From contig NZ_KI632511.1 in assembly GCF_000504285.1 (NCBI RefSeq), positions 3,407,372 to 3,471,371 of the forward strand: 64,000 nucleotides of DNA, written 5' to 3'. The notes below the pieces were generated by a model that saw only the letters and a list, made by a program, of their open reading frames with translations, had not been told where the DNA came from and ran no database searches. Source of the DNA: Actinospica robiniae DSM 44927. GTDB lineage: Bacteria; Actinomycetota; Actinomycetes; Streptomycetales; Catenulisporaceae. Numbering within the stretch: the first letter of the stretch is position 1; every line of letters begins with the position of its first letter. The translations under genes and the position numbers were made by a program. Below are positions 1-64,000 of the stretch, one piece after another.

Positions 1-1008
1 GGCCGCGGGCATGGTGTCCTGGTCGATGGTGTTGTCGCTTTCGGTCACCATGATCGGCACGTTCGCCGGGTTGACGCCCGCGTACTGGCTGATCTCGGAC
101 TTGAGCGAGGTGACGATGCCGGAGATGTCGGTGGTGGTGGCCAACATCTGCGCTGTCGTCATGCCGGAGTAGGCCGGGTAGTAGTGCACGATGACGCAGT
201 CCGTCTTCGAGCCCAGCGCCGAGAGCACCGTCTGGTTCCACGGCAGCGGGCTAGTAGTCGAGTTCGTGACGCCGTCCGGCCAGAACCCGGGCGTGGTCAG
301 CACCGCGCAGACGTGGATGTTCGGGTCGGCCGCCTTCATCGCGGACATGTAGCTCAGGACGCCGCTCGCGTACGTACTCGGCCCGCAGTTATAGGTCTGG
401 CTCGGCTCGCTGCCGATCGTCACCGCGCCACCGGAAGCCGCCGTGGTGCAGTGGCTGTCCGTCTCCCAGTTCGCGCCGTACGTGCCGTTGCCGTAGACCT
501 CGTTGCCGACTTCCCAGTACTTGATGTTGTAGTTGTTGGTCACATCCGCGTTCTGCACCCACGCCGCGGCCAACGCCGCCGTACCAGTGCCGTAGTTCGT
601 CGTGATGATCGGGCTGGCGCCGGTGGCCTGAGCCGTGCCCATGAAGTCGGTGAAGCTCGTGTTGGGGGCGTCGTAGCCGCCGGTGACGGTGTTGGTCTCC
701 CAGTTGTAGCCGTCCGAGTATCCGCCGCCGGGGTAGCGCAGAGCGTCGATTCCGGCAGCCTTGATCAGTCCGGGCGCGGCAGCGTTGTTCATGTTGCCGT
801 CGTACACGGCGGTGTTCAGGCCGATGGCGTTGGATGCCACCTGGCCGAGACCGGTGGTGCTGTTCACGGTGATCGCGACACCGGTGGCGGCCTCGGCGGG
901 CGAGGCGGTGAGCCCGCCGGGAACGGCCAGGGCTGCGATCACCGCCAACGCGGACGCGAGTGCTGTGCGCCGCCGGTTCCGCGGTGCGCGGATCTTGTTG
1001 ATCGGCAC
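1..1008 (-). CDS. Secreted glycoside hydrolase, clan GH-A-like (arabinofuranosidase-type), 3' end outside window
   Basis: The reading frame runs from a GTG at 1008 to the window edge (336 codons), so the C-terminus is missing. An AGGAG ribosome site lies at 1016-1020. Residues 1-41 are a Sec-type signal peptide: RNRRR, a hydrophobic stretch, then ASPAEA-A. The mature part has the features of a retaining TIM-barrel hydrolase: ALRYPGGGYSDGYNW near residue 90, the acid/base motif WEVGNEVYG (E170) and a candidate nucleophile in VTESD (about E323). These resemble actinobacterial proteins annotated as alpha-L-arabinofuranosidases. I infer an exported hemicellulase that trims arabinose or xylose side chains outside the cell. 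The exact GH family and any carbohydrate-binding module cannot be judged from the fragment. The gene lies downstream of the lacI and importer genes on the same strand, behind its own 248 bp control region with repeated operator motifs. Confidence 0.8.
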   Translation of the reverse strand, partial: MPINKIRAPRNRRRTALASALAVIAALAVPGGLTASPAEAATGVAITVNSTTGLGQVASNAIGLNTAVYDGNMNNAAAPGLIKAAGIDALRYPGGGYSDGYNWETNTVTGGYDAPNTSFTDFMGTAQATGASPIITTNYGTGTAALAAAWVQNADVTNNYNIKYWEVGNEVYGNGTYGANWETDSHCTTAASGGAVTIGSEPSQTYNCGPSTYASGVLSYMSAMKAADPNIHVCAVLTTPGFWPDGVTNSTTSPLPWNQTVLSALGSKTDCVIVHYYPAYSGMTTAQMLATTTDISGIVTSLKSEISQYAGVNPANVPIMVTESDNTIDQDTMPAA

Positions 1009-1055
1009 GAAGACTCTCCTTGAGTGGGTCGGAAGCCGTGCATCATTAGTGATCT

Positions 1056-1252
1056 GCGAGACTTTCCGCAGGATCGTGAGAAAGTTTCGCGCTTACTGTC
1101 GAGCAACTTTCTCGGCGAGAGTAGTCAGCGCTCTGGCATCGGTCAATCCCGCAGTTCGGTCGCCGATCCCTGCGACGGCGCGCGGCCGCGAGCCGCCCGC
1201 TGGCCTCGCGCAAGGCATTGCGGAGCGACACCTGCCGCGAGAAACTTTCGCG
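1056..1252. promoter_or_regulatory. Cluster of LacI-type operators upstream of the secreted hydrolase
   Basis: Short odd palindromes of the form GAAA-N-TTTC occur at 1080-1088 (GAAAGTTTC) and 1241-1249 (GAAACTTTC, inside CGCGAGAAACTTTCGCG at 1236-1252). Degenerate or half copies lie at about 1056-1068 (GCGAGACTTTCCG) and 1101-1113. The same motif recurs at 6107-6267 before the binding protein and GH43 genes. The natural candidate binder is the LacI-family protein encoded at 1257-2285. That assignment is inference from position and from the symmetric site. Confidence 0.65.
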
Positions 1253-1256
1253 ACCG

Positions 1257-2285
1257 TCAGGCCGCGGTCCTCCGCAACGCCGTGCAAGGCCTCTGGCTCG
1301 ACTGCCGCACGACCAGGTGCGGCGGTATCAGGCTCACTCCGCTGGTCGGGAGGCCGGCGAGCTGAGCTAGGGCCAGTGCGACAGCGCGTCGACCGAGCTC
1401 CTGCGCGGGTACGGCCACGGCAGTCAGCTGCGGCACTGCTTGCAGCGCGAGCTGTTCGGGACAGATGGCGACCACCGAGGCGTCTTCGGGCACAGCTTTG
1501 CCGCGCTGTCTGAGCAGGTGCGGCAACAACCCGGCGATGCTTTCGTTCTGCACCACGAAGCCGCTCGTGTCGGGGTGTTCGGCGAGGATGCGGCCGATCA
1601 GCTGCGCGGCCGCGGCGAAGCTGCCGTCACACGGATGATGCGACGCCGCGATCCCTCGTTGCCGGGATCTTCGCAGGAAGCCGCCGAGCGTGCGGGCAGC
1701 GAAGCCGGTGCGTCGCCGGTACACCTCGGCGTCCGCGCCGATAAGCACGATCCGGCGGTGGCCGAGGTCCGCGAGATGATCGGCGCAGGCCGCGCCCGCC
1801 GCCGCGAAATCGAGGTCGACGCAGGTGAGGTCGGCCGGGGAGTCCGGACAGCCGATCAGCACCGAGGGCAGCGTGGTCTCGCGCAGGGTCGGGATGCGCG
1901 CGTCGTCGAGTTCGACGTCCATGAGGATCACCGCGTCGGCGAGACCGCTGGCCGCGACCCGGCGCACTCCCCCGCTGCCCTCGTCACCGGTCAGCAGAAG
2001 CACGTCGCGGCCCCGCTCGTGCGCGACGGTCGCGACCGTCAACGCCGTCTCCATCAGGATGGGCGTGTACATGTCGGTGCGCAGCGGCACCATCATCGCG
2101 ATGACGTTCGACCGGTGTGAGGCCAGCGCCCGCGCGCTCGCGTGCGGATGGTAGCCGAGGTCCGCCACGGCCTGCAGCACCCGGTCGCGGGTGTCGTGGG
2201 AGATCGGCCGCTTGCCGCTGATCACGTAAGAGACCGTGCTCGCGGAGACGCCGGCCCGGGCGGCGACGTCGGTGAGGGTGACCAT
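1257..2285 (-). CDS. LacI-family transcriptional regulator
   Basis: This 342-residue protein has the standard LacI/GalR layout. Residues 1-55 are a helix-turn-helix headpiece (VTLTDVAARAGVSASTVSYVISG, then a YHPHASARAL hinge helix). The rest is a periplasmic-binding-like sugar sensor ending in a DASVVAICPE and TAVAVPAQELGRRAV type C-terminus. Translation starts 10 bp after the permease stop, with GGAGATGAGGG as ribosome site, so it is the last gene of the binding protein-permease-permease-lacI operon. It probably represses this operon, the GH43 gene at 6374 and the hydrolase at 1008 through GAAA-N-TTTC sites, and is released by an imported oligosaccharide. The inducer is unknown. Confidence 0.9.
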   Translation of the reverse strand: MVTLTDVAARAGVSASTVSYVISGKRPISHDTRDRVLQAVADLGYHPHASARALASHRSNVIAMMVPLRTDMYTPILMETALTVATVAHERGRDVLLLTGDEGSGGVRRVAASGLADAVILMDVELDDARIPTLRETTLPSVLIGCPDSPADLTCVDLDFAAAGAACADHLADLGHRRIVLIGADAEVYRRRTGFAARTLGGFLRRSRQRGIAASHHPCDGSFAAAAQLIGRILAEHPDTSGFVVQNESIAGLLPHLLRQRGKAVPEDASVVAICPEQLALQAVPQLTAVAVPAQELGRRAVALALAQLAGLPTSGVSLIPPHLVVRQSSQRPCTALRRTAA

Positions 2286-2295
2286 CCCTCATCTC

Positions 2296-3258
2296 CTAGC
2301 CCTTGATCGCGCCGGTGAGCGCGCCCTTGGCGAAATGCTTCTGGACGAACGGGTAGACGATGACGATCGGGACGAGGGTGAGCACGACCACCGCCATCTG
2401 CAGCGAGAGCGGGGCTGACTGGGCATGCCCGGCGACCTGCTGCGCGGCCGCGCCCGGCATGGTGGCGCCCTGGTTGACGTATTCGTAGAGCACGTACTGG
2501 ATCGGCCACTTCCCGCTGTCCGCGGGCATGTAGAGCATGACGTTGAACCAGCTGTTCCAGTACCCGACCCCGTAGAACAGGGCCATCACGGCGCTCACCG
2601 CCTTGGAGGTCGGCAACACCACCGACCACAGGATCCGCCAGTCCCCAGCGCCGTCGATGCGCGCCGCGTCGATCAGATCCCGGGCCGTGTTCAGGTAGAA
2701 CGCCCGGATGATCAGGATGTTGAAGACGGATACGGCGCTGGGCAGGATCAGTGCCCAGTACTGGTCGTAACCCTGGAAGACGTCGGCGACCACGATGAAG
2801 GTCGGAATCAGCCCGCCGCCGAAGAACATGGTGACGATGAAGGTCATCAGGATCAGCCGGTGGCCGTAGGAGCGCTGCCGGGACAGGCCGTAGGCGCACA
2901 TGACCGAGACCGCCATCGAGATCGCGGTGCCCGCGAAGGTGATGGCGAGCGCGATGACCATCGCCCGGGTGACCACGCCGCCGCTGAGCATCTCGTGGTA
3001 GGCCCCGAGCGTCAGACCGTGCGGCACGACGACGATGCCGCCGGCGACGTTGATCGAGCCCTGCGTGGAGAAACTCGTGATCACCACACAATAGAGCGGG
3101 AAGAGGATCAGCAGCAGGATGACGGCCAGGCTCAGCATCTTGCCGATCCTGCCGAGCAGGCCTGGTTTCTCCTCCCACGCCGGGCGGGTCGGCCGGCTGC
3201 GTACACGGTTCGGGCGGGTGCCGGCCGTGCGCGTGGGAGACGTGGTGATCAGGGTCAT
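2296..3258 (-). CDS. Carbohydrate ABC transporter permease, YtcP/MalG type
   Basis: This 320-residue integral membrane protein has a cytoplasmic N-terminus, a first membrane segment (MLSLAVILLLILFPLYCVVI) and about five more helices. The EAA-type coupling loop reads DAARIDGAG...LP, which docks the ATPase subunit. Length and sequence match the second permease of polysaccharide importers of the LplB/YtcP class. The ATG at 3258 lies inside the upstream permease stop (ATGA overlap at 3255-3258), so the two are translationally coupled. There is no ATP-binding gene in the cluster. Such importers usually borrow a shared MsmX/MsiK-type ATPase encoded elsewhere, which is established for related systems and inferred here. 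Confidence 0.9.
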   Translation of the reverse strand: MTLITTSPTRTAGTRPNRVRSRPTRPAWEEKPGLLGRIGKMLSLAVILLLILFPLYCVVITSFSTQGSINVAGGIVVVPHGLTLGAYHEMLSGGVVTRAMVIALAITFAGTAISMAVSVMCAYGLSRQRSYGHRLILMTFIVTMFFGGGLIPTFIVVADVFQGYDQYWALILPSAVSVFNILIIRAFYLNTARDLIDAARIDGAGDWRILWSVVLPTSKAVSAVMALFYGVGYWNSWFNVMLYMPADSGKWPIQYVLYEYVNQGATMPGAAAQQVAGHAQSAPLSLQMAVVVLTLVPIVIVYPFVQKHFAKGALTGAIKG

Positions 3259-4178
3259 GAGCCGCTCCGATAGAGGCCGTCCTCGCCGAAGAAGTGGGCG
3301 AGCTTGTTCGCCGCGAAGATGAGCAGGAGGGAGACGACCGCCTTGAACAGGCCGGCCGCCGCGCCGAGGCCGAAGTTGTTGGCCACGACGCCGTAGTAGT
3401 AGGCGTAGGTGTCGAGTACTTCCGAGGCACCGGAACCGACGGCGTAGCGCTGGATCAGGAACTGCTCGAACCCGACGGTGAGCGCGCTGCCGAGGCGAAG
3501 GACCAGCATCAGCACGATGACGCCGCGCATGCCGGGGAGGGTGACGTGCCACATGCGGCGCCAGGGTCCCGCACCGTCGGCCGCGGAGGCCTCGTAGAGC
3601 GCGGGGTCGATGGCGGCGATCGCGGCGAGGAACACGATCACGCCCCAGCCGGCCTCCTTCCACACCGCCTGGGCAGTGACCAGGTATTTGAACGTGCCCG
3701 GGTCCGTCATGATGTGCCACGGGCCCATCCCCTGGGTGGTCAGGAAGTGGTTGAACACGCCCGCGCCGCCGAGCATCTGCTGGAACAGGGTGATGACCAG
3801 CACCCAGGAGAAGAAGTGCGGCAGGTAGACCACGGCCTGCACGATCGAGCGGGCTTTGGAGCTGAGCACGGAATTCAGCATGATCGCGAGGGCGATCGGG
3901 ATCGGGAAGTAGAGCACGAGCTGCACGAAGCTGAGCACGAGGGTGTTGGCGAAGGCGTGCCAGAAGTTGGGGTCGGCGAACAGCTGCTGGAAGTTGGCCC
4001 ATCCGGCCCACGGGCTGTGCAGGAAGCCGGCGATGTAGTCGTAGTACTGGAATGCCGTGACCGTGCCGAACATCGGCAGATAGTTGAACGCGAGCACCAG
4101 CGCGAGGGCCGGCAGCGTCATGATGATGAGGGTTCTGTCGCGGCGCAGCCGGATGCGCCAGTCGAGTCGGGGTTGCAC
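3255..4178 (-). CDS. Carbohydrate ABC transporter permease, LplB/MalF type
   Basis: About 307 residues with six predicted membrane helices, beginning with TLIIMTLPALALVLAFNYLP, and the coupling loop EASAADGAG...LP. It is the first permease of the heterodimer, partner of the product of 2296-3258. I prefer the GTG at 4178 because GGAG precedes it by 7 bases; a GTG at 4196 in the same frame would add six residues. The gene follows the binding protein by a gap that holds a hairpin (4206-4239) and overlaps the next permease by 4 bp. Family and role are firm. The substrate (xylo- or arabino-oligosaccharides) is inferred from the GH43 and GH-A neighbours. Confidence 0.9.
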   Translation of the reverse strand: MQPRLDWRIRLRRDRTLIIMTLPALALVLAFNYLPMFGTVTAFQYYDYIAGFLHSPWAGWANFQQLFADPNFWHAFANTLVLSFVQLVLYFPIPIALAIMLNSVLSSKARSIVQAVVYLPHFFSWVLVITLFQQMLGGAGVFNHFLTTQGMGPWHIMTDPGTFKYLVTAQAVWKEAGWGVIVFLAAIAAIDPALYEASAADGAGPWRRMWHVTLPGMRGVIVLMLVLRLGSALTVGFEQFLIQRYAVGSGASEVLDTYAYYYGVVANNFGLGAAAGLFKAVVSLLLIFAANKLAHFFGEDGLYRSGS

Positions 4179-4205
4179 GTCGCGTCTCCTGTTCACCGCG
4201 GAGTA

Positions 4206-4239
4206 CCCGTCCCGCCCCGACGCCGCGGAGTAGGACGGG
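4206..4239 (-). other. Intergenic hairpin between binding-protein and permease genes
   Basis: CCCGTCC at 4206-4212 pairs with GGACGGG at 4233-4239 around a GC-rich loop. It sits between the stop of the binding-protein gene (4256) and the first permease (4178). Hairpins at this place in sugar-importer operons commonly protect the binding-protein message or partly stop transcription, giving more binding protein than permease. No T tract follows, so attenuation or RNA processing is more likely than full termination. Confidence 0.4.
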
Positions 4240-4255
4240 CAAGAGCCGCGTCGCT

Positions 4256-5947
4256 TTACTGTCCGGCGCCGTAGATGTCGTATACGTTCGTCTGGTACCA
4301 GGCGACCATCGCGTCACCGCCGCTGGATTTCCAGGTCTTGAGTGCCGCCTGGAAGTCGCCGACCGCCTTCGTGCCGCAGGTGACCTGCGTGATGATGTCG
4401 TTGACCTCCTGCGCGGTGGAGACGCTGGAGTAGCGCGAGGGCACGGTGACGTTCATGTTCCAGAAGGTCGGCTTGTAGGCCTGCTTGACGGCGGCCGCCG
4501 ACCAGGCGCAGTAGGCCTGGGTGATCGAGGAGTAGCCCGGGTTGCTCACCACGCTCTGCGGCGAGGCGAGGAACTGGTAGGTCTGCTCGTTCGCCTCCTT
4601 CTGGCCGGTCGCCGTGTAGGTCGGGCCGGCCGCGCCCATCGACCAGTCCGCGCCTTCGACCCCGTAGTTGATCAGCGTGTACTCGTAGGATCCGAACGGG
4701 GCCGCGAGGTAGTCGGCGATGCGCAGGCATTCCTCGATCTGGCTGGATGACAGGTTCTTGTTCAGGTAGCTGATCTCGGACGTGGACGGGCCGAGCGCGA
4801 TCGTCGGCGTGGAGCCGTCGGAGGCGAAGAGCGGGAACGCGCCGCGGACGTAGGCGGGGTTCGCGGCGCGGCCGCTTTGCGCGTCCATCACGTTCCAGCC
4901 CCCGGTGCCGCCGGGCTGCACGAGTTCCTTCCCGCTGTAGAAGCGCTGGGTGGCGTTGCTCGTGTCGTTGGCCAGCGCGTCCGGGTGGACGTAGCCGGAT
5001 TTGGCCAGCTTGTAGGCGAACTCGAGCGCCGGGATCATCTGCGGCGACTCGAACCCGCTGTGCACCTTGCCGTCCTGCACGAAGAACCCGCCGGACGGGA
5101 CCTTGTAGATCTGCTGGATCATCAGCCAGAGCACGTCGAAGGCCCACACGTTCGCCTTGGGCGCGGTCAGCTCGGCACCGAGCTGGTACAGGTCGTCGGC
5201 GCTCTTGACGTCGGCGGGATCGATGCCCTTCGCGTCGAACACGTCCTTGCGGAAGTACAGCGCGCCGGCGAACGCCTGGCCGGTCACGAACGACGGGATA
5301 CCGTACAGCTTGCCCTCCCAGGCGCCGGCCTCCCAGCCGCCGGAGGGGATCGCGGCGAGGTTCGGGTACTTGCGTATGTTGCTGCCCGACAGGTGCGAGG
5401 TCAGATCGGCGAACTTGCCCGCGGCCAGCTCGCCGACGTTGAGCGAGGCGTTCCACCAGCTGGGCAGCTGGATCCAGTCGGGCAGTTTGTTGCCGGCGAC
5501 CAGTGTCGGAATGGTGTTGTTGTAGGTGTTTCCGTTAGCCGGATTCACCGCCAGGTGCGCGCCGAGCGCCTTGTCGATCGCCTGGTAGTAGGCGTTTCCC
5601 GCGGTCGGGATCGAGCCCCACAGCGGCGTGATCGCGCTGTAGGAGCCGCCGGATCCGGGGACCTGGCTGACGGTCTTGACCAGGTTGGTCGGGTAGTTCA
5701 GGTAGCCCGGATCGGTGAGCGCGCCGTTGACGCCGGTCACGCTCGGAATGTCAGGCTTCGTGCCCGCGGCCAGCGGGACGTAGTCGGGCAGCGAGGTCTT
5801 GAGCCCCTTCGAGCTCACTCCGCCCGACGCACTCGCACTACTGCCACAGGCCGCCAGCAGCGGTACGCCGACAGCCGCGGCGCCGGCGCCGAGTGCGGAA
5901 TTGCGCAGCAGGCTCCTGCGACTGAGCCCGAATCCACCGTTGTGCAT
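4256..5947 (-). CDS. Extracellular sugar-binding lipoprotein of an ABC importer
   Basis: This 563-residue protein has a lipoprotein signal. RRSLL at residues 10-14 gives a Tat-like twin arginine, followed by a hydrophobic stretch and the lipobox LLAAC with Cys34 as the lipid-modified residue, then a Ser/Gly linker. The mature protein has the length (about 530) and pattern of the large binding proteins that pair with LplB/YtcP permeases (for example LPDWIQLPSWW, GKLYGIPSF, ALYFRKDVFDAKGIDP). It captures oligosaccharides outside the membrane and delivers them to the permeases encoded next. I use the ATG at 5947, preceded by GAAGGGG. The frame extends upstream but without signal-peptide character. 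It is the first gene of the operon, under the operators at 6107-6267. Confidence 0.9.
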   Translation of the reverse strand: MHNGGFGLSRRSLLRNSALGAGAAAVGVPLLAACGSSASASGGVSSKGLKTSLPDYVPLAAGTKPDIPSVTGVNGALTDPGYLNYPTNLVKTVSQVPGSGGSYSAITPLWGSIPTAGNAYYQAIDKALGAHLAVNPANGNTYNNTIPTLVAGNKLPDWIQLPSWWNASLNVGELAAGKFADLTSHLSGSNIRKYPNLAAIPSGGWEAGAWEGKLYGIPSFVTGQAFAGALYFRKDVFDAKGIDPADVKSADDLYQLGAELTAPKANVWAFDVLWLMIQQIYKVPSGGFFVQDGKVHSGFESPQMIPALEFAYKLAKSGYVHPDALANDTSNATQRFYSGKELVQPGGTGGWNVMDAQSGRAANPAYVRGAFPLFASDGSTPTIALGPSTSEISYLNKNLSSSQIEECLRIADYLAAPFGSYEYTLINYGVEGADWSMGAAGPTYTATGQKEANEQTYQFLASPQSVVSNPGYSSITQAYCAWSAAAVKQAYKPTFWNMNVTVPSRYSSVSTAQEVNDIITQVTCGTKAVGDFQAALKTWKSSGGDAMVAWYQTNVYDIYGAGQ

Positions 5948-6106
5948 CGTGAGTAGCCCCTTCTCATCGTCGAGATGTGTGCGCGCCGGCGCACCGGCGC
6001 GCCACGGGAGGGGCGCGGGACGGGTGCGCGGGGGTAGGGCGACGAGGCGCCGGTCGAAGCGCTTCGATGTCGCCGAGAGATTACGCGAGCTTGCGGCTTC
6101 CCGCAA

Positions 6107-6267
6107 GGAAACTATCGTGGCTTCACGCGAGAAAGTTTCTCTCGCATGGTAGTTTCCTGGCAGTATCGGCAGGCCAGGCCTCCTTCAGGGGGCGAGCCGT
6201 TGCCGCGCGGCGAAGTCGTCGATACTCTCCTCAAGGAAACTTTCTCGATCACATCCGAGATACTTTC
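6107..6267. promoter_or_regulatory. Divergent control region with five LacI-type operators
   Basis: The 426 bp between the importer operon (start 5947) and the GH43 gene (start 6374) holds repeated GAAA-N-TTTC elements: GAAACTATC at 6108-6116, the perfect 13 bp palindrome GAGAAAGTTTCTC at 6129-6141, inverted GTTTCC at about 6152-6157, GAAACTTTC at 6236-6244 and a degenerate GATACTTTC at 6259-6267. Two subclusters, one near each gene, suggest separate but co-repressed promoters. The motif matches the sites at 1056-1252, so one repressor probably controls all three units. The remaining intergenic sequence shows no gene. Confidence 0.7.
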
Positions 6268-6373
6268 CAGCAGCCCCGTCCGCGAGACCGGTCGGTACTC
6301 GCCGGCCTGTGGCCGGGCCGAGCTCCGCGACCTCGTGCGCCCCGCTCCGAACCAGGCTGAAAGGCCCCCACTG

Positions 6374-7879
6374 GTGACCGCGACGTTCAGCAATCCGATC
6401 CTGCCCGGCTTCCATCCCGACCCGAGCGTCTGCCGCGTCGGCGAGGACTACTACCTCGCCTGCTCGAGCTTCGAGTACTTCCCCGGGATCCCGCTGTTCC
6501 ACAGCCGCGACCTCGTGCACTGGCGGCAGATCGGCAACGCGCTGGACCGGCCCGGCCAGCTGAGCCTTCCCCCCACCACCGGCTCCTCCTCCGGCGGGAT
6601 CTACGCCCCGACGCTGCGTCACCACGACGGCCGGTTCTGGCTGATCACCACCAACGTCAGCGCCGGCGGCAACTTCCTGGTCACCGCCACCGACCCGGCC
6701 GGGCCCTGGTCCGATCCGGTCCCGCTGCCCGAGGTCGCCGGCATCGACCCGGACCTCGCCTGGGAGGAGGACGGCACCTGCTGGTGCACCGTCGCCGGGG
6801 TCAGCCAGGTGCGCATCGACCCGTACACCGGCCGGACGCTCGGCGAGCAGGGCCGCATCTGGTCCGGCACGTCCGGAAGCAAGGCGCCGGAAGCCCCCCA
6901 CCTCTACCGCATCGGCGAATACTGGTACCTGATGATCGCCGAGGGCGGCACCGAACGCGGCCACGGCGTGTCGATCGCCCGCGCCGCCGGGCCGAACGGA
7001 CCGTTCGAACCCTGCCCGGCCAACCCGATCCTGACCCACCGCGGCACCGAGCACCCGATCCAGAACACGGGCCACGCCGACCTCGTCCAGGGACCGGACG
7101 GCTCCTGGTGGATGGTGCTCCTCGGCGTGCGCCCGGGCGGCGGCACGCCCGGCTGGCACGTGCTCGGCCGCGAGACCTACCTCGCTCCGGTCAGCTGGGC
7201 CGACGGCTGGCCGGTGGTCGGGGAACTGGCGCTCGATCAGCCCGCGCCGCCGTGGCCGCTGCAGCCGGACACGTCCGCCGCAGAGCCCGAACGGGACGAC
7301 TTCGACCTGAGCGAGTTCGCGCCGCGTTGGATCTCGCTGCGTTCGAGGTCTGAGCAGACCTCGACCACGAAGGAGCGGCCCGGCTGGCTCACCCTCCACG
7401 CCGTCGGCGACTCGCTCGACGCCGCGGACGTGACCTTCATCGGCCGACGCCAGCAGCACACCTCATGCTTCGCGCGCACACTCGTCGACGCGACGAGCGG
7501 GCGGGGCGGCCTGGCGCTGCGCCTCGACGAGCAGCACCACTACGAGATCGAGGCGGGCGACGGGCAGGTGCGGGTCATCGCGCGGATCGGGTCGCTGCGC
7601 ACGACCGTCGCGACCCAGGCCCTACCGGCGTCCGGCACCGCGACCCTCGTCGTCGATATGGCCGCGACCACCCAGGTGCGCGACGCGCGTACCGGACCCG
7701 ACACCGTGACCTTCGCCGTCGAGGAGGCCGACGGCACGCGCACACAACTGGCCCAGCTCGACGGACGCTATCTCTCGACCGAGGTGGCCGGCGGCTTCAC
7801 GGGCCGCGTGATCGGCCTGTACGCGGCGAGCGGAGTGGTCCACTTCGACTGGTTCGAGTACGGACAGCCGCCCCGCTGA
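6374..7879 (+). CDS. Glycoside hydrolase family 43 (beta-xylosidase / arabinofuranosidase type)
   Basis: From the GTG at 6374 the protein has 501 residues. The five-bladed propeller of GH43 is clear: HPDPS with Asp16 (general base), YYLACSSFEYFPGIPLFHS, GGIYAPTLRHHDGRFWL, GIDPDLAW (Asp125 or Asp127, pKa modulator), and KAPEAPHLYR with Glu173 as general acid. The second half (about 330-500) is the beta-sandwich seen in GH43 beta-xylosidases. No signal peptide is present, so it works in the cytoplasm on oligosaccharides brought in by the neighbouring importer. The in-frame sequence from 6146 to 6373 has no family similarity and contains the operators, so I exclude it. GAAAGG at about 6359 is the likely ribosome site. 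Confidence 0.9.
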   Translation: MTATFSNPILPGFHPDPSVCRVGEDYYLACSSFEYFPGIPLFHSRDLVHWRQIGNALDRPGQLSLPPTTGSSSGGIYAPTLRHHDGRFWLITTNVSAGGNFLVTATDPAGPWSDPVPLPEVAGIDPDLAWEEDGTCWCTVAGVSQVRIDPYTGRTLGEQGRIWSGTSGSKAPEAPHLYRIGEYWYLMIAEGGTERGHGVSIARAAGPNGPFEPCPANPILTHRGTEHPIQNTGHADLVQGPDGSWWMVLLGVRPGGGTPGWHVLGRETYLAPVSWADGWPVVGELALDQPAPPWPLQPDTSAAEPERDDFDLSEFAPRWISLRSRSEQTSTTKERPGWLTLHAVGDSLDAADVTFIGRRQQHTSCFARTLVDATSGRGGLALRLDEQHHYEIEAGDGQVRVIARIGSLRTTVATQALPASGTATLVVDMAATTQVRDARTGPDTVTFAVEEADGTRTQLAQLDGRYLSTEVAGGFTGRVIGLYAASGVVHFDWFEYGQPPR

Positions 7880-7980
7880 CCGTTCCGGCCGGGAGTCGGC
7901 CCGCCCGGGATGAGGCAGGTGTGACAATGGACGTGGTGAGCGCGGTGAAGACGGGCCGGGCCGAGTGAGGGAAGGCGACC

Positions 7981-9024
7981 GTGGCGGACAAACTGCCTGA
8001 GGTACCAGGCGCGGACGGGGCGAACCCGCACGAGGACGGGCTCAAGCCGGTCACCATCGCCTACATCGCGGAGTCGGCGGGCGTGTCCGTCCCCACCGTC
8101 TCGAAGGTACTCAACGGGCGGGCGGGTGTCTCCGACGACACCCGCGCCCGGATCGAGGAGCTGATCTCCCGGTACGGCTACCGCAAGCCGCCGAACCGCA
8201 GCAACGTCGTCGAGCTCGTCTTCCGCGAGCTGGAGAACATGTGGGCGGTCGAGATCATCCGCGGCGTCGAGCGCATCGCCCGGAAGAACCGGATAGGCGT
8301 GGTCGTCTCCCAGTTCGGCCTGCACGACTCGAACGGCTCGCCGCTCGAGGACACGGTCGAGCGCCGTCCGCACGCCGTGCTCTCCGTCGCCCAGCTCTCC
8401 GAGGCCGAGCGCGAACAGCTGGCGGCCAAGGGAATCCCCTTCGTCGTGTTCGACCCGGCCGAGGAGCTGCCCGACGACGTCGCGTTCGTCGGGGCGACCA
8501 ACTGGCGCGGCGGACGCTCGGCCACGCAGCACCTGATCGACCTCGGCCACCGGCACGTCGCCATGATCGCCGGCCCCGGCCACGCCTACTGCCGGGCCCG
8601 GCAGGCGGGATTCACCTCCGCCATGACCGCGGCGGGTCTGGACGCGAGCACGGTCGTCGTCGCCGGCCTGACCCGCGAAGGCGGCTACGAGGCGGCCCGC
8701 GACCTGCTGGCCGGCCCCGACCGCCCGACCGCGATCTTCGCGTCCAACGACCTGCAGGCGCTCGGCGTCTACCAGGCCGCGCGCGAGGCGGGCCTGGCCA
8801 TCCCGGCCGACCTGAGCGTCGTCGGCTTCGACGACCTCCCGGTCGTCGCGTGGATGGATCCGCCGCTGACCACGGTGCACCAGCCGCTGACCGAAATGGC
8901 CATCGCCGCCACCGAACTCGCGCTCTCCCTCGGCCGCGGCGAAAAAGCCCCCCAATCCGGAGTGGAGATCGCCACCCGCCTCGCGGTCCGCGGCAGCACC
9001 GCCCCGCCGGCCCAGTCCGACTGA
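7981..9024 (+). CDS. LacI-family transcriptional regulator
   Basis: The 347-residue protein starts at GTG 7981 after GGGAAGG. A 22-residue polar N-terminal tail precedes the helix-turn-helix (PVTIAYIAESAGVSVPTVSKVLNGRAG) and hinge. The C-terminal domain ends with the usual SVVGFDDLPVVAWMDPPLTTVHQP. It follows the GH43 gene by 101 bp and may be cotranscribed. Its recognition helix differs from that of the LacI protein at 1257-2285, so it probably reads another operator. It belongs to the actinobacterial group that regulates xylan and related oligosaccharide genes. The effector is not evident. Confidence 0.9.
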   Translation: MADKLPEVPGADGANPHEDGLKPVTIAYIAESAGVSVPTVSKVLNGRAGVSDDTRARIEELISRYGYRKPPNRSNVVELVFRELENMWAVEIIRGVERIARKNRIGVVVSQFGLHDSNGSPLEDTVERRPHAVLSVAQLSEAEREQLAAKGIPFVVFDPAEELPDDVAFVGATNWRGGRSATQHLIDLGHRHVAMIAGPGHAYCRARQAGFTSAMTAAGLDASTVVVAGLTREGGYEAARDLLAGPDRPTAIFASNDLQALGVYQAAREAGLAIPADLSVVGFDDLPVVAWMDPPLTTVHQPLTEMAIAATELALSLGRGEKAPQSGVEIATRLAVRGSTAPPAQSD

Positions 9025-9088
9025 CGCCGCGTCGGCGATACCGGCGTATCAGGGCACGAAATCAGCGGGCTACACCGCTTGCGAATCC

Positions 9089-9104
9089 ATTGGTCTAGAC
9101 CAGA
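9089..9104. promoter_or_regulatory. DasR-type (dre) palindromic operator
   Basis: ATTGGTCTAGACCAGA contains the perfect 12 bp palindrome TGGTCTAGACCA (9091-9102), the core of the site bound by DasR/NagR GntR-family regulators of N-acetylglucosamine use. It lies 124 bp before the permease start at 9228 and overlaps a possible promoter (TAGACC at 9096, 17 bp spacer, TACGGT at 9119-9124). The sequence match is direct. That DasR acts here is inference. Confidence 0.6.
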
Positions 9105-9227
9105 ATCCGGGCCACTGCTACGGTGGCGGACGTATGACCGTGCCCTGATGTGCACGGTCAGCGGGAGGACAGCGGGCGGGCGTCGCCGTGCGGCGTCAGC
9201 CAGCGGGGACGGACGGAGGGTTCGCGG

Positions 9228-12212
9228 GTGCGCATGCGGCGGTGGCAGATGCTGCGGATGACGGTCGAACAGTTGCGGCGTCGCTGGATCCGCGCGTTGG
9301 CCGTGGTGGCGGGCGTGCTCGTCGCGGTGACGGGGTTCACCGTCCTCACCGGGTCGGTATCGACGCAGCGCGCCCAGCTGAACGGCTTGGTACAGGCCAA
9401 CAGCCGCGGCGCCTACGACCTGCTGGTGCGCCCGTCCGGCAGCGAGACGGCGCTCGAGACCCAGCGCGGTTTGGTACGCGGCAACTACCTCTCCGGGCAG
9501 TACGGCGGGATCACCACCGCGCAGTGGCACCAGATCCAGCAGCTCTCCGGGGTGCAGGTAGCCGCACCGGTCGCCATGCTCGGCTACGTCCCGATCCAGG
9601 GCACCGCGTACGTCGATGCGACCGCCCAGGTGGATCCGCGGCTCACGCAGCAGGTCGTGAAGGTCTCGAACACCTGGGTCACCGACCGCGGGCTGACGAA
9701 GATCCCTGATCCGGGCGCGGTATACGTGTACGTCACCAAGAACCCGGTCGTCTGGCCACAGTGGCGGGACACGTCGAACCCGCAGGACGGCACCGAGTAC
9801 GTCTACCAGGGCCGCACTGTATCGCCGGACACCTCGTCCTGCGGCGTGTCGGATCCGTCCGTCCCGGTAGAGGTATTGCCGAGCGGCGCTTTCACCCCGA
9901 TCTGCGCGGCCGGCGGCCTGAACGAGGTGAACGCGCGTCCGGCCGCGGTCCCGACGAATCAGTACACGTCGTCGGTGCGCACGTCCTTCTCCGTCGCCCG
10001 GCTGAATCCCGACGGCACGTTCACGACCGACGACGACTTCAATCAGCTCGGCGAGATCAAGCCGACCGAGTCGGCACGGCTTGTCGCCCCTGTCCCCTGG
10101 CTGCTCTCCCTCCTCGTCGCCGCGATCGATCCGCAGTCAGAAGACCAGATGGTGGCCCTGGACCACGCCGTGACCGCGGGAAGCCCGCTGACGTCCGCCG
10201 ACAAGCCAGAGGTCGACACGACGGCGAAGGTGCTCAACTCCTCGGCGCAATTCGTCTCCGTGCCGCTACTGCTCTCCGACTCCGGCAATTACGACGAGCA
10301 GCTGTCCGCCGCGGTACAGACCTTCGCCGATCAACCAGTCGTCGACGGCGCCCCGACGTCGTCCGCGCTCTCCGCACTCGCGAAGACCACCGCGACCACG
10401 CGGACGACGCAGAGCTATGACGCGAACTCCGTCTACGCCAGGACCGTCCTGCCGAGCGCCAACCTCGACCCGTCCTACACCGGCGTGCTCGGCAACGGCC
10501 TCGAGACGGCGAGCGGGCTGGTGTATCTCAATCCACGCATCCAGTCCGGCCAAACCTCTTACAGTGCCTCTACATCCGGCATCCTCTCGCCGCACGCCGA
10601 CGGCGTCGCCGACGCGCAGAAGCTCTGGCCGGTGCCCGGCAGCGGCCTGACATCCGTCGACGCCAGCGCCGTCGACAACCCCTACGCCCAGGACTACACG
10701 ACCCGTGCGCTCAGCGAGGTGGGCAACCTGCCCAGCAGCGACGACGTGGCCGGCTTCGCAGTGGGCGAATACGACCCGGCGAAGCTGCGGCAGTTCTCCC
10801 AGCTGTCGTCAGTCGCGCTGGAGACCTTCCAGCCGACCACCGACACAGGCGGCAACACGAGCAGCACGGGCCTGCTCGACGGCCGCACCCTCGGCGCCGA
10901 CTCCAACCCGGGCGGCTACGTGGCCACTCCCCCGCAGCTGCTGACGACGATGGCCGCGGTGCCCTACATCCTAGACTCCTCGGACCCGCAGCAGGCGGCG
11001 CCGATCTCCGAGGTCCAGATCCGGGTGTCCGGAATCACCGGCGTGGACGCGTCTTCGGCGAACCGGCTGGCCGCGGTGGCCAAGGAGATCGAGGACAGCA
11101 CCGGTTTGAGCGTCGACATCGTGGCCGGCTCTTCGCCCACGACGGTCACCGTGGACCTGCCGGCCGGCCGCTACGGTCGTCCGGCGCTGACTCTGTCCGA
11201 GCAGTGGTCGCGCAAAGGCGTGGCCGCCGTCCTGGTCAACGTGATCGACGACAAGAGCATGATGCTGTTCCTGCTCGTGCTGCTCGTCTGCGTCCTGTTC
11301 GTGGCGGACGCAGTCGCCGCCTCGGTGCGCGCTCGTCGGACCGAGCTGGCAATCCTTGCGTGCCTCGGCTGGACCGGGCGCCGCCTCGCCGCGCTGATCC
11401 TCGGCGAGGCATTCCTGCTCGCCGGAGCGGCCGGCCTACTCGGCGCCGCCCTGGCCAAGCCGATCGGGGCGGTCACGGGCGTACATATCAGTGTCCTGCG
11501 GAGTCTGACCGCGATCCCGCTGGCACTCGCCGTCGCCGCAGTAGCCGCCGCTGTCCCCGCCCTGCGGGCCGCGCGCTCGCATCCGGGCGAAGGCCTGCGC
11601 CCGCACGAGGGAAGCGAGACCCGTCGCGGCCGAGCCGCCGCACGCCGCGGCCGGGGCCAGGTGCGCTCCACCCGGATGCTCGCCTGGCGCTGGACCCTGC
11701 GCACGCCCGGCCGCACCGCGGCCTCGATCAGCGCGCTGGCGCTGGGGATCGGCGCAGTGGGCGTGCTCGTCGGCATCGACACGGCGTTCCACGCCAGCAG
11801 CTCCGGCAGCCTGCTCGGAGCCGCCGTGGGCGTCCGAGTACGCGGCGTAGACGAGGCGGCCGCAGCCATCACCCTCGTTCTGTCGCTGCTCGCAGCAGCC
11901 GACGTGATCTACCTCGGCGCCCGAGAGCGCGAGGCCGAACTCGCCTCGCTCCGCGCCGCCGGCTGGACCGACCGAGACATCAGGAGCCTCATTCTCTGGG
12001 AGGGCGCCGTCGTAGCCCCTTGCGCCGCCGTGCTCGGCGCGATACTCGGCGCGGCAGCCACCCAACTCCTCGTGCACACAGTCCCCGTCGAGGTCTACGC
12101 GGCCCTCGGCCTACTCGCCGTCCTCGCCCTCGCGATAACCCTCGCCGCCTGCTTGATCCCCGCCCGCCTCGCCGCCCGCGCACCCCTCGCCCAGGTGCTG
12201 GTAGCCGAGTAG
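9228..12212 (+). CDS. Large FtsX/MacB-type ABC transporter permease
   Basis: From GTG 9228 (GGAGGG at 9215-9220) the protein has 994 residues; an upstream GTG at 9150 lacks a ribosome site. Layout: one membrane helix at about 22-42, a large extracytoplasmic region of roughly 600 residues, three helices with the FtsX signature (VAASVRARRTELAILACLGW), a basic cytoplasmic loop, and a second FtsX block at the C-terminus (YLGAREREAELASLRAAGW). This duplicated 10-helix-like form is typical of actinobacterial MacB-like exporters for lipids, peptides or lipoproteins. The usual neighbouring ATPase is absent on both sides, so it must recruit one from elsewhere or be an orphan. The dre-like operator upstream is unusual for this family. 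Confidence 0.85.
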   Translation: MRMRRWQMLRMTVEQLRRRWIRALAVVAGVLVAVTGFTVLTGSVSTQRAQLNGLVQANSRGAYDLLVRPSGSETALETQRGLVRGNYLSGQYGGITTAQWHQIQQLSGVQVAAPVAMLGYVPIQGTAYVDATAQVDPRLTQQVVKVSNTWVTDRGLTKIPDPGAVYVYVTKNPVVWPQWRDTSNPQDGTEYVYQGRTVSPDTSSCGVSDPSVPVEVLPSGAFTPICAAGGLNEVNARPAAVPTNQYTSSVRTSFSVARLNPDGTFTTDDDFNQLGEIKPTESARLVAPVPWLLSLLVAAIDPQSEDQMVALDHAVTAGSPLTSADKPEVDTTAKVLNSSAQFVSVPLLLSDSGNYDEQLSAAVQTFADQPVVDGAPTSSALSALAKTTATTRTTQSYDANSVYARTVLPSANLDPSYTGVLGNGLETASGLVYLNPRIQSGQTSYSASTSGILSPHADGVADAQKLWPVPGSGLTSVDASAVDNPYAQDYTTRALSEVGNLPSSDDVAGFAVGEYDPAKLRQFSQLSSVALETFQPTTDTGGNTSSTGLLDGRTLGADSNPGGYVATPPQLLTTMAAVPYILDSSDPQQAAPISEVQIRVSGITGVDASSANRLAAVAKEIEDSTGLSVDIVAGSSPTTVTVDLPAGRYGRPALTLSEQWSRKGVAAVLVNVIDDKSMMLFLLVLLVCVLFVADAVAASVRARRTELAILACLGWTGRRLAALILGEAFLLAGAAGLLGAALAKPIGAVTGVHISVLRSLTAIPLALAVAAVAAAVPALRAARSHPGEGLRPHEGSETRRGRAAARRGRGQVRSTRMLAWRWTLRTPGRTAASISALALGIGAVGVLVGIDTAFHASSSGSLLGAAVGVRVRGVDEAAAAITLVLSLLAAADVIYLGAREREAELASLRAAGWTDRDIRSLILWEGAVVAPCAAVLGAILGAAATQLLVHTVPVEVYAALGLLAVLALAITLAACLIPARLAARAPLAQVLVAE

Positions 12213-12354
12213 CCGGACCCACCGCACCACATCCCCGTACGTCATATAAGCCCTCTTTCCCAAATGAGTCCGATTCCACATCTTTTGTCACCCCCGGCAC
12301 CTACACTTGAAGTACACGGTCGAACATGGACCACAGGGAGCCCGGGGAGGGGCG

Positions 12355-12810
12355 ATGGGGACGGTGGAGACGTCGCAGGACGCAGAACTGGCCGCGTTCG
12401 TGAAACTACGGCACCAGATGAAGAAGCTCGCCGAGCGAATGCTGGATCGGGCCCAGGCAGCCGATCTGTGCGGACGGCAACACTTCTACGCCGGTGCCAG
12501 ATCACCACCGACCACATCGAGCCGACCGATGCTCAACCCAAGGATCTTCGGGCTTCCTGCATCCAGCAGCCCGGCAAGCGCCGAGCGCGCGCAGCCGGCG
12601 ATGTGCGCATCCAGCAAGACGAGGTCCACGCCGCCGAGATCCAGGCCGCCGAGATCCAGGCCGCGGTCCGACGGTGGGAACGAGGCGCTTCGGTGCTCAT
12701 CCCACAGCCGCGAAAGCCGCGCGCATCGCGTCACCCTTGCCGTCAGCATCACACACCGACAAGGCACTCGTAGCCCAAGACGGCACTACTGCGAGTTGAT
12801 GATCGGCTGA
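12355..12810 (+). pseudogene. Small hypothetical gene, probably disrupted at the edge of a repeat region
   Basis: A strong GGGGAGG ribosome site at 12344-12350 precedes ATG 12355. The first 48 residues (GTVETSQDAELAAFVKLRHQ and on to DLCGRQHFYAG) look like a normal helical actinobacterial small protein with high GC at codon position three. After about 12498 this frame turns into low-complexity Ser/Arg/Pro sequence. Another frame from about 12483 to 12770 then has better codon statistics, reading ITTDHIEPTDAQPKDLRASC and a duplicated AEIQA segment. A frameshift near 12490 is the simplest reading. The open frame ends inside the left arm of the inverted repeat that begins at 12791. I do not recognise the family. 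Confidence 0.4.
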
Positions 12811-13289
12811 GTGCTCGTGGGGTGTGGTGGCTTGTCGGGTCGGGGTGGTCGTCGTGGTGTCGGCGGCCGGTTCGCGCCGCCTGGTTCGTCTGACCGCCCG
12901 CCCACCCGTTGCGTTCACGGGGCGGGCTGCAGTTTCAAGATCTCGCCTCCGGCGCGGGCCTTCCCTCGGAGAGTGCCGAGGTCTGTGGGGTGCTGGCGTC
13001 GGCGGGGCGGGCTGGGGTCCGGGGTGGTCAGGTGGCGGGGGCGTGCTCTCTCCCCGGTCGGTTCCCGGAGGCAATCAGGAACCTGCCGGGAGCTCAAGCG
13101 GCGGAGGTTTCCGCTGATGGTCGATCTTGCATCGCGCCGCTTGACCTCCCGGCAGAACCCTGATCGGGCTTCACCTGCCCGACCGAGGAGAGAGCACACC
13201 CCCTGGGGGAGCGGTACGAGCTGCGCTCGGGCCAAGTCCCGTCCGGTGGCGCGGTCGCGTTCGATCCGGAAGGATTCTGCATCGCCGTC
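12791..13289 (+). repeat. Left arm of a large imperfect inverted repeat
   Basis: This arm matches, in reverse complement, the sequence at 13753-14148 over nearly its whole length: GCGAGTTGATGATCGGCTGA at 12792-12811 against the mirror of AATTCGC/ATCATC at about 14128-14148, then shared blocks around TTTCAAGAT, CTCCGGCG, CCCTCGGAGAG, GTGCTCTCTC, the CCGCTTGACCTCCCGGCAG element and GGATTCTGCATCGCCG. About 100 bp (near 12817-12930) are present only in this arm. Inside it 13043-13103 pairs with 13135-13197, giving a nested hairpin with arms of about 60 bases. I see no gene in it. Confidence 0.8.
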
Positions 13290-13468
13290 ATCCGAGCATC
13301 CCGATGCTTGATCTGTGCGATGGGGTCGGTGCTTCGGTCGCGCTTGATGCTGGATCTTGCATCGCCGTCATGCTGTCGACCCTGGTCCTGTACCTCGCGG
13401 CAGAATCCCGCGGGCCGGCCGCGTTCGATGCGGACGGATTCTGCATCGCCCTGATCCGAGCATCCTGA
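13263..13468 (+). repeat. Direct repeats of a degenerate roughly 160 bp unit within the repeat region
   Basis: About 40 bases around GGATTCTGCATCGCC followed by GATCCGAGCATCC occur at 13263-13303 and again at 13426-13468, with few differences. Both are followed by variants of GTCGGTGCT-CGGTCGC. Between them lies another TGCATCGCCGTCAT copy and a fragment resembling the CCCGGCAGAA element of the arms. The spacing and divergence suggest old tandem duplication of a palindromic element. Confidence 0.6.
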
Positions 13469-13752
13469 ACCATCGGTGAAGGTGTCGGTGCTCGGTCGCT
13501 TGGCGCTGTCGCACGCCGAGGGGAATTCCTGCACCGCTTTCGGCCACACCCCTGACGTCATCTGCCCAGTCATCCCGTTCACCACCCTCCCGTCACAAGC
13601 CCCGATCCCCGTACTCTTCCATGCTAGATGCCACCACCGACAAAAACCGCGAGTCCGACTCTTCACTGGATAAGCAAAAATTCTGGAGATTTCCGGGCAC
13701 TCGGGCGTTCTCGCCGGCGTTGAAGGAGTAGGGAGGGAATGAGCTGCCCAGA

Positions 13753-14148
13753 ACGGCGATGCAGGATTCTTCCGGATTGAGCGCGGCCGGGCCAACGGGA
13801 CTCGGCCCGAGCGCAGCTCACACCACTCCCCAGGGGGTGGGCTCTCTCCTCGGTCGGGCAGGCGAAGCCCGATCAGGGTTCTGCCGGGAGGTCAAGCGGC
13901 GCGATGCAAGATCCAGCATGAGCGGAAGCTACCGCCGCTTGACCTCCCGGCAGGTCCCTGATTGTCTCCGGGGACCGACCGAGGAGAGAGCACACCCCCG
14001 CAACCCCACCATCCCGAACCCAACCCGCCCCACCAACGCCAGCACCCACGCGGACCCGGCAATCTCTCCGAGGGAAGGGGCCCACGCCGGAGGCGAAATC
14101 TTGAAACCCCAGCCCGCCCCGCCAACACTCAGCCGATCATCAATTCGC
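13753..14148 (-). repeat. Right arm of the large inverted repeat
   Basis: Reverse complement of 12791-13289, shorter by about 100 bp and with scattered substitutions. It carries its own nested hairpin: CTCTCTCCTCGGTCGGG and CTGCCGGGAGGTCAAGCGGC (about 13841-13900) face GCCGCTTGACCTCCCGGCAG and CCGACCGAGGAGAGAG (about 13934-13992). Open frames through it are simple reflections of one another between the two arms and have no protein-like features, so I treat the whole 12811-14328 interval as non-coding. The loop between the arms (13290-13752) holds the direct repeats and otherwise nothing recognisable. Confidence 0.8.
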
Positions 14149-14328
14149 TCTAAGCACTGTTCAGAGTCCAGCTCTCTGGTCGATGGGCGGGATTTGGTGT
14201 CAGCCTGCTAGAACGCCGCGCGTGGCGCGCTGCCGAATCAGCTCATATTTAGATCAGGCCACTGAGAACCCTGGTGCGCGGTCCGTCTGTGCCCTAGTTT
14301 GAGTGTCGTCTGATCATGGGGGAACGGT

Positions 14329-15078
14329 ATGCCTGTCAACGACCGGTCCGACCGGCGCCCTGAAGGAAAGACCGCGTGGGGCCGGCGGATCTTCCACGGC
14401 GTGTCCGCTGTCCTGCTCGCCGCCACTATCGTGCTCGGCTGCTTCGAGATGAGCTGGGCGAGCCAGGACGCCGCTCAGGGCATGGCATTCGCGGCCGCTC
14501 CCGCATGCCCGCCAGGCGCGGCACCCACCGGTAACTGCGTCGGGTGGGAACAAGTGACGGTCAGCAGTGTCGTAGTGGGCAAGAGCGCCGTCGGTGTTCA
14601 CCTGAGTCTCGGAGGGCAGACGCTCTCGTTCGGGAACAAGACCGCCTGGCCCTCGACCCTGACCTCGGGAGCCTCCATCCCGGTGCTCGTGTGGAGGAAC
14701 GAGGCTCAGGCACTGCGCGACCCGAGCGGTGAGATTCTTTACAGCGACAACGCCGCAGGGCACGGCCGCTACGACGACATCGCCACGGCCTTGTGTCCGT
14801 TCGGCTTCGTGCTCGGCATGTACGTCTGGCTCGGTGCGCTGGACGCCCCTCCGCTACGAATGCGCCGTCCCCGGTTGTGGCTGTCCCTCAACGTGATCGG
14901 CGGTTCAGTGGGGGCCGCACTCTTCGTGGCCGGCGTGACGATCCAGGACACCAGATCGGTGGATTCGGGAATCATCGGCGGGGTGATCGTCCTCGTCCCG
15001 GGTCTGCTCGTCACCACCGGGATCGCGGTGCTCGTGCGGCGCCATCGCGTGCGGGCTGCGGAACTGCTCGCCGGCTAG
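14329..15078 (+). CDS. Hypothetical membrane protein
   Basis: The 249-residue protein starts at ATG 14329 after GGGGGAA. A first hydrophobic segment at about 22-40 (IFHGVSAVLLAATIVLGCFE) is followed by an extracytoplasmic domain of about 110 residues with two cysteines (APACPPGAAPTGNCVGW) that could form a disulfide. Three further membrane segments follow (CPFGFVLGMYVWLGA, LNVIGGSVGAALFVAGV, GVIVLVPGLLVTTGIAVLV) and a basic tail. The pattern resembles small actinobacterial DUF3592-like proteins, but I cannot assign a family with confidence. It stands alone, right after the repeat region. Confidence 0.65.
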   Translation: MPVNDRSDRRPEGKTAWGRRIFHGVSAVLLAATIVLGCFEMSWASQDAAQGMAFAAAPACPPGAAPTGNCVGWEQVTVSSVVVGKSAVGVHLSLGGQTLSFGNKTAWPSTLTSGASIPVLVWRNEAQALRDPSGEILYSDNAAGHGRYDDIATALCPFGFVLGMYVWLGALDAPPLRMRRPRLWLSLNVIGGSVGAALFVAGVTIQDTRSVDSGIIGGVIVLVPGLLVTTGIAVLVRRHRVRAAELLAG

Positions 15079-15166
15079 GGATGGTCGCAGTCCACCCAGC
15101 CGCATGACCATGATCTGGATCCTGCACAATCCCTCTGGCCGTATCGGCCAACGTCGGGGGGCGGCA

Positions 15167-15814
15167 TCACTGATCAGAACTCGAAGACCATGCCGCCCGG
15201 CGGGAGTCGAGCTTCGATTCAAGCTGCCGCCGACGGGCGGGCCACTCGGTGTCAATGATCGAGAAGATCGCAGAGTCGCGCAGCATGCCCCCTTCGCCCG
15301 GCGCCCAAGAGCGCGAGACCTTGCGCAGCACGCCCTCGAGTCGGGCGCCGACGCTCTCGATCGCCGCGCGGGACCGGGTGTTGCGGGCGTCCGTTTTCAG
15401 GTCCACCCGCGCCACCTTCCATTCTTCGAACGCGTGCCGAAACAGCAGGTATTTCGCCTCCGTGTTGATCCCGGTGCCCTGCGCGGACGCTGCGAGCCAG
15501 GTGAAACCGACTTCGACCGCATACAGTCGCCCGTCCTCGATGCAGCGCGGATCCCAGAAGGCGGTGACACCCACCTCCCGGCCGGACGCCTTGTCGATCT
15601 GCGCGTAGGGAACAAGCCGACCAGCGTCGGCCAGTCCACGCAGTTGGTTTACGTAGTCGGCGACCTCGTTCGCGGTGAATGGGACCTCCGTGTACTCATA
15701 CGACTCCTGTGACTCCGATGCGGCGATGGCCAGCGCCGCCACATGCCGGCGGTCAAGCGGCTCGAGGCGCACGCGCTGACCTTCGAGAGCTGGAGCTTCG
15801 AATCGGAAACTCAT
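15167..15814 (-). CDS. GNAT-family N-acetyltransferase (RimJ/RimL-like)
   Basis: From ATG 15814 the protein has 215 residues. The GNAT pattern is visible: [19 protein letters not shown] at the N-terminus, [12 protein letters not shown] as the central strand, [31 protein letters not shown] containing the acetyl-CoA loop (Q-G-T-G), and [20 protein letters not shown] before the last strands. This order is typical of the RimJ/RimL group, which acetylates protein N-termini or small amines; the substrate is unknown. No strong ribosome site precedes either ATG 15814 or the in-frame ATG 15856, so the start is uncertain. Confidence 0.85.
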
Positions 15815-16049
15815 GTGAAGGACTGTAGTTGAGACCGCTCTCGGCAGTGACGTCATCTCGACGACGCAATCCGGGCGGACAGTGCTCGTTCTCTGATCTG
15901 AAGTGGATGTGCGGGACGTAGTGCTGCTTCAGGCGCCGCCGCCGCGCCCTGTCCCTACAGCGGCATACGGTGTGGCACGATCGACCCGCGTCGAGGAGGA
16001 TGGGGTGCGTCGATGAACCCTTCGTCGGGTGCGCTGGAGGGCGGTTGCC

Positions 16050-17048
16050 TTGACCGGAATCGAGGCTTCGACCTCTGCTCCCGCTTTGCCGCGCTGGTTC
16101 GGACCCAGGGCCAGCCCGGAGGATCCGGCCGTCTCGGCCTTGATCGACCGCGTCGCGTGCGGGGCCGGATGGGCAGACGTCGGCGGTGGGTTCAACCTCA
16201 ACGTGCGGATCGACGCTGAACCGCCGGTTGTCCTTCGGGTACACAGGCCGTGGCCAAGTCGCGGCCGGGTGCTTGGGCTGCGGCGCCTGCGCGAGCGACT
16301 TCAGGGCACGGGAGTCCGAGTCGCTAGGCCGATTCCAGCTGGGAGCGGCGACATCGTGAGGGTTGCTGATCGTTGGGCTGAGATTGAGGAGTTCATCGAC
16401 CACGTCGAGCCGCCGGCGGGCGAGGAGTCCTACGTCCGTCTATTCGAGGAGCTCGGACGCCTTCACACTGCGCTCAAAGCAGTCTGGGAGCCTGGTCCGC
16501 CCGAACCCCTCGACGACCACAGGACATTCGGGCAGCTGCGTTACTCCATCGGCTTCACACGCCGCAGGTTCGGACCCCGCAGCGAGCCGGTCGTGCGTCG
16601 TATGCGCCACCTGGCCGGCGAGCTCTCCAAGCTCCGGGAGGAGGTCGAACTGCCATGCGCTCCGATTCACGGGGACTACAAGTTGGGCAACGTGGGGGAA
16701 GTGTCAGACGGTTCATGGGCCACCTTCGACCTGGATTTCGCGAGGGTCAGGGAGCGGCTGTACGACGTCGCGGCCAGCCTGAACCACGTCTCACAGAGCG
16801 GCCGCCCGCCGGGAACCCTTGGCCCGGTCGAATCGCTTGAGCCGCGACGACTGCTCGACGCCTACGAGAGCACGGCTCCGGAACCGCTGACTCCCGACGA
16901 GCACCGCTGGCTCCCCGGGGCTCTGACCTTTATACCCCTGCACTGGGCTGCCACCTCAGGACTCGTGGGCGACTCGATCCGGGAGGCCGAGAGCGCGATG
17001 ACCGCCGCCGAGGCCTGGTGGTCGCGCCGGGCTGAGCTGTCGTCGTAG
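16050..17048 (+). CDS. Aminoglycoside phosphotransferase (APH)-fold protein
   Basis: About 332 residues with the kinase fold of APH/choline kinase proteins. The catalytic loop reads IHGDYKLGNV (Asp and Asn of HGDxxxxN) and the metal-binding segment reads FDLDFA. The N-lobe shows VVLRVHRPW with the ATP-anchoring lysine position taken by arginine. I place the start at TTG 16050, eight bases after GGAGGG (16036-16041); a GTG at 16029 is possible. A strong AGGAGG at 15995-16000 leads only to a three-codon frame. The small-molecule substrate is unknown. Single gene, not obviously in an operon. Confidence 0.75.
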   Translation: MTGIEASTSAPALPRWFGPRASPEDPAVSALIDRVACGAGWADVGGGFNLNVRIDAEPPVVLRVHRPWPSRGRVLGLRRLRERLQGTGVRVARPIPAGSGDIVRVADRWAEIEEFIDHVEPPAGEESYVRLFEELGRLHTALKAVWEPGPPEPLDDHRTFGQLRYSIGFTRRRFGPRSEPVVRRMRHLAGELSKLREEVELPCAPIHGDYKLGNVGEVSDGSWATFDLDFARVRERLYDVAASLNHVSQSGRPPGTLGPVESLEPRRLLDAYESTAPEPLTPDEHRWLPGALTFIPLHWAATSGLVGDSIREAESAMTAAEAWWSRRAELSS

Positions 17049-17155
17049 GTGTAGTCGTAGGTTCCGCGACCGATGCGAGATAGAACGACTCGGCGACGGG
17101 TTCGGCCTGTCGCGGGCGATACGGGACGCCACGATTCCCCCACGTCATAAACCGT

Positions 17156-17184
17156 TTGAACAAAATGGGCCGCGCGGCTACCGT
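17156..17184 (+). promoter_or_regulatory. Sigma-70-type promoter for rpmB
   Basis: TTGAAC at 17156-17161, a 17 bp spacer and TACCGT at 17179-17184 fit the actinobacterial housekeeping promoter. Transcription would begin near 17191, giving a leader of about 210 nt before rpmB. I recognise no known riboswitch or ribosomal-protein leader motif in the rest of the 17049-17399 gap. Confidence 0.6.
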
Positions 17185-17399
17185 CGGCCGCATGTTCTAG
17201 AGACGGCATAGGTCGAGACACATACCAGGCACAGCCCGGCCCGACAGCGGTCGATCCCTTCGACGCTCTGCGCTGAGCGCTGCCCTTGTTTCCCCATGCC
17301 GTCGACCACCGCGTCTGCTGCGGTCTTCACCCTTCTCGATCGATCGGTCGCGATGGGCGGTCGGCATGCCATCGAACGATTACCTCGAGGAGAATGCTG

Positions 17400-17621
17400 A
17401 TGTCTCAACGCTGTGACGTGTGCGGCAAGGAGCCGCGCTTCGGCAACCAGGTCGCGCGCCTGGGCCGCAACGCTCAGCGGCGGCGCGTGCTCGGCCGCTC
17501 GGCGCGGATGTTCCGCCCGAACATCCAGCCGGTCAAGGCGACCGTCGACGGCCGCCCCGTGAAGCTCAAGGTCTGCACCGCCTGCCTCAAGGCCGGAAAG
17601 GTCCAGCGCCGCTCCGCGTAG
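17400..17621 (+). CDS. rpmB: 50S ribosomal protein bL28
   Basis: The 73-residue protein begins SQRCDVCGKEPRFGNQVA and ends KVCTACLKAGKVQRRSA, the standard bL28 sequence and length. Two CxxC pairs (CDVC and CTAC) are kept, so this is the zinc-binding form rather than the zinc-free paralogue that Zur regulates in some actinobacteria. GAGGAG precedes ATG 17400 by 6 bases. It is monocistronic: its own promoter lies upstream and a hairpin terminator follows at 17638. Confidence 0.97.
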   Translation: MSQRCDVCGKEPRFGNQVARLGRNAQRRRVLGRSARMFRPNIQPVKATVDGRPVKLKVCTACLKAGKVQRRSA

Positions 17622-17633
17622 TGTCTGCCGCAC

Positions 17634-17765
17634 TCAAGGCGGGGTCCGCACCAGCGGGCCCCGCCCCCGGTGGGCATCGAAGATGCGCAGACCCCACTGA
17701 TCGATCAGCTCTGGGCGCGGCAGGAATACGCCGTCGAAGAGCAGTACGGCATCCGTAGGGGCCGT
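17634..17765 (-). pseudogene. Remnant of a uridine kinase-like gene
   Basis: On the minus strand the stretch TDAVLLFDGVFLPRPELID followed by QWGLRIFDAHRGRG is a recognisable piece of the uridine kinase family (compare the family pattern VLLFDGVFL-RPEL-W-F-IFLD). There is no P-loop upstream and the frame is empty of similarity on both sides. It ends 13 bp past the rpmB stop, overlapping the terminator. I read it as a decayed fragment, not a functional gene. Confidence 0.5.
17638..17665 (+). terminator. rpmB terminator hairpin
   Basis: GGCGGGGTCCGC (17638-17649) pairs with GCGGGCCCCGCC (17654-17665) around the tetraloop ACCA, with one G-U wobble. It begins 16 bp after the rpmB stop. There is no T tract, as is common for actinobacterial terminators. 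Confidence 0.65.
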
Positions 17766-17841
17766 CGTCGCCGGGCGAGGGCCCAAGGGTTCGCTGCGGC
17801 GGCGTTCGAAGCCAGTCACGGGCCTCTCGTGCGGGCGACGG

Positions 17842-18660
17842 TCAGGCGGGCTTGACCAGGATCGCCTGGATGAGCTGGGCCCGGTCCTGCTCGAGGTTGT
17901 CGAGGAAGGTGCCGACCTTCCGCTCAAAGTCGGGGACGAAGACCTGCAGACCGAGGGTGGGGGCGGCGCCGGCCATCCAGGCGCGCATGAATGCGGCCGA
18001 GTCCGTTGTCAGGTCGTTCCAGGCGCGGACTTCGAAGCCGGTTTCCTCGACGAGCTCGCGCAGGCGTGGCGCCGTGACCAGGTGGCTGGCTTCGGGGTTC
18101 TCCGCCCACATGACGGGGAACAGCAGCGGCTCGACGGGGCCGGCTACGGCGTCCCATAGGGCGAGGCGGCCGCCGGGGGCGAGGACGCGCCAGGCCTCTT
18201 CGTAGAGGCCGGCCTTGTCCTCGATGTTCATCTGCACGTGCTGGCTGATGACGACGTCGAAGGCGGCGTCTTCGAACGGCAGGTCGAGGACGTCGCCTTC
18301 TCGCACGTCGATCAGGCCGCTCAGGCCGGTCAGGGCATTGAGCCACTTCGAGGTGTCGCAGTACTCGGCGGTGAAGTCGACTGCGTTCACGTGGCAGCCC
18401 ACCTTGTGCGCCAGGTAGCGCGCCGTGCCGCCGACGCCGCTGCCTGCGTCGAGGACGCGATCGTCGGCTGTGACGGCGGCCAGGTCGACGATGGCGTTGG
18501 TGGCCAGGCGGCCGAGGATGTGGAAGTCCTCCATCAGCTCGAGCGCGGAGGCGTCTACTGCGTCGAGTCGGTAGCCGGCGTCGAGTAGCGCGCGCTCGAT
18601 GCGCTCGCGCGTGGTTCCGGTGGCGTAGGGGTTCGGGACCGACGGCGTTTCGGTGGGCAT
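17842..18660 (-). CDS. SAM-dependent class I methyltransferase
   Basis: The 272-residue protein has the Rossmann methyltransferase motifs in order: motif I VLDAGSGVGGTARYLA, the acidic end of strand 2 (NAVDFT), motif II GDVLDLPFEDAAFDVVISQHV and post-motif EEAWRVLAPGGRLALWDAV. It belongs to the ubiE/sarcosine-dimethylglycine methyltransferase-like group (Methyltransf_11 type). The start is ATG 18660, with GAGG nine bases upstream; an ATG at 18669 is too close to it. The acceptor is unknown. It is a single gene followed 80 bp downstream by the uridine-kinase remnant. Confidence 0.88.
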   Translation of the reverse strand: MPTETPSVPNPYATGTTRERIERALLDAGYRLDAVDASALELMEDFHILGRLATNAIVDLAAVTADDRVLDAGSGVGGTARYLAHKVGCHVNAVDFTAEYCDTSKWLNALTGLSGLIDVREGDVLDLPFEDAAFDVVISQHVQMNIEDKAGLYEEAWRVLAPGGRLALWDAVAGPVEPLLFPVMWAENPEASHLVTAPRLRELVEETGFEVRAWNDLTTDSAAFMRAWMAGAAPTLGLQVFVPDFERKVGTFLDNLEQDRAQLIQAILVKPA

Positions 18661-18889
18661 CGATGGCATCCTCAGTGGCTCGGCGGGCGGACCAGGGCGG
18701 CGGAGCGCAGGCTTCGAGTGTGTCAGGGTTGAGATTCTCCCGCGTCTCCCGGGTGGAAGCTGCAGACCTCGTGCCACCTGGGCGAACAGGACGCTCCTGC
18801 GGCGAGCAGACCGCCTTCGGCCCCGCCGCGCCAGGCCCTACCGTGCCAGGGCCGTCCCGCGCGCCGCGCCCGGGCGCCGCCGCCTCGCC

Positions 18890-19417
18890 TCAGGACCCGG
18901 ATTCCGGCTCGCGCCCGAGCACGCCGCGGACGTACTGTGCCTGGCCGACGTGCATCAGCGTGTCCTGCACGACGCTGATCAGCCGGACGCCGAGGGTGAC
19001 CGGCGGGTTCCAGGAGCGGTCGACGATCCGGTCGAAGTCCGCGTCCTGCAGACCCCGGACGTACTCAACCGTCTGCGCGTGGACCGCGTCGTGGTAGTCG
19101 AGCAGCATCTGCGCGTCGTCGACCCGGACGGAGCCGACCTCCTCGCTGGTGTGGCCGTAGCCGATCGCCTTGTCGTCGAAGGGCAGGCCGAAGCGCTTGG
19201 CCCAGCCGCCGGCGAGCCAGACCTGCTCGAGGCCGGCGGCGTTCGCGACGTGGTCGTCCTGAACCCGCGTCAGGTGCCAGATGAGCCAGGCGATCGAGTT
19301 CGCGGCGGGGTCGATGCGGCGGGTCATCTCCTCGGCGTCGAGGTCTTCGATCGCCGCGTGGACGGCTTCCTGGACGCGGCCGAAAGCGTCCGTCAACAGT
19401 TCGGCACCGGTGGTCAT
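18890..19417 (-). CDS. DinB-family protein (putative mycothiol-dependent or metal enzyme)
   Basis: The 175-residue protein begins TTGAELLTDAFGRVQEAVH. The four-helix DinB pattern has metal-ligand histidines in WLIWHLTRVQDDH (helix 2) and in VVQDTLMHVGQAQYVRG (last helix, MHVGQ). In actinobacteria this fold includes mycothiol-dependent isomerases and transferases. The precise reaction is unknown here. GGAG lies 9 bases before ATG 19417. It diverges from the phosphatase gene at 19617. Confidence 0.8.
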   Translation of the reverse strand: MTTGAELLTDAFGRVQEAVHAAIEDLDAEEMTRRIDPAANSIAWLIWHLTRVQDDHVANAAGLEQVWLAGGWAKRFGLPFDDKAIGYGHTSEEVGSVRVDDAQMLLDYHDAVHAQTVEYVRGLQDADFDRIVDRSWNPPVTLGVRLISVVQDTLMHVGQAQYVRGVLGREPESGS

Positions 19418-19616
19418 CGCTGCTGCTCTCCTGTGCTCTCGATCGGGTCGTCTCAGCCCCGTCCACCAACGTAACGCACCGGGGAGCGCCAGGGGCCTTC
19501 GGCTCCCGGCCCGACACGCGGCGACGTACGGCGCCCCGCGCTCCTGCGGATGCCGGTCGTTCCGGTGCCGACTTACCATCGAATGAGGTGCCGGAGCGCT
19601 ACGGAGGTAGGTGGCG

Positions 19617-21695
19617 ATGGCCTTGCACTATCCGGGCCGCGAGCGGCCGCACGCCGGGGCGGTGCAGAACTCCTGCGGCGGGAGTCCGCTCGCGCTCGTC
19701 GCCGACGACGGGACGGTCACCGCGTGGACGAGGGCGGCCACGCAGATGCTCGGGCCGAGCGCGGAAGACGCCGTGGGCCGACGTGCCGAATTCTTCCTCG
19801 GGCCGGACGACGGCCGCGCGCTCTCCGAAACCGCAGGTCAGGTCCCCGGGCGCGACGGCTGGTCCGCGAACGTGCGCACGCCGCCGGGGGACCAGGTGCC
19901 TCTGCGGGTCACCCGCCTGTGGCGTGCCGCCGACGACGTCTCCTGGCTCCTGTGGGCGCCCGCGGACCCCGACGTCACCCCACCGCGCGCGGCCACGCGC
20001 TGGTCTCCGGTCGGCCGCCCGGCCCCGGGCGCGGCCGTCTGGGATCGATCCCTCCGCTGCGTGATGGCCGACGACGTCATGGAACAGGCCGAGGGCATCC
20101 CGCGAGGGCGGCTGCTGGGCCACCGGATGGCGCAGATCCTGCCCGGGATCGACTCCGATGCGCTCGAGGCGGTCATGCGCAACGTCTTGAGGACCGGTTC
20201 CACCACGCTCGACTACCGCTGGGAGCTGCCGTGCGAGGCGACTCGCGCCCGCGCCCGGACGCACCTCGTCTCGCTCTCCCGGCTCGAGGGCGCGGACGGC
20301 GTCGGGCTGGGGGTGTGCTCGCTGACCGTGGATGTCACTTCCGAGCTGTATCAGCACGAGTGCCTCGCGGTTCTCGGGGAGGCGAGCCTGCGGATCGGCA
20401 CCTCGAACGACGTCATGCACACCTCGCAGGAGCTGGCCGACTTCTCGGTGCCGCGCATCGCCGACTACGTGACGGTCGACCTGGCCGGCCGGGAGCCGCT
20501 GGCGCTGCTGGATCCCGATGCCGGAAGGATCCCGGTCTTCCACCGGGCCGGGGTGGCCTCGAAGCGCCCGGGGCTGCGCGAGGCGCTCTTCGCCCGTGGC
20601 CAGCCGGTGTACGTGCCGCCTTCCTCGCCGTTCATCGAGGTGCTCACCACCGGCAGGTCCCACCTCCAGCCGATCCTCGACGCCTCGCGCGACGCCTGGT
20701 TCCGCAACGACGAGGACCGGGCGCGGGTGGTGCGAGCGACCGGCATGCACACCTTGATGGTGCTGCCGGTGCGCGAAGGCGACGCGATCCTGGGAGTGGC
20801 GGTCTTCGTGCGCAACGAGAATCCCCGGCCGTTCGACGAGGACGACCTGCGCCTCGCCGAGGACCTGGTCGGGCAGACCGCCCCCCGGCTCAACCGGCAG
20901 CGCGCGAACGCGCACTACCGCGACATGGCCCAGGCCCTGCAGAAGGACCTGCTGCCGCGCCACATCGAGGGCGGCCCCGGGCTCGAGGTGACTTCGCGCT
21001 TCGTGCCCGCGGACGCCGAGGAGGGGGTCGGCGGCGACTGGTTCGACGTCATGGCGCTGAGCGACTCGCGCACGGGCCTCATCGTCGGCGACGTCGTCGG
21101 CCACGGCATCGGGGCGGCCGCGGCGATGGGACGGCTGCGCACGGCGGTGCGGACGCTCGCGTTCATGGACCTGCCTCCGGGCAAACTGCTCTCCCGCCTG
21201 GACCAGGTCTCGGGAAGCTTCGGCGAGGCGGACGCCATGGACGCGGCCGCGACCTCCTCGATCACCGGCGCCACCTGCCTCTATCTCGTCCATGACCCGG
21301 CCACCCGCCGCGTCACCGCGGCCAGCGCGGGCCACCTGCCGCCCGCGGTCGTCTCGCGGGACGGTTCGGTGGTCTTCGCCGAGTCGCCCTCCGGCACCCC
21401 GCTCGGCTACGGGCTCTCGCAGTACGAGCAGATGGAATTCGACGTCAGCGAAGGCGACGTGATCGCGCTCTACACCGACGGCCTGGTGGAGACCCGCGGC
21501 GCCGACATCGACGTGGGCATGGATCGGCTGGCGGCAGCCCTTGCGCACCCGGGACTCTCGCTCCCGGAACTGTGTGAGGCCGTCTTCGAGGCCCGGCCCT
21601 CCGGGCAGCTCTCCGAACTCCAGGCGGAGCTGCAACTGAGGGAACCCGCGGACGACGCCACCCTGCTGCTCGCCCGCGTCGCAGGCCTCGAATGA
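19617..21695 (+). CDS. PAS/GAF-domain PP2C-type serine phosphatase (SpoIIE/RsbU family)
   Basis: 692 residues from ATG 19617 (GGAGGT at 19603-19608). Regions in order: a PAS-like segment (about 20-100, SPLALVADDGTVTAWTRAA), a second PAS-like segment (about 140-250), a GAF domain (about 255-430, from LGEASLRIGTSNDV) and a C-terminal PP2C/SpoIIE catalytic domain (about 445-690). The catalytic metal motifs EEGVGGDWFDV, GDVVGHGIGAAAAMG and YTDGLVETR are intact. Such proteins dephosphorylate anti-anti-sigma factors and so activate alternative sigma factors in response to sensed signals. No anti-sigma or STAS gene is adjacent, so the target is elsewhere. There is no HATPase kinase domain at the C-terminus. 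Confidence 0.9.
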   Translation: MALHYPGRERPHAGAVQNSCGGSPLALVADDGTVTAWTRAATQMLGPSAEDAVGRRAEFFLGPDDGRALSETAGQVPGRDGWSANVRTPPGDQVPLRVTRLWRAADDVSWLLWAPADPDVTPPRAATRWSPVGRPAPGAAVWDRSLRCVMADDVMEQAEGIPRGRLLGHRMAQILPGIDSDALEAVMRNVLRTGSTTLDYRWELPCEATRARARTHLVSLSRLEGADGVGLGVCSLTVDVTSELYQHECLAVLGEASLRIGTSNDVMHTSQELADFSVPRIADYVTVDLAGREPLALLDPDAGRIPVFHRAGVASKRPGLREALFARGQPVYVPPSSPFIEVLTTGRSHLQPILDASRDAWFRNDEDRARVVRATGMHTLMVLPVREGDAILGVAVFVRNENPRPFDEDDLRLAEDLVGQTAPRLNRQRANAHYRDMAQALQKDLLPRHIEGGPGLEVTSRFVPADAEEGVGGDWFDVMALSDSRTGLIVGDVVGHGIGAAAAMGRLRTAVRTLAFMDLPPGKLLSRLDQVSGSFGEADAMDAAATSSITGATCLYLVHDPATRRVTAASAGHLPPAVVSRDGSVVFAESPSGTPLGYGLSQYEQMEFDVSEGDVIALYTDGLVETRGADIDVGMDRLAAALAHPGLSLPELCEAVFEARPSGQLSELQAELQLREPADDATLLLARVAGLE

Positions 21696-21702
21696 TCGAC
21701 GG

Positions 21703-22542
21703 TCAGTGTCCTGGGTCGGGGGCCGGGCGGGTCAGGACGGCGGTGTCGGCGTAGAGCTGGGCACTGGAGATGCGCCCGGTTGTGAGGCCGAACAGCCACA
21801 GGTTGTGGAACACGATCTCCTTGCCGGTGGCCTTGGGCACTGCCGTGTTGGTCAGCTGCACCGCGAGGTAGTTCCCGGCGTCGATGACCTGGTCCACGTG
21901 GCTCTCCAACGACTCCCACACCTTGCCCCCGCCGGGTGTGGCCTTGAAGAAGTCGGTGAACGCACCGGATCCGCGGATCTCGCCGCCGTAGGGCAGAGTC
22001 GTCGGCAATTTGAGCACGACGTCGTCACGCAGCATCGGCTCGATCAGGGCGTGGTCGTGGTGCTCGAAGAGCTCTGCGACGCCGTAGCTGATCTCAGCGT
22101 TCGTGTACTTACGCCGCGAGCCGGCGTTCGCGGCGGCGGCCGCGAGGGACTCGGACGCGGCCGTGTCCGTGCCGATGACGCCGTCGGCGAAGGAGAAGTC
22201 GTCCGGGGTCGTCAGGGACATCATGACGAACACGTCCTGCGGCTCGATGCCCGGCGCCTGCTGCAGCAGGCCCACCAGGGTCCGGTAGAACCGGCGTTTG
22301 GCCTGGGCTCCGCGCTCGAGCCCGTCGGTGATGCGCACCACGACCCAGTCCGCAGAGCGCGGGCCGCCCCGGAAGTCGCGGGGGAAGATCATCTCGCCGG
22401 GCTCGTGCTGGTGGATGAGCTGGAAGTCGTCGTCCGGCTTCATCCCGAGTTCGGCGACGAGCGCGTCGTGCACCGCGCGTGAGAGTGCCTCCAGGTAGTC
22501 GGGCGACTTGCCCCGGGCGAGCGAGATGTCCACGAAAGGCAT
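21703..22542 (-). CDS. Fusion of a tautomerase domain with a SnoaL-like domain
   Basis: 279 residues from ATG 22542 (GGAGAGG upstream). Residues 1-130 match the tautomerase (4-oxalocrotonate tautomerase/MIF) type: PFVDISLARG with the expected catalytic Pro as the first residue after Met removal, and an RRFYRTLVGLLQQAPGI plus DVFVMMSL pattern. Residues about 145-275 are a SnoaL/NTF2-like cone (EISYGVAELFEHHDHALIEPML, LPYGGEIRGSGAFTDFF, HVDQVIDAGNYLAVQL). Both are small-molecule pockets. The substrate of neither is known. The gene is convergent with the phosphatase gene at a gap of 7 bp. Confidence 0.85.
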   Translation of the reverse strand: MPFVDISLARGKSPDYLEALSRAVHDALVAELGMKPDDDFQLIHQHEPGEMIFPRDFRGGPRSADWVVVRITDGLERGAQAKRRFYRTLVGLLQQAPGIEPQDVFVMMSLTTPDDFSFADGVIGTDTAASESLAAAAANAGSRRKYTNAEISYGVAELFEHHDHALIEPMLRDDVVLKLPTTLPYGGEIRGSGAFTDFFKATPGGGKVWESLESHVDQVIDAGNYLAVQLTNTAVPKATGKEIVFHNLWLFGLTTGRISSAQLYADTAVLTRPAPDPGH

Positions 22543-22685
22543 GGCCTTGTCCTCTCCGATCAGGGCCGCTGGGCCGCGGGGGCTGCGGCTTCGCAGGGCC
22601 GCTCCGCGCGCCCTCGCTCACCCGCCTAGGGGATCCCCCGGTTGCAGCCCGGGCGGGTGGACCACCGCAGCGTTACCGTCAGCCC

Positions 22686-23126
22686 ATGACGCTCGTCGAG
22701 AAGTACGAAATCGCGATCCCGCCGGAGCGATCCACCGGCGGTCTGCGAGCGCCAGGAGCTGGCCATTTCATCATAGAAGTGACAAACCGGGTTCAGCACG
22801 ACGACACACCGATCTACGCGGGCACCGATGGCCTCACCGTCGCCGTGAAGGAGGTCCGCGGCGCCTGCGTCGCGGCGGCCGGGCACGTCCCGGGCGTCCC
22901 CGGGGCGGCTTTCCCCCGGTCTCTGTATCCGCTGCCGGGCATGGCGGTCGAACGTGAACGCGTCCGATGTGCGGGCGGACGCGCGGACGGCAGGTACTTC
23001 TCGCACCTCCTCGGCCAGGAGCTGCTGATCGTCGAGGCTTTGGACGGTTCGGATTCGAGCAAGTACCGGCGGACCGGGCAGGCCGACGCGGACGGCGCCG
23101 CGATCTACGAGGAGACGGCCGAGTAG
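22686..23126 (+). CDS. Hypothetical protein
   Basis: A 146-residue frame from ATG 22686 (TLVEKYEIAIPPERSTGG) to TAG 23126 with good third-position GC bias throughout. I recognise no domain. It is soluble, with mixed alpha/beta character, and its middle part VRGACVAAAGHVPGVPG is low complexity. It overlaps the convergent TetR gene by 22 bp at its 3' end. The ribosome site is weak. It may be a lineage-specific protein. Confidence 0.45.
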   Translation: MTLVEKYEIAIPPERSTGGLRAPGAGHFIIEVTNRVQHDDTPIYAGTDGLTVAVKEVRGACVAAAGHVPGVPGAAFPRSLYPLPGMAVERERVRCAGGRADGRYFSHLLGQELLIVEALDGSDSSKYRRTGQADADGAAIYEETAE

Positions 23127-23746
23127 GTCGCCGTCACATCCGGGGCGTCCAGGTACCGCTGGACCGAGGGCGCGATCGAGGCGATCACGTCCTCCACGGA
23201 GAGCGACGCGAGCGGCTCCTGGCGCAGGATGTAGCGGCACAGGACCGTGCCGAGCAGCTGGGACTGGATGAGCGCGCCGCGCACCTCCGCGTCCTTCGCG
23301 CCTGTCGCGGCGATGGGCCCGATGATGAGCTGCGCGAGCACGTCTTGAAGCTTTGCGGCAACGTCTTCGCTGGTGACGGCGGTGCGCAGCAGCAGCATGA
23401 GCTCGTCGCCGCTCGCGGGTGCTTCCCACCGTTCGATCAGATGGCGCACGAGCGCTTCGCCCCGCCGGGCCGCCGGCAACGGGGCCAGCTGGAGCACCGG
23501 CATGTCGGCGGTCGCGACGGCGGCGAACAGGCCGGCCTTGGAATCGAAGTACCGCATCACCATCGAGGCGTCCACGCCCGCCGCGGCGGCGATGGAACGG
23601 ATGGTGCTCCGGTCGTACCCCTGTGCCGCGAACGCCGAGCGGGCCGCGTCGAGGATGGCCCGGCGGGTGGCCGCCGAACGCGGGCCGCCGTGGCCCGGAA
23701 CGCTCTGACCTGCCGCTGGTCCGCTGGTCTGCCCCGTCGTCTCCAT
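23105..23746 (-). CDS. TetR-family transcriptional regulator
   Basis: 213 residues. After a 25-residue polar tail comes the TetR DNA-binding domain (RRAILDAARSAFAAQGYDRSTIRSIAAAAGVDASMVMRYF), then a helical ligand domain with a TetR_C pattern (ASGDELMLLLRTAVTSEDVAAKLQDVLAQ). It is divergent from the membrane-stress protein gene at 23873. The intergenic region carries two copies of a CAACGC-NNGTT palindrome that overlap the promoter of that gene, so it very likely represses the 23873-26754 operon and perhaps itself. The ligand is unknown. Confidence 0.9.
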   Translation of the reverse strand: METTGQTSGPAAGQSVPGHGGPRSAATRRAILDAARSAFAAQGYDRSTIRSIAAAAGVDASMVMRYFDSKAGLFAAVATADMPVLQLAPLPAARRGEALVRHLIERWEAPASGDELMLLLRTAVTSEDVAAKLQDVLAQLIIGPIAATGAKDAEVRGALIQSQLLGTVLCRYILRQEPLASLSVEDVIASIAPSVQRYLDAPDVTATYSAVSS

Positions 23747-23782
23747 GCCCCCAGCCTAGCGCTTTCACCATCGGGTGTTTGC

Positions 23783-23834
23783 CAACGCATGTTAGCCAAC
23801 GCGCGTTGACATTCGGCCGCCGGGCGATCTAGCG
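23783..23834 (+). promoter_or_regulatory. TetR operators and overlapping promoter of the stress-domain/NDH-2 operon
   Basis: CAACGCGCGTTG at 23797-23808 is a perfect 12 bp palindrome and CAACGCATGTTA at 23783-23794 is a near copy 14 bp upstream. The perfect copy overlaps the -35 box TTGACA (23806-23811), which a 17 bp spacer separates from TAGCGT (23829-23834). A repressor bound here would block RNA polymerase. The binding protein is inferred to be the adjacent TetR regulator. Confidence 0.7.
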
Positions 23835-23872
23835 TGGTCGGCGAGAACACCGGCAACCCGGGGAAGGCCGCG

Positions 23873-25336
23873 ATGAGCGCACCAGCAGCAACCACGACCA
23901 GCACGACCGGAGCCAGAGCGAGGTTCCGGCCGCACGCGGTCTTCGTCGCGGCCATGACGCTGTTCGCGGCCGTCTTCGTCGCGATGGTCCTCAGCGAGTT
24001 CCACGCGCCGAGCCCGCACGCCCTGCCGGTCGGCATCGTCGCGCCCGCCTCCGCGGCCGGCCAGGTCGGCCAGGCGCTGCAGCACGCCGCGCCGGGCGGG
24101 TTCGACCTGCACACCTACGGCAGCCTCGCGGCGGCCCGCGCCGGGATCACGCAGGGCCAGGTCGACGGCGCCCTGATCGATTCCTCCGGCGGGATGCAGC
24201 TGCTGCTGGCCCCGGCGGCGGGCACCGCCCCGACACAGGCGCTGACCAGCGCGTTCACCGCGATCGCGGAGCACACCGGGCAGAGCCTGGCGGTCACCGA
24301 CGTGGTCGCGCCCGGGTCCGCGGACACGCTGGGGCTCTCGCCCTTCTTCCTCGTGCTCGGGGTGCTCATCCCGAGCGTCGCGGTCGGATCGGCCTCGGCG
24401 CTGGTCTTCCGCCGGGCCCGGCGGGCGTGGTGGTTCGGCGCGCCGGTCCTGGCCGCCGCGGCGATCGGCCTGGCCACCGCCGCGATCGCGGACGGGGTCT
24501 CCGGGCTGGGGAACTACCCGGCGCTGGCCGGCATCGTCGCGCTGTTCTCGCTGGCGGTGGCGGCTCCGACCGCGGCCCTGGCGCGGATCCGGCCGCCGCT
24601 CTCGGCGCTGGCCGTGCTGGCGTTCGTGGTCTTCGGGCTCCCCGCCAGCGGCGGCCCGTCCGGGCTCGGCCCGTTCGGCCCGAGCTTCCTGCGCGACCTC
24701 AACCCGGCGCTGCCGCTCGGGCTCGCCGCCTCGGCCGTGCGCAAGACGGTCTACTTCGGCGGCTACGGCACAGCCGGGCCGCTGTGGACGCTGGCGGCCT
24801 GGGCGGGCGGGGGCCTCCTCGTGCTCGCGCTGGTCGCGGCGCGGCGGCGGGCGTCCGTGCCGGGCCAGCCGCTCCAGACCGCGCTCCCGCCGCGCGCTCC
24901 CTCCGGCGTCGTCGTCGGTTTCGACGACTCCGAGCCGTCCCGCCGCGCGCTAGCCCAGGCCGCTCGCCTGGCCACGGCACGGCACGAACCCCTGCACGTC
25001 GTGTACGCCGACCACGTGGTGCTCGACAGCGACCTGGCCGGCTACGCCCACGCCGAGATCGAGACCGCCCGGGACGAGACCGCGGAGGCGATCGCCGCGG
25101 CGGCCACCGCGATCGTCGGGGAAACCGGCGAAGCAGGCATCGATTACACCTTCGTACGCCGGCAGGGCGCGCCCACCGACGCGATCCTGGCCGCGGCCGC
25201 CGACCTCGCCGCCCAGAGCGAATCAGACCCCGTCATCATCGTGGGCCGCTCCGGACACGCCGCGCACCGGCTCCTCGGCTCGGTACCCACTCACCTCTTG
25301 GCCCGGTCGCCCTTCCCAGTGCTGGCCATAGCCTGA
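23873..25336 (+). CDS. Multipass membrane protein fused to a C-terminal universal stress (UspA) domain
   Basis: 487 residues from ATG 23873 (GGGAAGG at 23861). Residues 1-340 look like a YhgE/ABC-2-type membrane part: helix at about 22-42, an extracytoplasmic domain of about 110 residues, then five helices (LGLSPFFLVLGVLIPSVAVG, WFGAPVLAAAAIGLATAAI, LAGIVALFSLAVAA, LSALAVLAFVVFGLP, LWTLAAWAGGGLLVLALVAA). Residues about 344-487 are a universal stress protein domain (GVVVGFDDSEPSRRAL, the HVVYADHV strand and VGRSGHAAHRLLGSV...PFPVLAIA, which fits the ATP-binding G-x2-G-x9-G-S type loop). The combination suggests ATP- or stress-dependent control of a membrane process. The NDH-2 gene follows 47 bp later, probably in the same operon. 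Confidence 0.8.
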   Translation: MSAPAATTTSTTGARARFRPHAVFVAAMTLFAAVFVAMVLSEFHAPSPHALPVGIVAPASAAGQVGQALQHAAPGGFDLHTYGSLAAARAGITQGQVDGALIDSSGGMQLLLAPAAGTAPTQALTSAFTAIAEHTGQSLAVTDVVAPGSADTLGLSPFFLVLGVLIPSVAVGSASALVFRRARRAWWFGAPVLAAAAIGLATAAIADGVSGLGNYPALAGIVALFSLAVAAPTAALARIRPPLSALAVLAFVVFGLPASGGPSGLGPFGPSFLRDLNPALPLGLAASAVRKTVYFGGYGTAGPLWTLAAWAGGGLLVLALVAARRRASVPGQPLQTALPPRAPSGVVVGFDDSEPSRRALAQAARLATARHEPLHVVYADHVVLDSDLAGYAHAEIETARDETAEAIAAAATAIVGETGEAGIDYTFVRRQGAPTDAILAAAADLAAQSESDPVIIVGRSGHAAHRLLGSVPTHLLARSPFPVLAIA

Positions 25337-25383
25337 CCCGTCACCCGGTCCGACCATCGGACCGTCGGAAAGCAGAGAGAACC

Positions 25384-26754
25384 ATGCGCGAGATCCTGAT
25401 CGTCGGCGGCGGCTATGCGGGCTTTTACACCGCGTGGGGCCTCGAGAAGAAGCTGCGTCCCGAGGAGGCCAGGGTCACGGTCGTCGATCCGCGCCCCTAC
25501 ATGACCTACCAGCCGTTCCTGCCGGAGGTGACCGCCGGCTCGGTGGAGGCGCGGCACGCCGCCGTGTCGCTGCGGCGGCATCTGCACCGGACCCGGCTGA
25601 TCGCGGGGACCGTGACGGAGATACGCCACGCGGACCACAGCGTCACCGTGCGGATGACGAACGGCACCGACTACCGGCTCGAGTACGACATCGTCGTCGT
25701 CACCGCCGGCGCGGTGACCCGCACCTTCCCGATCCCGGGCGTGGCGCAGCAGGCGATCGGCCTGAAGCACGTGGAGGAGGCCGTCGCGATTCGCGACAGG
25801 TTCCTGACGGCGTGCGACCAGGCGGCTTCGCTGCCTCCGGGCCCGGAACGGCGAAAGCTGCTGACCGTCACGTACGTGGGCGGCGGGTTCTCCGGCGTCG
25901 AGGGGTTCGCCGAGCTGCTGTCGCTGGCGTCCTCGATCCCGAAGTACTATCCGGGGATTCGTTTCGACGAGTTCTCCTTCCACCTCGTCGAAGCCCGCGA
26001 CCGCATCCTGCCCGAGGTGAGCGCGAAGCCCGGCGCGTGGGTGGTGCGCTCCCTGCGCCGGCGCGGCGGCCAGGTGCATCTCAACACTCAGCTCGTCTCC
26101 GCCGAGGACGGCCACATCGTGCTCTCCGACGGGCAGGAGTTCGACTCGGCCCTGCTCGTGTGGGCTGCGGGCAACGCCTCCAACCCGGTGGTGCGCACGC
26201 ACACGGACCTGCCGGTCGACGAGCGCGGCCTGGTCGTGGTCCGGGCCGACCTCAGGGTCGGCACCGAGCGAGACCTCGTCCCGGGCGCGTGGGCGGCCGG
26301 GGACGACGCGGCCGTGCCCGACCTTGCTTCGAAGGTGCCGGGAGCGCACACCGTGCCGAACGCTCAGCACGCGGTGCGCCAGGGCCGGCGCCTGGCCAAG
26401 AACCTCGTCGCCGAGCTGCGCGGAGGCACGATCCGCGACTACCGCCACCGGAGCCTCGGCACGGTGGCCGCGCTCGGGCTGGGCAAGGGCGTCTTCCAGT
26501 ACAAGAAGCTGGTGATCAAGGGCCTGCCGGCCTGGCTGATGCACCGCGGGTACCACGTGCTGGCCGTGCCGTCCTGGGAGCGCAAGGTGCGGGTCCTCTC
26601 GATCTGGCTCACCGCCGCCTTCTTCGGGCGCGACCTGGTCTCGCTGGCCTCGGTGCAGCGCCCCCGGGAGGCGTTCGTGGCGGGCGCCGCGCCGAACGTG
26701 GTGCACGCCGGCACGGGCGGGGAGCCTCAGCCGGCCGCCGCCGAAGCCGCGTAA
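25384..26754 (+). CDS. NAD(P)/FAD-dependent oxidoreductase, type II NADH dehydrogenase-like
   Basis: 456 residues. Two dinucleotide-binding motifs are clear: FAD site ILIVGGGYAGFYTA at residues 4-17 and NAD(P)H site VTYVGGGFSGVEGFAEL near 163. They are joined by VVTAGAVTRTFPIPG, with a C-terminal FAD-contacting ATGD-equivalent (GAWAAGDDAAVPD). After AQHAVRQGRRLAKNL comes the NDH-2-type amphipathic membrane-binding tail (LGTVAALGLGKG...WLMHRGYHVLAVPSWERKVRVLSIWL). NDH-2 enzymes pass electrons from NADH to quinone without proton pumping, and I infer that role here. The gene lies in the TetR-controlled operon after the stress-domain membrane protein. Its 3' end overlaps the convergent sigma factor gene by 28 bp. 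Confidence 0.88.
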   Translation: MREILIVGGGYAGFYTAWGLEKKLRPEEARVTVVDPRPYMTYQPFLPEVTAGSVEARHAAVSLRRHLHRTRLIAGTVTEIRHADHSVTVRMTNGTDYRLEYDIVVVTAGAVTRTFPIPGVAQQAIGLKHVEEAVAIRDRFLTACDQAASLPPGPERRKLLTVTYVGGGFSGVEGFAELLSLASSIPKYYPGIRFDEFSFHLVEARDRILPEVSAKPGAWVVRSLRRRGGQVHLNTQLVSAEDGHIVLSDGQEFDSALLVWAAGNASNPVVRTHTDLPVDERGLVVVRADLRVGTERDLVPGAWAAGDDAAVPDLASKVPGAHTVPNAQHAVRQGRRLAKNLVAELRGGTIRDYRHRSLGTVAALGLGKGVFQYKKLVIKGLPAWLMHRGYHVLAVPSWERKVRVLSIWLTAAFFGRDLVSLASVQRPREAFVAGAAPNVVHAGTGGEPQPAAAEAA

Positions 26755-27626
26755 CGGGCGAGCTTGTCGGGGTTGAGCACCCACAGCAGCCGCTCGATCC
26801 CGCGCTCGGACACGTCCGCGGTCAGCAGCGCCACCGCCGCTCCCTCGACCGTGACCAGGACGGCCGGCCGGCCGTTCGCCTCGACCCAGCGAACCTCGGT
26901 CGGCGGCCAGAAGCGCGGGGCGAAGGCGACGAGGTACCGGGCCACCCGGGTGCGCCCGACCACCGGGATCCGGGAGGCGCCGCGCACCCCGCCGCCGTCG
27001 GCGTAGCTGACCACGTCCTGGGTGAGGACCTTTTCGAGTTCTGACATATCTCCGGCCTGCGCCGCGCCGAGGAATGCTTTCAGCAGGCGCCGGTGCGTCC
27101 GGGAGTCGACGGCCTGCCGGCGTTCCTCGGCCAGGCGTTTGCGGGCCCGGCTCGCCAGCTGGCGGGTATTCGCCTCGCTCGTCTCGAGCATTTCCGCGAT
27201 CCGCGCATAAGGGTAATCAAAGGCTTCGCGCAATACGTACGCGGCGCGTTCCACCGGATTCAGTTTCTCCAGCAGGAAGAGCACTGCGAGATCGAGCGCC
27301 TCGGCCCGCTCCGCGCCGAGCTGCGGATCCGCGCCGGTGTCGACCGGCTCCGGGATCCAGGGCCCGATGTAGGACTCCCGGCGCGCCGCGGCGGACTGGG
27401 CCGCGTTGATCGCCAGCCGGGTGGTGACCGTGGCCAGGAACGCGGCCGGCTCGCGGATGTCGGCGCGCTCCGCGTTCTGCCAGCGCAGCCAGGACTCCTG
27501 GACCACGTCCTCCGCCTCGACCGCGCTGCCGAGGATCCGGTAGGCGATGCCGAAGAGCCGCGGCCGCGCGGCCTCGAAATCCCGCACGGCCCGGTCGAGT
27601 GATTCTTCATTACCATCAGTATTCAT
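26727..27626 (-). CDS. ECF41-type sigma factor with fused SnoaL-like regulatory domain
   Basis: 299 residues from ATG 27626 (GAAGGA 5 bases upstream). Region 2: RLFGIAYRILGSAVEAEDVV. Region 4: LNPVERAAYVLREAFDYPYA and the helix-turn-helix ARIAEMLETSEANTRQLASR. The hallmarks of group ECF41 are present: linker motif WIPEP, a SnoaL-like C-terminal extension with YADGGG, and the terminal NPDKL. In this group the extension replaces a separate anti-sigma factor and modulates activity; that is known for the family. ECF41 genes normally sit beside the oxidoreductase, epimerase or decarboxylase gene they control. Here the divergent neighbour at 27789 is a flavoprotein with an ECF41-like promoter. Confidence 0.92.
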   Translation of the reverse strand: MNTDGNEESLDRAVRDFEAARPRLFGIAYRILGSAVEAEDVVQESWLRWQNAERADIREPAAFLATVTTRLAINAAQSAAARRESYIGPWIPEPVDTGADPQLGAERAEALDLAVLFLLEKLNPVERAAYVLREAFDYPYARIAEMLETSEANTRQLASRARKRLAEERRQAVDSRTHRRLLKAFLGAAQAGDMSELEKVLTQDVVSYADGGGVRGASRIPVVGRTRVARYLVAFAPRFWPPTEVRWVEANGRPAVLVTVEGAAVALLTADVSERGIERLLWVLNPDKLARYAASAAAG

Positions 27627-27726
27627 ACATATCCTTCGCACTCGCGCACTATGTTACAAGTCGCCGCGGCGGGGAAAGCGCAGGCGTACATCCCCGATGT
27701 GTGCTGCGTCACACGTGCGGGATTCC

Positions 27727-27753
27727 TGTCACAGATCACTGGCCTGTCCGGTC
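27727..27753 (+). promoter_or_regulatory. Candidate ECF41-dependent promoter of the flavoprotein gene
   Basis: TGTCACA at 27727-27733 is the -35 element known for ECF41 sigma factors. After 16 bp comes GGTC (27750-27753), one mismatch from the family -10 CGTC. Transcription would start about 30 bp before ATG 27789. No second TGTCACA is visible upstream of the other genes in this block. The match is seen directly; use by the sigma factor at 26727 is inferred. Confidence 0.6.
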
Positions 27754-27788
27754 TTAGTGAACGACAAACCCCGCGATCGGAGTACACC

Positions 27789-29519
27789 ATGGCCATCACC
27801 GAGAAGAGCCTGTCCACCCTCGTGCTGGTGATCGGCACCGGCGGTTCGGGGCTGCGCGCGGCGATCGAGCTGGCCGAGGCCGGCGTCGACGTCCTCGCGG
27901 TCGGCAAGCGCCCGAAGCAGGACGCGCACACGGCGTTGGCCGCCGGCGGCATCAACGCGGCCCTGGCCACCATGGACCCCGAGGACAGCTGGCAGCAGCA
28001 CGCCGCCGACACGCTCAAGGAGAGCTACCTGCTGGCCGACCCGCGCACCGTCCAGATCGTCTCCCAGGGCGCCGCGCAGGGCATCGACGACCTGGAGCGC
28101 TACGGCATGGCCTTCGCCCGGGAGCAGGACGGCCGGATCTCCCAGCGCTTCTTCGGCGCGCACAAGTTCCGCCGGACGGCGTTCGCCGGGGACTACACCG
28201 GGCTGGAGATCCAGCGCGCGCTGATCAGGCGGGCCGAGCAGCTGGAGATCCCGGTGCTCGAGGGCGTCTACATCACCCGGTTGCTGGTCGAGGACGGCGC
28301 CGTGTTCGGCGCCTACGGCTTCGACCTCGCCGAGGGCACCCGCTACCTGATCCACGCCGACGCGGTCATCCTCGCCACCGGCGGCCACACCCGGATCTGG
28401 CGGCGCACCTCCTCGCGCCGCGACGAGAACATCGGCGACTCGTTCCGCCTGGCCGTGGACGCGGGAGCGCGCCTGCGCGACCCCGAGCTGGTGCAGTTCC
28501 ACCCCTCCGGGATCATCGAGCCGGAGAACGCGGCGGGCACGCTGGTCAGCGAGGCGGCGCGGGGAGAGGGCGGCATCCTGCGCAACGCCGAGGGCGAGCG
28601 GTTCATGAGCCGCTACGACCCCGCCCGGATGGAGCTGTCCACCCGGGACCGCGTCGCGCTGGCCTCCTACACCGAGATCAAGGAGGGGCGCGGCACGCCG
28701 AAGGGCGGAGTGTGGCTGGACGTCTCCCACCTGCCGCGGCAGACGATCATGACGCGGCTCCCCCGCGTGTACCAGACCATGCTCGACCTGCAGATGCTCG
28801 ACATCACGCGCGATCCGATCGAGATCGCGCCCACCGCGCACTACTCGATGGGCGGAGTGTGGGTGCGTCCGGAGGACCACAGCACGGAGGTGCGCGGCCT
28901 CTACGCCATCGGCGAAGCCGCCAGCGGCCTGCACGGCGCCAACCGGCTCGGCGGGAACAGCCTCATCGAGCTGATGGTCTTCGGCCGCATCACCGGTCAG
29001 GCGGCCGCCGCCTACTCGCGGTCGCTCACCGCCCAGCCCCGCTCGGCCGCGGCGATCGAGCAGGCCCGCGCGGAGATCGACGATCTCCTCGCCGCGGACG
29101 GCCCGGAGAACGTGCGCGCGCTGCAACGCGCGATCCGCAACACGATGACCGAGCACGCGGGCGTCGTCCGGGACGAGCAGGGCCTGCGCGCCGGGCTGGC
29201 CGAACTCGCCGCGATCGAGCGCCGGATGCGCGACGTCGGCGTGCACCCGGACATCGCCGGCTTCCAGGACCTCGCCCACGCCTTCGACCTCAAGTCCGCG
29301 GCCCTCGCGGCCAGGGCCACCCTCGAGGCGGCGCTGGAGCGCCGGGAGACCCGCGGCTGCCACAATCGCAGCGACTACCCCGAGCTGGACCCCGCGCTGC
29401 AGGTCAACCTCGTGTGGTCGCCGACGAGCGGCGTCAGCCGGGAGGGCATCCCGGGCATCCCGGCCGAGATCTCCGCGCTGATGGAAGAGGTCTCCACCGA
29501 GGGGAAGCTGGCGGAATGA
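27789..29519 (+). CDS. Stand-alone fumarate reductase/succinate dehydrogenase-type flavoprotein
   Basis: 576 residues from ATG 27789. FAD-binding LVIGTGGSGLRAAIELAEAG lies at about 12-31. The segment DAHTALAAGGINAAL keeps the histidine that in SdhA/FrdA binds FAD covalently. Active-site signatures follow: QFHPSGI, EAARGEGG, AHYSMGGVWV, YAIGEAASGLHGANRLGGNSL, then the C-terminal helical domain ending in RETRGCHNRSDYPE, which carries an active-site Arg. L-aspartate oxidases lack the histidine, so I favour the Sdh/Frd type. No iron-sulfur or membrane-anchor subunit is nearby, so the electron partner is unclear. It is the probable direct target of the adjacent ECF41 sigma factor. Confidence 0.88.
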   Translation: MAITEKSLSTLVLVIGTGGSGLRAAIELAEAGVDVLAVGKRPKQDAHTALAAGGINAALATMDPEDSWQQHAADTLKESYLLADPRTVQIVSQGAAQGIDDLERYGMAFAREQDGRISQRFFGAHKFRRTAFAGDYTGLEIQRALIRRAEQLEIPVLEGVYITRLLVEDGAVFGAYGFDLAEGTRYLIHADAVILATGGHTRIWRRTSSRRDENIGDSFRLAVDAGARLRDPELVQFHPSGIIEPENAAGTLVSEAARGEGGILRNAEGERFMSRYDPARMELSTRDRVALASYTEIKEGRGTPKGGVWLDVSHLPRQTIMTRLPRVYQTMLDLQMLDITRDPIEIAPTAHYSMGGVWVRPEDHSTEVRGLYAIGEAASGLHGANRLGGNSLIELMVFGRITGQAAAAYSRSLTAQPRSAAAIEQARAEIDDLLAADGPENVRALQRAIRNTMTEHAGVVRDEQGLRAGLAELAAIERRMRDVGVHPDIAGFQDLAHAFDLKSAALAARATLEAALERRETRGCHNRSDYPELDPALQVNLVWSPTSGVSREGIPGIPAEISALMEEVSTEGKLAE

Positions 29520-29695
29520 CCCGGCCGGCCCAGCCGCGGACGCCTCGCGGCGTCGAGCCGCCATCCGGGTGAAACTCCGGCATGCGGGCGCCTGCCCACG
29601 ACCATAGGTTGATGAGTGAGGCCGGCAACGAGCTGCGGGGGCAGCACGGCCGCATCGCCCACGGCCGGTCTCCCGACGATTCGACAGGAGAAGTC

Positions 29696-30526
29696 ATGGG
29701 ATTCGTCACCACACGCGACGGAACAGAGATCTTCTACAAGGACTGGGGCACCGGCACGCCCGTCGTCTTCAGCCACGGCTGGCCGCTGAACGCGGACATC
29801 TGGGACGACCAGCTCAACCTGCTGGCCGAGAACGGATACCGCGCCATCGCGCACGACCGGCGCGGGCACGGCCGCTCCAGCCAGCCGTGGCAGGGCAATG
29901 ACATGGACACCTACGCCGACGATCTCGGGGCCGTGCTCGACGCCCTGGACCTGCGCGGCGCCGTGCTGGTCGGGCACTCGACCGGCGGCGGCGAGGTGAC
30001 GCACTACATCGGCCGGCACGGCACCGACCGGGTCTCGAAGGTGGTGCTGGTCAGCGCCGTCCCGCCGCTGCTGATCAAGACGGACGCGAACCCCGACGGC
30101 CTGCCGATGCAGGTGTTCGACGAGATCCGGGCCGGGCTGCGGGCCGAGCGCGCCCAGTACTGGCAGGACACCGCCGTGCCCTTCTTCGGCGCCAACCGCC
30201 CCGGCAGCAAGGCCACCCAGGGCAACAAGGACACGTTCTTCCTGCAGGCCATGCAGCTGAACCTGAAGGGCTCGCTGGACTGCGTCAAGGCCTTCTCCGA
30301 GGTCGACATGACCGAGGATCTCAAGGGCTTCGGCGACGTCCCGGCCCTGCTCATCCACGGCGACGACGACCAGATCGTGCCGATCGACGCCTCCGCGAAG
30401 AAGTCGGTCAAGCTCATCCCGCACGCCACGCTGAAGATCTACGAGGGCGCGCCGCACGGGCTGACCGTCGTCCCCGGATTCAAGGAGCGGTTCAACGAGG
30501 ACTTGATGGACTTCCTCAAGAGCTGA
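29696..30526 (+). CDS. Alpha/beta hydrolase, non-heme chloroperoxidase type
   Basis: 276 residues from ATG 29696 (CAGGAG 5 bases upstream). The family pattern is nearly complete: [17 protein letters not shown], oxyanion segment [13 protein letters not shown], nucleophile elbow GHSTGG, the acid in [11 protein letters not shown], and the base in GAPHGLT. Cofactor-free haloperoxidase/esterase enzymes of this kind act on esters or perform perhydrolysis. The physiological substrate is unknown. It starts the run hydrolase-cupin-NmrA after the flavoprotein and may belong to the same stress regulon. It is 177 bp past the flavoprotein stop, so it is possibly under a separate promoter. Confidence 0.9.
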
Positions 30527-30565
30527 GCCGCCGACCCGCCCCCCGAGAAGGAGAGCATCAACACC

Positions 30566-30997
30566 TTGAACGCCCAGCACGCGCACCACATCCCGAGCCC
30601 GGACGGGGCCGCGCCGCCCCGGATCGAGACGGTCGCCACCGTGACGCACCCGTCGCCGCTGCCGGAGGGCGCGGAGGCGATGACCATCCTGGTCACGCTC
30701 CCGCCGGGCTCGCCGGGCCTGCCGCCGCACCGCCACAGCGGCCCGTGCTACGGCTACGTGCTCGAGGGCGAGATGCTCTTCGAACTCGAAGGCGAGCCGG
30801 AACGGGTCGTCAAGGCCGGCGAGGCCTTCTACGAGCCCGGCTACGACGTCATCCACTATCAGGACGCGAACAACCTCGCGGACGCCGAGACCCGCTTCCT
30901 CGTCACCATGTTCTGCGCGGCCGGACGGCCGATGATCGTCCCGGTCAGCGCGGAGGAGCTGGAGGCGCGCCGCGACCGCCGCGCGCCCCGGCCGTGA
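30566..30997 (+). CDS. Cupin-domain protein
   Basis: 143 residues from a TTG start at 30566, with GAAGGAGAG about 10 bases upstream. A single cupin barrel: motif 1 LPPHRHSGPCYGYVLEGEML (H-x-H and the distal Glu region) and motif 2 GEAFYEPGYDVIHYQDANN. A metal centre is likely. Small cupins of this type are sensors or dioxygenase-like enzymes; the reaction is unknown. It lies 39 bp after the hydrolase stop and 85 bp before the NmrA-like gene, so the three are probably cotranscribed. Confidence 0.85.
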   Translation: MNAQHAHHIPSPDGAAPPRIETVATVTHPSPLPEGAEAMTILVTLPPGSPGLPPHRHSGPCYGYVLEGEMLFELEGEPERVVKAGEAFYEPGYDVIHYQDANNLADAETRFLVTMFCAAGRPMIVPVSAEELEARRDRRAPRP

Positions 30998-31082
30998 CGA
31001 GGCGGCACCGCCTGCGGCCGGCCGACCGGCCATCAGCAGGTATCGCATATCAGGGACGGATGTCCCGAGTAGAGGAGTACTC

Positions 31083-31826
31083 ATGAAAATCGCCGTCATC
31101 GGCACCGGCCTCATCGGCTCCCAGGTGGTGGACCGGCTCACCGCGGCCGGGCACGACGCGAAGGGGCACTCGCTGTCCACCGGCGTCGATCTGCTCACCG
31201 GCAGCGGGCTCGACGGAGCGCTGCGCGACGCCGAGGCCGTCGTGAACGTGTCCAACTCGCCGACCTTCGACAAGGCCTCGGTCGAGTTCTTCCGCAAGTC
31301 GGTGACCAACCTGCTGGCGGCCGCGCAGGCGGCGGGCGTGCGGCACATCGTGACGCTCTCCATCGTCGGCGCCGAGCTGGTCCCGGCGCTCGACTACTAC
31401 GGCGCCAAGGTGCTCCAGGAGGACCTGGTCAAGGCCGGGCCCGTGCCCTACTCGATCGTGCGCGCCACGCAGTTCATGGAGTTCGTCGCGCCGACCATGC
31501 AGTGGACCACCGAGGGCGACGCGGTGCACCTGCCGCCGACCCCGATCCAGCCGATCAGCTCGGCGGACGTCGCGCAGGCCGTCGTGGAGACCACCGTCGG
31601 CGCTCCGCTGCAGGGCACCCGGAACATCGGCGGCCCCGAGGTCTTCCAGCTCGACGAGCTGGGCCGGATCACGCTGGCCGAGACCGGCGACACCAAGCGC
31701 CAGGTGGTGACCGACGAGAAGGCCGGGCTCTTCGCCGCGGTCGAGGGTGACGCGATCACGACGCGCGAGGGCGCCGAGCTCGCCACGACCCGCTACCGCG
31801 ACTGGCTGAAGGCGCAGTCGCACTGA
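31083..31826 (+). CDS. NmrA-like atypical short-chain dehydrogenase (NAD(P)-binding)
   Basis: 247 residues from ATG 31083, preceded by GAGGAG. The N-terminal nucleotide site is IAVIGTGLIGSQVVDRL, with GxGxxG spacing. SIVGAELVPALDYYGAKVLQEDLV carries Tyr and Lys at the position of the SDR pair, and YSIVRATQFMEF is the usual NmrA substrate-loop segment. Such proteins are NAD(P)H-sensing regulators or quinone/sugar epimerase-like enzymes. A 19 bp stem follows (31833-31880), so this is the last gene of its transcript. An epimerase-like neighbour is typical of ECF41 loci. Confidence 0.88.
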   Translation: MKIAVIGTGLIGSQVVDRLTAAGHDAKGHSLSTGVDLLTGSGLDGALRDAEAVVNVSNSPTFDKASVEFFRKSVTNLLAAAQAAGVRHIVTLSIVGAELVPALDYYGAKVLQEDLVKAGPVPYSIVRATQFMEFVAPTMQWTTEGDAVHLPPTPIQPISSADVAQAVVETTVGAPLQGTRNIGGPEVFQLDELGRITLAETGDTKRQVVTDEKAGLFAAVEGDAITTREGAELATTRYRDWLKAQSH

Positions 31827-31832
31827 CCCCCG

Positions 31833-31880
31833 GCCTCGGCCGGACCGTCCGCCGACGGCGTCGGACGGTCCGGCCGAGGC
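31833..31880 (+). terminator. Strong hairpin terminator after the NmrA-like gene
   Basis: Bases 31833-31851 and 31862-31880 form a perfect 19 bp stem (GCCTCGGCCGG... against ...CCGGCCGAGGC) with a 10 base loop, 6 bp after the stop codon. No T tract follows. Confidence 0.7.
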
Positions 31881-31974
31881 GGGCACCAGGCTCGCCGCGT
31901 GCAGGCCGGTCGGCTTTGTACAAGACTGGACACGCAAGGAGCATCGCGCGACCCCCGTTGGACAGGTGAGGATC

Positions 31975-33783
31975 ATGGCGCCGACCTTGACCGGCCACGA
32001 CGGCACCCCGGTGGTTTTCCTCCACGGCCTGTGGCTGCATCCGACCTCGTGGAGAGCGTGGGAGGAGCTGTACCAGGCGAACGGCTACCGGACCGTCGCG
32101 CCGGGCTGGCCCGGCGTCCCGGACACCGTCGAGGGCACCCGGGCGGATCCGAACGTCGTCGCCGATCCGGGTATCGACCAGATCACCCGCCACTACGCCC
32201 GGATCATCGCGGAGCTGCCCGAGCCGCCGGTGCTGATCGGCCACTCCGTCGGCGGGTTGATCGCGCAGAAGCTGCTGGCCATGGGGTACGGGCGCGCGGC
32301 GGTCGCCATCGACGCCGCGCAGTTCAAGGGGGTGATGCCGGCCACGCCCACCTCGCTCAAGGCCGCGATGCCGATCCTGCGCAACCCGTCGAACCGGCAC
32401 AAGGCGGTGTCGCTGACCCCCGCCCAGTTCCGCTACGCCTTCGGCAACTCGCTGACCGAACAGGAATCGGACGCGCTGTACGAGCAGTGGGCGGTCCCCG
32501 CTCCCGCGCGCCCGCTGTTCGAGGCCACGTCGTCCAACCTCGCCCGGCACACGGCAGCCGCCGTGGACGCGGAGAGCGAGGTGCGACGGCCGCTGCTGCT
32601 CGTGATGGGCGGCGAGGACCACGCCGTGCCGGAGGCCGTCACCAGGTCCGCGTACCGGTTCTACCGCGATTCCGCCGAGGCCGACCTGATGGAGTTCCCC
32701 GACCGCGGTCACTCGCTGATCATCGACAGCGGCTGGCGGGAGATCGCCGAGGCTTGCCTGGACTGGCTCGGGAAGCACGTCCCGGCCGGCACCGAAGACG
32801 AAACCGCCGAGGCCGCGGCGACGCCCGCGGCGCGCCCGGCCGCCGTGACCGAGCGGCAGCCCTGGCCCACGCCGCCGCGCGCGAGCGCGCCCCCGTACAC
32901 GCCTGGCCCGGCACCCGAGCCGGAGGGCGACGAGGTGCTCATCGAGGTCCGGTGCGCCGGCATCGGCGACTGGGACGACGTCACCCGCGCGGGCGGTTGG
33001 CAGAGCGGGGTGGCCGAGCTGTGCGCGCTCGGGGTGCAGGTGGCGGGCACGGTGATCAAGGCCGGGCCGGAGACCGAGGGGTTCGCTCCGGGGACCGAGG
33101 TGCTGACCCACACGTATCCGCTGAAGGGCAGCGGAGCCCGGACCCGGCGCGTCCTCGCACCCAGCGCCCACGTGGCGCTCAAGCCCGCCGGGCTGACGTG
33201 GCAGAACGCGGCCGCCCTGCCGCTGCCCGGGCTGACCGCGTACGAGTTGCTCTTCGAGGTCCTGAAGGTGCGCCCGAATGAGACGCTGCTCGTCCACGGG
33301 GCGGAAGGGATCATCGGCGGACTGCTGGTGCAGATCGCCTCGGCGCACGGTCTGGACGTCGTGGCGACCTCCGAGCCGGACTGCACCACCCAGGTGTCCG
33401 CGCTGGGTGCGGCCGCGGTCCTCGACCGGGACGACCCCGACTGGCCGGAAGAAGCCCGCCGGCTGTTCGGCGGCCGCGGTGCCGACGCGGCGGCCGTGGC
33501 CACGTCCGGCGGCGCCGGCACCGCGCTGTCCGTGGTCACCGACCACGGACGGATGACGACCATCGCGGATCCCACGCCGCCGGACCCCGAGCGCGGCATC
33601 GAACCGCGCTACATCCGGGTGCATCCGGACGGCGAGCTGCTCGGCCGGGCGGCCCACGCGCTCGACCGCGGCGAGATCGTCATGCCGGAGCCGGCCGCCT
33701 TCGCCATGGCCGACATCGACCAGGCGCTGGCGACGCTGCTGGCCGGCAGCGGGCAGACGCCGGTCGTGCTGAGCGCCGCGTGA
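31975..33783 (+). CDS. Fusion of an alpha/beta hydrolase and a zinc-free MDR (quinone oxidoreductase-like) domain
   Basis: 602 residues in one frame. Residues 1-275: alpha/beta hydrolase with VVFLHGLWLHPTSW, nucleophile elbow GHSVGG, acid near MGGEDHAVP and base in DRGHSLI. A Pro/Ala-rich linker (about 280-325) leads to an MDR domain: GDEVLIEVRCAGIGDWDDV, LALGVQVAGTVIKAG-like core, AALPLPGLTAYELLF, and the NAD(P)H site VHGAEGIIGGLLVQIA. No structural zinc cysteines are present. The fusion suggests one enzyme hydrolysing an ester and reducing the released product, or vice versa. The ATG at 31975 is my choice; GTG 31966 is an alternative. Confidence 0.85.
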   Translation: MAPTLTGHDGTPVVFLHGLWLHPTSWRAWEELYQANGYRTVAPGWPGVPDTVEGTRADPNVVADPGIDQITRHYARIIAELPEPPVLIGHSVGGLIAQKLLAMGYGRAAVAIDAAQFKGVMPATPTSLKAAMPILRNPSNRHKAVSLTPAQFRYAFGNSLTEQESDALYEQWAVPAPARPLFEATSSNLARHTAAAVDAESEVRRPLLLVMGGEDHAVPEAVTRSAYRFYRDSAEADLMEFPDRGHSLIIDSGWREIAEACLDWLGKHVPAGTEDETAEAAATPAARPAAVTERQPWPTPPRASAPPYTPGPAPEPEGDEVLIEVRCAGIGDWDDVTRAGGWQSGVAELCALGVQVAGTVIKAGPETEGFAPGTEVLTHTYPLKGSGARTRRVLAPSAHVALKPAGLTWQNAAALPLPGLTAYELLFEVLKVRPNETLLVHGAEGIIGGLLVQIASAHGLDVVATSEPDCTTQVSALGAAAVLDRDDPDWPEEARRLFGGRGADAAAVATSGGAGTALSVVTDHGRMTTIADPTPPDPERGIEPRYIRVHPDGELLGRAAHALDRGEIVMPEPAAFAMADIDQALATLLAGSGQTPVVLSAA

Positions 33784-33830
33784 CCGCACGGTCGGCCGGG
33801 TGATCGCCGGCGACTGCATGGGAGGCCCAC

Positions 33831-35675
33831 ATGGTGGACGAGGCCGACATAGTGGACGAAAACGTGGACGGCATCCGCTACCTGCCGATCTCGGAACACG
33901 GCCTGATCGGTGATCTGCGCACCTCCGCCCTCGTCGCCACGAACGGGACGATCGACTGGTACTGCTGCCCGCGCTTCGACGCGCCCAGCGTGTTCGGCTC
34001 GATCCTCGACGCCGATCGGGGCGGGTCGTTCGAGCTGCGGGTGGACCGGCCCGCGCGCACCCGCCAGTTCTACTTCCCGGACACGAACGTCCTGATCACC
34101 AGGTTCTTCGCGCCGGACGGCGTCGGCGAGGTGCAGGACTTCATGCCGATCGTCGACGAGTCGCAGGAGGCGGGGCGCCACCGGCTGATCCGCCGGGTCT
34201 TCTGCGTGCGCGGGTCGCTGCCGTTCCGCGCGACCGTCGCGCCCCGGTTCGGCTACGGCACCGAGCGGCACACCGTGGAGGTGCAGGACGGGCAGGCGCT
34301 CTTCCATTCCCCGTCGCTGTCGCTGGGCCTGACCGCCACGAAGCCGCTGGAGACCGACGGCACCGACGTGCGGGCGCGATTCGAGCTCGCCGAGGGCGAA
34401 TCCGCCGTGTTCGCCCTCGACGAACTCAGCGACGATGTCAGACCACGTGCCTGCCCGGAGCTGGAGGCCGAGGACGAGTTCCGCGCGACCGTGGAGTTCT
34501 GGCGCCGGTGGCTGGCCGGCTCCCACTACCACGGCCGGTGGCGGGAGATGGTGAACCGTTCCGCGCTGCTCCTCAAGCTACTGACTTACGCGCCGACCGG
34601 GGCGATCGTCGCCGCGCCGACGACGAGCCTGCCGGAGCGGATCGGCGGCGAGCGCAACTGGGACTACCGCTACGTCTGGATCCGCGACGCGGCCCTGTGC
34701 ATGTACGCCATGCTGCGCCTGGGTTTCGCGACCGAGGCCCGGGCGTTCATGGGATTCCTCGGACAGTACGGGCGGGCGAACCTGCCCGAGCTCGGCGCGT
34801 CCGGCACGTTGCAGATCATGTACGGCATCGACGGGCGCAGCGAGATGCCGGAGCAGGAACTCCCGCACCTCGAGGGCTATCTCGGATCCTCCCCGGTCCG
34901 CATCGGGAACGCGGCCACCGACCAGGTCCAGCTGGACATATACGGGGCCGTGATCGACTCGGTCTACCTCTACGACAAGTGGGGGGAGCCGATCAGCAGC
35001 GGAATCTGGGAGCGGGTGGCGATCACCGTCAACTGGCTCTGCGACCACTGGGACCAGCCGGATCACGGCATCTGGGAGACCCGGGCCGGCCCGCGCAACT
35101 TCGTCTACTCGCGGCTGATGTGCTGGGTCGCGCTGCAGCGGGCGATCCGGATGGCGCACCGGCGCGGGCTGCCGGCCGACCTGGCCCGCTGGCGCTCGTC
35201 TCGCGACGCCATCTACCGGCAGATCATGACGCGCGGATGGTCGCAGGAGCGGGGCGCGTTCGTCCAGCAGCTCGACGGCGACGTGCTCGATTCGTCGCTG
35301 CTGATGATGCCGATGGCGAAGTTCATCTCGCCCACGGACCCGAAGTGGCTCTCCACTCTGGACGCGCTCGGCAAGGACCTGGCCTCCGATTCCCTGGTCT
35401 ACCGCTACGATCCGGCCGCCAGCCCCGACGGTGTCGGCGGGTCCGAGGGCACTTTCTCGATCTGCACCTTCTGGTACGTCGACGCCCTCACCCGCGCGGG
35501 CCGGCTCGACGAGGCCCGGCTGGCCTTCGAGAAGATGCTCACCTACGCCAACCACCTCGGCCTGTACGCCGAGGAGATCGGCCAGGCCGGCGAGCAGCTG
35601 GGCAACTTCCCGCAGGCTCTGACGCACCTGTCCCTGATCATCGCCGCGGAGCACCTGGACCGCGCGCTGGGGTGA
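33831..35675 (+). CDS. Glycoside hydrolase family 15 protein (glucoamylase/trehalase type)
   Basis: 614 residues from ATG 33831 (GGAGG 5 bases upstream). The N-terminal beta-sandwich begins YLPISEHGLIGDLRTSALVA with NGTIDWYCCPRFDAPSVFG, diagnostic for the bacterial cytoplasmic GH15 group. The (alpha/alpha)6 barrel has GERNWDYRYVWIRDAA with the general acid region, and YAEEIGQAGEQLGNFPQALTH holds the C-terminal catalytic Glu. No signal peptide. Members of this group hydrolyse alpha-glucosides or trehalose inside the cell, and some actinobacterial ones are trehalases. It follows the hydrolase-MDR fusion by 47 bp. Confidence 0.92.
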   Translation: MVDEADIVDENVDGIRYLPISEHGLIGDLRTSALVATNGTIDWYCCPRFDAPSVFGSILDADRGGSFELRVDRPARTRQFYFPDTNVLITRFFAPDGVGEVQDFMPIVDESQEAGRHRLIRRVFCVRGSLPFRATVAPRFGYGTERHTVEVQDGQALFHSPSLSLGLTATKPLETDGTDVRARFELAEGESAVFALDELSDDVRPRACPELEAEDEFRATVEFWRRWLAGSHYHGRWREMVNRSALLLKLLTYAPTGAIVAAPTTSLPERIGGERNWDYRYVWIRDAALCMYAMLRLGFATEARAFMGFLGQYGRANLPELGASGTLQIMYGIDGRSEMPEQELPHLEGYLGSSPVRIGNAATDQVQLDIYGAVIDSVYLYDKWGEPISSGIWERVAITVNWLCDHWDQPDHGIWETRAGPRNFVYSRLMCWVALQRAIRMAHRRGLPADLARWRSSRDAIYRQIMTRGWSQERGAFVQQLDGDVLDSSLLMMPMAKFISPTDPKWLSTLDALGKDLASDSLVYRYDPAASPDGVGGSEGTFSICTFWYVDALTRAGRLDEARLAFEKMLTYANHLGLYAEEIGQAGEQLGNFPQALTHLSLIIAAEHLDRALG

Positions 35676-35791
35676 CGATCAGCCTTCTGCGTCTGAGGCC
35701 TCCGAGCGATTTCCTTGCCGCAACCTTCGTTCGAAACCATCATCGCGACCATGCTCGAGTCTTTGACAGAAGGCGATGAAGGGCGGCGCGG

Positions 35792-36850
35792 GTGACCGAA
35801 GAGCGGATTGCGTTGCCGCACAACGAAGAGAACGCCGCGTCGGGCGGTGTCTTCCGGGTGCCGGACAATGGCGGGCGAAGCAGGATCCTGAAAATCTTCC
35901 GTCCGCCCGCATCGCCGACGACGGGTCCGCAAGCCGCCGCCACGGCTTGGCCGACGAGCGCTGCGCCGGACCACTTCAACTACTGGCGGCGCGAGGTCGA
36001 GGCATACGAATCGGGCTTCGCGCACTCCGCGTTCCGCGACGCCGGCATCCGCGCGCCCAGCCTGCATTCCCTCGACACCCGGGCTGACGGCAGCATCGAG
36101 CTCTGGCTCGAGGACGTCGTCGGACCCTCCGGTTTCGAAGTGCCCACGCAGCGCCTCGGCCGCTTCGCGCACGAGCTCGGCGTCGGGCAGGCGCGCTGGG
36201 CCGGGCGCGTCCCTTCATCCGCCGAACTTCCGTGGCTCTCCCGCGGTTGGCTGGCCCAGTACCTCCGCCACGGGCCTCATGCCACCGTCGACATCAGCGA
36301 CGCCGACTGGGACGACCCGGCCGTGCGAGCCTGGCCGGCTGAGACACGACATTCGCTGCGTCGGCTGTGGGAGTCTCGTTCGCAGGCCCTTGATGCCGCG
36401 ACTGCGTGCGCACGCACGCTCTGCCACCTCGACCTGTGGCCCGCCAACCTGATCGAGGACAGCTCCGGCACCTCAGTGTTGATCGACTGGGCGTTCGTCG
36501 GTGAAGGCGCGGTCGGCGAGGATCCGGCCAACCTGATCGTCGACAGCGTGACGGACGGCCTGATCGACATGGCGAGCCTGCCCGAGCTCGCCGAAGCGAT
36601 CACCGACGGGTATGTCAAAGGTCTGGCCGAGGGCGGCTGGGCCGGCTCCGCGGACGAGACGCGCGCGGCGATCGCCGCCTGCGCCGTCGCCAAATACAGC
36701 TGGCTCGGTGCGCAAGTCGTCGCCTCCGCGGCGAACGACCGGAAGGGCGGAACCGACCCCGGCCGGGACGACGCGACCTTCGAGGCCATGGAACGCAGCA
36801 AGCCGCTCGCGCAGCAGCTGGCCCAGTGGTCCGATGCCGTCCTGAGGTGA
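35792..36850 (+). CDS. APH-fold phosphotransferase-like protein
   Basis: 352 residues from GTG 35792. The kinase-like features are ILKIFRP (ATP lysine), the catalytic loop LCHLDLWPANLI (Asp and Asn) and the metal segment LIDWAFVGEGAVGEDPANLIVD. This matches bacterial phosphotransferases of the APH/choline kinase superfamily with unknown small-molecule substrates. It is separated from the GH15 gene by 116 bp. The APS kinase gene follows after 125 bp on the same strand. Confidence 0.8.
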   Translation: MTEERIALPHNEENAASGGVFRVPDNGGRSRILKIFRPPASPTTGPQAAATAWPTSAAPDHFNYWRREVEAYESGFAHSAFRDAGIRAPSLHSLDTRADGSIELWLEDVVGPSGFEVPTQRLGRFAHELGVGQARWAGRVPSSAELPWLSRGWLAQYLRHGPHATVDISDADWDDPAVRAWPAETRHSLRRLWESRSQALDAATACARTLCHLDLWPANLIEDSSGTSVLIDWAFVGEGAVGEDPANLIVDSVTDGLIDMASLPELAEAITDGYVKGLAEGGWAGSADETRAAIAACAVAKYSWLGAQVVASAANDRKGGTDPGRDDATFEAMERSKPLAQQLAQWSDAVLR

Positions 36851-36975
36851 TGCGGTCAGGCCGTCGTTCGCATCCGGCCGGGTTCACCCTCTGACGTTGC
36901 GGGCATCCGCCGGCTTGGCAGCTTCATACTCGATGCATGCGCGGCCGGGTCCGCCGGGAAGGAGGAGTGAGCACG

Positions 36976-37524
36976 GTGATCGATCCACGTACCGTCGGCG
37001 CGACGATCTGGCTCACCGGCCTGCCCAGCTCCGGGAAGAGCACCATCGCCGCGGCGCTCGCCGACGTCCTATGCGAGGAAGGGCACCGGGTCCAGGTGCT
37101 CGACGGCGACGAGATCCGGGCGACGCTCAGCAGTGATCTCGGCTTCTCCCGAGCCGACCGGATCACGAACGTCCAGCGCATCGGCCTGCTCGCGCGGACG
37201 CAGGCCACGCACGGGGTCAAGGTTCTGGCCCCGGTCATCGCGCCGTACGCCTGCTCGCGGGACGACGTCCGGGCCGGGCACGCCGCGCACGGTGTCTGGT
37301 TCGTCGAGGTGCACATCGCCACCGCGGTCGAGGTCTGCGCACGGCGCGACGTCAAAGGCCTCTACCGCCGCCGGCGGGCCGGCGAGATCCGTGGCCTGAC
37401 CGGCGTCGACGACCCCTACGAGATCCCCGACCGGCCGGAACTGCGGGTGGAGACCGACGGCCTCACCGTGGCCGAGTCCGTCAAGCACATCTACACGGCG
37501 CTCGCCGAGCGGGGGCTCGTGTAG
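36976..37524 (+). CDS. cysC: Adenylylsulfate (APS) kinase
   Basis: 182 residues from GTG 36976 (GGAGGAG at 36961-36967, 8 bases away). The P-loop is GLPSSGKST at about 13-21, followed by VLDGDEIR, the GFSRADRITNVQRIG substrate segment, VKVLAPVIAPY, and RDVKGLYRRRRAGEIRGLTG ending in VDDPYEIP, which is specific to APS kinases. The reaction is ATP + APS to PAPS + ADP. The canonical P-loop reads GLSGSGKST; the Pro-Ser change is minor. There is no ATP sulfurylase (cysD/cysN) or PAPS reductase nearby, so it may supply PAPS for a sulfotransferase elsewhere or act on a related nucleotide. Confidence 0.88.
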   Translation: MIDPRTVGATIWLTGLPSSGKSTIAAALADVLCEEGHRVQVLDGDEIRATLSSDLGFSRADRITNVQRIGLLARTQATHGVKVLAPVIAPYACSRDDVRAGHAAHGVWFVEVHIATAVEVCARRDVKGLYRRRRAGEIRGLTGVDDPYEIPDRPELRVETDGLTVAESVKHIYTALAERGLV

Positions 37525-37576
37525 GCCGACCTGCCGGTTTCGCCGGGCGACCGATCCGTGGCGGAGGCGGGGCCGG

Positions 37577-37608
37577 GCCGTGTCAGCGCCGCGGCGGAGC
37601 CGTGTCAG
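37577..37608. promoter_or_regulatory. Repeated GCCGTGTCAG element upstream of the ABC exporter
   Basis: GCCGTGTCAG occurs at 37577-37586 and 37599-37608, 22 bp apart, that is two helical turns on the same face. It sits 23-54 bp before the ATPase start at 37631. This looks like a regulator's direct-repeat site over the promoter. No dedicated regulator gene is adjacent. The start at 37631 has no good ribosome site. Confidence 0.35.
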
Positions 37609-37630
37609 GGCGGCCCGGCACCTTAGAGAC

Positions 37631-38575
37631 ATGACGAGTTCAGCGATAGCGGTCCAGGGACTGCGCAAGGCGTACGGCGACAAGGCCGTGCTCGACGGCA
37701 TCGACTTCGAGGTCGAATCCGGCACGATCTTCTCCCTGCTCGGCCCGAACGGGGCCGGCAAGACGACCACCGTGAACATCCTCGCGACGCTGATGACGCC
37801 CGACGCCGGCACGGCCCGCGTCGCCGGATTCGACGTCGCCGCCGAGACGAAGCAGGTGCGCAAGGCGATCGGCGTGACCGGGCAGTTCGCCGCGGTCGAC
37901 GAACTGCTCTCGGGCCGGGAGAACCTGCAGCTGATCGCGGACCTGAAGCGGGTGCGCGACGGCGGCCGGCTCGTCGGGGGGCTGCTGGAGCGGTTCGACC
38001 TCGTCGAGGCGGCCGACAAGCTCGCCTCGACCTACTCCGGCGGCATGCGCCGCAAGCTCGACCTGGCCATGACCTTGGTCGGCGGCCCGCGGGTGATCTT
38101 CCTCGACGAGCCGACGACGGGGCTCGACCCGCGCAGCCGGCGCACGATGTGGGAGATCGTGCGCGAGCTGGTCGCGGACGGCACCACGATCTTCCTCACC
38201 ACCCAGTACCTGGAGGAGGCCGACCAGCTCGCCGGCCGGATCGCCGTGCTCGACGGCGGCCGGATCGTGGCCGACGGCACCCCGGAGGAGCTCAAGCGCC
38301 GGATCCCCGGCACCCACGTCCGGCTGCGGTTCGCCGGGGACAACGTCCTGCAGGCGGCGGCGCGGATCTTCCGCGAATCCACCGCGGACGAGACGGAGCT
38401 GACCCTGCGGGTGCCGAGCGAGGGCGACTCGCGCTCGATCAAGGCCCTGCTGGACCGGCTCGACGAATACGGCATCTACGCCGACGAGTTCTCCGTGCAC
38501 ACGCCGGACCTCGACGACGTCTTCTTCGCCCTGACCGGGCACACCACCGAGCAGACCGTGGAGGTCTCCGCATGA
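37631..38575 (+). CDS. ABC transporter ATP-binding protein, DrrA/daunorubicin-resistance type
   Basis: 314 residues from ATG 37631. Walker A LLGPNGAGKTTT near 40, Q-loop GQFAAVDELLSGRENL, signature YSGGMRRKLDLAMTLVG, Walker B VIFLDEPTTGLDP, H-loop switch region FLTTQYLEEADQLA. The C-terminal extension of about 90 residues (TELTLRVPSEGDSRSIKALL, DLDDVFFALTGH) is typical of DrrA-like exporter ATPases. Its stop overlaps the permease start (ATGA, 38572-38575). The pair probably exports a hydrophobic drug, lipid or secondary metabolite. The substrate is not indicated by the context. Confidence 0.95.
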   Translation: MTSSAIAVQGLRKAYGDKAVLDGIDFEVESGTIFSLLGPNGAGKTTTVNILATLMTPDAGTARVAGFDVAAETKQVRKAIGVTGQFAAVDELLSGRENLQLIADLKRVRDGGRLVGGLLERFDLVEAADKLASTYSGGMRRKLDLAMTLVGGPRVIFLDEPTTGLDPRSRRTMWEIVRELVADGTTIFLTTQYLEEADQLAGRIAVLDGGRIVADGTPEELKRRIPGTHVRLRFAGDNVLQAAARIFRESTADETELTLRVPSEGDSRSIKALLDRLDEYGIYADEFSVHTPDLDDVFFALTGHTTEQTVEVSA

Positions 38576-39336
38576 GCACCGCATCCGCCTCGCTTCAGGA
38601 CTCGGCGATCATGCTGCGCCGCAACTTCAAGCACACCGTCCGCAACCCCGTCACAGTGTTCAACGCCGTGCTGTTCCCGATCATCATGATGCTGATGTTC
38701 GTGTTCATCTTCGGTGGCGGATTCAAGGTCGCGGGCAACTACGTCGACTACGCGGTGCCGGGCCTGCTGGTGATGGCCGTGACCTACGGCCTCGGCCCGA
38801 CCGCGACCGAGGTCAACGGCGACCTGACCAAGGGCGTCATCAACCGGTTCAAGGCCATGGACGTCTCCCGCGGCGCGGTGATGAACGGCCACGTCGCCGC
38901 CACGACGGTGCGCGCCCTCATAGCGGTCGCGGCGATCATCGGCGTCGGCTTCGCGATCGGCTTCCGTCCGCACGCCGGGGCGGTGCAGTGGCTCGCGGTG
39001 ATCGGCCTCGTGCTGCTGCTGGCGTTCGCGACCAGCTGGCTGACCGTCGCCCTGGGCCTGGCCGCCAAGACCCCGGAGTCGGCCGGCATGGGCACCGTGC
39101 CGCTGATCATGCTGCCGTTCCTCAGCAGCGCGTTCGTCCCGGCGTCCACGATGAAGCCCGGCGTGAAGCAGTTCGTCGAATACCAGCCCTTCACCCCGAT
39201 CATCGAGACCCTGCGCGCCCTGCTCGGCGGCCACGGCCCGACGGCCGGGAACGCGATCGCGGCCGTCGCCTGGTGCGTCGCCTTCGCAGTGCTCGGATAC
39301 TTCTGGTCGGTCTCCACCTTCGAGAAGCGGGCCTGA
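38572..39336 (+). CDS. ABC-2 type permease, DrrB type
   Basis: 254 residues with six predicted membrane helices: AVLFPIIMMLMFVFIFGGGF, DYAVPGLLVMAVTYGLGPTA, TTVRALIAVAAIIGVGFAIG, LAVIGLVLLLAFATSWLTVA, the GTVPLIMLPFLSSAFVP region with YQPFTPIIETLRALL, and AVAWCVAFAVLGYFWSV. This matches the ABC-2/DrrB permease family and forms a two-gene exporter with the ATPase. It is the last gene of its operon; a 23 bp stem terminator follows 48 bp downstream. Confidence 0.93.
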   Translation: MSTASASLQDSAIMLRRNFKHTVRNPVTVFNAVLFPIIMMLMFVFIFGGGFKVAGNYVDYAVPGLLVMAVTYGLGPTATEVNGDLTKGVINRFKAMDVSRGAVMNGHVAATTVRALIAVAAIIGVGFAIGFRPHAGAVQWLAVIGLVLLLAFATSWLTVALGLAAKTPESAGMGTVPLIMLPFLSSAFVPASTMKPGVKQFVEYQPFTPIIETLRALLGGHGPTAGNAIAAVAWCVAFAVLGYFWSVSTFEKRA

Positions 39337-39383
39337 CGCTCAAGCGCCCGAGCGTGACCCCGCCAGCTCGGATCACCCGGTCT

Positions 39384-39451
39384 CCCGGCCCTGCGCGGCC
39401 GTCTCGACGAAGCCTGATTCGCCGAGACGGCCGCGCGGGGCCGGGCGTTTT
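39384..39451 (+). terminator. Long stem-loop terminator after the ABC exporter operon
   Basis: Bases 39384-39406 pair with 39423-39445 as a 23 bp stem with one mismatch (CCCGGCCCTGCG... against ...CGCGGGGCCGGG) and a 16 base loop. CGTTTT follows immediately, making a near-classical intrinsic terminator. Confidence 0.85.
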
Positions 39452-39494
39452 CGCGTCGGTGACCTCTGGCTTCACCTGCTGACATACTGTGCGG

Positions 39495-41021
39495 GTGACG
39501 GAAAACGCGGAGAGGGATGCGATCGACGGAGCGCACGTGCTGGCCTCCCTCCTGGAGGCTCTCGCCGCCTGGCCGGACTTCGAGCACAGGACGCGCCTCA
39601 GCATCGAGCAGGAGCAGAACCTCACGCCCCAGGAAGCCAAGGCCCGGCAGGACGCGAGCATCACCGCCGTTCGCAGCGTCGCCGACCTGCGGGAGGTCCA
39701 GGGGCAGATCCGAGCACTCGGCCAGCTGCGCTATGAGCCGGCCGTCCCGACATTGGCAGGGCTGTGGCAGCACTGCCCGGTCCACCCGGTCGAGGTGGAC
39801 GCCGCGCACGCACTGTTCGGGATCGGGAACGCCGAGGCCCGCGACGTGCTGCGGCAAGGGATCCACGACCACGAGCACCTCGGCCGGTTCATGGCACTGA
39901 AGGTCATGTTCAGCAACGAGGGGACGGCCTGGGACAACGTCGGTCACCTGTTCGCCGATGAATGCCTGGCCTCCGCGAGCGGATGGGCGGCTGCCGCCGA
40001 GGCTCTCGGCTTCCTGTCACCGGGGATGTTCTCCGGTTCGGACCCCGTGTGGCAACCGTACGAGCTGCCCGACCTGCTCTCTCAGGACCGCCGCTGGCTC
40101 GACCTGTGCATCCGCCTTCGCGACCACCGGATCCTCGGCCGACCGGCCCGCGATGCGCTCAAGTACACCGATCCCGCGGTCACCGGACCGGCGCTCGACG
40201 CCGCCAGAGCGGCGCGGGCTTCGCGGGCGTCGCGACCGCAGTCTGATGTCAGAGAGCTGCGTTCCGGCGATCTCGTCGCACGGTACGAGAGCGGGGACCA
40301 CCGCGCCGTGTGGAGCGAACTCGGGGCGGTCGCTCATCTGGACGACGCGTGGCGCGCTGAGGCCGAACAGGTGGCTGCGCTGACCATGGAGCGGGTCCGG
40401 CGCAACGCCGTCAACCTCGCCGAGGCTCTGATCGCCCGCGGTTGGCCGGTCACCCTGGAGAAGGCGCTGCCGGGACCCGACCCGGATGTCGAGGACAGGC
40501 TGCGGGAACTCGAGCAGATCACCGGGTCTGCCGTGCCGCCGGCGTTGGCGGCTTTCTGGCGCGTCGTCGGCACGATCGACCTCGTCCCGCGTGATTCCTG
40601 GGGTGAACCGTTCCCGCCGGGCGTGCCGGAGCAGCTCGCGGTGGCCGACCCGCTGGAGATCATCGACCTCGACACCGCGTGGTTCTCCGTCGACGAGTGG
40701 CAGGACGAGTCCGGAGAGCTGCACCCCGAACTCGCCGGCCCGCTGGAAGTGACCATCGCCGCCGACTACCTGCACAAAGCCGACATCAGCGGCGGGGCTC
40801 CTTACTCGGTTTGGCTGCCCGACGCCGGCGCCGACCCGCTCGTCCGCGATGAACCGCACGGCTTGACGTTCACCGACTACTTGCGGGAGGCGTTCGCCGG
40901 GAAGGGGTTCCTCCACCTCGACCATCAGGAGGAATGGATGGCCCACGGCCTCACCCGCGACCGCTTGGCGCAGCTGACCGGCTGGCTGGCGAGCGTCGAA
41001 TACGAGCACATCGACTTCTGA
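39495..41021 (+). CDS. HEAT-repeat-like protein with C-terminal SMI1/KNR4-like region
   Basis: 508 residues from GTG 39495 (a GTG at 39489 is in frame). TACTGT at 39485-39490 resembles a -10 box, so the mRNA may have almost no leader. The N-terminal half (about 60-180) has helical-repeat character (REVQGQIRALGQLRYEPAVP, VEVDAAHALFGIGNAEARDV). The C-terminal half (about 330-500) fits the SMI1/KNR4 pattern: RLRELEQITGSAVPPALAAFW followed by hydrophobic strands. SUKH/SMI1 proteins are often immunity proteins in toxin systems or act in protein interactions. No toxin gene is adjacent, so the role is open. Confidence 0.7.
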   Translation: MTENAERDAIDGAHVLASLLEALAAWPDFEHRTRLSIEQEQNLTPQEAKARQDASITAVRSVADLREVQGQIRALGQLRYEPAVPTLAGLWQHCPVHPVEVDAAHALFGIGNAEARDVLRQGIHDHEHLGRFMALKVMFSNEGTAWDNVGHLFADECLASASGWAAAAEALGFLSPGMFSGSDPVWQPYELPDLLSQDRRWLDLCIRLRDHRILGRPARDALKYTDPAVTGPALDAARAARASRASRPQSDVRELRSGDLVARYESGDHRAVWSELGAVAHLDDAWRAEAEQVAALTMERVRRNAVNLAEALIARGWPVTLEKALPGPDPDVEDRLRELEQITGSAVPPALAAFWRVVGTIDLVPRDSWGEPFPPGVPEQLAVADPLEIIDLDTAWFSVDEWQDESGELHPELAGPLEVTIAADYLHKADISGGAPYSVWLPDAGADPLVRDEPHGLTFTDYLREAFAGKGFLHLDHQEEWMAHGLTRDRLAQLTGWLASVEYEHIDF

Positions 41022-41033
41022 TCCCCGTCTATC

Positions 41034-42821
41034 TCAGCGCACTTCGAAGACCTCGCCGCGCGGCGTGAACGGGAGGCGGGCGCCGCGCGGCAGCAGGTAG
41101 GCGTGCTCGCGGGCGGGTGCGTGCAGCGGCTCGCACTCCCCGTCGGTGATGATCAGGATCGGCGCCTCGGCCGGGAAGTCCCGGGCGCGTATCAGAAGAT
41201 TGATAGCAGGCTGAAGTGCGGTGCCGCCGCGCCCGCGCACGCGCACCCGGCCGGCGATGCTCTCGACCGGCAGGTATCCGGCGTCGTACGGCGCGGCGTC
41301 GCAGTAGACGATGCGGGCGGCCGGAACGTCATGCGCCAAGGCGTAGGAGGCGATGGCGCCGAGCGCCTTGCCGAGCAGGCGCGGCGACATGCTCGCGGAC
41401 GTGTCGAGCACGACACCGAAGGTGTGCCGGGGCGCCGCCTCGGTGGGGATCAGCCGCCCGGGCCGGGGGATGTCCGGGCTCGCGGACTGCCGCCGGGAGG
41501 GGCGAGCGTAGCTGCGGCGCGGCGCGTCAGCCGGCACGTGCTCGTCGAACCAGCGGGCCAGCCTGGCGTCCCAGGGCAGCGGCGGGTGTTCCAGAGCCTT
41601 GATCTCGGCGTCCAGGCCGGCGGGCAGCAGGCCGCGGCGCGCCTCGTGGTAGGCGCGGCCGTCGATCAGGGCCTTGCGGTAGAACTCGTCGAGGTCCACC
41701 GCGGTCACCGCTTCCCCGGGACGCGGCAGCGGTTCGGTCAGCACGTCGCCGAGCCCGCGTCCGCGCAGCGTGCCGAGCTTGCGCAGGCGGCGCAGGTCGG
41801 TGGCGATCCGGTCGTAGACCTGCTCGGCCGAGAGCCCGGCCAGCTGCGGGTCGTGCAGCAGCCCGTCCGGCATCGCGCCGACCGCGAGTTCGAGCAGCCA
41901 GCCGTTGATGACGTAGTCGCACGCCACGTTCCACAGGTACCGGTCGCGCCCGCCGACCCGGTCCGCGTGGCGCAGAGCGGCGTGGAGCATCTCGTGGGCG
42001 AGCACGAAACGCCACTCGTCCTGGGTCAGTCCGGCCCGCGGGTTGACGTAGATCTCGCCGAGCGCCGAGTCCACCGCGGCGATGGAGATCCGCGCCGCCG
42101 CGGCCAGATCGGCGTCGGCGACGATCCGCATCCGGGCGGCGATCGCGCCGAGGAGCGGGAACGAGGAGACGAACCACTCGAGCGCCGCGTCCCAGGCGCG
42201 CTTGTCCTCCGCCTCGGTCCTGCCGCTGGCGAGCCGGATGGAGTCGGCGACCGCGCGGGTGAGCTGGGAAGCGAACTCCGCCGGCCAGTCAGGTGGATCG
42301 GTCGAGGCGGTATGCGGCTTCTGCCGATGGTCCGTCTCCTCGCCCGCGGATCCGCAGGCGGCGTAACGGGCCGGGATTCCGGTGACGCGCCAGGTGGCCG
42401 CGAGGGTCTCTTCGTCCCCCTCGGGCCACTCACACTCGCCGGAGGGGTGCTCGCCGACCTTGAATCCGTGCAGGAAACGGTTGACGACGACACAGCGCGC
42501 CGCCCGCAGCGCGTCGTCCGGCTCCGGTCCAGGCGAGCGCTCGGCCGGGACGTGCCCCAGGCCCAGGTGTATCCGGGCGTGCCCGATCGCCCAGGCCCAG
42601 ACCACCGGCTCGGTCTTCGCCCAGAGGTTGACGTGCACGGAGCCGCGCGAGTCCACGACAACCAGGCCCCGACGCGGCGCCTGCGGGCAGTCGCGCTGCC
42701 CGCACTCGGTGCCGAGGCGGATATGCCGGAACCCCTGGTGGGCGGCCAGGATCTCGCGGCCCCGCAACAGGTTCTCGGCGCCGGGCGGCGCCTGCTTGGG
42801 ACCGCCGCGGCCGGCCGGCAT
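41034..42821 (-). CDS. Metallopeptidase-like protein with C-terminal VWA-like domain
   Basis: 595 residues. The middle part has the zincin motif in LAHEMLHAALRH (His276, Glu277, His280), flanked by IYVNPRAGLTQDEWRFV and RDRYLWNVACDYVINGWL, as in the DUF2201-type putative metallopeptidases. The C-terminal part from about 450 is a von Willebrand A-like domain with a MIDAS motif (FGVVLDTSASMS), ending RGRGGTALQPAINLLI and ILIITDGECE. The N-terminal 150 residues carry Cys/His clusters (GTECGQRDCPQAPRR). It starts inside the stop codon of the MoxR gene (TGATG), so the two act together, probably as a chaperone/peptidase machine. Confidence 0.88.
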   Translation of the reverse strand: MPAGRGGPKQAPPGAENLLRGREILAAHQGFRHIRLGTECGQRDCPQAPRRGLVVVDSRGSVHVNLWAKTEPVVWAWAIGHARIHLGLGHVPAERSPGPEPDDALRAARCVVVNRFLHGFKVGEHPSGECEWPEGDEETLAATWRVTGIPARYAACGSAGEETDHRQKPHTASTDPPDWPAEFASQLTRAVADSIRLASGRTEAEDKRAWDAALEWFVSSFPLLGAIAARMRIVADADLAAAARISIAAVDSALGEIYVNPRAGLTQDEWRFVLAHEMLHAALRHADRVGGRDRYLWNVACDYVINGWLLELAVGAMPDGLLHDPQLAGLSAEQVYDRIATDLRRLRKLGTLRGRGLGDVLTEPLPRPGEAVTAVDLDEFYRKALIDGRAYHEARRGLLPAGLDAEIKALEHPPLPWDARLARWFDEHVPADAPRRSYARPSRRQSASPDIPRPGRLIPTEAAPRHTFGVVLDTSASMSPRLLGKALGAIASYALAHDVPAARIVYCDAAPYDAGYLPVESIAGRVRVRGRGGTALQPAINLLIRARDFPAEAPILIITDGECEPLHAPAREHAYLLPRGARLPFTPRGEVFEVR

Positions 42822-43882
42822 CAGGCCCGTGCCGCGATCAGGGCGGGCAGATCGCGGGCGGCCTCCACCAGGAACCAGCCCGGCAGCGCCTGCGCGCCGT
42901 CCTCGTCGGCCGCGATCACGCTCTGCGCGACTTCGAGCGAGACCTCGGCCAGCTCCACCAGCAGCGCCTTCGCCCGGAAGCCGAGCTGGCGCCCGGCGGC
43001 GGAGCCGTGGCCCTTGGTGGCGGGCAGCTCCCGCAGCAGCCGCGCGCGGAACGCCTCGGCCAGGAAGTAGAGCAGGTCGCGGTCCTCGGGCCGGGCGGGC
43101 CAGCGGGCGTCGCCCTTGAGGATCGCCTCGAAACCGTAGGCGTTGCGCACGATCTTCACGTATCCGCAGAACCCTGACGCGTGGGTGGGGCTGAGCGTGC
43201 CCCTGGCCAGGATCTGCAGCGTCTGCTCGCTGATCTCCGGACCCGCGGAATGCAGTGTGTCGGAGAGCATGTGCCACGACCGGGGCGTGGAGAAGGGCTC
43301 TTCCGTCTTCGGCGCCGGGGCCCAGAGCTGGTCCGGGCGCTCGGTCAGGTAGTCGAGGATCCACGGGTGGATCCCGGCCACGCCCGCCCACGCCAGCCAG
43401 TCCGCGGCACTCGCCCGCAGATGCAGGTGCACCAGCCGGTTGACGAGAGCCGAGGGCATCGGGCGCGCGAGCGCGTTGTCGGTGGCGCGGTTGCCGGCGC
43501 CGATCACCACGGAACCCGGCGGCAGCTCGTACGAGCCGATGCGACGGTCCAGGATCAGCGAGTAGAACGACTTCTGCACGTCCGGCGGGGCGGCGTTGAG
43601 CTCGTCCAGGAACAGGCAGTACGGCTCGTCGCGCGCGATCATCTCGGGCGGGCAGAACCGGCTGCGCCCGTCATGGATCTGCGGCACGCCGATCAGGTCC
43701 TCCGGAGCGAGCTGGGTGCCGAGCAGCGAGACGCACTCGAGCCCGAGCGACGCGGCGAACTCGCGCACCAGACTCGACTTGCCGATACCCGGTGCGCCCC
43801 ACAGGAAGACCGGCCGCACGACGGCGACGTCGAGCAGGAACGCGGGCAGCTGCGCGGGAGTGACCGTCACCGTGGACTGCAT
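42821..43882 (-). CDS. MoxR-type AAA+ ATPase
   Basis: 353 residues from ATG 43882. Walker A GAPGIGKSS at 29-37, Walker B YCLFLDELNAAPPDVQ, sensor 1 VVIGAGNRATDNALARPMPSALVNRLVHL with an arginine-finger region, and a lid domain. It belongs to the MoxR-like AAA family, whose members couple ATP hydrolysis to VWA-domain partners that mature metal enzymes or complexes. The partner is plainly the metallopeptidase-VWA protein encoded next, with stop and start overlapping by one base. GTG 43909 is an alternative start. Confidence 0.92.
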   Translation of the reverse strand: MQSTVTVTPAQLPAFLLDVAVVRPVFLWGAPGIGKSSLVREFAASLGLECVSLLGTQLAPEDLIGVPQIHDGRSRFCPPEMIARDEPYCLFLDELNAAPPDVQKSFYSLILDRRIGSYELPPGSVVIGAGNRATDNALARPMPSALVNRLVHLHLRASAADWLAWAGVAGIHPWILDYLTERPDQLWAPAPKTEEPFSTPRSWHMLSDTLHSAGPEISEQTLQILARGTLSPTHASGFCGYVKIVRNAYGFEAILKGDARWPARPEDRDLLYFLAEAFRARLLRELPATKGHGSAAGRQLGFRAKALLVELAEVSLEVAQSVIAADEDGAQALPGWFLVEAARDLPALIAARA

Positions 43883-44084
43883 CGTCTTGAATCCCCGCTC
43901 CCCTGACACCCCATCACGTCGATGCAGCCCCGCAGCCGTCCGACTTTGTCGCGCACCATCGTGCCGGGCCGACCGACGCCGTGTCCAAGCGTTAAGGCGT
44001 ACATGGAACCGGCCGGCCGGGTAGAAAGGCGGCGTGACCCACCGCAGGACTCTCGACGATCCTGATCGACGCGCCGACAGTAGG

Positions 44085-44726
44085 TCAGGCGGCGCGGACG
44101 CGGCGGATGTGGCGGACGAAGCGGGGCCGGCCGACCAGGTGCCAGATGCCGCGGACCGGGGCGGGCAGGACGGACAGCAGAAGGGCGCGCTCGGATTCGC
44201 TCGCGTCCTCGAGGACGAGGCCGAACAACGTGAGCAATGTCAGCTTGGGCGTGTTGGCCACCAAGTGGTCGCCAAGCGAGGCCCACTCCGCCTCGGTGAT
44301 GTGCTCGGCTGCGAGCGGAAGGAGGGTGGCCTCCTCGTCGTCGAGGTGCTCGAGCAGGACGGCCCGGTGGTCGGCGAGGGCCGCCACGAGGGCGTCGCGC
44401 CGGTCGGCGTCGGCGGCTGCCTCCCATGCGGGGACCGCGGCGTCCAGCCTGGCCAGGGTCGCGGCCACGCGCTCGTGCTGGGCCTCCATGCGCAGGACGA
44501 TGTCGGCCTGCAGATCGACTCGGGACAGCAGCGGCGGCCAGAGCAGCTCGTCCTCGCCCTCGTGGTGGTTCTTCAGCCCCAGCCGGTAGTCGCGGAAGTG
44601 GTCGGCGATCACCTTGGCCCGCCCGGTGTCGCCCGGGGTCACCGCCGTGACGAGCTCGATCAGCAGCCGCGACTCGCGGCGGAAGGCGCGGTGGACGATC
44701 TCCATGTCCTGGGTGTCGACGCTCAT
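44085..44726 (-). CDS. Hemerythrin HHE-domain protein
   Basis: 213 residues from ATG 44726, with AGGA nine bases upstream. Metal ligands of the HHE four-helix bundle are visible: MEIVHRAFRRES (first His), LKNHHEGEDELLWPPL (HxxxE type pair), MEAQHERV and LLEHLDDEEATLLPL. The di-iron centre binds oxygen, NO or peroxide, so a sensor or detoxification role is likely. The C-terminal 65 residues (LTLFGLVLEDASESE to RHIRRVRAA) are the helical extension common in actinobacteria. It is divergent from the SARP-like regulator gene at 44858 with 131 bp between the starts. Confidence 0.88.
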   Translation of the reverse strand: MSVDTQDMEIVHRAFRRESRLLIELVTAVTPGDTGRAKVIADHFRDYRLGLKNHHEGEDELLWPPLLSRVDLQADIVLRMEAQHERVAATLARLDAAVPAWEAAADADRRDALVAALADHRAVLLEHLDDEEATLLPLAAEHITEAEWASLGDHLVANTPKLTLLTLFGLVLEDASESERALLLSVLPAPVRGIWHLVGRPRFVRHIRRVRAA

Positions 44727-44857
44727 CGCGGTGTTCCTGCCCTTCATCGGTTTCATCGGTTCGTGGTGTCTTCAGACTGCTCCCGGGGCTTTGGAGGACA
44801 CTTGGAGACGGCTTGGAACGCCGCGCTCGGACGGCCACGGGTATGATCAGGCGCGTC

Positions 44858-47800
44858 ATGGTCCTGATCCGCGTGCTGGGTTCCTTCGCGGCCGAGGTCG
44901 GCGGCGAGTCCGTGCCCCTCGGCGGACCGCGGCAGCGCGGTGTGCTGGCCCTGCTGGTGGCGGCGCACGGTCAGGTCGTGCCGGTCGATCGGATGGTCGA
45001 GGACCTGTGGCGCGGCGAGCCCCCTGCTCGTGCCCTGGCTTCGTTGCAGGCCTACGTGTCCAACCTGCGCCGCCTGCTGGAGCCCGGCCGCCCGCCGCGC
45101 ACCCCGGCCCGCCTGCTCGTGAGCGCGTCGCCCGGCTACGCCCTGCGGGTGGCGCCGGAGTCGGTGGACGCATGGCTCTTCGAGGAACTGCTTGACAGTG
45201 CTCGTACTCTCGCCGCTCCGCGCGAGGTCCGCGCACGGCTGGACGAGGCGCTGGCCCTGTGGCGCGGACCGGCGTTCGCCGAGGCCGCCGACGAGCCGTG
45301 GGCCGTTGCCGAGACCGCCCGGCTCGACGAGCTGCGTCTGGTCGCGCGCGAGCTGCGCATCGCCGCAGGGCTGCGACTCGGCGACGTCGCGGTGGTACCC
45401 GAGGCGGACCGCCTCACCCGCGATGCGCCGTTTCGCGAGGCAGCCTGGCGCATGCATGCCCTTGCGCTGTGGAGTACCGGCCGGCAGGCCGACGCTCTGG
45501 CCGCGCTCCGCCGCGCCCGCGCCACTTTCGCCGACGAGCTCGGCCTCGACCCCGGTCCGGATCTGGTGGCTCTCGAGGAGGCAGTCCTTTCTCAGAACAT
45601 CGATTTCCTCCGGTCGGCCATCGCGCCGGTGCCCCCGCGCTCGCCGCTGCCGCTGCCGCTGCCGCTGGCGTCGCAGCCGTCGCAGCCTTCTGTTTCGCTG
45701 CCGCCGAATGTCTCCCCCGCCAAGCCCTTCATCGGGCGTGAGAGCGAGCTCGCGGCGCTTGTGGCGGCCGCCGAGCAGGCCAGCGCAGCGGACGGCGTAC
45801 GCGTCGCGCTCGTCACCGGGGAGGCGGGGCTCGGCAAATCGACGCTGCTCGAGCACCTCGGGAGCCGGCTCGAGCAGGACGGCTGGCTCGTGGCCGCCGG
45901 GAGCTGCCCCGAGGCCGACGGCGCGCCGCCCACGTGGGCGTGGGTCGAGGCGCTGCGCGTGGTGGCCGCGAGCGTTCCACCGGGCGAGTTCGCGCACGAC
46001 CTGGCGCCGTTGCTCTCCGACCGCGCACTTGCCGACGGCGACGCCTCGGCAGGACGCTTCCGGCTGCGTCAGGCCTTGTGGGGCTGGCTCGCGGAAGCGT
46101 GCGCCGACCGGCCCGTCGCCGTCATCCTCGACGATCTGCAGTGGGCGGACGCCGCCACATTGGAGCTGCTCGCCGGCGGGCTCGGCACACGGGCGCGGAT
46201 CTTCGTCGTCGCCGCGTACCGTGCGGACGAGGGCGGACGCCTCACCGACGCGCTCGGCTCCGTCGCCCGCGTCGGGCCGCTTCGGGTGGACCTGGCGGGC
46301 CTGGACGGCCGTGCCGTCGCAGAACTCATACACGCTGAGTGCGAGGCCGACGACGCGACCGTGGCCGCGATCGCCGAACGGACCGGCGGCAATCCGTTCT
46401 ATGTGCGGGAGAGCACGCGGCTGTTGTCGGGCGAAGGCGCGCTTGTCGCCCTCTCCGAGGTGCCCGAGGGTGTGCGGGACGTGTTGCGGCGCCGATTGGC
46501 ACGGCTGCCCGAGGCCGGCGTCTCCATCCTGCGGCTGGCGGCCGTCGCCGGCCGGGAGAGCTCCGTGGACGTGCTCGTCCACGCCGCCGACGCCGATGAG
46601 GACGGCGTGCTGGACGCGCTGGACGCGGGCGTGATCGCCGGGCTGCTCGACGAGCCGGCGCCCGGGCGGGTCCGTTTCGTTCACGCGCTGGTCCGGGACA
46701 CGCTAATCGCCGATATCAGCCGTTTGCGGGCCACCCGGATGCACGCGCGGATCGCCGCGGCGCTGGAGGGCGGCGGCGACCTCGCCGCGCTGGCGCACCA
46801 CTCGGCGCGGGCGGGATCGCCGAAGGCCGTCGGATACTGCGTGCAGGCCGCCGAACTCGCCGAGGCTCGGTACGCCCACGACGTGGCGGCCGCGCTGCTG
46901 ACCGACGCCGTCGCCGGCTCCACCGACCCCGACGAGCGCGTCGACCTGCTCGGCAGACTGCTGCGCGCGCAGATCAGGGCCGGAGCGGTCGCCGCCGCGA
47001 GGGAGACGCGCGAAAGGGCCGTCCAGTACGCCGAGTCGATCGGCCGCGACGACCTGATGATCGCCGCGTTCACCGCGTGGACCGAGCCCACCTCCTGGCA
47101 GGCACGCACATACGGCACGGTCGACCGTCGCATCGTGGACCGCCTCACCCGCCTGCTTCGGCGGACCGACCTCGCCGGCGACGTGCGTTCCCGCCTGTTG
47201 ACGGCATACGCCGACGAGACCGTCGGCGAGGACGACCCGACGGTCATGGCGGCGGCGCGCGAAGCGCTCGACCTCGCGACCGATCCCCGCCTGCGGGCCG
47301 CGGCGTTGCTGGTCCTCGTGCGCGACGACGGACGGGAGGAGTACGCGCGCGAACTCGTGGACATCGGCATAACGCACGACCTGCCCGTCTACCGCGTGGC
47401 CGGACTGATCAATCAGGCGGTGAACGCCGCCGCGGCCAACGACCCGGCGACCATGCGACGCGTCACCGAGGAAGCCCTCGAACTCGCCCGCGCCTACCGG
47501 ATGGCCGAGGCGACCGGCGTCTGCGAGATCGCGCTCGCGACCCTGGCGCTGATCGAAGGCCGTTTCGCCGACGCGGAACACTGCTACACCGAGGCCACCG
47601 AACGCATGGAGCGCGCCGGATCGGTGCACACCGGCTTCCGCAGCCTCGCCCTCGCGGCGATCTGGCTGAACGACGGATCGCTCGGCGACCACCTGGACGA
47701 GGTGCGCGCGCTACACGAGGCATTGGGCCCGATGGTCGCGGATCTGCTGGTGCTCGCCCTCCACGCCGCCGGCCGCGAAGACGAGGCCCGCGGCCTGCGC

Positions 47801-48127
47801 CGGGCGCAGAACTCACAAAGCCCGATCCGGCCCGACTTCTTCTTCAGCTTCCTGATGAGCCTGCGCGCGATGGCGATCGTCGCGCTGAACGACCGGGAGG
47901 CTGCCGCTCGGATCTACGCGGACCTGCTGGCCGAACAGGACGGGCCGCCGGCCGGAGTCGTCAGCCTCTCCCTCGCCGTTCGTCCGGTCGCCCACACGCT
48001 CGGCGAACTCGCCGTCCTCCTCGGCCGCCCCGACGATGCCGCCGCCCACTTCGCCAGAGCCGCCGCGATCGCGGAGATCTGGAACGCGCCGCACTGGTCG
48101 GACGCTGGTGGACGAAGCGTCAACTGA
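44858..48127 (+). CDS. SARP/AfsR-like transcriptional regulator with AAA and TPR-like regions
   Basis: About 1089 residues. Residues 1-95: OmpR-type winged helix (VLIRVLGSFAAEVGG, PRQRGVLALLVAAHGQVVPV, LQAYVSNLRRLLEPG). Residues 100-250: bacterial transcriptional activator domain (WLFEELLDSARTLAAPREVR to DELGLDPGPDLVALEEAVL). A Pro/Leu/Ser linker with a CTGCCG repeat follows (LPLPLPLASQPSQPS). From about 300: AAA ATPase with PFIGRESELAAL, Walker A GEAGLGKST and Walker B AVILDDLQWADAATLELLAG. The remainder is an alpha-helical TPR-like region to the end. There is no C-terminal LuxR helix-turn-helix. Proteins of this design activate secondary metabolism or stress genes. Target genes are not evident. 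Confidence 0.9.
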   Translation: MVLIRVLGSFAAEVGGESVPLGGPRQRGVLALLVAAHGQVVPVDRMVEDLWRGEPPARALASLQAYVSNLRRLLEPGRPPRTPARLLVSASPGYALRVAPESVDAWLFEELLDSARTLAAPREVRARLDEALALWRGPAFAEAADEPWAVAETARLDELRLVARELRIAAGLRLGDVAVVPEADRLTRDAPFREAAWRMHALALWSTGRQADALAALRRARATFADELGLDPGPDLVALEEAVLSQNIDFLRSAIAPVPPRSPLPLPLPLASQPSQPSVSLPPNVSPAKPFIGRESELAALVAAAEQASAADGVRVALVTGEAGLGKSTLLEHLGSRLEQDGWLVAAGSCPEADGAPPTWAWVEALRVVAASVPPGEFAHDLAPLLSDRALADGDASAGRFRLRQALWGWLAEACADRPVAVILDDLQWADAATLELLAGGLGTRARIFVVAAYRADEGGRLTDALGSVARVGPLRVDLAGLDGRAVAELIHAECEADDATVAAIAERTGGNPFYVRESTRLLSGEGALVALSEVPEGVRDVLRRRLARLPEAGVSILRLAAVAGRESSVDVLVHAADADEDGVLDALDAGVIAGLLDEPAPGRVRFVHALVRDTLIADISRLRATRMHARIAAALEGGGDLAALAHHSARAGSPKAVGYCVQAAELAEARYAHDVAAALLTDAVAGSTDPDERVDLLGRLLRAQIRAGAVAAARETRERAVQYAESIGRDDLMIAAFTAWTEPTSWQARTYGTVDRRIVDRLTRLLRRTDLAGDVRSRLLTAYADETVGEDDPTVMAAAREALDLATDPRLRAAALLVLVRDDGREEYARELVDIGITHDLPVYRVAGLINQAVNAAAANDPATMRRVTEEALELARAYRMAEATGVCEIALATLALIEGRFADAEHCYTEATERMERAGSVHTGFRSLALAAIWLNDGSLGDHLDEVRALHEALGPMVADLLVLALHAAGREDEARGLRRAQNSQSPIRPDFFFSFLMSLRAMAIVALNDREAAARIYADLLAEQDGPPAGVVSLSLAVRPVAHTLGELAVLLGRPDDAAAHFARAAAIAEIWNAPHWSDAGGRSVN

Positions 48128-48146
48128 TCGCCTGTGAGGTAGGGCG

Positions 48147-48806
48147 TCAGCCGCCTTGGTACCAAGGCGAGGGCTTCCAGCCGTTCGTGTGCCCCTGCGG
48201 CTTGTCCGGGTGGTCGGCGAACCATGGGCCGTCGGTCCGATGGGTGAAGTCACGGTAGGGCAGGTTGACCAGCTGCGCGGCCTTGCGCTCGAACTCGGCC
48301 GCGTCGTCCGCGAAGGGGTGACCGCGCCGGTTGGTGCTGTAGACGAGCTTGGCCGAGGTCGCGTACACCGGCGCGATCAGGCCGCCGACACGCGGGTCGC
48401 CGAGGAACGCGAGCTGACGAGCCTGACGCCACTGCGCCTTCTCCTCGTCGCTGCCCAGCTTCACGCCGTAGACGGGGAACTCCGCGATCGGCATCCCGGA
48501 GGACGGATCGAGCAGCTGCACGTACTCGTCGTGCGGCTTCCACCGGCCTGAGCGCAGGGTCAGCAGCACGGGCGCGAGCACCAGGCTCAGCAGATCGTCG
48601 GTCAGCTCGTGCCAGAACGGCTCCCGCTCCCAGCGCCCGATCTTGACCGGGAAGACCTGCCACGCGCCGAACCGCTGCACGAGATACTGCTCGTAGTGGC
48701 CGGCCCGCTGCACCGCGGCGCTCTTGTGGCCGAGGCGCTGCTGGATTCGCTCGATCAGCCAGGGCTGGATCGGCAGGGTCGAACCGGCCGGGTAGAGCTG
48801 CGTCAT
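48147..48806 (-). CDS. Hypothetical protein of a WXG100 cassette
   Basis: 219 residues from ATG 48806, overlapping the upstream stop by ATGA (48803-48806). It is rich in Trp and Tyr (IQPWLIERIQQRLG, FPVKIGRWEREPFWHELTDD, KLVYSTNRRGHPFADD, TDGPWFADHPD), soluble, without signal or membrane segments. I do not recognise a domain. Its position as the last of four coupled genes behind two WXG100-type proteins suggests a secreted-substrate partner, immunity or chaperone role. That is only inference. Confidence 0.75.
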   Translation of the reverse strand: MTQLYPAGSTLPIQPWLIERIQQRLGHKSAAVQRAGHYEQYLVQRFGAWQVFPVKIGRWEREPFWHELTDDLLSLVLAPVLLTLRSGRWKPHDEYVQLLDPSSGMPIAEFPVYGVKLGSDEEKAQWRQARQLAFLGDPRVGGLIAPVYATSAKLVYSTNRRGHPFADDAAEFERKAAQLVNLPYRDFTHRTDGPWFADHPDKPQGHTNGWKPSPWYQGG

Positions 48807-49516
48807 GCGTCGAGGCCTCCGAGGAGATGGTGGATCTGCCGCGCCGACGCGCTCGCGTCCTCCGAAGCCGGCGGAGGAGTGAAGGACACGGAGTTCGCCA
48901 GCAGGACCATCATCTCGCGGAAGAGCGTCCCGGACTGGACGTAGGGCGTGGAGAACTCGAGCGCCGCCAGAAGGTCGCCCTTCTCGCTGACCACGATCGC
49001 CTCGAGTTGGTAGACGTCCGCGCGCCCCGGATCGCCCTGCTGCCCCGGCAACGACGGCTTCGGGAGGCTGCGCACCCGCTCGAAGAACAGGGCCGGGCCG
49101 CCGGTCAGGTCGACCAGGTCCGCCTGCGCGTGGTCTCCCGCGTTGGCCGCCGCGTGGACGAGATCGCCCAGCACCAGCTTCGGATTGCGCTCCTCGCCGG
49201 TCGGCTGGACGCTGATCACGAGCGTCGAGGAGACGACGCTCTCGTCCGGCGCGGTGTGCCAGCCGAGACCGCAGTACACGGCATTGCGCTGGTCGAGCTC
49301 GGCGAGCAGTGTGGCGAACGTGTTCAGTGTCGCGTAGAGCAGATCCTCGTTCTCGGGCGGGCACAGTTCCGCCAGCACGGGTTCCACCTCGGCGAGCCGT
49401 TCGGCGCTGTCCTCGATCGGCAGCGGCAGATATCCGGCGGGCAGCTGAAGCCAGATGGCGACCTCGCCGGCGCTCTGCTGGGGCTCGAGGTTGTTGAGCA
49501 GGTCTGCGACACCCAT
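48803..49516 (-). CDS. Hypothetical protein linked to type VII secretion-type genes
   Basis: 237 residues from ATG 49516, which overlaps the stop of the upstream WXG protein by one base (TGATG). It begins GVADLLNNLEPQQSAGEVAI and contains WLQLPAGYLPLPIEDSAERL, a pattern I associate with conserved actinobacterial proteins near WXG100 genes. It lacks signal peptide and membrane helices. Probable cytosolic helper for the upstream substrate; unproven. Confidence 0.75.
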   Translation of the reverse strand: MGVADLLNNLEPQQSAGEVAIWLQLPAGYLPLPIEDSAERLAEVEPVLAELCPPENEDLLYATLNTFATLLAELDQRNAVYCGLGWHTAPDESVVSSTLVISVQPTGEERNPKLVLGDLVHAAANAGDHAQADLVDLTGGPALFFERVRSLPKPSLPGQQGDPGRADVYQLEAIVVSEKGDLLAALEFSTPYVQSGTLFREMMVLLANSVSFTPPPASEDASASARQIHHLLGGLDA

Positions 49517-50835
49517 CAGAAGGCTTCCTGGAAGTCGTGGTACAGGTTGGAGGCGACCTTCTTCGTCCGCATGCCGAGCTCGACGTTGAGCTTGGCGGCG
49601 TCGCTGAGCGCGCTGCCGCTGACCTTCTCGACGACGGAGGCGACACCCTTCGTGCCCATGCTGAGCTGGTGCGCCTTGAGCGTGACCAGGTTGGCGATCT
49701 TGGACGAGCTCTTGGCGGCGTCCTCGGCGACCTCCGCGCCGTCCTTGCCGATCTGGGGCAGTTTGCTCACCAGCGACGGGATCGACTTCGCCGCGTCCTC
49801 CGCGGCCGTGCCGAGCTTCTTCGCGTCGCCGATGTCCTTGAGCGCGCCCACGCCGGGTATCGCGCTCAGCAGGTCGCCGCCGGTGGTCACCGCGGCCTCG
49901 ATGTTCGCCTTGGTGAAGTGGCCGGTCATCAGGCCGCCGAGGGCGGCCCGCGTCTTCGGGTTCGCGAGGTCCATCGCGAGCGCGCCCGCGCCGGCCCCCA
50001 TCGCGATGGCGCCGGCCACCAGGTCCACCGGCGGCGGCGTGCACAGGGCGACCAGGCCGGCGATGGCCGAGACCGTGGAGAGGATCGAGTGGATGGCGTC
50101 GGCGTGCGCCTCGACCCACTTGCCGACGGCGCTGAACGCGCTGCCGATGTCGTGCATCATGCTCGAGAACCAGCCGGGCTTGTGCGGGGCGAGGCCCTTC
50201 GTCGCGTTCTCCAGCTGCGAGGCGTAGTTGCGCGCCGCCGAGTCGACCTCCTGCTGCAACTGCCGCGCCCGCTGCAGGATCGAGTTGAGCTCGTCGTTCG
50301 CCTGCTGCTCGGCCGCGTTCGCGTCGTTGAGCGCGGACTCGGCCTGGTCGAGCGCGGACTGCGCCTGCTGCAGCGCCTGCGGGTCGGTGAAGATCTCGTT
50401 GATCAGGTTGAGATTCGGGTTCGACTTCGCCTGCGAGACCTGATTCTTCGCGTTCTGCAGGGCCTCGCGCGCGGCGGCGGCCTCCTGGTCCAGGTTCTGC
50501 GCGGTCTGCTTGAAGCCGACGAGGTCCTTGTACCAGTTCTGGATCGTGCCGCAGGCCTCGGTCAGCGACTGCTGCGCGTGCTGCAGGTCCGTGACGAGCT
50601 TGTCGTTGAAGTGCTGGCGGAACGCGTCGCCCGCCGCGCCCACCCACACGCCCGAGTCGGAGTCGCGCAGCTGGTCGAGCAGCTGTCCGGACTCCTGCAT
50701 GGAGCTCGTGGCCTTGGTGACCATGTTCTCCAGCACCTCGACGTCCCCGGGCACGCCCGGCGCCGGGTTGAAGCCCAGGTTCGGATAGGTGTTGCTATCG
50801 ACGAAGGACGAGTCGAACACGACGTCCAGTGACAT
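49516..50835 (-). CDS. WXG/LXG-type long secreted-substrate candidate
   Basis: 439 residues from ATG 50835. The N-terminal about 110 residues form a helical hairpin with W-x-G in SDSGVWVGAAGDAFRQHF. A long Gln/Ala-rich coiled coil follows (about 110-205, LDQEAAAAREALQNAKNQVS), then a hydrophobic Gly/Ala stretch at about 255-295 (STVSAIAGLVALC and LVAGAIAMGAGAGALAMDLA), then a helical C-terminal part ending ASNLYHDFQEAF. This architecture matches large WXG100-superfamily substrates of type VII secretion. I see no known toxin domain at the C-terminus. It is 9 bp after the small WXG100 gene. Confidence 0.82.
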   Translation of the reverse strand: MSLDVVFDSSFVDSNTYPNLGFNPAPGVPGDVEVLENMVTKATSSMQESGQLLDQLRDSDSGVWVGAAGDAFRQHFNDKLVTDLQHAQQSLTEACGTIQNWYKDLVGFKQTAQNLDQEAAAAREALQNAKNQVSQAKSNPNLNLINEIFTDPQALQQAQSALDQAESALNDANAAEQQANDELNSILQRARQLQQEVDSAARNYASQLENATKGLAPHKPGWFSSMMHDIGSAFSAVGKWVEAHADAIHSILSTVSAIAGLVALCTPPPVDLVAGAIAMGAGAGALAMDLANPKTRAALGGLMTGHFTKANIEAAVTTGGDLLSAIPGVGALKDIGDAKKLGTAAEDAAKSIPSLVSKLPQIGKDGAEVAEDAAKSSSKIANLVTLKAHQLSMGTKGVASVVEKVSGSALSDAAKLNVELGMRTKKVASNLYHDFQEAF

Positions 50836-50844
50836 GGAATCCCC

Positions 50845-51153
50845 CTATTCCTGCAGCAGGCTGCTGATCTTGCCGAGCGACTGCTGCACGGTCTGCTCGG
50901 TCTCCTGATAGTTCTGGCGCACCTTGTCGACACCCTCGGTGCACTCCTGGATCGCCTGCTGCAGCTGGCCGAGCCCGTACTTCCAGGTGCTCTGGAAGTC
51001 CTTGGCCGCACTGACGATCGTCTGCGGTCCGACCTGCCCGTCCTCGGACGAACCGAACGCCTGCAGCGCCTGGTCCATCTGCTCCCCCGCCTGCTGCAGC
51101 GTGCTGGTCATCTTGGACAGCACGCCCAGATCAACCTGGAAGAAATCACTCAT
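50845..51153 (-). CDS. WXG100-family (ESAT-6-like) protein
   Basis: 102 residues from ATG 51153 (GAGGCGAG upstream). Size, all-helical composition and helix-turn-helix-hairpin layout (FFQVDLGVLSKMTSTLQQAG, then FQSTWKYGLGQLQQAIQE) match ESAT-6/CFP-10-like proteins. The central motif is W-K-Y-G rather than strict W-x-G. The tail TEQTVQQSLGKISSLLQE is helical. These proteins are exported as dimers by type VII systems. The first gene of a four-gene unit; no EccC ATPase or other machinery gene is in the window. Confidence 0.85.
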   Translation of the reverse strand: MSDFFQVDLGVLSKMTSTLQQAGEQMDQALQAFGSSEDGQVGPQTIVSAAKDFQSTWKYGLGQLQQAIQECTEGVDKVRQNYQETEQTVQQSLGKISSLLQE

Positions 51154-51502
51154 CGAGACTCGCCTCTCGGCCCCGTGCGCGCGTCCGGCTCCCGACACCC
51201 CATGCATCGCGCCGCGCCACGATGAGTCCACATCGTATCGGCATACCATGGAGACATCCACCATCTGCGGTTTCGGATCAGCCACGCGCTCAGCGGACTG
51301 CCGAGGTCCTCCCGCGACTGCCGAACCGCCGCCACACAGCCCAGGGCACCCGAGCCGGGCGAGGCAGCCGTTTTAGATCTGATAAGTCATTAATAAATGC
51401 TGAGATCCACCCTTGACCGTGCTCGGGGACGTTTGTAGCCTCATCCATGCCGCACACGTCCCACAGGCGCCACACCTTCGGCCGCCTCGGATTCCGAGGC
51501 TG

Positions 51503-51516
51503 CGACAGCGCTCCCA
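51503..51516. promoter_or_regulatory. CebR-like operator upstream of GH3
   Basis: CGACAGCGCTCCCA matches the CebR cellobiose-repressor consensus TGGGAGCGCTCCCA at 11 of 14 positions, with one half-site (AGCGCTCCCA) perfect. It lies 58-72 bp before the GH3 start. The rest of the 51154-51574 gap contains an AT-rich patch around 51373-51400 (AGATCTGATAAGTCATTAAT) that may be promoter sequence, and no gene. Confidence 0.45.
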
Positions 51517-51574
51517 CGCAACTGACCGAGGGTCAAGCGCGCGGCGGTTCCTCCACTCTGACACTGGAGTTTGA

Positions 51575-54247
51575 GTGCACATAGGACTTAAATCACGACG
51601 GCCGAGGCTCCTCGTCGCCGTCACCGCCTTCGGAGCCCTGACCGCCGCCGTGTGCGGCGGGACGGCTTCGGCCGCCTCCCACCAGAACCCGGTGCCGGTC
51701 ATCACCGGCGACGCCCGCGTGGACCGGCTCATCAGCCAGATGACGCTGGACGAGAAGCTCTCGATGATCGAGGGCGAAGCCGAGGTCGCCAGCTCCTCCG
51801 ACCAGTACCAGGCCGGATACCTGCCGGGCATCGCGCGCCTCGGGATCCCCTCGCTCAAGCTGTCGGACGGCCCTCCCGGGGTGATCACCCGTCAGGACTC
51901 GACCGGCATGACCTCGACCATGGGCGTGGCCGCGACGTTCTCCACCACCGACGCGCAGGCCAACGGCAAGGTCATCGGCTCCGACGGCAAGGCGCTGGGC
52001 CAGGACGTGGTGCTGGAACCCTTCGTCAACATGGACCGCGACACCTCGTGGAGCCGCGGGTTCAACACCTTCGGCGAGGACCCGCTGCTGACCGGCCAGA
52101 CCGGCGCCGCGGAGATCACCGGGATCCAGAGCCAGGGCGAGATGGCCCAGGTCAAGCACTACATCGCGTACGACGGCGGCAACAACGTCGACGTCGACTC
52201 GCAGACCCTGCACGAGATCTACCTGCAGCCGTTCCAGGACGCCGTCAACGCGGGCGTGTCCTCGGTGATGTGCTCGTACAACGAGATCAACGGCTACCAG
52301 TCCTGCGACAACTCGACCGACCTGACGCAGATTCTGCGCAACGAGCTCGGGTTCAAGGGCTTCGTGGACTCGGACTGGGGTGCGAACCACGGCACCACGT
52401 ACATCAACGCCGGCCTCGATCTGGAGATGCCGGGCGGGGGCGGGCCTTCGGGCGTGGGCCTGCCGAGCTACTTCTCCTCCTCGGCGATGAAGGCGGCCAT
52501 CTCCTCCGGCTCCGTCCAGATCTCCGCGGTCAACACCGCGGTCGGACGGATCCTGTACGAGATGGACCGCTTCGGCCTGCTCTCGGGCGCCTCCAAGCAC
52601 AACGTCACGCCGGAGAACACGAAGGCCGACGAGGCGACCGTGCTGGCGACGGCACAGGACTCTGCGACGCTGCTGCAGAACAACGGCAATGCGCTGCCGC
52701 TCTCGTCGGGTTCCCTGTCCTCGCTCGCGCTGATCGGTCCGGGCGCCGGCCAGACGATCGCGACCAACAGCGGCGGCGAGGCGGCCGGCGGTCTGCTCAG
52801 CCAGCAGACCAGCGCCCTCAGTGCCCTGACGTCGGACACCAAGGGCAGCGGCGCGCACATCGACTACGCCGTGGCCGACGACCTGACCGGCGTCCCCGTG
52901 CCCGCCTCGGCTTTGTCCCACAGCGGACAGCCCGGTCTGGTCCGCACGACCAGCGGTTCGTCCACGACGACCGTTGACCCGCAGCTGAACTTCACCGCCG
53001 CCGGCAAGAACGCGCTCAAGGCCGGCAGCACCGAATCCTGGGCCGGCACACTCACCGTGCCGAGCGCCGGTCAGTACTGGCTGAACATCCAGGCCATCGG
53101 CGGCACCGCGGGCCTGACCGTGGACGGCAAGACCCTCGCCACGGTCGGCGCCGGGTTCGGCCCGTCACCGCGCTACGGCGTCGTGCACGCCACCGACGGC
53201 AGCGCTCCGACCGGCACGCCCGACGGCCTGGCGAACGACAGGACCCTGGTTCAGCTCTCGGCGGGCGCGCACACCCTCGCGGTGGCGGAGAACCCTGATG
53301 TGTCCGGGAACCCGGTGCAGGTGCGGCTGAACTGGGTCACCCCGGCCCAGCAGCAGGCGAACACCGACGCCGCCGTCGCCTCGGCGAAGTCGGCCAAAAC
53401 CGCGGTCGTCTTCGTCTGGGACACCGGCTCGGGCGACCTGTCCACGGCGCTGCCGGACGGCCAGGACCAGCTGATCGAGAAGATCGCGGCCGTCAACAAG
53501 AACGTCATCGTCGTGCTCCAGGCCAACCAGCCGATCGCCATGCCGTGGCTCGGCAGCGTCAAGTCGGTCCTGGACACCTACTACGGCGGCGACCAGGCCG
53601 GCGTGGCCGCAGCGAACCTGCTGCTCGGCCGCACCGACCCGAGCGGGCACCTGCCCTTCACCTGGCCCAAGTCCCTCGACCAAGAAGTCGCGCACGACTC
53701 GGCTCACCCCGAGCGCAGCAGCAACGGCGTCGACAGCAGCGGCCAGGCGTGCACGGCGTCGTCGAACCCCTTCGCCAGCAGCACCTGCCTCACCACGTAC
53801 TCCGAGGGCCTCGACATTGGCTACCGCTACTTCGACGCCACGAACGAGACCCCGCTCTACCCCTTCGGCTACGGCCTGTCGTACACGAACTTCGCCTACT
53901 CCGGCCTGCACACGGCCAAGGCGAACGACGGCGGCCTCAACGTCAGCTTCACCGTCCGCAACACCGGCAAGTCGGCCGGAACCGCGGTGCCGCAGGTCTA
54001 CCTCGGCGCCCCGGCCACCATCCCGTCCGGCGTGCAGTTCGTGGACAACGCCCTGGCCGCATACGGGCGGGTCGACCTCGCCGCCGGCCAGAGCAAGACC
54101 GTGACCCTGCACGTACCGCTGCGTCAGCTCCAGTACTGGACCGACGCATCCGGCTGGACCACCGCGACCGGCAACCGCCCGGTCAACGTCGCCGACGACG
54201 AGCGCAGCACCCAGCTGACCGCGACCGTCGACATCAGCAGCAACTGA
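51575..54247 (+). CDS. Secreted glycoside hydrolase family 3 beta-glucosidase with PA14-like insert
   Basis: 890 residues from GTG 51575 (GGAG 5 bases upstream). A Sec signal peptide (RPRLLVAVTAFGALTAAVCG, cleavage after TASA). GH3 N-domain: MTLDEKLSMIEG, LKLSDGPPGV, HYIAYDGGNN and the nucleophile Asp267 in GFVDSDWG. GH3 C-domain from about 355 (DSATLLQNNGNALPL) is interrupted at about 470-585 by a PA14-like beta domain (SWAGTLTVPSAGQYWLNIQA), then resumes (VVLQANQPIAMPWL, LPFTWPKSLD). It ends in a fibronectin III-like domain (YGLSYTNFAYSGL). It likely releases glucose or xylose from beta-linked oligosaccharides outside the cell. Confidence 0.93.
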   Translation: MHIGLKSRRPRLLVAVTAFGALTAAVCGGTASAASHQNPVPVITGDARVDRLISQMTLDEKLSMIEGEAEVASSSDQYQAGYLPGIARLGIPSLKLSDGPPGVITRQDSTGMTSTMGVAATFSTTDAQANGKVIGSDGKALGQDVVLEPFVNMDRDTSWSRGFNTFGEDPLLTGQTGAAEITGIQSQGEMAQVKHYIAYDGGNNVDVDSQTLHEIYLQPFQDAVNAGVSSVMCSYNEINGYQSCDNSTDLTQILRNELGFKGFVDSDWGANHGTTYINAGLDLEMPGGGGPSGVGLPSYFSSSAMKAAISSGSVQISAVNTAVGRILYEMDRFGLLSGASKHNVTPENTKADEATVLATAQDSATLLQNNGNALPLSSGSLSSLALIGPGAGQTIATNSGGEAAGGLLSQQTSALSALTSDTKGSGAHIDYAVADDLTGVPVPASALSHSGQPGLVRTTSGSSTTTVDPQLNFTAAGKNALKAGSTESWAGTLTVPSAGQYWLNIQAIGGTAGLTVDGKTLATVGAGFGPSPRYGVVHATDGSAPTGTPDGLANDRTLVQLSAGAHTLAVAENPDVSGNPVQVRLNWVTPAQQQANTDAAVASAKSAKTAVVFVWDTGSGDLSTALPDGQDQLIEKIAAVNKNVIVVLQANQPIAMPWLGSVKSVLDTYYGGDQAGVAAANLLLGRTDPSGHLPFTWPKSLDQEVAHDSAHPERSSNGVDSSGQACTASSNPFASSTCLTTYSEGLDIGYRYFDATNETPLYPFGYGLSYTNFAYSGLHTAKANDGGLNVSFTVRNTGKSAGTAVPQVYLGAPATIPSGVQFVDNALAAYGRVDLAAGQSKTVTLHVPLRQLQYWTDASGWTTATGNRPVNVADDERSTQLTATVDISSN

Positions 54248-54418
54248 ACGCCAGAGGCACGGTCAACACCGCTTGATCCACCCACCCGCAGCGAAGGGAC
54301 GTCGCCGCGGGCCGGGTGAACGGCGCGGGGTTTCAGGGCGAGGCGGCCCCCGGAACCCCGCGCCGTACCCCCTTTCCCGGATCTCCCGGAAACCCCCGCC
54401 ACCTCGTAGGATTCCCGA

Positions 54419-55648
54419 ATGGCCGACCCCCGCGGACCCCGCTCCTCGAGCACCCTGCTCGAACGCATCGTGCTCGACGCCTTCGACGGCTACGCCGCGC
54501 TCACCCGGCCCCAACTCGTCGAGTCCACCGGCCTGTCCCGCCCCACCGTCACCGCGCTCGTCGCGACCCTCGTCGCACGCGGCGAACTGACCGAGTCGGA
54601 ACTCGCGGCGCCGAACGGTTCCCGCGGCCGCCCGTCCATGAGCTATCGGCGGACCGCGATGGCCGCGCCGATCGCCCTCGTCCGCCTCGCGCACCGCATG
54701 CCCACCCGCGTCAGCCTCGTCGGCCCGGACGGCCCGATCACCGAGGTCGACACCGGCGTCGGCTGGACGCAGCCGTGGGACATCTGGGCGCCTGCCGTCC
54801 GCGAAGCCCTCGACCTGCTCGAATCAGCGCACCCGCTCCGCGCTCGCCACGTCGTGCTCGCGGCACCCTTCCCGGTCGAGGACGGGCGCGGCGCCCCACC
54901 GGCCAGCCCCCAGGCCCGCCAGCGTCCGGCCGGCACCGCGCCCGCGCGCGCCACGGTCATGCCGAATCTGCCGGAGTGGATCGTGCGCGACCCGAGGCCC
55001 GCCGTCGGCGGATTGTTGGAACGACCCGTCAGCATGGTCAACGACGCGAACCTCGCCGCCCTCGGCGAAGCGCGCCGCGGCGCCGCCCGGGACGCGAAGA
55101 TCGCCGTCCACCTACTCATCCGCCACGGCATCGGGGCCGGCATCGTCATCAACGGCATGACGATCGAGGGCGCGCGCGGCATGGCCGGCGAGATAGGCCA
55201 CGTCCAGGTCGTCGACGACGGCCCCTACTGCTTCTGCGGCAACCGCGGCTGCCTGGTCACCCAGAGCTTCGATCCGTTCAAGATCGAAGCCCTCACCAGC
55301 CGCTACGGACACGAGCCGAGCTTCGACGACCTCGAAGACCTCATCGAGAACGGCGACGCCGTCGCTCTACGCTTCTTCTCCGACCTCGGCGTCCTGCTCG
55401 CCAAGACCATCGCCTCGACGATCGTGCTGCTCGACCCCGACACCCTCGTCATCGACGCCGAACTCAAGCACACCGCCACACCCCTGATCACCGGCCTGCG
55501 CACCGAACTCGCGCGCAGCTGCCCGCCACGCGTGGCCGAAGAGCTCGCCATCGTCCGAGGCGAACTCCCCGACGCCATCGCCTACGGCGCCCTGGCGACC
55601 GCCGACGAAGAGGCGTCGGAGGCTCCGGCGAGAAACCCAAGTCTCTGA
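54419..55648 (+). CDS. ROK-family transcriptional regulator
   Basis: 409 residues from ATG 54419. An N-terminal winged helix (LTRPQLVESTGLSRPTVTALV) is followed by a ROK domain: NDANLAALGEARRG, IGAGIVINGMTIEGARGMAG, EIGHVQVVDDGPYCFCGNRGC (zinc Cys cluster). The kinase phosphate motif DxGGT is missing from the start of the ROK domain and the Glu after GC is replaced, so it is a sugar-sensing regulator and not a glucokinase. It follows the GH3 gene by 171 bp and may control it. AGGA lies 8 bases before ATG, inside a TAGGAT -10-like sequence. Confidence 0.88.
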   Translation: MADPRGPRSSSTLLERIVLDAFDGYAALTRPQLVESTGLSRPTVTALVATLVARGELTESELAAPNGSRGRPSMSYRRTAMAAPIALVRLAHRMPTRVSLVGPDGPITEVDTGVGWTQPWDIWAPAVREALDLLESAHPLRARHVVLAAPFPVEDGRGAPPASPQARQRPAGTAPARATVMPNLPEWIVRDPRPAVGGLLERPVSMVNDANLAALGEARRGAARDAKIAVHLLIRHGIGAGIVINGMTIEGARGMAGEIGHVQVVDDGPYCFCGNRGCLVTQSFDPFKIEALTSRYGHEPSFDDLEDLIENGDAVALRFFSDLGVLLAKTIASTIVLLDPDTLVIDAELKHTATPLITGLRTELARSCPPRVAEELAIVRGELPDAIAYGALATADEEASEAPARNPSL

Positions 55649-55746
55649 CCGTCGAGGGCCATCAGACGCTGAATGCTGATTAATGCTCGGCTTCGCGATC
55701 GGCTGATGTTCGGTTGGCTTGCCGGAGTTTCGGCTTGGGTTTCATG

Positions 55747-55777
55747 CCCCTCCGAGGGGCCCTCGCTCGGAGAGGGG
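55747..55777 (+). terminator. Hairpin downstream of the ROK gene
   Basis: CCCCTCCGAG (55747-55756) pairs with CTCGGAG and GGGG (55766-55777) with one bulged A. It lies about 100 bp past the ROK stop. The rest of 55649-55937 is G-rich, with no gene visible. Confidence 0.4.
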
Positions 55778-55937
55778 GTCGCTGGTGGGCTGGGGTTTTC
55801 CGGGTGGGTGGGGTGGGGTGCGGGATTCTGCCGGTCGGCGCTCCCGCTCACTTACCTCGTGGCCCTGCATCCGATGGCGGGTGAGTTCTGGAGGATCCTG
55901 ATCTGGCGAGGGTGAGATTCGAGGCTCGGAGGGCAGC

Positions 55938-56532
55938 ATGGAACGCCACATCAGCGACGTGCCGGATGGGCTGACGCACGGCGCGCGGGGTTTCATGCGC
56001 AGCCACGGAGTGCGGCTTGAGCCGATCGACCTCGATAAGCATCGCGAACGGTGGCTCGCCGCAGGGATTCCCGGGGAGCAGATCGATCGCGCAGTCGCGT
56101 TCGAGCAGAAGTGGGGCGGGTTCGTGCTGCCACCGGCTCCCTGCTACGACGGCGGTCCACGGTACCTGGGCGCGGACGTCCCTGGGCAGAGACTCGCTCG
56201 TCGCCGTCCACCGCGGCGAATCGATCGAACGCCGCAAGCGGGGCATCCACGAATCCTGGTTCGAGCACCCGGATGGCCGACGCCTGGGCTTCATCACGAA
56301 CGGCCACCGCGTCATGCTCCTGCTCATGACCGACGAGGACGACGCGGGCGACCACGCCGTCGATCCGGGGGCCGAAGGCTCCTCGGACGGCTTCATGCTC
56401 CTCAACGGACAGAACGACCGCTTCGCGAACCGGGACACGGTGCCGTTCGGCGTCGGCATAAAGAGCCTGTCGCAGATCATTGACTCGTGGACTTGGCCCG
56501 AGGACGTCCGGCACGAGTGTTCGGCCGAATGA
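55938..56532 (+). pseudogene. Hypothetical gene interrupted by a +1 frameshift
   Basis: The first frame runs from ATG 55938 (ERHISDVPDGLTHGARGFMR, AVAFEQKWGGFVLPPAPCYD) to about 56185. A second frame then continues the protein naturally (DSLVAVHRGESIERRKRGIH, GFITNGHRVMLLLMTDEDD, FANRDTVPFGVGIKSLSQII) to TGA 56532. A single extra base near 56180-56190 explains the break. The joined product would be about 198 residues, vaguely SMI1/SUKH-like at its end. It is either a recent pseudogene or a sequencing error. Function unknown. Confidence 0.6.
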
Positions 56533-56552
56533 TCGCCATCAAACGGAGCGAG

Positions 56553-56590
56553 GCCGGCCGGGCCCCCATTCCCAGGGGCCCGGCCGGCCG
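56553..56590. terminator. Bidirectional GC-rich terminator hairpin
   Basis: GGCCGGCCGGGCCCC (56553-56567) pairs perfectly with GGGGCCCGGCCGGCC (56576-56590). Outer CGGAGC and GGCTCCG can extend it. It lies between the converging frameshifted gene (ends 56532) and the MMPL gene (ends 56599) and can serve both. Confidence 0.75.
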
Positions 56591-56598
56591 GCTCCGTC

Positions 56599-58779
56599 CT
56601 AGCGCAGGACGCTGATTTTCTCCGTCGGCTGCGGTTCGACGTGGCGGGCCGAGCGGCGCCAGTTGCGCTCGCCGAGCAGCGTCATCACCGTGGGCAGGAG
56701 CAGGACCCTGATGACGGTCGCGTCGAGCAGGATCGCGACGCCGAGGCCTACGCCGAGCTGTTTGAAGTCCTGCATGCTCAGCGTGCCGAAGACCGCGAAG
56801 ACCGCCACCATGATGGCCGCCGCGCTGGTGATCGTGCCGGCGGTGGCCCGCAGGCCGTGGGCGACGGCGTCCTTCGTGCTCAGGCCGCGCTCGTGCGCCT
56901 CGCGGATCCGGGAGACGACGAACACGTGGTAGTCCATGCTGAGGCCGAACAAGACCACGAACACGAACAGCGGGATCCACGACTCGAGCGCACCGACTGC
57001 ATGTGTGCCCACCAGGCTCGCGCCCCAACCGTGTTGGAAGACCGCCACCATCACGCCGTACGCGGCGCCGGTGGAGAGCAGGTTGAGCACGATCGCGGTG
57101 GTCGCGATCGTCCAGCTGCTGAAGGTCAGCAGCATCAGCAGGAAAGTCACGCCGAGCACGAACAGGAAGACCGGCAGGATCCGGTGGTCGAGCTGGTCGT
57201 TGAAGTCGGTGCTGAAGGCGAGGTTGCCGCCGAGCGCCGCCTTGCTGTGCGGGACCGCCCCGAGCGTCTGGGGCAGCACGGTGCTGCGCACGGTGTCGAT
57301 CGATTTCACCGCCTGCGCGTCGGCGCCCTGGCCGGCGATCGGGAAGAGGATCTTCACGACGTGCTGCGCCGGGTACGGCGTGACCTGGACCGGGCCGCTG
57401 CCGAGCGCGCCGTCCGCGGCCGCCTTGGCCTTGAACGCGGCGATCGCCTCGGTCACGGCCGGAGCCGACGGATCAGGGGTCTGCATCACGATCATGCCGG
57501 GCGCCGGGCTGGCCGGGAACTCGGCGCTGATCTGGTTGTAGGTCTGGACCATCGGCGTGCTCGAAGGAAGCAATTTGTTGATGTCCAGCGACTGGGTGTG
57601 CATACCGGCTGCCGGGATCGCGAGCAGGAGCATGAAGCCGGCCGCGGCCGCGGCGAAGCCCTTGGGGTGGTCGAGCACCTTGGCGAGCGTGGCGTTCCAC
57701 AGCCGGCCACCGTTCGGGTCGACCGGGCGGTTTCGCTTCGACTTGCGCCGGCCCCAGTCGATCCGGTCGCCGAGCATGGCGAGCAGCGCGGGCAGCACGG
57801 TGACCGAGCCGAGCATGGCGATCGCGACGACGAGGATCGAGGCCAGCGCGAAGCCCTCGAAGATGTGCATCCCGGTGAGGAACATGCCCGCCATCGCGAC
57901 CATCACGGTCGCCCCGGAGACCAGCACCGAGTGGCCGGAGGTGGCGGCCGCGATGCTCAGCGCCTGCTTCGCGTCGCGCCCGCTCGCCCGCTCCTGCCGC
58001 TCCCTGCGCAGATAGAACAGGCAGTAGTCGACGCCGACCGCGAGGCCCATCAGCAGCATCACGGAGTTCGAGGAGGAGTCCTGCGGGACCACATGCGAGA
58101 TCAGGTCGAGCATGCCGAGCGCGCCCATGAACGCGGTGACCGCGAGCAGCACCGGCAGCAGCGCCGCGATCAACGCGGCGAAGGCGGCCAGCAGGATGCC
58201 GAAGGCCAGCGGCACCGCGGTCCACTCGGCGCGCTTGAAGTCCTTGCCCAGCGTCTGGTTCACCCACTGGTTCCCGGAAGCGTCGCCGACCTCGTTGATC
58301 TGCACGCCCGGATGCGCCGTCTGGACCGTCGCGACGGCGTCGAGCACGGGTTGGACCCGGTCGGCCGCCGTCGAGGCGTCACCGGTCATGTCGAACTGGA
58401 TCAGCGCGTAGTGCCGGTCCTTCGAGATCAGGCCCGCGGTGTAAGGGTTCTGCAGGTCGTCGGTCTGCCCGGTGGCCTTGACGGCGGAGATCACCTGGTC
58501 GACGGCCTGCCGGAAGCCGGCCGCGTCGGCGGTTTGCGTGCCGTCGTGCACCAGCACCATCTCGGAGGCGGGGTCCGAGAGCCCCGCGTCCTGCAGGATC
58601 TGCAGTGCCTGCGCGGAGCTGCCCACCCCCTCCTGCGCGTTGCTGAGCTGGCTCTGGCCGACCGCGCCGCCGATCACCGTGGCGAGTATCACGAACAGCA
58701 ACCAGCCGAACACGGCTGTCTTCCGATGCGTCGCGCTCCAGCCGCCGAGCGCAGCCGCCGGGCTCCGTCTGTGCGCCAT
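56599..58779 (-). CDS. MMPL-family (RND superfamily) transporter
   Basis: 726 residues from ATG 58779 (GGGGGA 7 bases upstream). It has the duplicated RND layout: helix 1 (AVFGWLLFVILATVIGGAVG), an extracytoplasmic domain to about 180, five helices (VPLAFGILLAAFAALIAALL, MLLMGLAVGVDYCLFYLRRE, GMFLTGMHIFEGFALASILV), then a second helix, a second extracytoplasmic domain and a second bundle (FVLFGLSMDYHVFVVSRIRE with AVAHGLRATAGTITSAAAIM). The membrane Asp-Tyr pairs (GVDYCLF, SMDYHVF) are the proton-relay residues of MmpL proteins. It probably exports lipids or drugs using the proton gradient. Single gene with a terminator. Confidence 0.95.
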   Translation of the reverse strand: MAHRRSPAAALGGWSATHRKTAVFGWLLFVILATVIGGAVGQSQLSNAQEGVGSSAQALQILQDAGLSDPASEMVLVHDGTQTADAAGFRQAVDQVISAVKATGQTDDLQNPYTAGLISKDRHYALIQFDMTGDASTAADRVQPVLDAVATVQTAHPGVQINEVGDASGNQWVNQTLGKDFKRAEWTAVPLAFGILLAAFAALIAALLPVLLAVTAFMGALGMLDLISHVVPQDSSSNSVMLLMGLAVGVDYCLFYLRRERQERASGRDAKQALSIAAATSGHSVLVSGATVMVAMAGMFLTGMHIFEGFALASILVVAIAMLGSVTVLPALLAMLGDRIDWGRRKSKRNRPVDPNGGRLWNATLAKVLDHPKGFAAAAAGFMLLLAIPAAGMHTQSLDINKLLPSSTPMVQTYNQISAEFPASPAPGMIVMQTPDPSAPAVTEAIAAFKAKAAADGALGSGPVQVTPYPAQHVVKILFPIAGQGADAQAVKSIDTVRSTVLPQTLGAVPHSKAALGGNLAFSTDFNDQLDHRILPVFLFVLGVTFLLMLLTFSSWTIATTAIVLNLLSTGAAYGVMVAVFQHGWGASLVGTHAVGALESWIPLFVFVVLFGLSMDYHVFVVSRIREAHERGLSTKDAVAHGLRATAGTITSAAAIMVAVFAVFGTLSMQDFKQLGVGLGVAILLDATVIRVLLLPTVMTLLGERNWRRSARHVEPQPTEKISVLR

Positions 58780-58962
58780 CAGTGGGTCCCCCAAGCAAAA
58801 ATCGGGTTCCGGTGCAGGTCACCGGCTCACCACTACGCTAGGGAAGCGCCCGCCGCACCGACATCCGGCCACCCGGCGTCTCGGTGGTGGCGCTAGATGC
58901 ACCCCGGGTACGGGGGAAGGCCCCCGTATGTGCGTCCGGTCGCAGCCCGAGGGCAGATGACG

Positions 58963-59739
58963 TCAGCGCTGGGCGGCGTCGGGGGCGATCATCTCGGTGA
59001 GCATCATCCGCGGCTGGCTGGAACGATTGGGTGCAGCCGCGTGGAAGGTGTCGCTGTGCATGATGACGACGTCGCCCGGTTGCCCGGTCAGCTCTACGAC
59101 GCGCAGGGGCACGCCGTCCACGGTGGTCTCGTTGCCCAGGTAGCGCTGGATGCGCTCGTCAGGGTTACCCGGGCCGCTAGGTGCCCAGAGTTCGCGCAGC
59201 CATGGATGCTCGGTGAGCGCTGTGCGTACCGCTCCCATGCGGAACGACTTGCCGTCGTCGAGGTACCGCGCCACCAGGCGGTGCGAGCCGCTGAGCACGA
59301 GCGTGCCACCGCCGCTGGCCGGCACTTCGCCAAGGAACGCGAAGTACTGCACGGGCCGCGGCTTGGCTGAGGCGGGCATGAAGTCGAAGTGCCATCCAGC
59401 TGCGGGCAGCTCCCATCGGCCGCTGCCGGGGAACGTCACGAGCGGCCGGCCCCACCATCGGGGACGCACCCACCCGTCGGCGCCGAACAGGGCGTCGAGC
59501 GCGGTGCAGAGGGCCTGGCTGCCGACGGCGTGGAAGGCGCCTGAGTGCGTGACGGGCTGGAAGCCGGTCGGAGCCGCGACGCGCCACGTCGTGGGGGCGT
59601 CGCGGTCGATCACGTCTCGCTCGGCGAGGAACTCCCACAGCCGCTCGCGCATCGCCTCGGCAGCGGCGGGTGGGAAGGCGCCGGGAAGCCGCAGCAGGCC
59701 GGTGGTACGGAACTCGTCCGCCTGATCTTCCGTCACCAT
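58963..59739 (-). CDS. Phytanoyl-CoA dioxygenase (PhyH)-type Fe(II)/2-oxoglutarate enzyme
   Basis: 258 residues from ATG 59739 (GGAGAGGAG upstream). The double-stranded beta-helix iron ligands are WHFDFMP (H-x-D) and the distal His in MHSDTFHAAAPN, followed by Arg in RSSQPRMML for 2-oxoglutarate. The N-terminus FRTTGLLRLPGAFPPAAAEA is typical of the PhyH family. It hydroxylates an unknown small molecule. It is divergent from the PARG gene with 127 bp between starts. Confidence 0.88.
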   Translation of the reverse strand: MVTEDQADEFRTTGLLRLPGAFPPAAAEAMRERLWEFLAERDVIDRDAPTTWRVAAPTGFQPVTHSGAFHAVGSQALCTALDALFGADGWVRPRWWGRPLVTFPGSGRWELPAAGWHFDFMPASAKPRPVQYFAFLGEVPASGGGTLVLSGSHRLVARYLDDGKSFRMGAVRTALTEHPWLRELWAPSGPGNPDERIQRYLGNETTVDGVPLRVVELTGQPGDVVIMHSDTFHAAAPNRSSQPRMMLTEMIAPDAAQR

Positions 59740-59817
59740 GCAGCCGCTCCTCTCCGAACCAGCCTATCGCCGCCCTGGTTGAGCTTTAATCGGTTTCCTC
59801 GGACCTGCCCTCCGCCC

Positions 59818-59850
59818 TATCGTCACTCTTGGCTTATCGTCACTGTGACG
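59818..59850. promoter_or_regulatory. Tandem TATCGTCACT repeats and a CGTCAC-T-GTGACG palindrome before the PARG gene
   Basis: TATCGTCACT occurs at 59818-59827 and 59835-59844, period 17 bp. The second copy forms the perfect palindrome CGTCACTGTGACG (59838-59850) that ends 17 bp before the ATG at 59867. This looks like an operator that could control both divergent genes. The regulator is not encoded nearby. Confidence 0.5.
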
Positions 59851-59866
59851 AATATGGGGGGACTCG

Positions 59867-60754
59867 ATGAGCAAGTACAAGGGCATCGCCGATGCCAACG
59901 AGGAGATCATCGCGGCGGGCCGGTACACGGCGCCGAGCGGCGCGATCGTGGAGCTCGACCGCGCACTGGCGGCCGCGTGCGCCGGCACCGTCTCCTACGC
60001 ACCGGATGGCCTGGACCGGCTGCTCGCCGATGCCAAAGCCGATGCCGTAGCCGGATCCGAGCCGACGCAGGTCGAGGTTACCCACGATTCGAGCATGACC
60101 GCTGCGTGGCGGCTACACCAAGAGGGCGCGGGTCGCGTCGCGGTGCTGAACTTCGCCTCGGCGCGCAACGCCGGCGGCGGCTACCTCGGCGGCGCACGGG
60201 CGCAGGAGGAGGATCTGTGCCGAGTATCAGCGCTCTACACGACACTTCGTCAGGCTCCTGACTACTACGCCGCGCATCGGGCTTCGAAGGACCCTGCCTA
60301 CAGCCACCGCGTCATCTATTCGCCCGACGTCCCGGTGTACCGCGACGTGCGATACCGGCTGCTCGAGGCGCCGTACCAGGTGTCGTTCCTGACCAGCCCG
60401 GCTCCGAACGCCGGAGTCATCGCCCGCGACCGAACGGCCGGGAGCACCGCCGTCGCCGAACTGCTTGCGGCGCGAGCCGCGCGCGTTCTGGCCGTGGCCG
60501 CCCACCACGGCCACCGTTCGCTCGTCCTCGGAGCGTGGGGCTGCGGCGTCTTCCGCAACGATCCGGCCCACGTCGCAGCCGCCTTCCAGCGGAACCTGGC
60601 CCCCGGCGGCGCCTTCGCGGGCACGTTCGAGCGGATCGTGTTCGCCATCCTGGACAAAACGGCGGGCCAGCCGAACCTGGCGGCGTTTCGCACCGCCTTC
60701 GGTCCGGCTGCAACACAGGGCCCTGTTACGGTAGAGCCATGTCGATCGAGGTGA
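59867..60754 (+). CDS. Bacterial-type poly(ADP-ribose) glycohydrolase (TIGR02452 / PARG-like macrodomain)
   Basis: 295 residues from ATG 59867 (GGGGGG upstream). The PARG signature is intact: VLNFASARNAGGGYLGGARA followed by QEEDL, giving GGG at 103-105 and the catalytic Gln-Glu-Glu at 113-115. The macrodomain core (LGAWGCGVFRNDPAHVAAAF) binds ADP-ribose. The N-terminal helical part (ADANEEIIAAGRYTAPSGAI) is usual for the family. The enzyme cleaves ADP-ribose polymers or ADP-ribosylated targets. The next gene starts 16 bp before its stop, so the two are coupled. Confidence 0.92.
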   Translation: MSKYKGIADANEEIIAAGRYTAPSGAIVELDRALAAACAGTVSYAPDGLDRLLADAKADAVAGSEPTQVEVTHDSSMTAAWRLHQEGAGRVAVLNFASARNAGGGYLGGARAQEEDLCRVSALYTTLRQAPDYYAAHRASKDPAYSHRVIYSPDVPVYRDVRYRLLEAPYQVSFLTSPAPNAGVIARDRTAGSTAVAELLAARAARVLAVAAHHGHRSLVLGAWGCGVFRNDPAHVAAAFQRNLAPGGAFAGTFERIVFAILDKTAGQPNLAAFRTAFGPAATQGPVTVEPCRSR

Positions 60755-62106
60755 CACGGGAAGCAGCCGAGTGGGTGGTGGGCGCTCTGAGCGGGCGGGC
60801 CGCGCCGGAGGAGATCGCCACGAGGTTCTCGCCGCGGCTGGCTGCGCGCGGCGAGATGGCGCGGATCTTCGCCGGTGGCAAGCGGTTCGCGGCGTTTCGG
60901 GAGCACGGCGGCGAGGTCGACGACGTCTCCGCGCTGGGCCGGTGGTCGGTCCGCGCGACCGTGCGCACCGGCGCCGACCTGTGGGAGCTCGACGTCGCGG
61001 TCGATCCGGAGTCCCCGCACCTGATCCGGAGCTTCGAGCCGCGGATGGCCGCGCCGGACGCGGTCGCGTGGACGACGATCGCGGACGGCCTGCGTGGGCA
61101 GGACCGGATGGAGTCCGAGCTGCCCGCGGACGCCGCGCGCCGCGTCCACGCGCGTCTGACCCAGGCTGTGGACGCGAGCCACATCGTCGGACTGGTGGCC
61201 GGATTGGCCGTCGACGGCGCCCTAGTGCACGCCTCGTATCTGGGTGTGTCAGACCTCGCATCCATGGGCCGGCTGGACCTGCACTCCGTGTTCGGCGTCG
61301 GATCGGTGGCCAAGGCCGTGACCGCGTTGGGCGTGCTGCACCTGGCCGAGCAGGGCCTCGTGGAGCTCGACGCACCGATCCAGTCCTACGTGAAAACGCC
61401 GACACTGACCCGCGCAGACCCCGAGGACCCGGCACCGACCGTGGCCCAGCTGCTGGTGCACCGCGGCGGCCTGGCCAAGTCCCTGGGCCGTCGGCTGCCG
61501 CCCGGTTCGGCGTCGCTCGGCGAAGCAGTCCCGCAAATCCCGCTGGCTTGGTCTCCGGGAGCGCGCGCGGAGTACTCCAACACCGGCTACCTGCTGCTCG
61601 GCGAACTCATCCAGACTGTCGCCGGCGAGCCCTACGCAGAGTTCTGCTCCCGGGAGGTCCTGGCCCGATTCGGCCTGTCAGACGCCGGATGGGGCGCATC
61701 CGCCACCGTGACGGGCCACCAGGTCGTGGCCGCGATGGTCGACGCCGTCGCACCCGAAGGGGCGGAGCTTCCCGGATCCGGCGGCATGACGGCCAGCGCC
61801 GCGGACCTGCTCACCCTGACCCGTCACTACGCCTCGGCGGACGACCCGCTGATCCAGAGCGCGCTGTCGCTGACCACGCAGGCCGGCCCCGGCGTCCGCT
61901 TCGGGGCCGGGATCGCTCTGCTGGACCGCGCCGAGGGCACGATGCTCTGGCGCGGCGGCGCCACCAGCGGCTTCAACTGCGAGATCCTGGCCGCGCTCGA
62001 CGGCAGCGCCGGCGTCGTGATTCTGGCGTCCAAGTCGCCGCCCGAAGGCCTGAAGGAAGTGGCCTCCGAGCTGGCCGCCGAACTGCGTCGAGACCGGTCG
62101 TCGTAG
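60739..62106 (+). CDS. Serine hydrolase of the beta-lactamase/class C family
   Basis: 455 residues from ATG 60739. The N-terminal 130 residues are a helper domain. The catalytic domain then shows S-x-x-K as SVAK (Ser189, Lys192), the Y-x-N as YSN (279-281) and a late Gly-rich GGATSGFNCE in place of HxG/KTG. This matches esterases and D-amino peptidases of the class C penicillin-binding fold rather than true beta-lactamases. No signal peptide, so cytoplasmic. It overlaps the PARG gene by 16 bp. The joint function is unknown. Confidence 0.85.
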   Translation: MSIEVTREAAEWVVGALSGRAAPEEIATRFSPRLAARGEMARIFAGGKRFAAFREHGGEVDDVSALGRWSVRATVRTGADLWELDVAVDPESPHLIRSFEPRMAAPDAVAWTTIADGLRGQDRMESELPADAARRVHARLTQAVDASHIVGLVAGLAVDGALVHASYLGVSDLASMGRLDLHSVFGVGSVAKAVTALGVLHLAEQGLVELDAPIQSYVKTPTLTRADPEDPAPTVAQLLVHRGGLAKSLGRRLPPGSASLGEAVPQIPLAWSPGARAEYSNTGYLLLGELIQTVAGEPYAEFCSREVLARFGLSDAGWGASATVTGHQVVAAMVDAVAPEGAELPGSGGMTASAADLLTLTRHYASADDPLIQSALSLTTQAGPGVRFGAGIALLDRAEGTMLWRGGATSGFNCEILAALDGSAGVVILASKSPPEGLKEVASELAAELRRDRSS

Positions 62107-62132
62107 CCGACGTGGCTTCTGCTGAACGCGCG

Positions 62133-63911
62133 TCATGCGGGCTCCGCGTCGAGCACGCGGCCGGCGGGGCTGCGGGTGTGCAGCCACGTTGGCAGGGCGG
62201 TCAGCGCGCCGACCGCCGCCAGGATGACGAGCCCGGCGGTCAGCAGCCATGCCGGCGGCGGGGTGACGGAGTCGCCGAAGAGCCGGTACAGCCCGAGCCC
62301 GGCCGGGATGCCCGCCGTCACCGCCGGTATGGCCGGCAGGAGCTGGGCGACGCAGAGTGCTGAGACGGTCTGACCGGGGGTGGCGCCCAAGGTCCGGGCG
62401 ATGGTCAGGGTACTCCTGGCCTGGATGGCGCTGCTCCAGCCGAGCAGCACGGTGTTGAGCGCGGAAAGCGCCACCAGCATGAGGGTGACGGCGAGCAGGA
62501 CCCGGTCGGTCTGGTCGTTGCGCACTTGGATGGGGCCGAAACGCACTGCGGCGGGGGCGTTGTCCTGATCGGCGTGATAGGTGAGCAGCGCGGTCACCAT
62601 GACGGTGGTGGCGGCCGTGCCGGCGCAGGTCAGGGCTGCGCGTCCGGGTCGGCCGGCGAGTAGCCGGATGCCGAGCAGCAGCGATGTCGGGAGGAACGCC
62701 GTCACGGCGTTCAGGTGCGGGTGGAAGGTGGGTGCGTGGGCCGGGTCGGCCAGCGCGCGGACGGCCGCGGTACGGGCCGTGCGTAAGACCGGGCCGAGGG
62801 TGCCGATCAGGGCAATCACAACGGCGACGAAGACGGCTGCCCAGACGGTGTTCGAGTCCGGCGGCCCTACGGTGTCGAGCAGCCCGGCGCTGGGATCGAC
62901 GAGGCGCGGCGCAGCGAGCGTTCCAGCGGTCAGTCCGAGCGCGGTGGCCACGACGGTCAGCAACAGGTATTGCGTCAGCTGGACGGCGATCACGGTCTGC
63001 GGCCCGGCTCCGACCGCCTTGAGCAGCGCGGCACGCCGGTTGTCGCGGGCCGCGCGGGCGGTGGCCGATCCGGCGAGCGTGACGATCGCGGCGATGGCGA
63101 GCAGCCAGCCGCCGACGACCAGGGTGGGCCGGGTGAACTCGATGATGGCCGTGTCCGTCTTCAGGACATTCGGCCAATAGTGGAAGTCGAGCCAGGTGTC
63201 CGTCTTGATCGCCAGGACGGCCGCGGAACGGCCGAATCCCTGGGCTGCGGCCGGATCGGACAGCTTCAGGTCGATCAGGTAGAGGCTGGTCGCATCGCCC
63301 ACCGCCGCATGGGCGTCGGCGGTGGTGAGCCAGATGATGCCGCCGGCGTCGCCGGGTCCGATCTGCGCCGGATCGCTCCACGGATACACCGCGACGGCCG
63401 TGCTGATCGCGAGCCCGACGACCGGGTAGCTGCGCCCGCTCACGGTGATCCGATCACCGACGCGCACACCGAGCGCCTGCGCGAAGCCGCGCTCGACGAC
63501 CGCGCCGCCGGGACGCACCCAGCCGCCGGAGGTCACCAACGGCTGGTCGACGGCAGACGGCGCGGCATCGCGCCCCTCGACCGCGGAGTGCGCGGGACGA
63601 CCGTGCGCCACGATGGTGGTGTCGAAGGCGAAGAACGGGCCGCCGAGCGCGGCGACACCGGACACGCGGGCCAGGCGCGAGGCGATGCCGACGGGATCCG
63701 GGTCCGTGGTCGTGGCCATCACGTCGGGTCCTGCGGTGGCCGCGCGGGTCTTGACGTACCCGGTCGAGACCGCGTCGGTGGTCGCGGTGCCCAGGGCCAG
63801 GGTGGCGGTGGCGAGGGTGACGGCGAACACGAACATGACCGCCTCGCCGGGACCGCGGCGCAGATCGCTCCAGATCAGACGCCACATCAGCAGCAGACGT
63901 CCCACGATCAA
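62133..63911 (-). CDS. FtsX-family ABC transporter permease
   Basis: 592 residues from TTG 63911, or 584 from ATG 63887 (WRLIWSDLRRGPGEAVMFVF). An N-terminal helix (VMFVFAVTLATATLALGTAT) is followed by a MacB-like periplasmic domain (about 40-245), three helices (VVGGWLLAIAAIVTLAGSAT, VIAVQLTQYLLLTVVATALG, AAVFVAVVIALIGTLGPVLR) and a second set with the FtsX pattern AIQARSTLTIARTLGATPGQ. The TTG start overlaps the stop of the gene upstream (TTGA), so it is coupled to it. The ATPase partner is probably just outside the window. Confidence 0.85.
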   Translation of the reverse strand: MIVGRLLLMWRLIWSDLRRGPGEAVMFVFAVTLATATLALGTATTDAVSTGYVKTRAATAGPDVMATTTDPDPVGIASRLARVSGVAALGGPFFAFDTTIVAHGRPAHSAVEGRDAAPSAVDQPLVTSGGWVRPGGAVVERGFAQALGVRVGDRITVSGRSYPVVGLAISTAVAVYPWSDPAQIGPGDAGGIIWLTTADAHAAVGDATSLYLIDLKLSDPAAAQGFGRSAAVLAIKTDTWLDFHYWPNVLKTDTAIIEFTRPTLVVGGWLLAIAAIVTLAGSATARAARDNRRAALLKAVGAGPQTVIAVQLTQYLLLTVVATALGLTAGTLAAPRLVDPSAGLLDTVGPPDSNTVWAAVFVAVVIALIGTLGPVLRTARTAAVRALADPAHAPTFHPHLNAVTAFLPTSLLLGIRLLAGRPGRAALTCAGTAATTVMVTALLTYHADQDNAPAAVRFGPIQVRNDQTDRVLLAVTLMLVALSALNTVLLGWSSAIQARSTLTIARTLGATPGQTVSALCVAQLLPAIPAVTAGIPAGLGLYRLFGDSVTPPPAWLLTAGLVILAAVGALTALPTWLHTRSPAGRVLDAEPA

Positions 63912-64000
63912 CCGTCCCAGCCCAGCAGCACGCCGAATCCCGTACCGCCGCCGACGCCGTCCAGGCGCGGGTCGATGCGTATGTCGTCGGCCAGCATCCC
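63908..64000 (-). CDS. C-terminal end of a gene running off the window
   Basis: The frame GMLADDIRIDPRLDGVGGGT followed by GFGVLLGWDG and TGA (63908-63910) is open to the window edge. It overlaps the FtsX-like start by 4 bp. Only 30 residues are visible, and they match no family I recognise. By analogy with other operons it could be the partner permease or an accessory lipoprotein. Confidence 0.55.
   Translation of the reverse strand, partial: GMLADDIRIDPRLDGVGGGTGFGVLLGWDG

Follow-up and report, generated by a model that had tools for sequence, protein, structure and literature searches.

In Actinospica robiniae DSM 44927, an ECF41 sigma factor gene and the gene of a stand-alone SdhA/FrdA-like flavoprotein form a divergent pair with an ECF41-type promoter between them, and the sequence comparisons strongly support a regulatory link from the sigma factor to the flavoprotein. 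As an explanation of the locus as a whole we favor, by a modest degree, an ECF41-driven flavoprotein unit encoding a redox or electrophile defence set, a redox-stress role of the gene set being plausible. What sets this case apart from the published single-target ECF41 systems is that, in related Streptomyces, redox and stress genes are preceded cluster-wise by the predicted promoter signal. The stretch analyzed (the window, to which all coordinates refer) comprises 64,000 nt of assembly GCF_000504285.1 (contig NZ_KI632511.1, positions 3,407,372–3,471,371, forward strand). The genes named in the original prediction are all intact frames where it had placed them, the hydrolase-MDR fusion gene (31966–33783) lying beyond its span of 26727–31826. 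Taking the genome (9.9 Mb) to hold 10 full-length ECF41 genes, the chance that one of them starts within 1.2 kb of the flavoprotein gene is about 0.0024.

The sigma factor gene (26727–27641, minus strand) encodes 304 amino acids with sigma2 and sigma4 regions (Pfam Sigma70_r2 and Sigma70_r4_2), a WIPEP linker and a SnoaL-like C-terminal extension. The predicted ECF41 identity was confirmed by a score of 349.4 bits against TIGR02957 (SigX4; cut-off 323.25) and by GPWIPEP (the group's linker motif being WLPEP), DGGG and NPDKL in the translation; the closest solved structure, M. tuberculosis SigJ, matches residues 18–293 and thus covers the extension. ECF41 genes are described, in the available part of Wecke et al. 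2012 (PMC3426412), as adjoining an oxidoreductase, epimerase or CMD gene and as having no obvious anti-sigma gene. Here, the divergent FAD_binding_2 gene is such an oxidoreductase neighbor, and no anti-sigma domain was found among the ten window proteins scanned for domains. The divergent layout (<ECF< >COE>) makes up one ECF41 class in that text (55 of 373), and FAD_binding_2 is already named there among the adjoining oxidoreductase domains; going by that source, the neighborhood is not new in itself. The ECF41–COE systems it portrays share with ours the fused C-terminal domain, the absence of an obvious anti-sigma gene, the divergent oxidoreductase gene and TGTCACA-N16, but differ in the -10 element (consensus CGTC versus GGTC/TGTC here) and in having one target, as opposed to dozens of separately promoted genes in the relatives studied here (PMC3426412). 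SigG1 (ECF56) of the streptomycete Streptomyces tsukubaensis is likewise a SnoaL_2-fused ECF sigma factor with a WhiB-type target, but, as far as the consulted part of PMC7730460 goes, belongs to another ECF group, lacks NPDKL and has an anti-sigma protein, RsfG.

The promoter, which does not figure in the original prediction, is the strongest single piece of evidence at the locus. TGTCACA-N16-GGTC (27727–27753, plus strand) lies 62 nt upstream of the flavoprotein start (ATG 27789), is the sole match to TGTCACA-N14-17-SGTC in the window and is kept in relatives. Relative to the published TGTCACA-N16-CGTC, the -35 element and the spacer are exact and the -10 element reads GGTC; the window holds no CGTC form, the exact published elements at spacers of 14–18 giving zero matches. 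Because the site surfaced only once GGTC was allowed, it is its conservation, not the loosened motif, that bears the argument. Resampled sequence with the dinucleotides of the window would yield, by chance, 0.0004 full 11/11 matches (first -10 base anything but A; spacer 15–17) in every 250 nt. We regard recognition of this site by the sigma factor as very probable.

The pairing, which the original prediction had proposed to follow through ECF41 neighborhoods, recurs together with the promoter. The loci compared derive from the best 80 of 577 confirmed relatives in a genome scan, and since only these closest ones were kept, divergent loci are absent from the comparison; removal of the duplicates L119 and L124 from 90 flavoprotein loci left 88. 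Among these listed loci, which are not independent of one another, the promoter lies upstream of the flavoprotein gene in 43/43 that have an ECF41-cluster gene but lack a LysR gene versus 0/29 with a LysR-cluster gene. The LysR gene is directly divergent in 28 and sits apart from the flavoprotein gene in L086; L101 and L102, counted as LysR loci, also hold an ECF41-family gene (34–40% identity) and have no site. No partner besides LysR recurs widely among the listed LysR loci. The remaining 16 loci, classed as having neither regulator although at least L051 does contain an ECF41 gene, carry the promoter in 12 cases and lack it in 4. Across the 43 ECF41 loci, 224 sites were found at spacer 16 versus 0–4 at each spacer of 13–15 or 17–22, and permuted -35 words gave at most 2 sites. 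No called gene was assignable to 40 of 266 sites. Genes were called by a simple script, whose starts are possibly too long and which missed the L109 flavoprotein. At a looser 9/11 level, 102 of 791 unrelated neighbor genes also scored, so that the gene-class counts given below use exact spacer-16 sites only.

Within the order, the number of sites per genome has a median of 13 with the flavoprotein and 1 without it; at least 7 sites occur in 15/22 flavoprotein-positive genomes versus 0/125 negatives, and a close ECF41 homologue in 22/22 versus 15/125. In Streptomyces-type genomes, the sites are grouped in islands of 35–63 kb, where they precede ferredoxin, NDH-2, cytochrome b, WhiB, OsmC, AhpD-like and NmrA genes. 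The host genome presents a different picture: TGTCACA-N10-22-BGTC gave 35 matches versus 32 for a reversed-pattern control and thus no overall excess, with spacer 16 in 9 of the 35 listed matches, among which the window site appears only with a shorter spacer. One inspected site lies upstream of an NmrA-like gene adjoining another ECF41 gene, one upstream of an ECF41 gene and one upstream of a small gene, the rest being chance-like; for want of an excess, and with these other sites chance-like, we claim no island. A. robiniae itself thus shows no regulon island, and its window contains a convincing site for the flavoprotein gene only.

How far control by the sigma factor extends beyond the flavoprotein gene is the point at which the most serious competing explanation arises, namely an ordinary pair of the published type in which the sigma factor controls the adjoining oxidoreductase gene only and the hydrolase, cupin, NmrA and NDH-2 genes are unrelated here. 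This would be in line with the single clear site in the window, with about ten spacer-16 sites genome-wide and with the conclusion of Wecke et al. 2012, in the portion available, that ECF41 generally controls a single target gene or operon (PMC3426412). Downstream of the flavoprotein gene follow, on the plus strand, genes for a cofactor-free haloperoxidase/arylesterase-type alpha/beta hydrolase (29696–30526; 176-nt gap), a cupin (30566–30997; Cupin_2) and an NmrA-like NAD(P)-binding protein (31083–31826; NmrA/NAD_binding_10). The predicted peroxidase-type character of the hydrolase is upheld by similarity over residues 4–275 to bromoperoxidase A1 (389.9 bits) and chloroperoxidase F (381.4 bits), which places it in the bromoperoxidase A1/non-heme chloroperoxidase family, and the cupin and NmrA assignments are likewise supported by Pfam. 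The hydrolase and cupin genes have no promoter site of their own upstream and the NmrA gene has a match at chance level only. However, the genes all run in one direction with little space between them, and between 25200 and 32100 neither a sigma-70-type promoter nor a plus-strand terminator-like site was found, the two terminator-like sites there being on the minus strand and not above shuffles. Read-through from the flavoprotein gene into the downstream genes seems rather likely, and hydrolase, cupin and NmrA are probably co-transcribed with it. In relatives, moreover, members of the cupin, NmrA and NDH-2 families are repeatedly found next to the flavoprotein gene and have sites of their own (11 for 13 cupin, 29 for 48 NmrA and 8 exact sites for 14 NDH-2 genes), and we consider the ordinary pair the less probable reading.

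The proposed sigma-controlled redox module stands in part. It is strongly supported, on comparative grounds, by the dedicated promoter, by the co-occurrence and by the many sites that relatives have upstream of genes for electron transfer and for peroxide or thiol metabolism; membership of the fusion, and co-regulation of the NDH-2 gene of this window, are not supported. The fusion gene is preceded by an 8/11 near-match, which is chance level in the window, and has one weak relative in the 90 listed loci. The NDH-2-type NADH dehydrogenase gene (25384–26754, plus strand; Pyr_redox_2 and NDH-2 structure matches), convergent with the ECF41 gene, has one 9/11 near-match with spacer 17; NDH-2 is a recurrent neighbor, in 15 of the 90 listed loci. 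The redox flavor shared by the genes is one of annotation only.

The flavoprotein (27789–29519, plus strand; 576 aa) contains FAD_binding_2 and Succ_DH_flav_C domains. Its fold is nearest to SdhA of M. smegmatis Sdh1 (7d6v), the predicted model aligning over its full length; a shortened C-terminus was rejected after the fold search. His47 (codon 27927–27929) occupies the covalent-FAD position and is invariant in 22 aligned proteins, although the model is at its least certain in the surrounding loop (42–57). The alignment also retains the histidines, Glu and arginines of the succinate/fumarate site, to which we assign their presumed catalytic roles. As predicted, His47 goes together with the lack of an iron-sulfur subunit: searches with three SdhB sequences (one taken from G017 and two from the host, each with positive controls) found no SdhB-like gene in the window or in the 90 listed loci, and no membrane subunit is encoded nearby either. 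Most likely, the protein is a single-component dicarboxylate oxidoreductase with succinate/fumarate-type chemistry and covalently bound FAD; the assignments of covalent FAD, substrate and electron partner we rate at about even. It would then resemble soluble bacterial fumarate reductases and L-aspartate oxidase, likewise single-component SdhA relatives, except for the histidine, as the known ones are described, in the part of PMC9557727 at hand, as binding FAD non-covalently and unable to oxidise succinate. Our literature search found nothing on soluble fumarate reductases in actinobacteria.

The same protein forms its own clade on a long stem, separate from SdhA types and NadB-like proteins (in a tree in which some SdhA rows lack their first residues), carries Ser in place of Thr at 254 beside Glu255, and reaches no cut-off among the best 25 of 51 listed NCBIfam models; L-aspartate oxidase NadB was rejected at 354.6 bits (nadB cut-off 452.75), and the NadB label of host paralogues is itself inferential. 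These features would suit an oxidase or reductase for another substrate, whether NadB-like, dependent on oxygen or directed at an unsaturated acid, for which 'fumarate reductase' would be a misleading label. Against this speak the retained site residues and the Sdh1-like fold, and we find it doubtful. Still less probable is an alternative SdhA that borrows the housekeeping SdhB of the regular succinate dehydrogenases: the host genome does encode two SdhB proteins at other places and the model aligns fully with Sdh1 SdhA, yet no listed locus has an adjoining SdhB gene and the clade is separate and long-stemmed. An accidental neighborhood, to which the variable gene order around the flavoprotein in different genomes might point, is very improbable given the promoter and co-occurrence statistics and is already contradicted by the conservation with its LysR contrast.

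For the ECF41-driven unit, we envisage that the SnoaL-like domain restrains the sigma factor until a signal arrives, whereupon ECF41 would guide RNA polymerase to the site at 27727–27753 and the flavoprotein gene would be transcribed, probably as one unit with the hydrolase, cupin and NmrA genes. The products may act as a redox or electrophile defence set, in which the electron partner of the flavoprotein would be a general carrier such as ferredoxin, flavin, oxygen or quinone and not an SdhB subunit. The same promoter before many separate genes would, in relatives, make up a regulon island. Going further, and only tentatively, a distinct ECF41 clade with a changed -10 preference (YKGTC) may govern islands in which as many as some 20 redox genes each have their own promoter. 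Pseudo-sigma paralogues that carry such promoters, together with stray SnoaL domains (NPDKL face kept, WLPEP linker and sigma2.3–2.4 lost), would tune these islands in trans, and the hallmark enzyme would be a complex-II-like flavoprotein that stands alone, is built to bind FAD covalently and could hence in principle work in both directions.

The ECF41 group is large, and roles are known for few of its members. Within the available text of the one broad study, targets are reported to be single and neither of two species to show a reproducible phenotype, and a peroxide-sensitive M. tuberculosis sigJ mutant is cited (PMC3426412); an Azospirillum ECF41 is linked to motility and lateral flagella (cited in the consulted part of PMC8999054). 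A literature search, with subscription journals mostly outside its reach, found no ECF41 regulon of the island type. The islands supply dozens of predicted promoters in Streptomyces and the LysR-linked copies of the same enzyme a natural negative control; together with the defined -10 variant, they make the role and the promoter code of this ECF41 clade directly testable. A lone flavoprotein with a covalent-FAD histidine, in turn, would blur the divide between complex II (covalent, multi-subunit) and its soluble relatives (non-covalent), as drawn in the accessible part of PMC9557727.

An ECF41 sigma factor beside a flavoprotein and a hydrolase-cupin-NmrA run, as named in the original prediction, was borne out by family matches. 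In the window (G000:C1:3407372-3471371 of a 9.92-Mb genome), the sigma gene (26727-27641, minus strand; above the TIGR02957 cut-off, with M. tuberculosis SigJ as the best solved relative of its product) diverges from plus-strand genes for the flavoprotein (27789-29519; 576 aa, SdhA/FrdA-like), an alpha/beta hydrolase of the cofactor-free haloperoxidase/arylesterase family (29696-30526; bromoperoxidase A1, 389.9 bits), a cupin (30566-30997), an NmrA-like protein (31083-31826) and a hydrolase-MDR fusion (31966-33783). An NDH-2-type dehydrogenase gene (25384-26754, plus strand) overlaps the sigma gene tail-to-tail by 28 bases (26727-26754); 47 nt upstream of it ends a plus-strand gene (23834-25336) whose product joins a membrane part with weak YhgE/Pip likeness to a universal stress protein domain.

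The gap between the divergent genes carries TGTCACA-N16-GGTC at 27727-27753, 62 nt upstream of the flavoprotein ATG (27789), with an expectation of 0.0004 per 250 nt for the full match. It is the sole match to TGTCACA-N14-17-SGTC in the 64-kb window, a pattern found at least once in 17 of 100 shuffles. The sigma gene's own upstream region has only a 9/11 near-match with spacer 15. According to Wecke et al. 2012 (PMC3426412), the ECF41 promoter is TGTCACA-N16-CGTC, located upstream of the sigma gene's neighbour, whereas the -10 here is GGTC; candidate promoters in Table 5 of that paper already include TGTC and TGTT forms. Except for this -10 sequence, the features of ECF41 membership were all found.

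For comparison, we used the closest 80 of 577 confirmed flavoprotein relatives in the species-genome collection (82-91% identity) plus ten kin stretches, leaving 88 loci after removal of two duplicates. A site matching at least 9/11 bases within 250 nt upstream of the flavoprotein was present in all 43 loci with an ECF41-cluster and no LysR-cluster gene (at -60 to -64 in 38), in 12 of the remaining 16, and in none of the 29 loci with a LysR-cluster gene. The latter, mostly Microbacteriaceae by record title, have the LysR gene directly divergent from the flavoprotein in 28 of 29 cases; in these 28 loci (among L082-L118) the flavoprotein, at 82-85% identity, stands alone. This is one flavoprotein enzyme with two putative regulator types, ECF41 and LysR. 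The 15-nt spacers of the 50 exact spacer-16 flavoprotein sites comprise 48 distinct sequences (mean pairwise identity 48%), and their five-base -10 reads CGGTC (31), TGGTC (13), CTGTC (5) or TTGTC (1), indicating that the site is conserved although the DNA separating -35 and -10 varies.

Such sites are not confined to the flavoprotein. TGTCACA-N16-[CGT]GTC occurs 224 times in the 43 ECF41 loci (698 kb), 42 times in the 16 other loci and not once in the 29 LysR loci (468 kb); of the 279 TGTCACA words in ECF41 loci, 224 are followed by a -10 of this form after a spacer of exactly 16 nt. There, spacers of 13-15 and 17-22 gave 0-4 matches each, and the 10, 31 and 7 matches at spacers 10, 11 and 12 are read as the inner TGTC of spacer-16 sites; about 40 permuted -35 words yielded at most 2 matches each. 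Of the 266 sites, 228 were intergenic or no more than 90 nt away from a called gene start, even though about 80% of that DNA counted as coding. The first base of the four-base -10 was G in 200, T in 22, C in 2 and A in 2, so that promoters of this group depart from the CGTC consensus. By class (domain names come from a scan of a single member each), sites per genes were 50 per 87 for the flavoprotein, 29 per 48 for NmrA, 20 per 88 for the ECF41 cluster, 13 per 17 for CMD/AhpD-like, 12 per 15 for ferredoxin-reductase-like, 11 per 13 for cupin, 9 per 11 for ferredoxin, 8 per 14 and 5 per 9 for two OsmC clusters, 8 per 14 for NDH-2, 7 per 8 for WhiB and 5 per 11 for cytochrome b, versus 12 per 549 for genes without a cluster; 40 of the 266 sites had no assigned gene. 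YceI (0/10) and LysR (0/29) genes lacked sites even at a looser match level.

At E up to 1e-200, 26 of the 296 genomes in the class have the flavoprotein family; at E up to 1e-150, 22 of 147 in the order do. In the order, TGTCACA-N15-YKGTC sites numbered a median of 13 (range 1-27) per flavoprotein-positive genome versus 1 (maximum 6) in the 125 negatives, with at least seven in 15/22 versus 0/125; the reversed pattern averaged 0.2-0.3 in both. Four identical matches in one negative genome (G075:C1: 275962, 3981004, 5560765, 5614726) probably stem from a repeated element. A close ECF41 homologue (E up to 1e-75) accompanied the flavoprotein in 22/22 genomes and occurred in 15/125 negatives (Fisher p 1e-16); the sigma gene can therefore occur without the flavoprotein. 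In some genomes sites are concentrated in islands: 17 of 31 within 48 kb plus ten in a second 35-kb stretch (G031) and 12 of 23 within 36 kb (G018), as against only 3 of 9 (G017) and 2 of 17 (G003) at the flavoprotein locus. In G095, 22 of 27 YKGTC sites fall within 63 kb of a 7.5-Mb chromosome. The G095 island also contains pyruvate dehydrogenase E1 and lipoyl acyltransferase genes without assigned sites of their own (L219:6392-10553; G095:C1:939391-943552). Among genomes on large contigs, seven have the flavoprotein locus about 0.74-1.19 Mb away from the nearer end (several lengths rounded, G082 and G102 in several contigs); the distance is 2.4 Mb in G003 and 3.4 Mb in A. robiniae.

A. robiniae itself is at the poor end of the range, with three YKGTC and about ten spacer-16 sites, and its looser promoter pattern is not in excess over the reversed control. 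The proposed sigma-driven redox module is supported in part, and extended by the promoter comparison; the host genome shows no island. The safe claim for A. robiniae is ECF41 control of the flavoprotein gene, possibly extending to the hydrolase, cupin and NmrA genes, which follow at gaps of 176, 39 and 85 nt, have no clear sites of their own in the window and are preceded by no plus-strand terminator-like site that we could find in the region.

In a 51-row tree the flavoprotein has a clade to itself (100/100), next to two SdhA types and the NadB-like proteins found in these genomes. Its score stays under the cut-off of each of the 25 best among the NCBIfam models listed. Its structure model (pLDDT 79.6; His47 loop <50) best matches M. 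smegmatis Sdh1 SdhA (TM 0.87/0.84). His47, His238, Glu255, Arg286, His351 and Arg386 are invariant in 22 aligned proteins, seven being SdhA; His47 sits at the position of the covalent-FAD histidine. As predicted, no iron-sulfur subunit gene accompanies it, SdhB giving no match in the window or in 90 flavoprotein loci. Since the LysR loci share no other widely recurring gene (a serine dehydratase-like cluster is present in eight), a one-component enzyme is favoured. Soluble fumarate reductases and L-aspartate oxidase, as described in PMC9557727, bind FAD non-covalently and cannot oxidise succinate, which makes a lone protein that carries the covalent-FAD histidine unusual. The flavoprotein would work like SDH, FRD or NadB, yet it qualifies as none of them. 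Diverged second copies (55-69% identity) exist in 6 of the 22 positive genomes; in the two island copies whose residues were read, L127 (G031:C1:333758-335473) and L128 (G033:C55:57404-59050), Gln replaces His351, and in L128 the SEAARGEGG stretch is changed as well.

A rapid tree built from 66 ECF41-family proteins places the window protein among 50 flavoprotein-linked rows (SH-aLRT 99) from Streptomyces, one Nocardiopsis and Catenulispora-type genomes, and away from ten further ECF41-like proteins encoded in its genome (33-43% identity). Three linked rows (L101 and the second copies of L060 and L075) lie outside, and deeper joins sit on long branches. According to PMC7730460 and PMC8999054, the C-terminal domain probably gates ECF41 by touching the linker with its NPDKL end. 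By reading, about 24 of the 88 ECF41-cluster members (18 aligned) are degenerate paralogues that retain DGGGK and NPDKL of the SnoaL part and have lost the sigma2.3-2.4 region and the WLPEP linker, examples being L220:3148-4044 (minus strand), L217:6302-7174, L048:13264-14106 and L042:16547-17458 (all plus). Four further proteins of 98-153 aa (L122, L126, L044:12582-13043, L077:17401-17697) match solely the SnoaL-like end, with NPDKL retained. Thirteen of these 28 have an ECF41-type site, and the structure model of one degenerate paralogue is only partly confident. Both kinds may act in trans on true ECF41.

Beyond promoter presence, we infer every step of the mechanism: a signal would lift the SnoaL-domain restraint on ECF41, RNA polymerase with ECF41 would initiate from 27727-27753, and the flavoprotein would be produced, probably with the hydrolase, cupin and NmrA protein. 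Against a general peroxide role, R. sphaeroides and B. licheniformis mutants had no oxidant phenotype according to PMC3426412, which also recounts slight peroxide sensitivity of an M. tuberculosis sigJ mutant. In relatives, ECF41-type promoters are found in front of genes for ferredoxin, ferredoxin reductase, NDH-2, cytochrome b, and OsmC/AhpD-type and WhiB proteins, and these gene classes point to a putative role of the system in electron rerouting during redox or electrophile stress.
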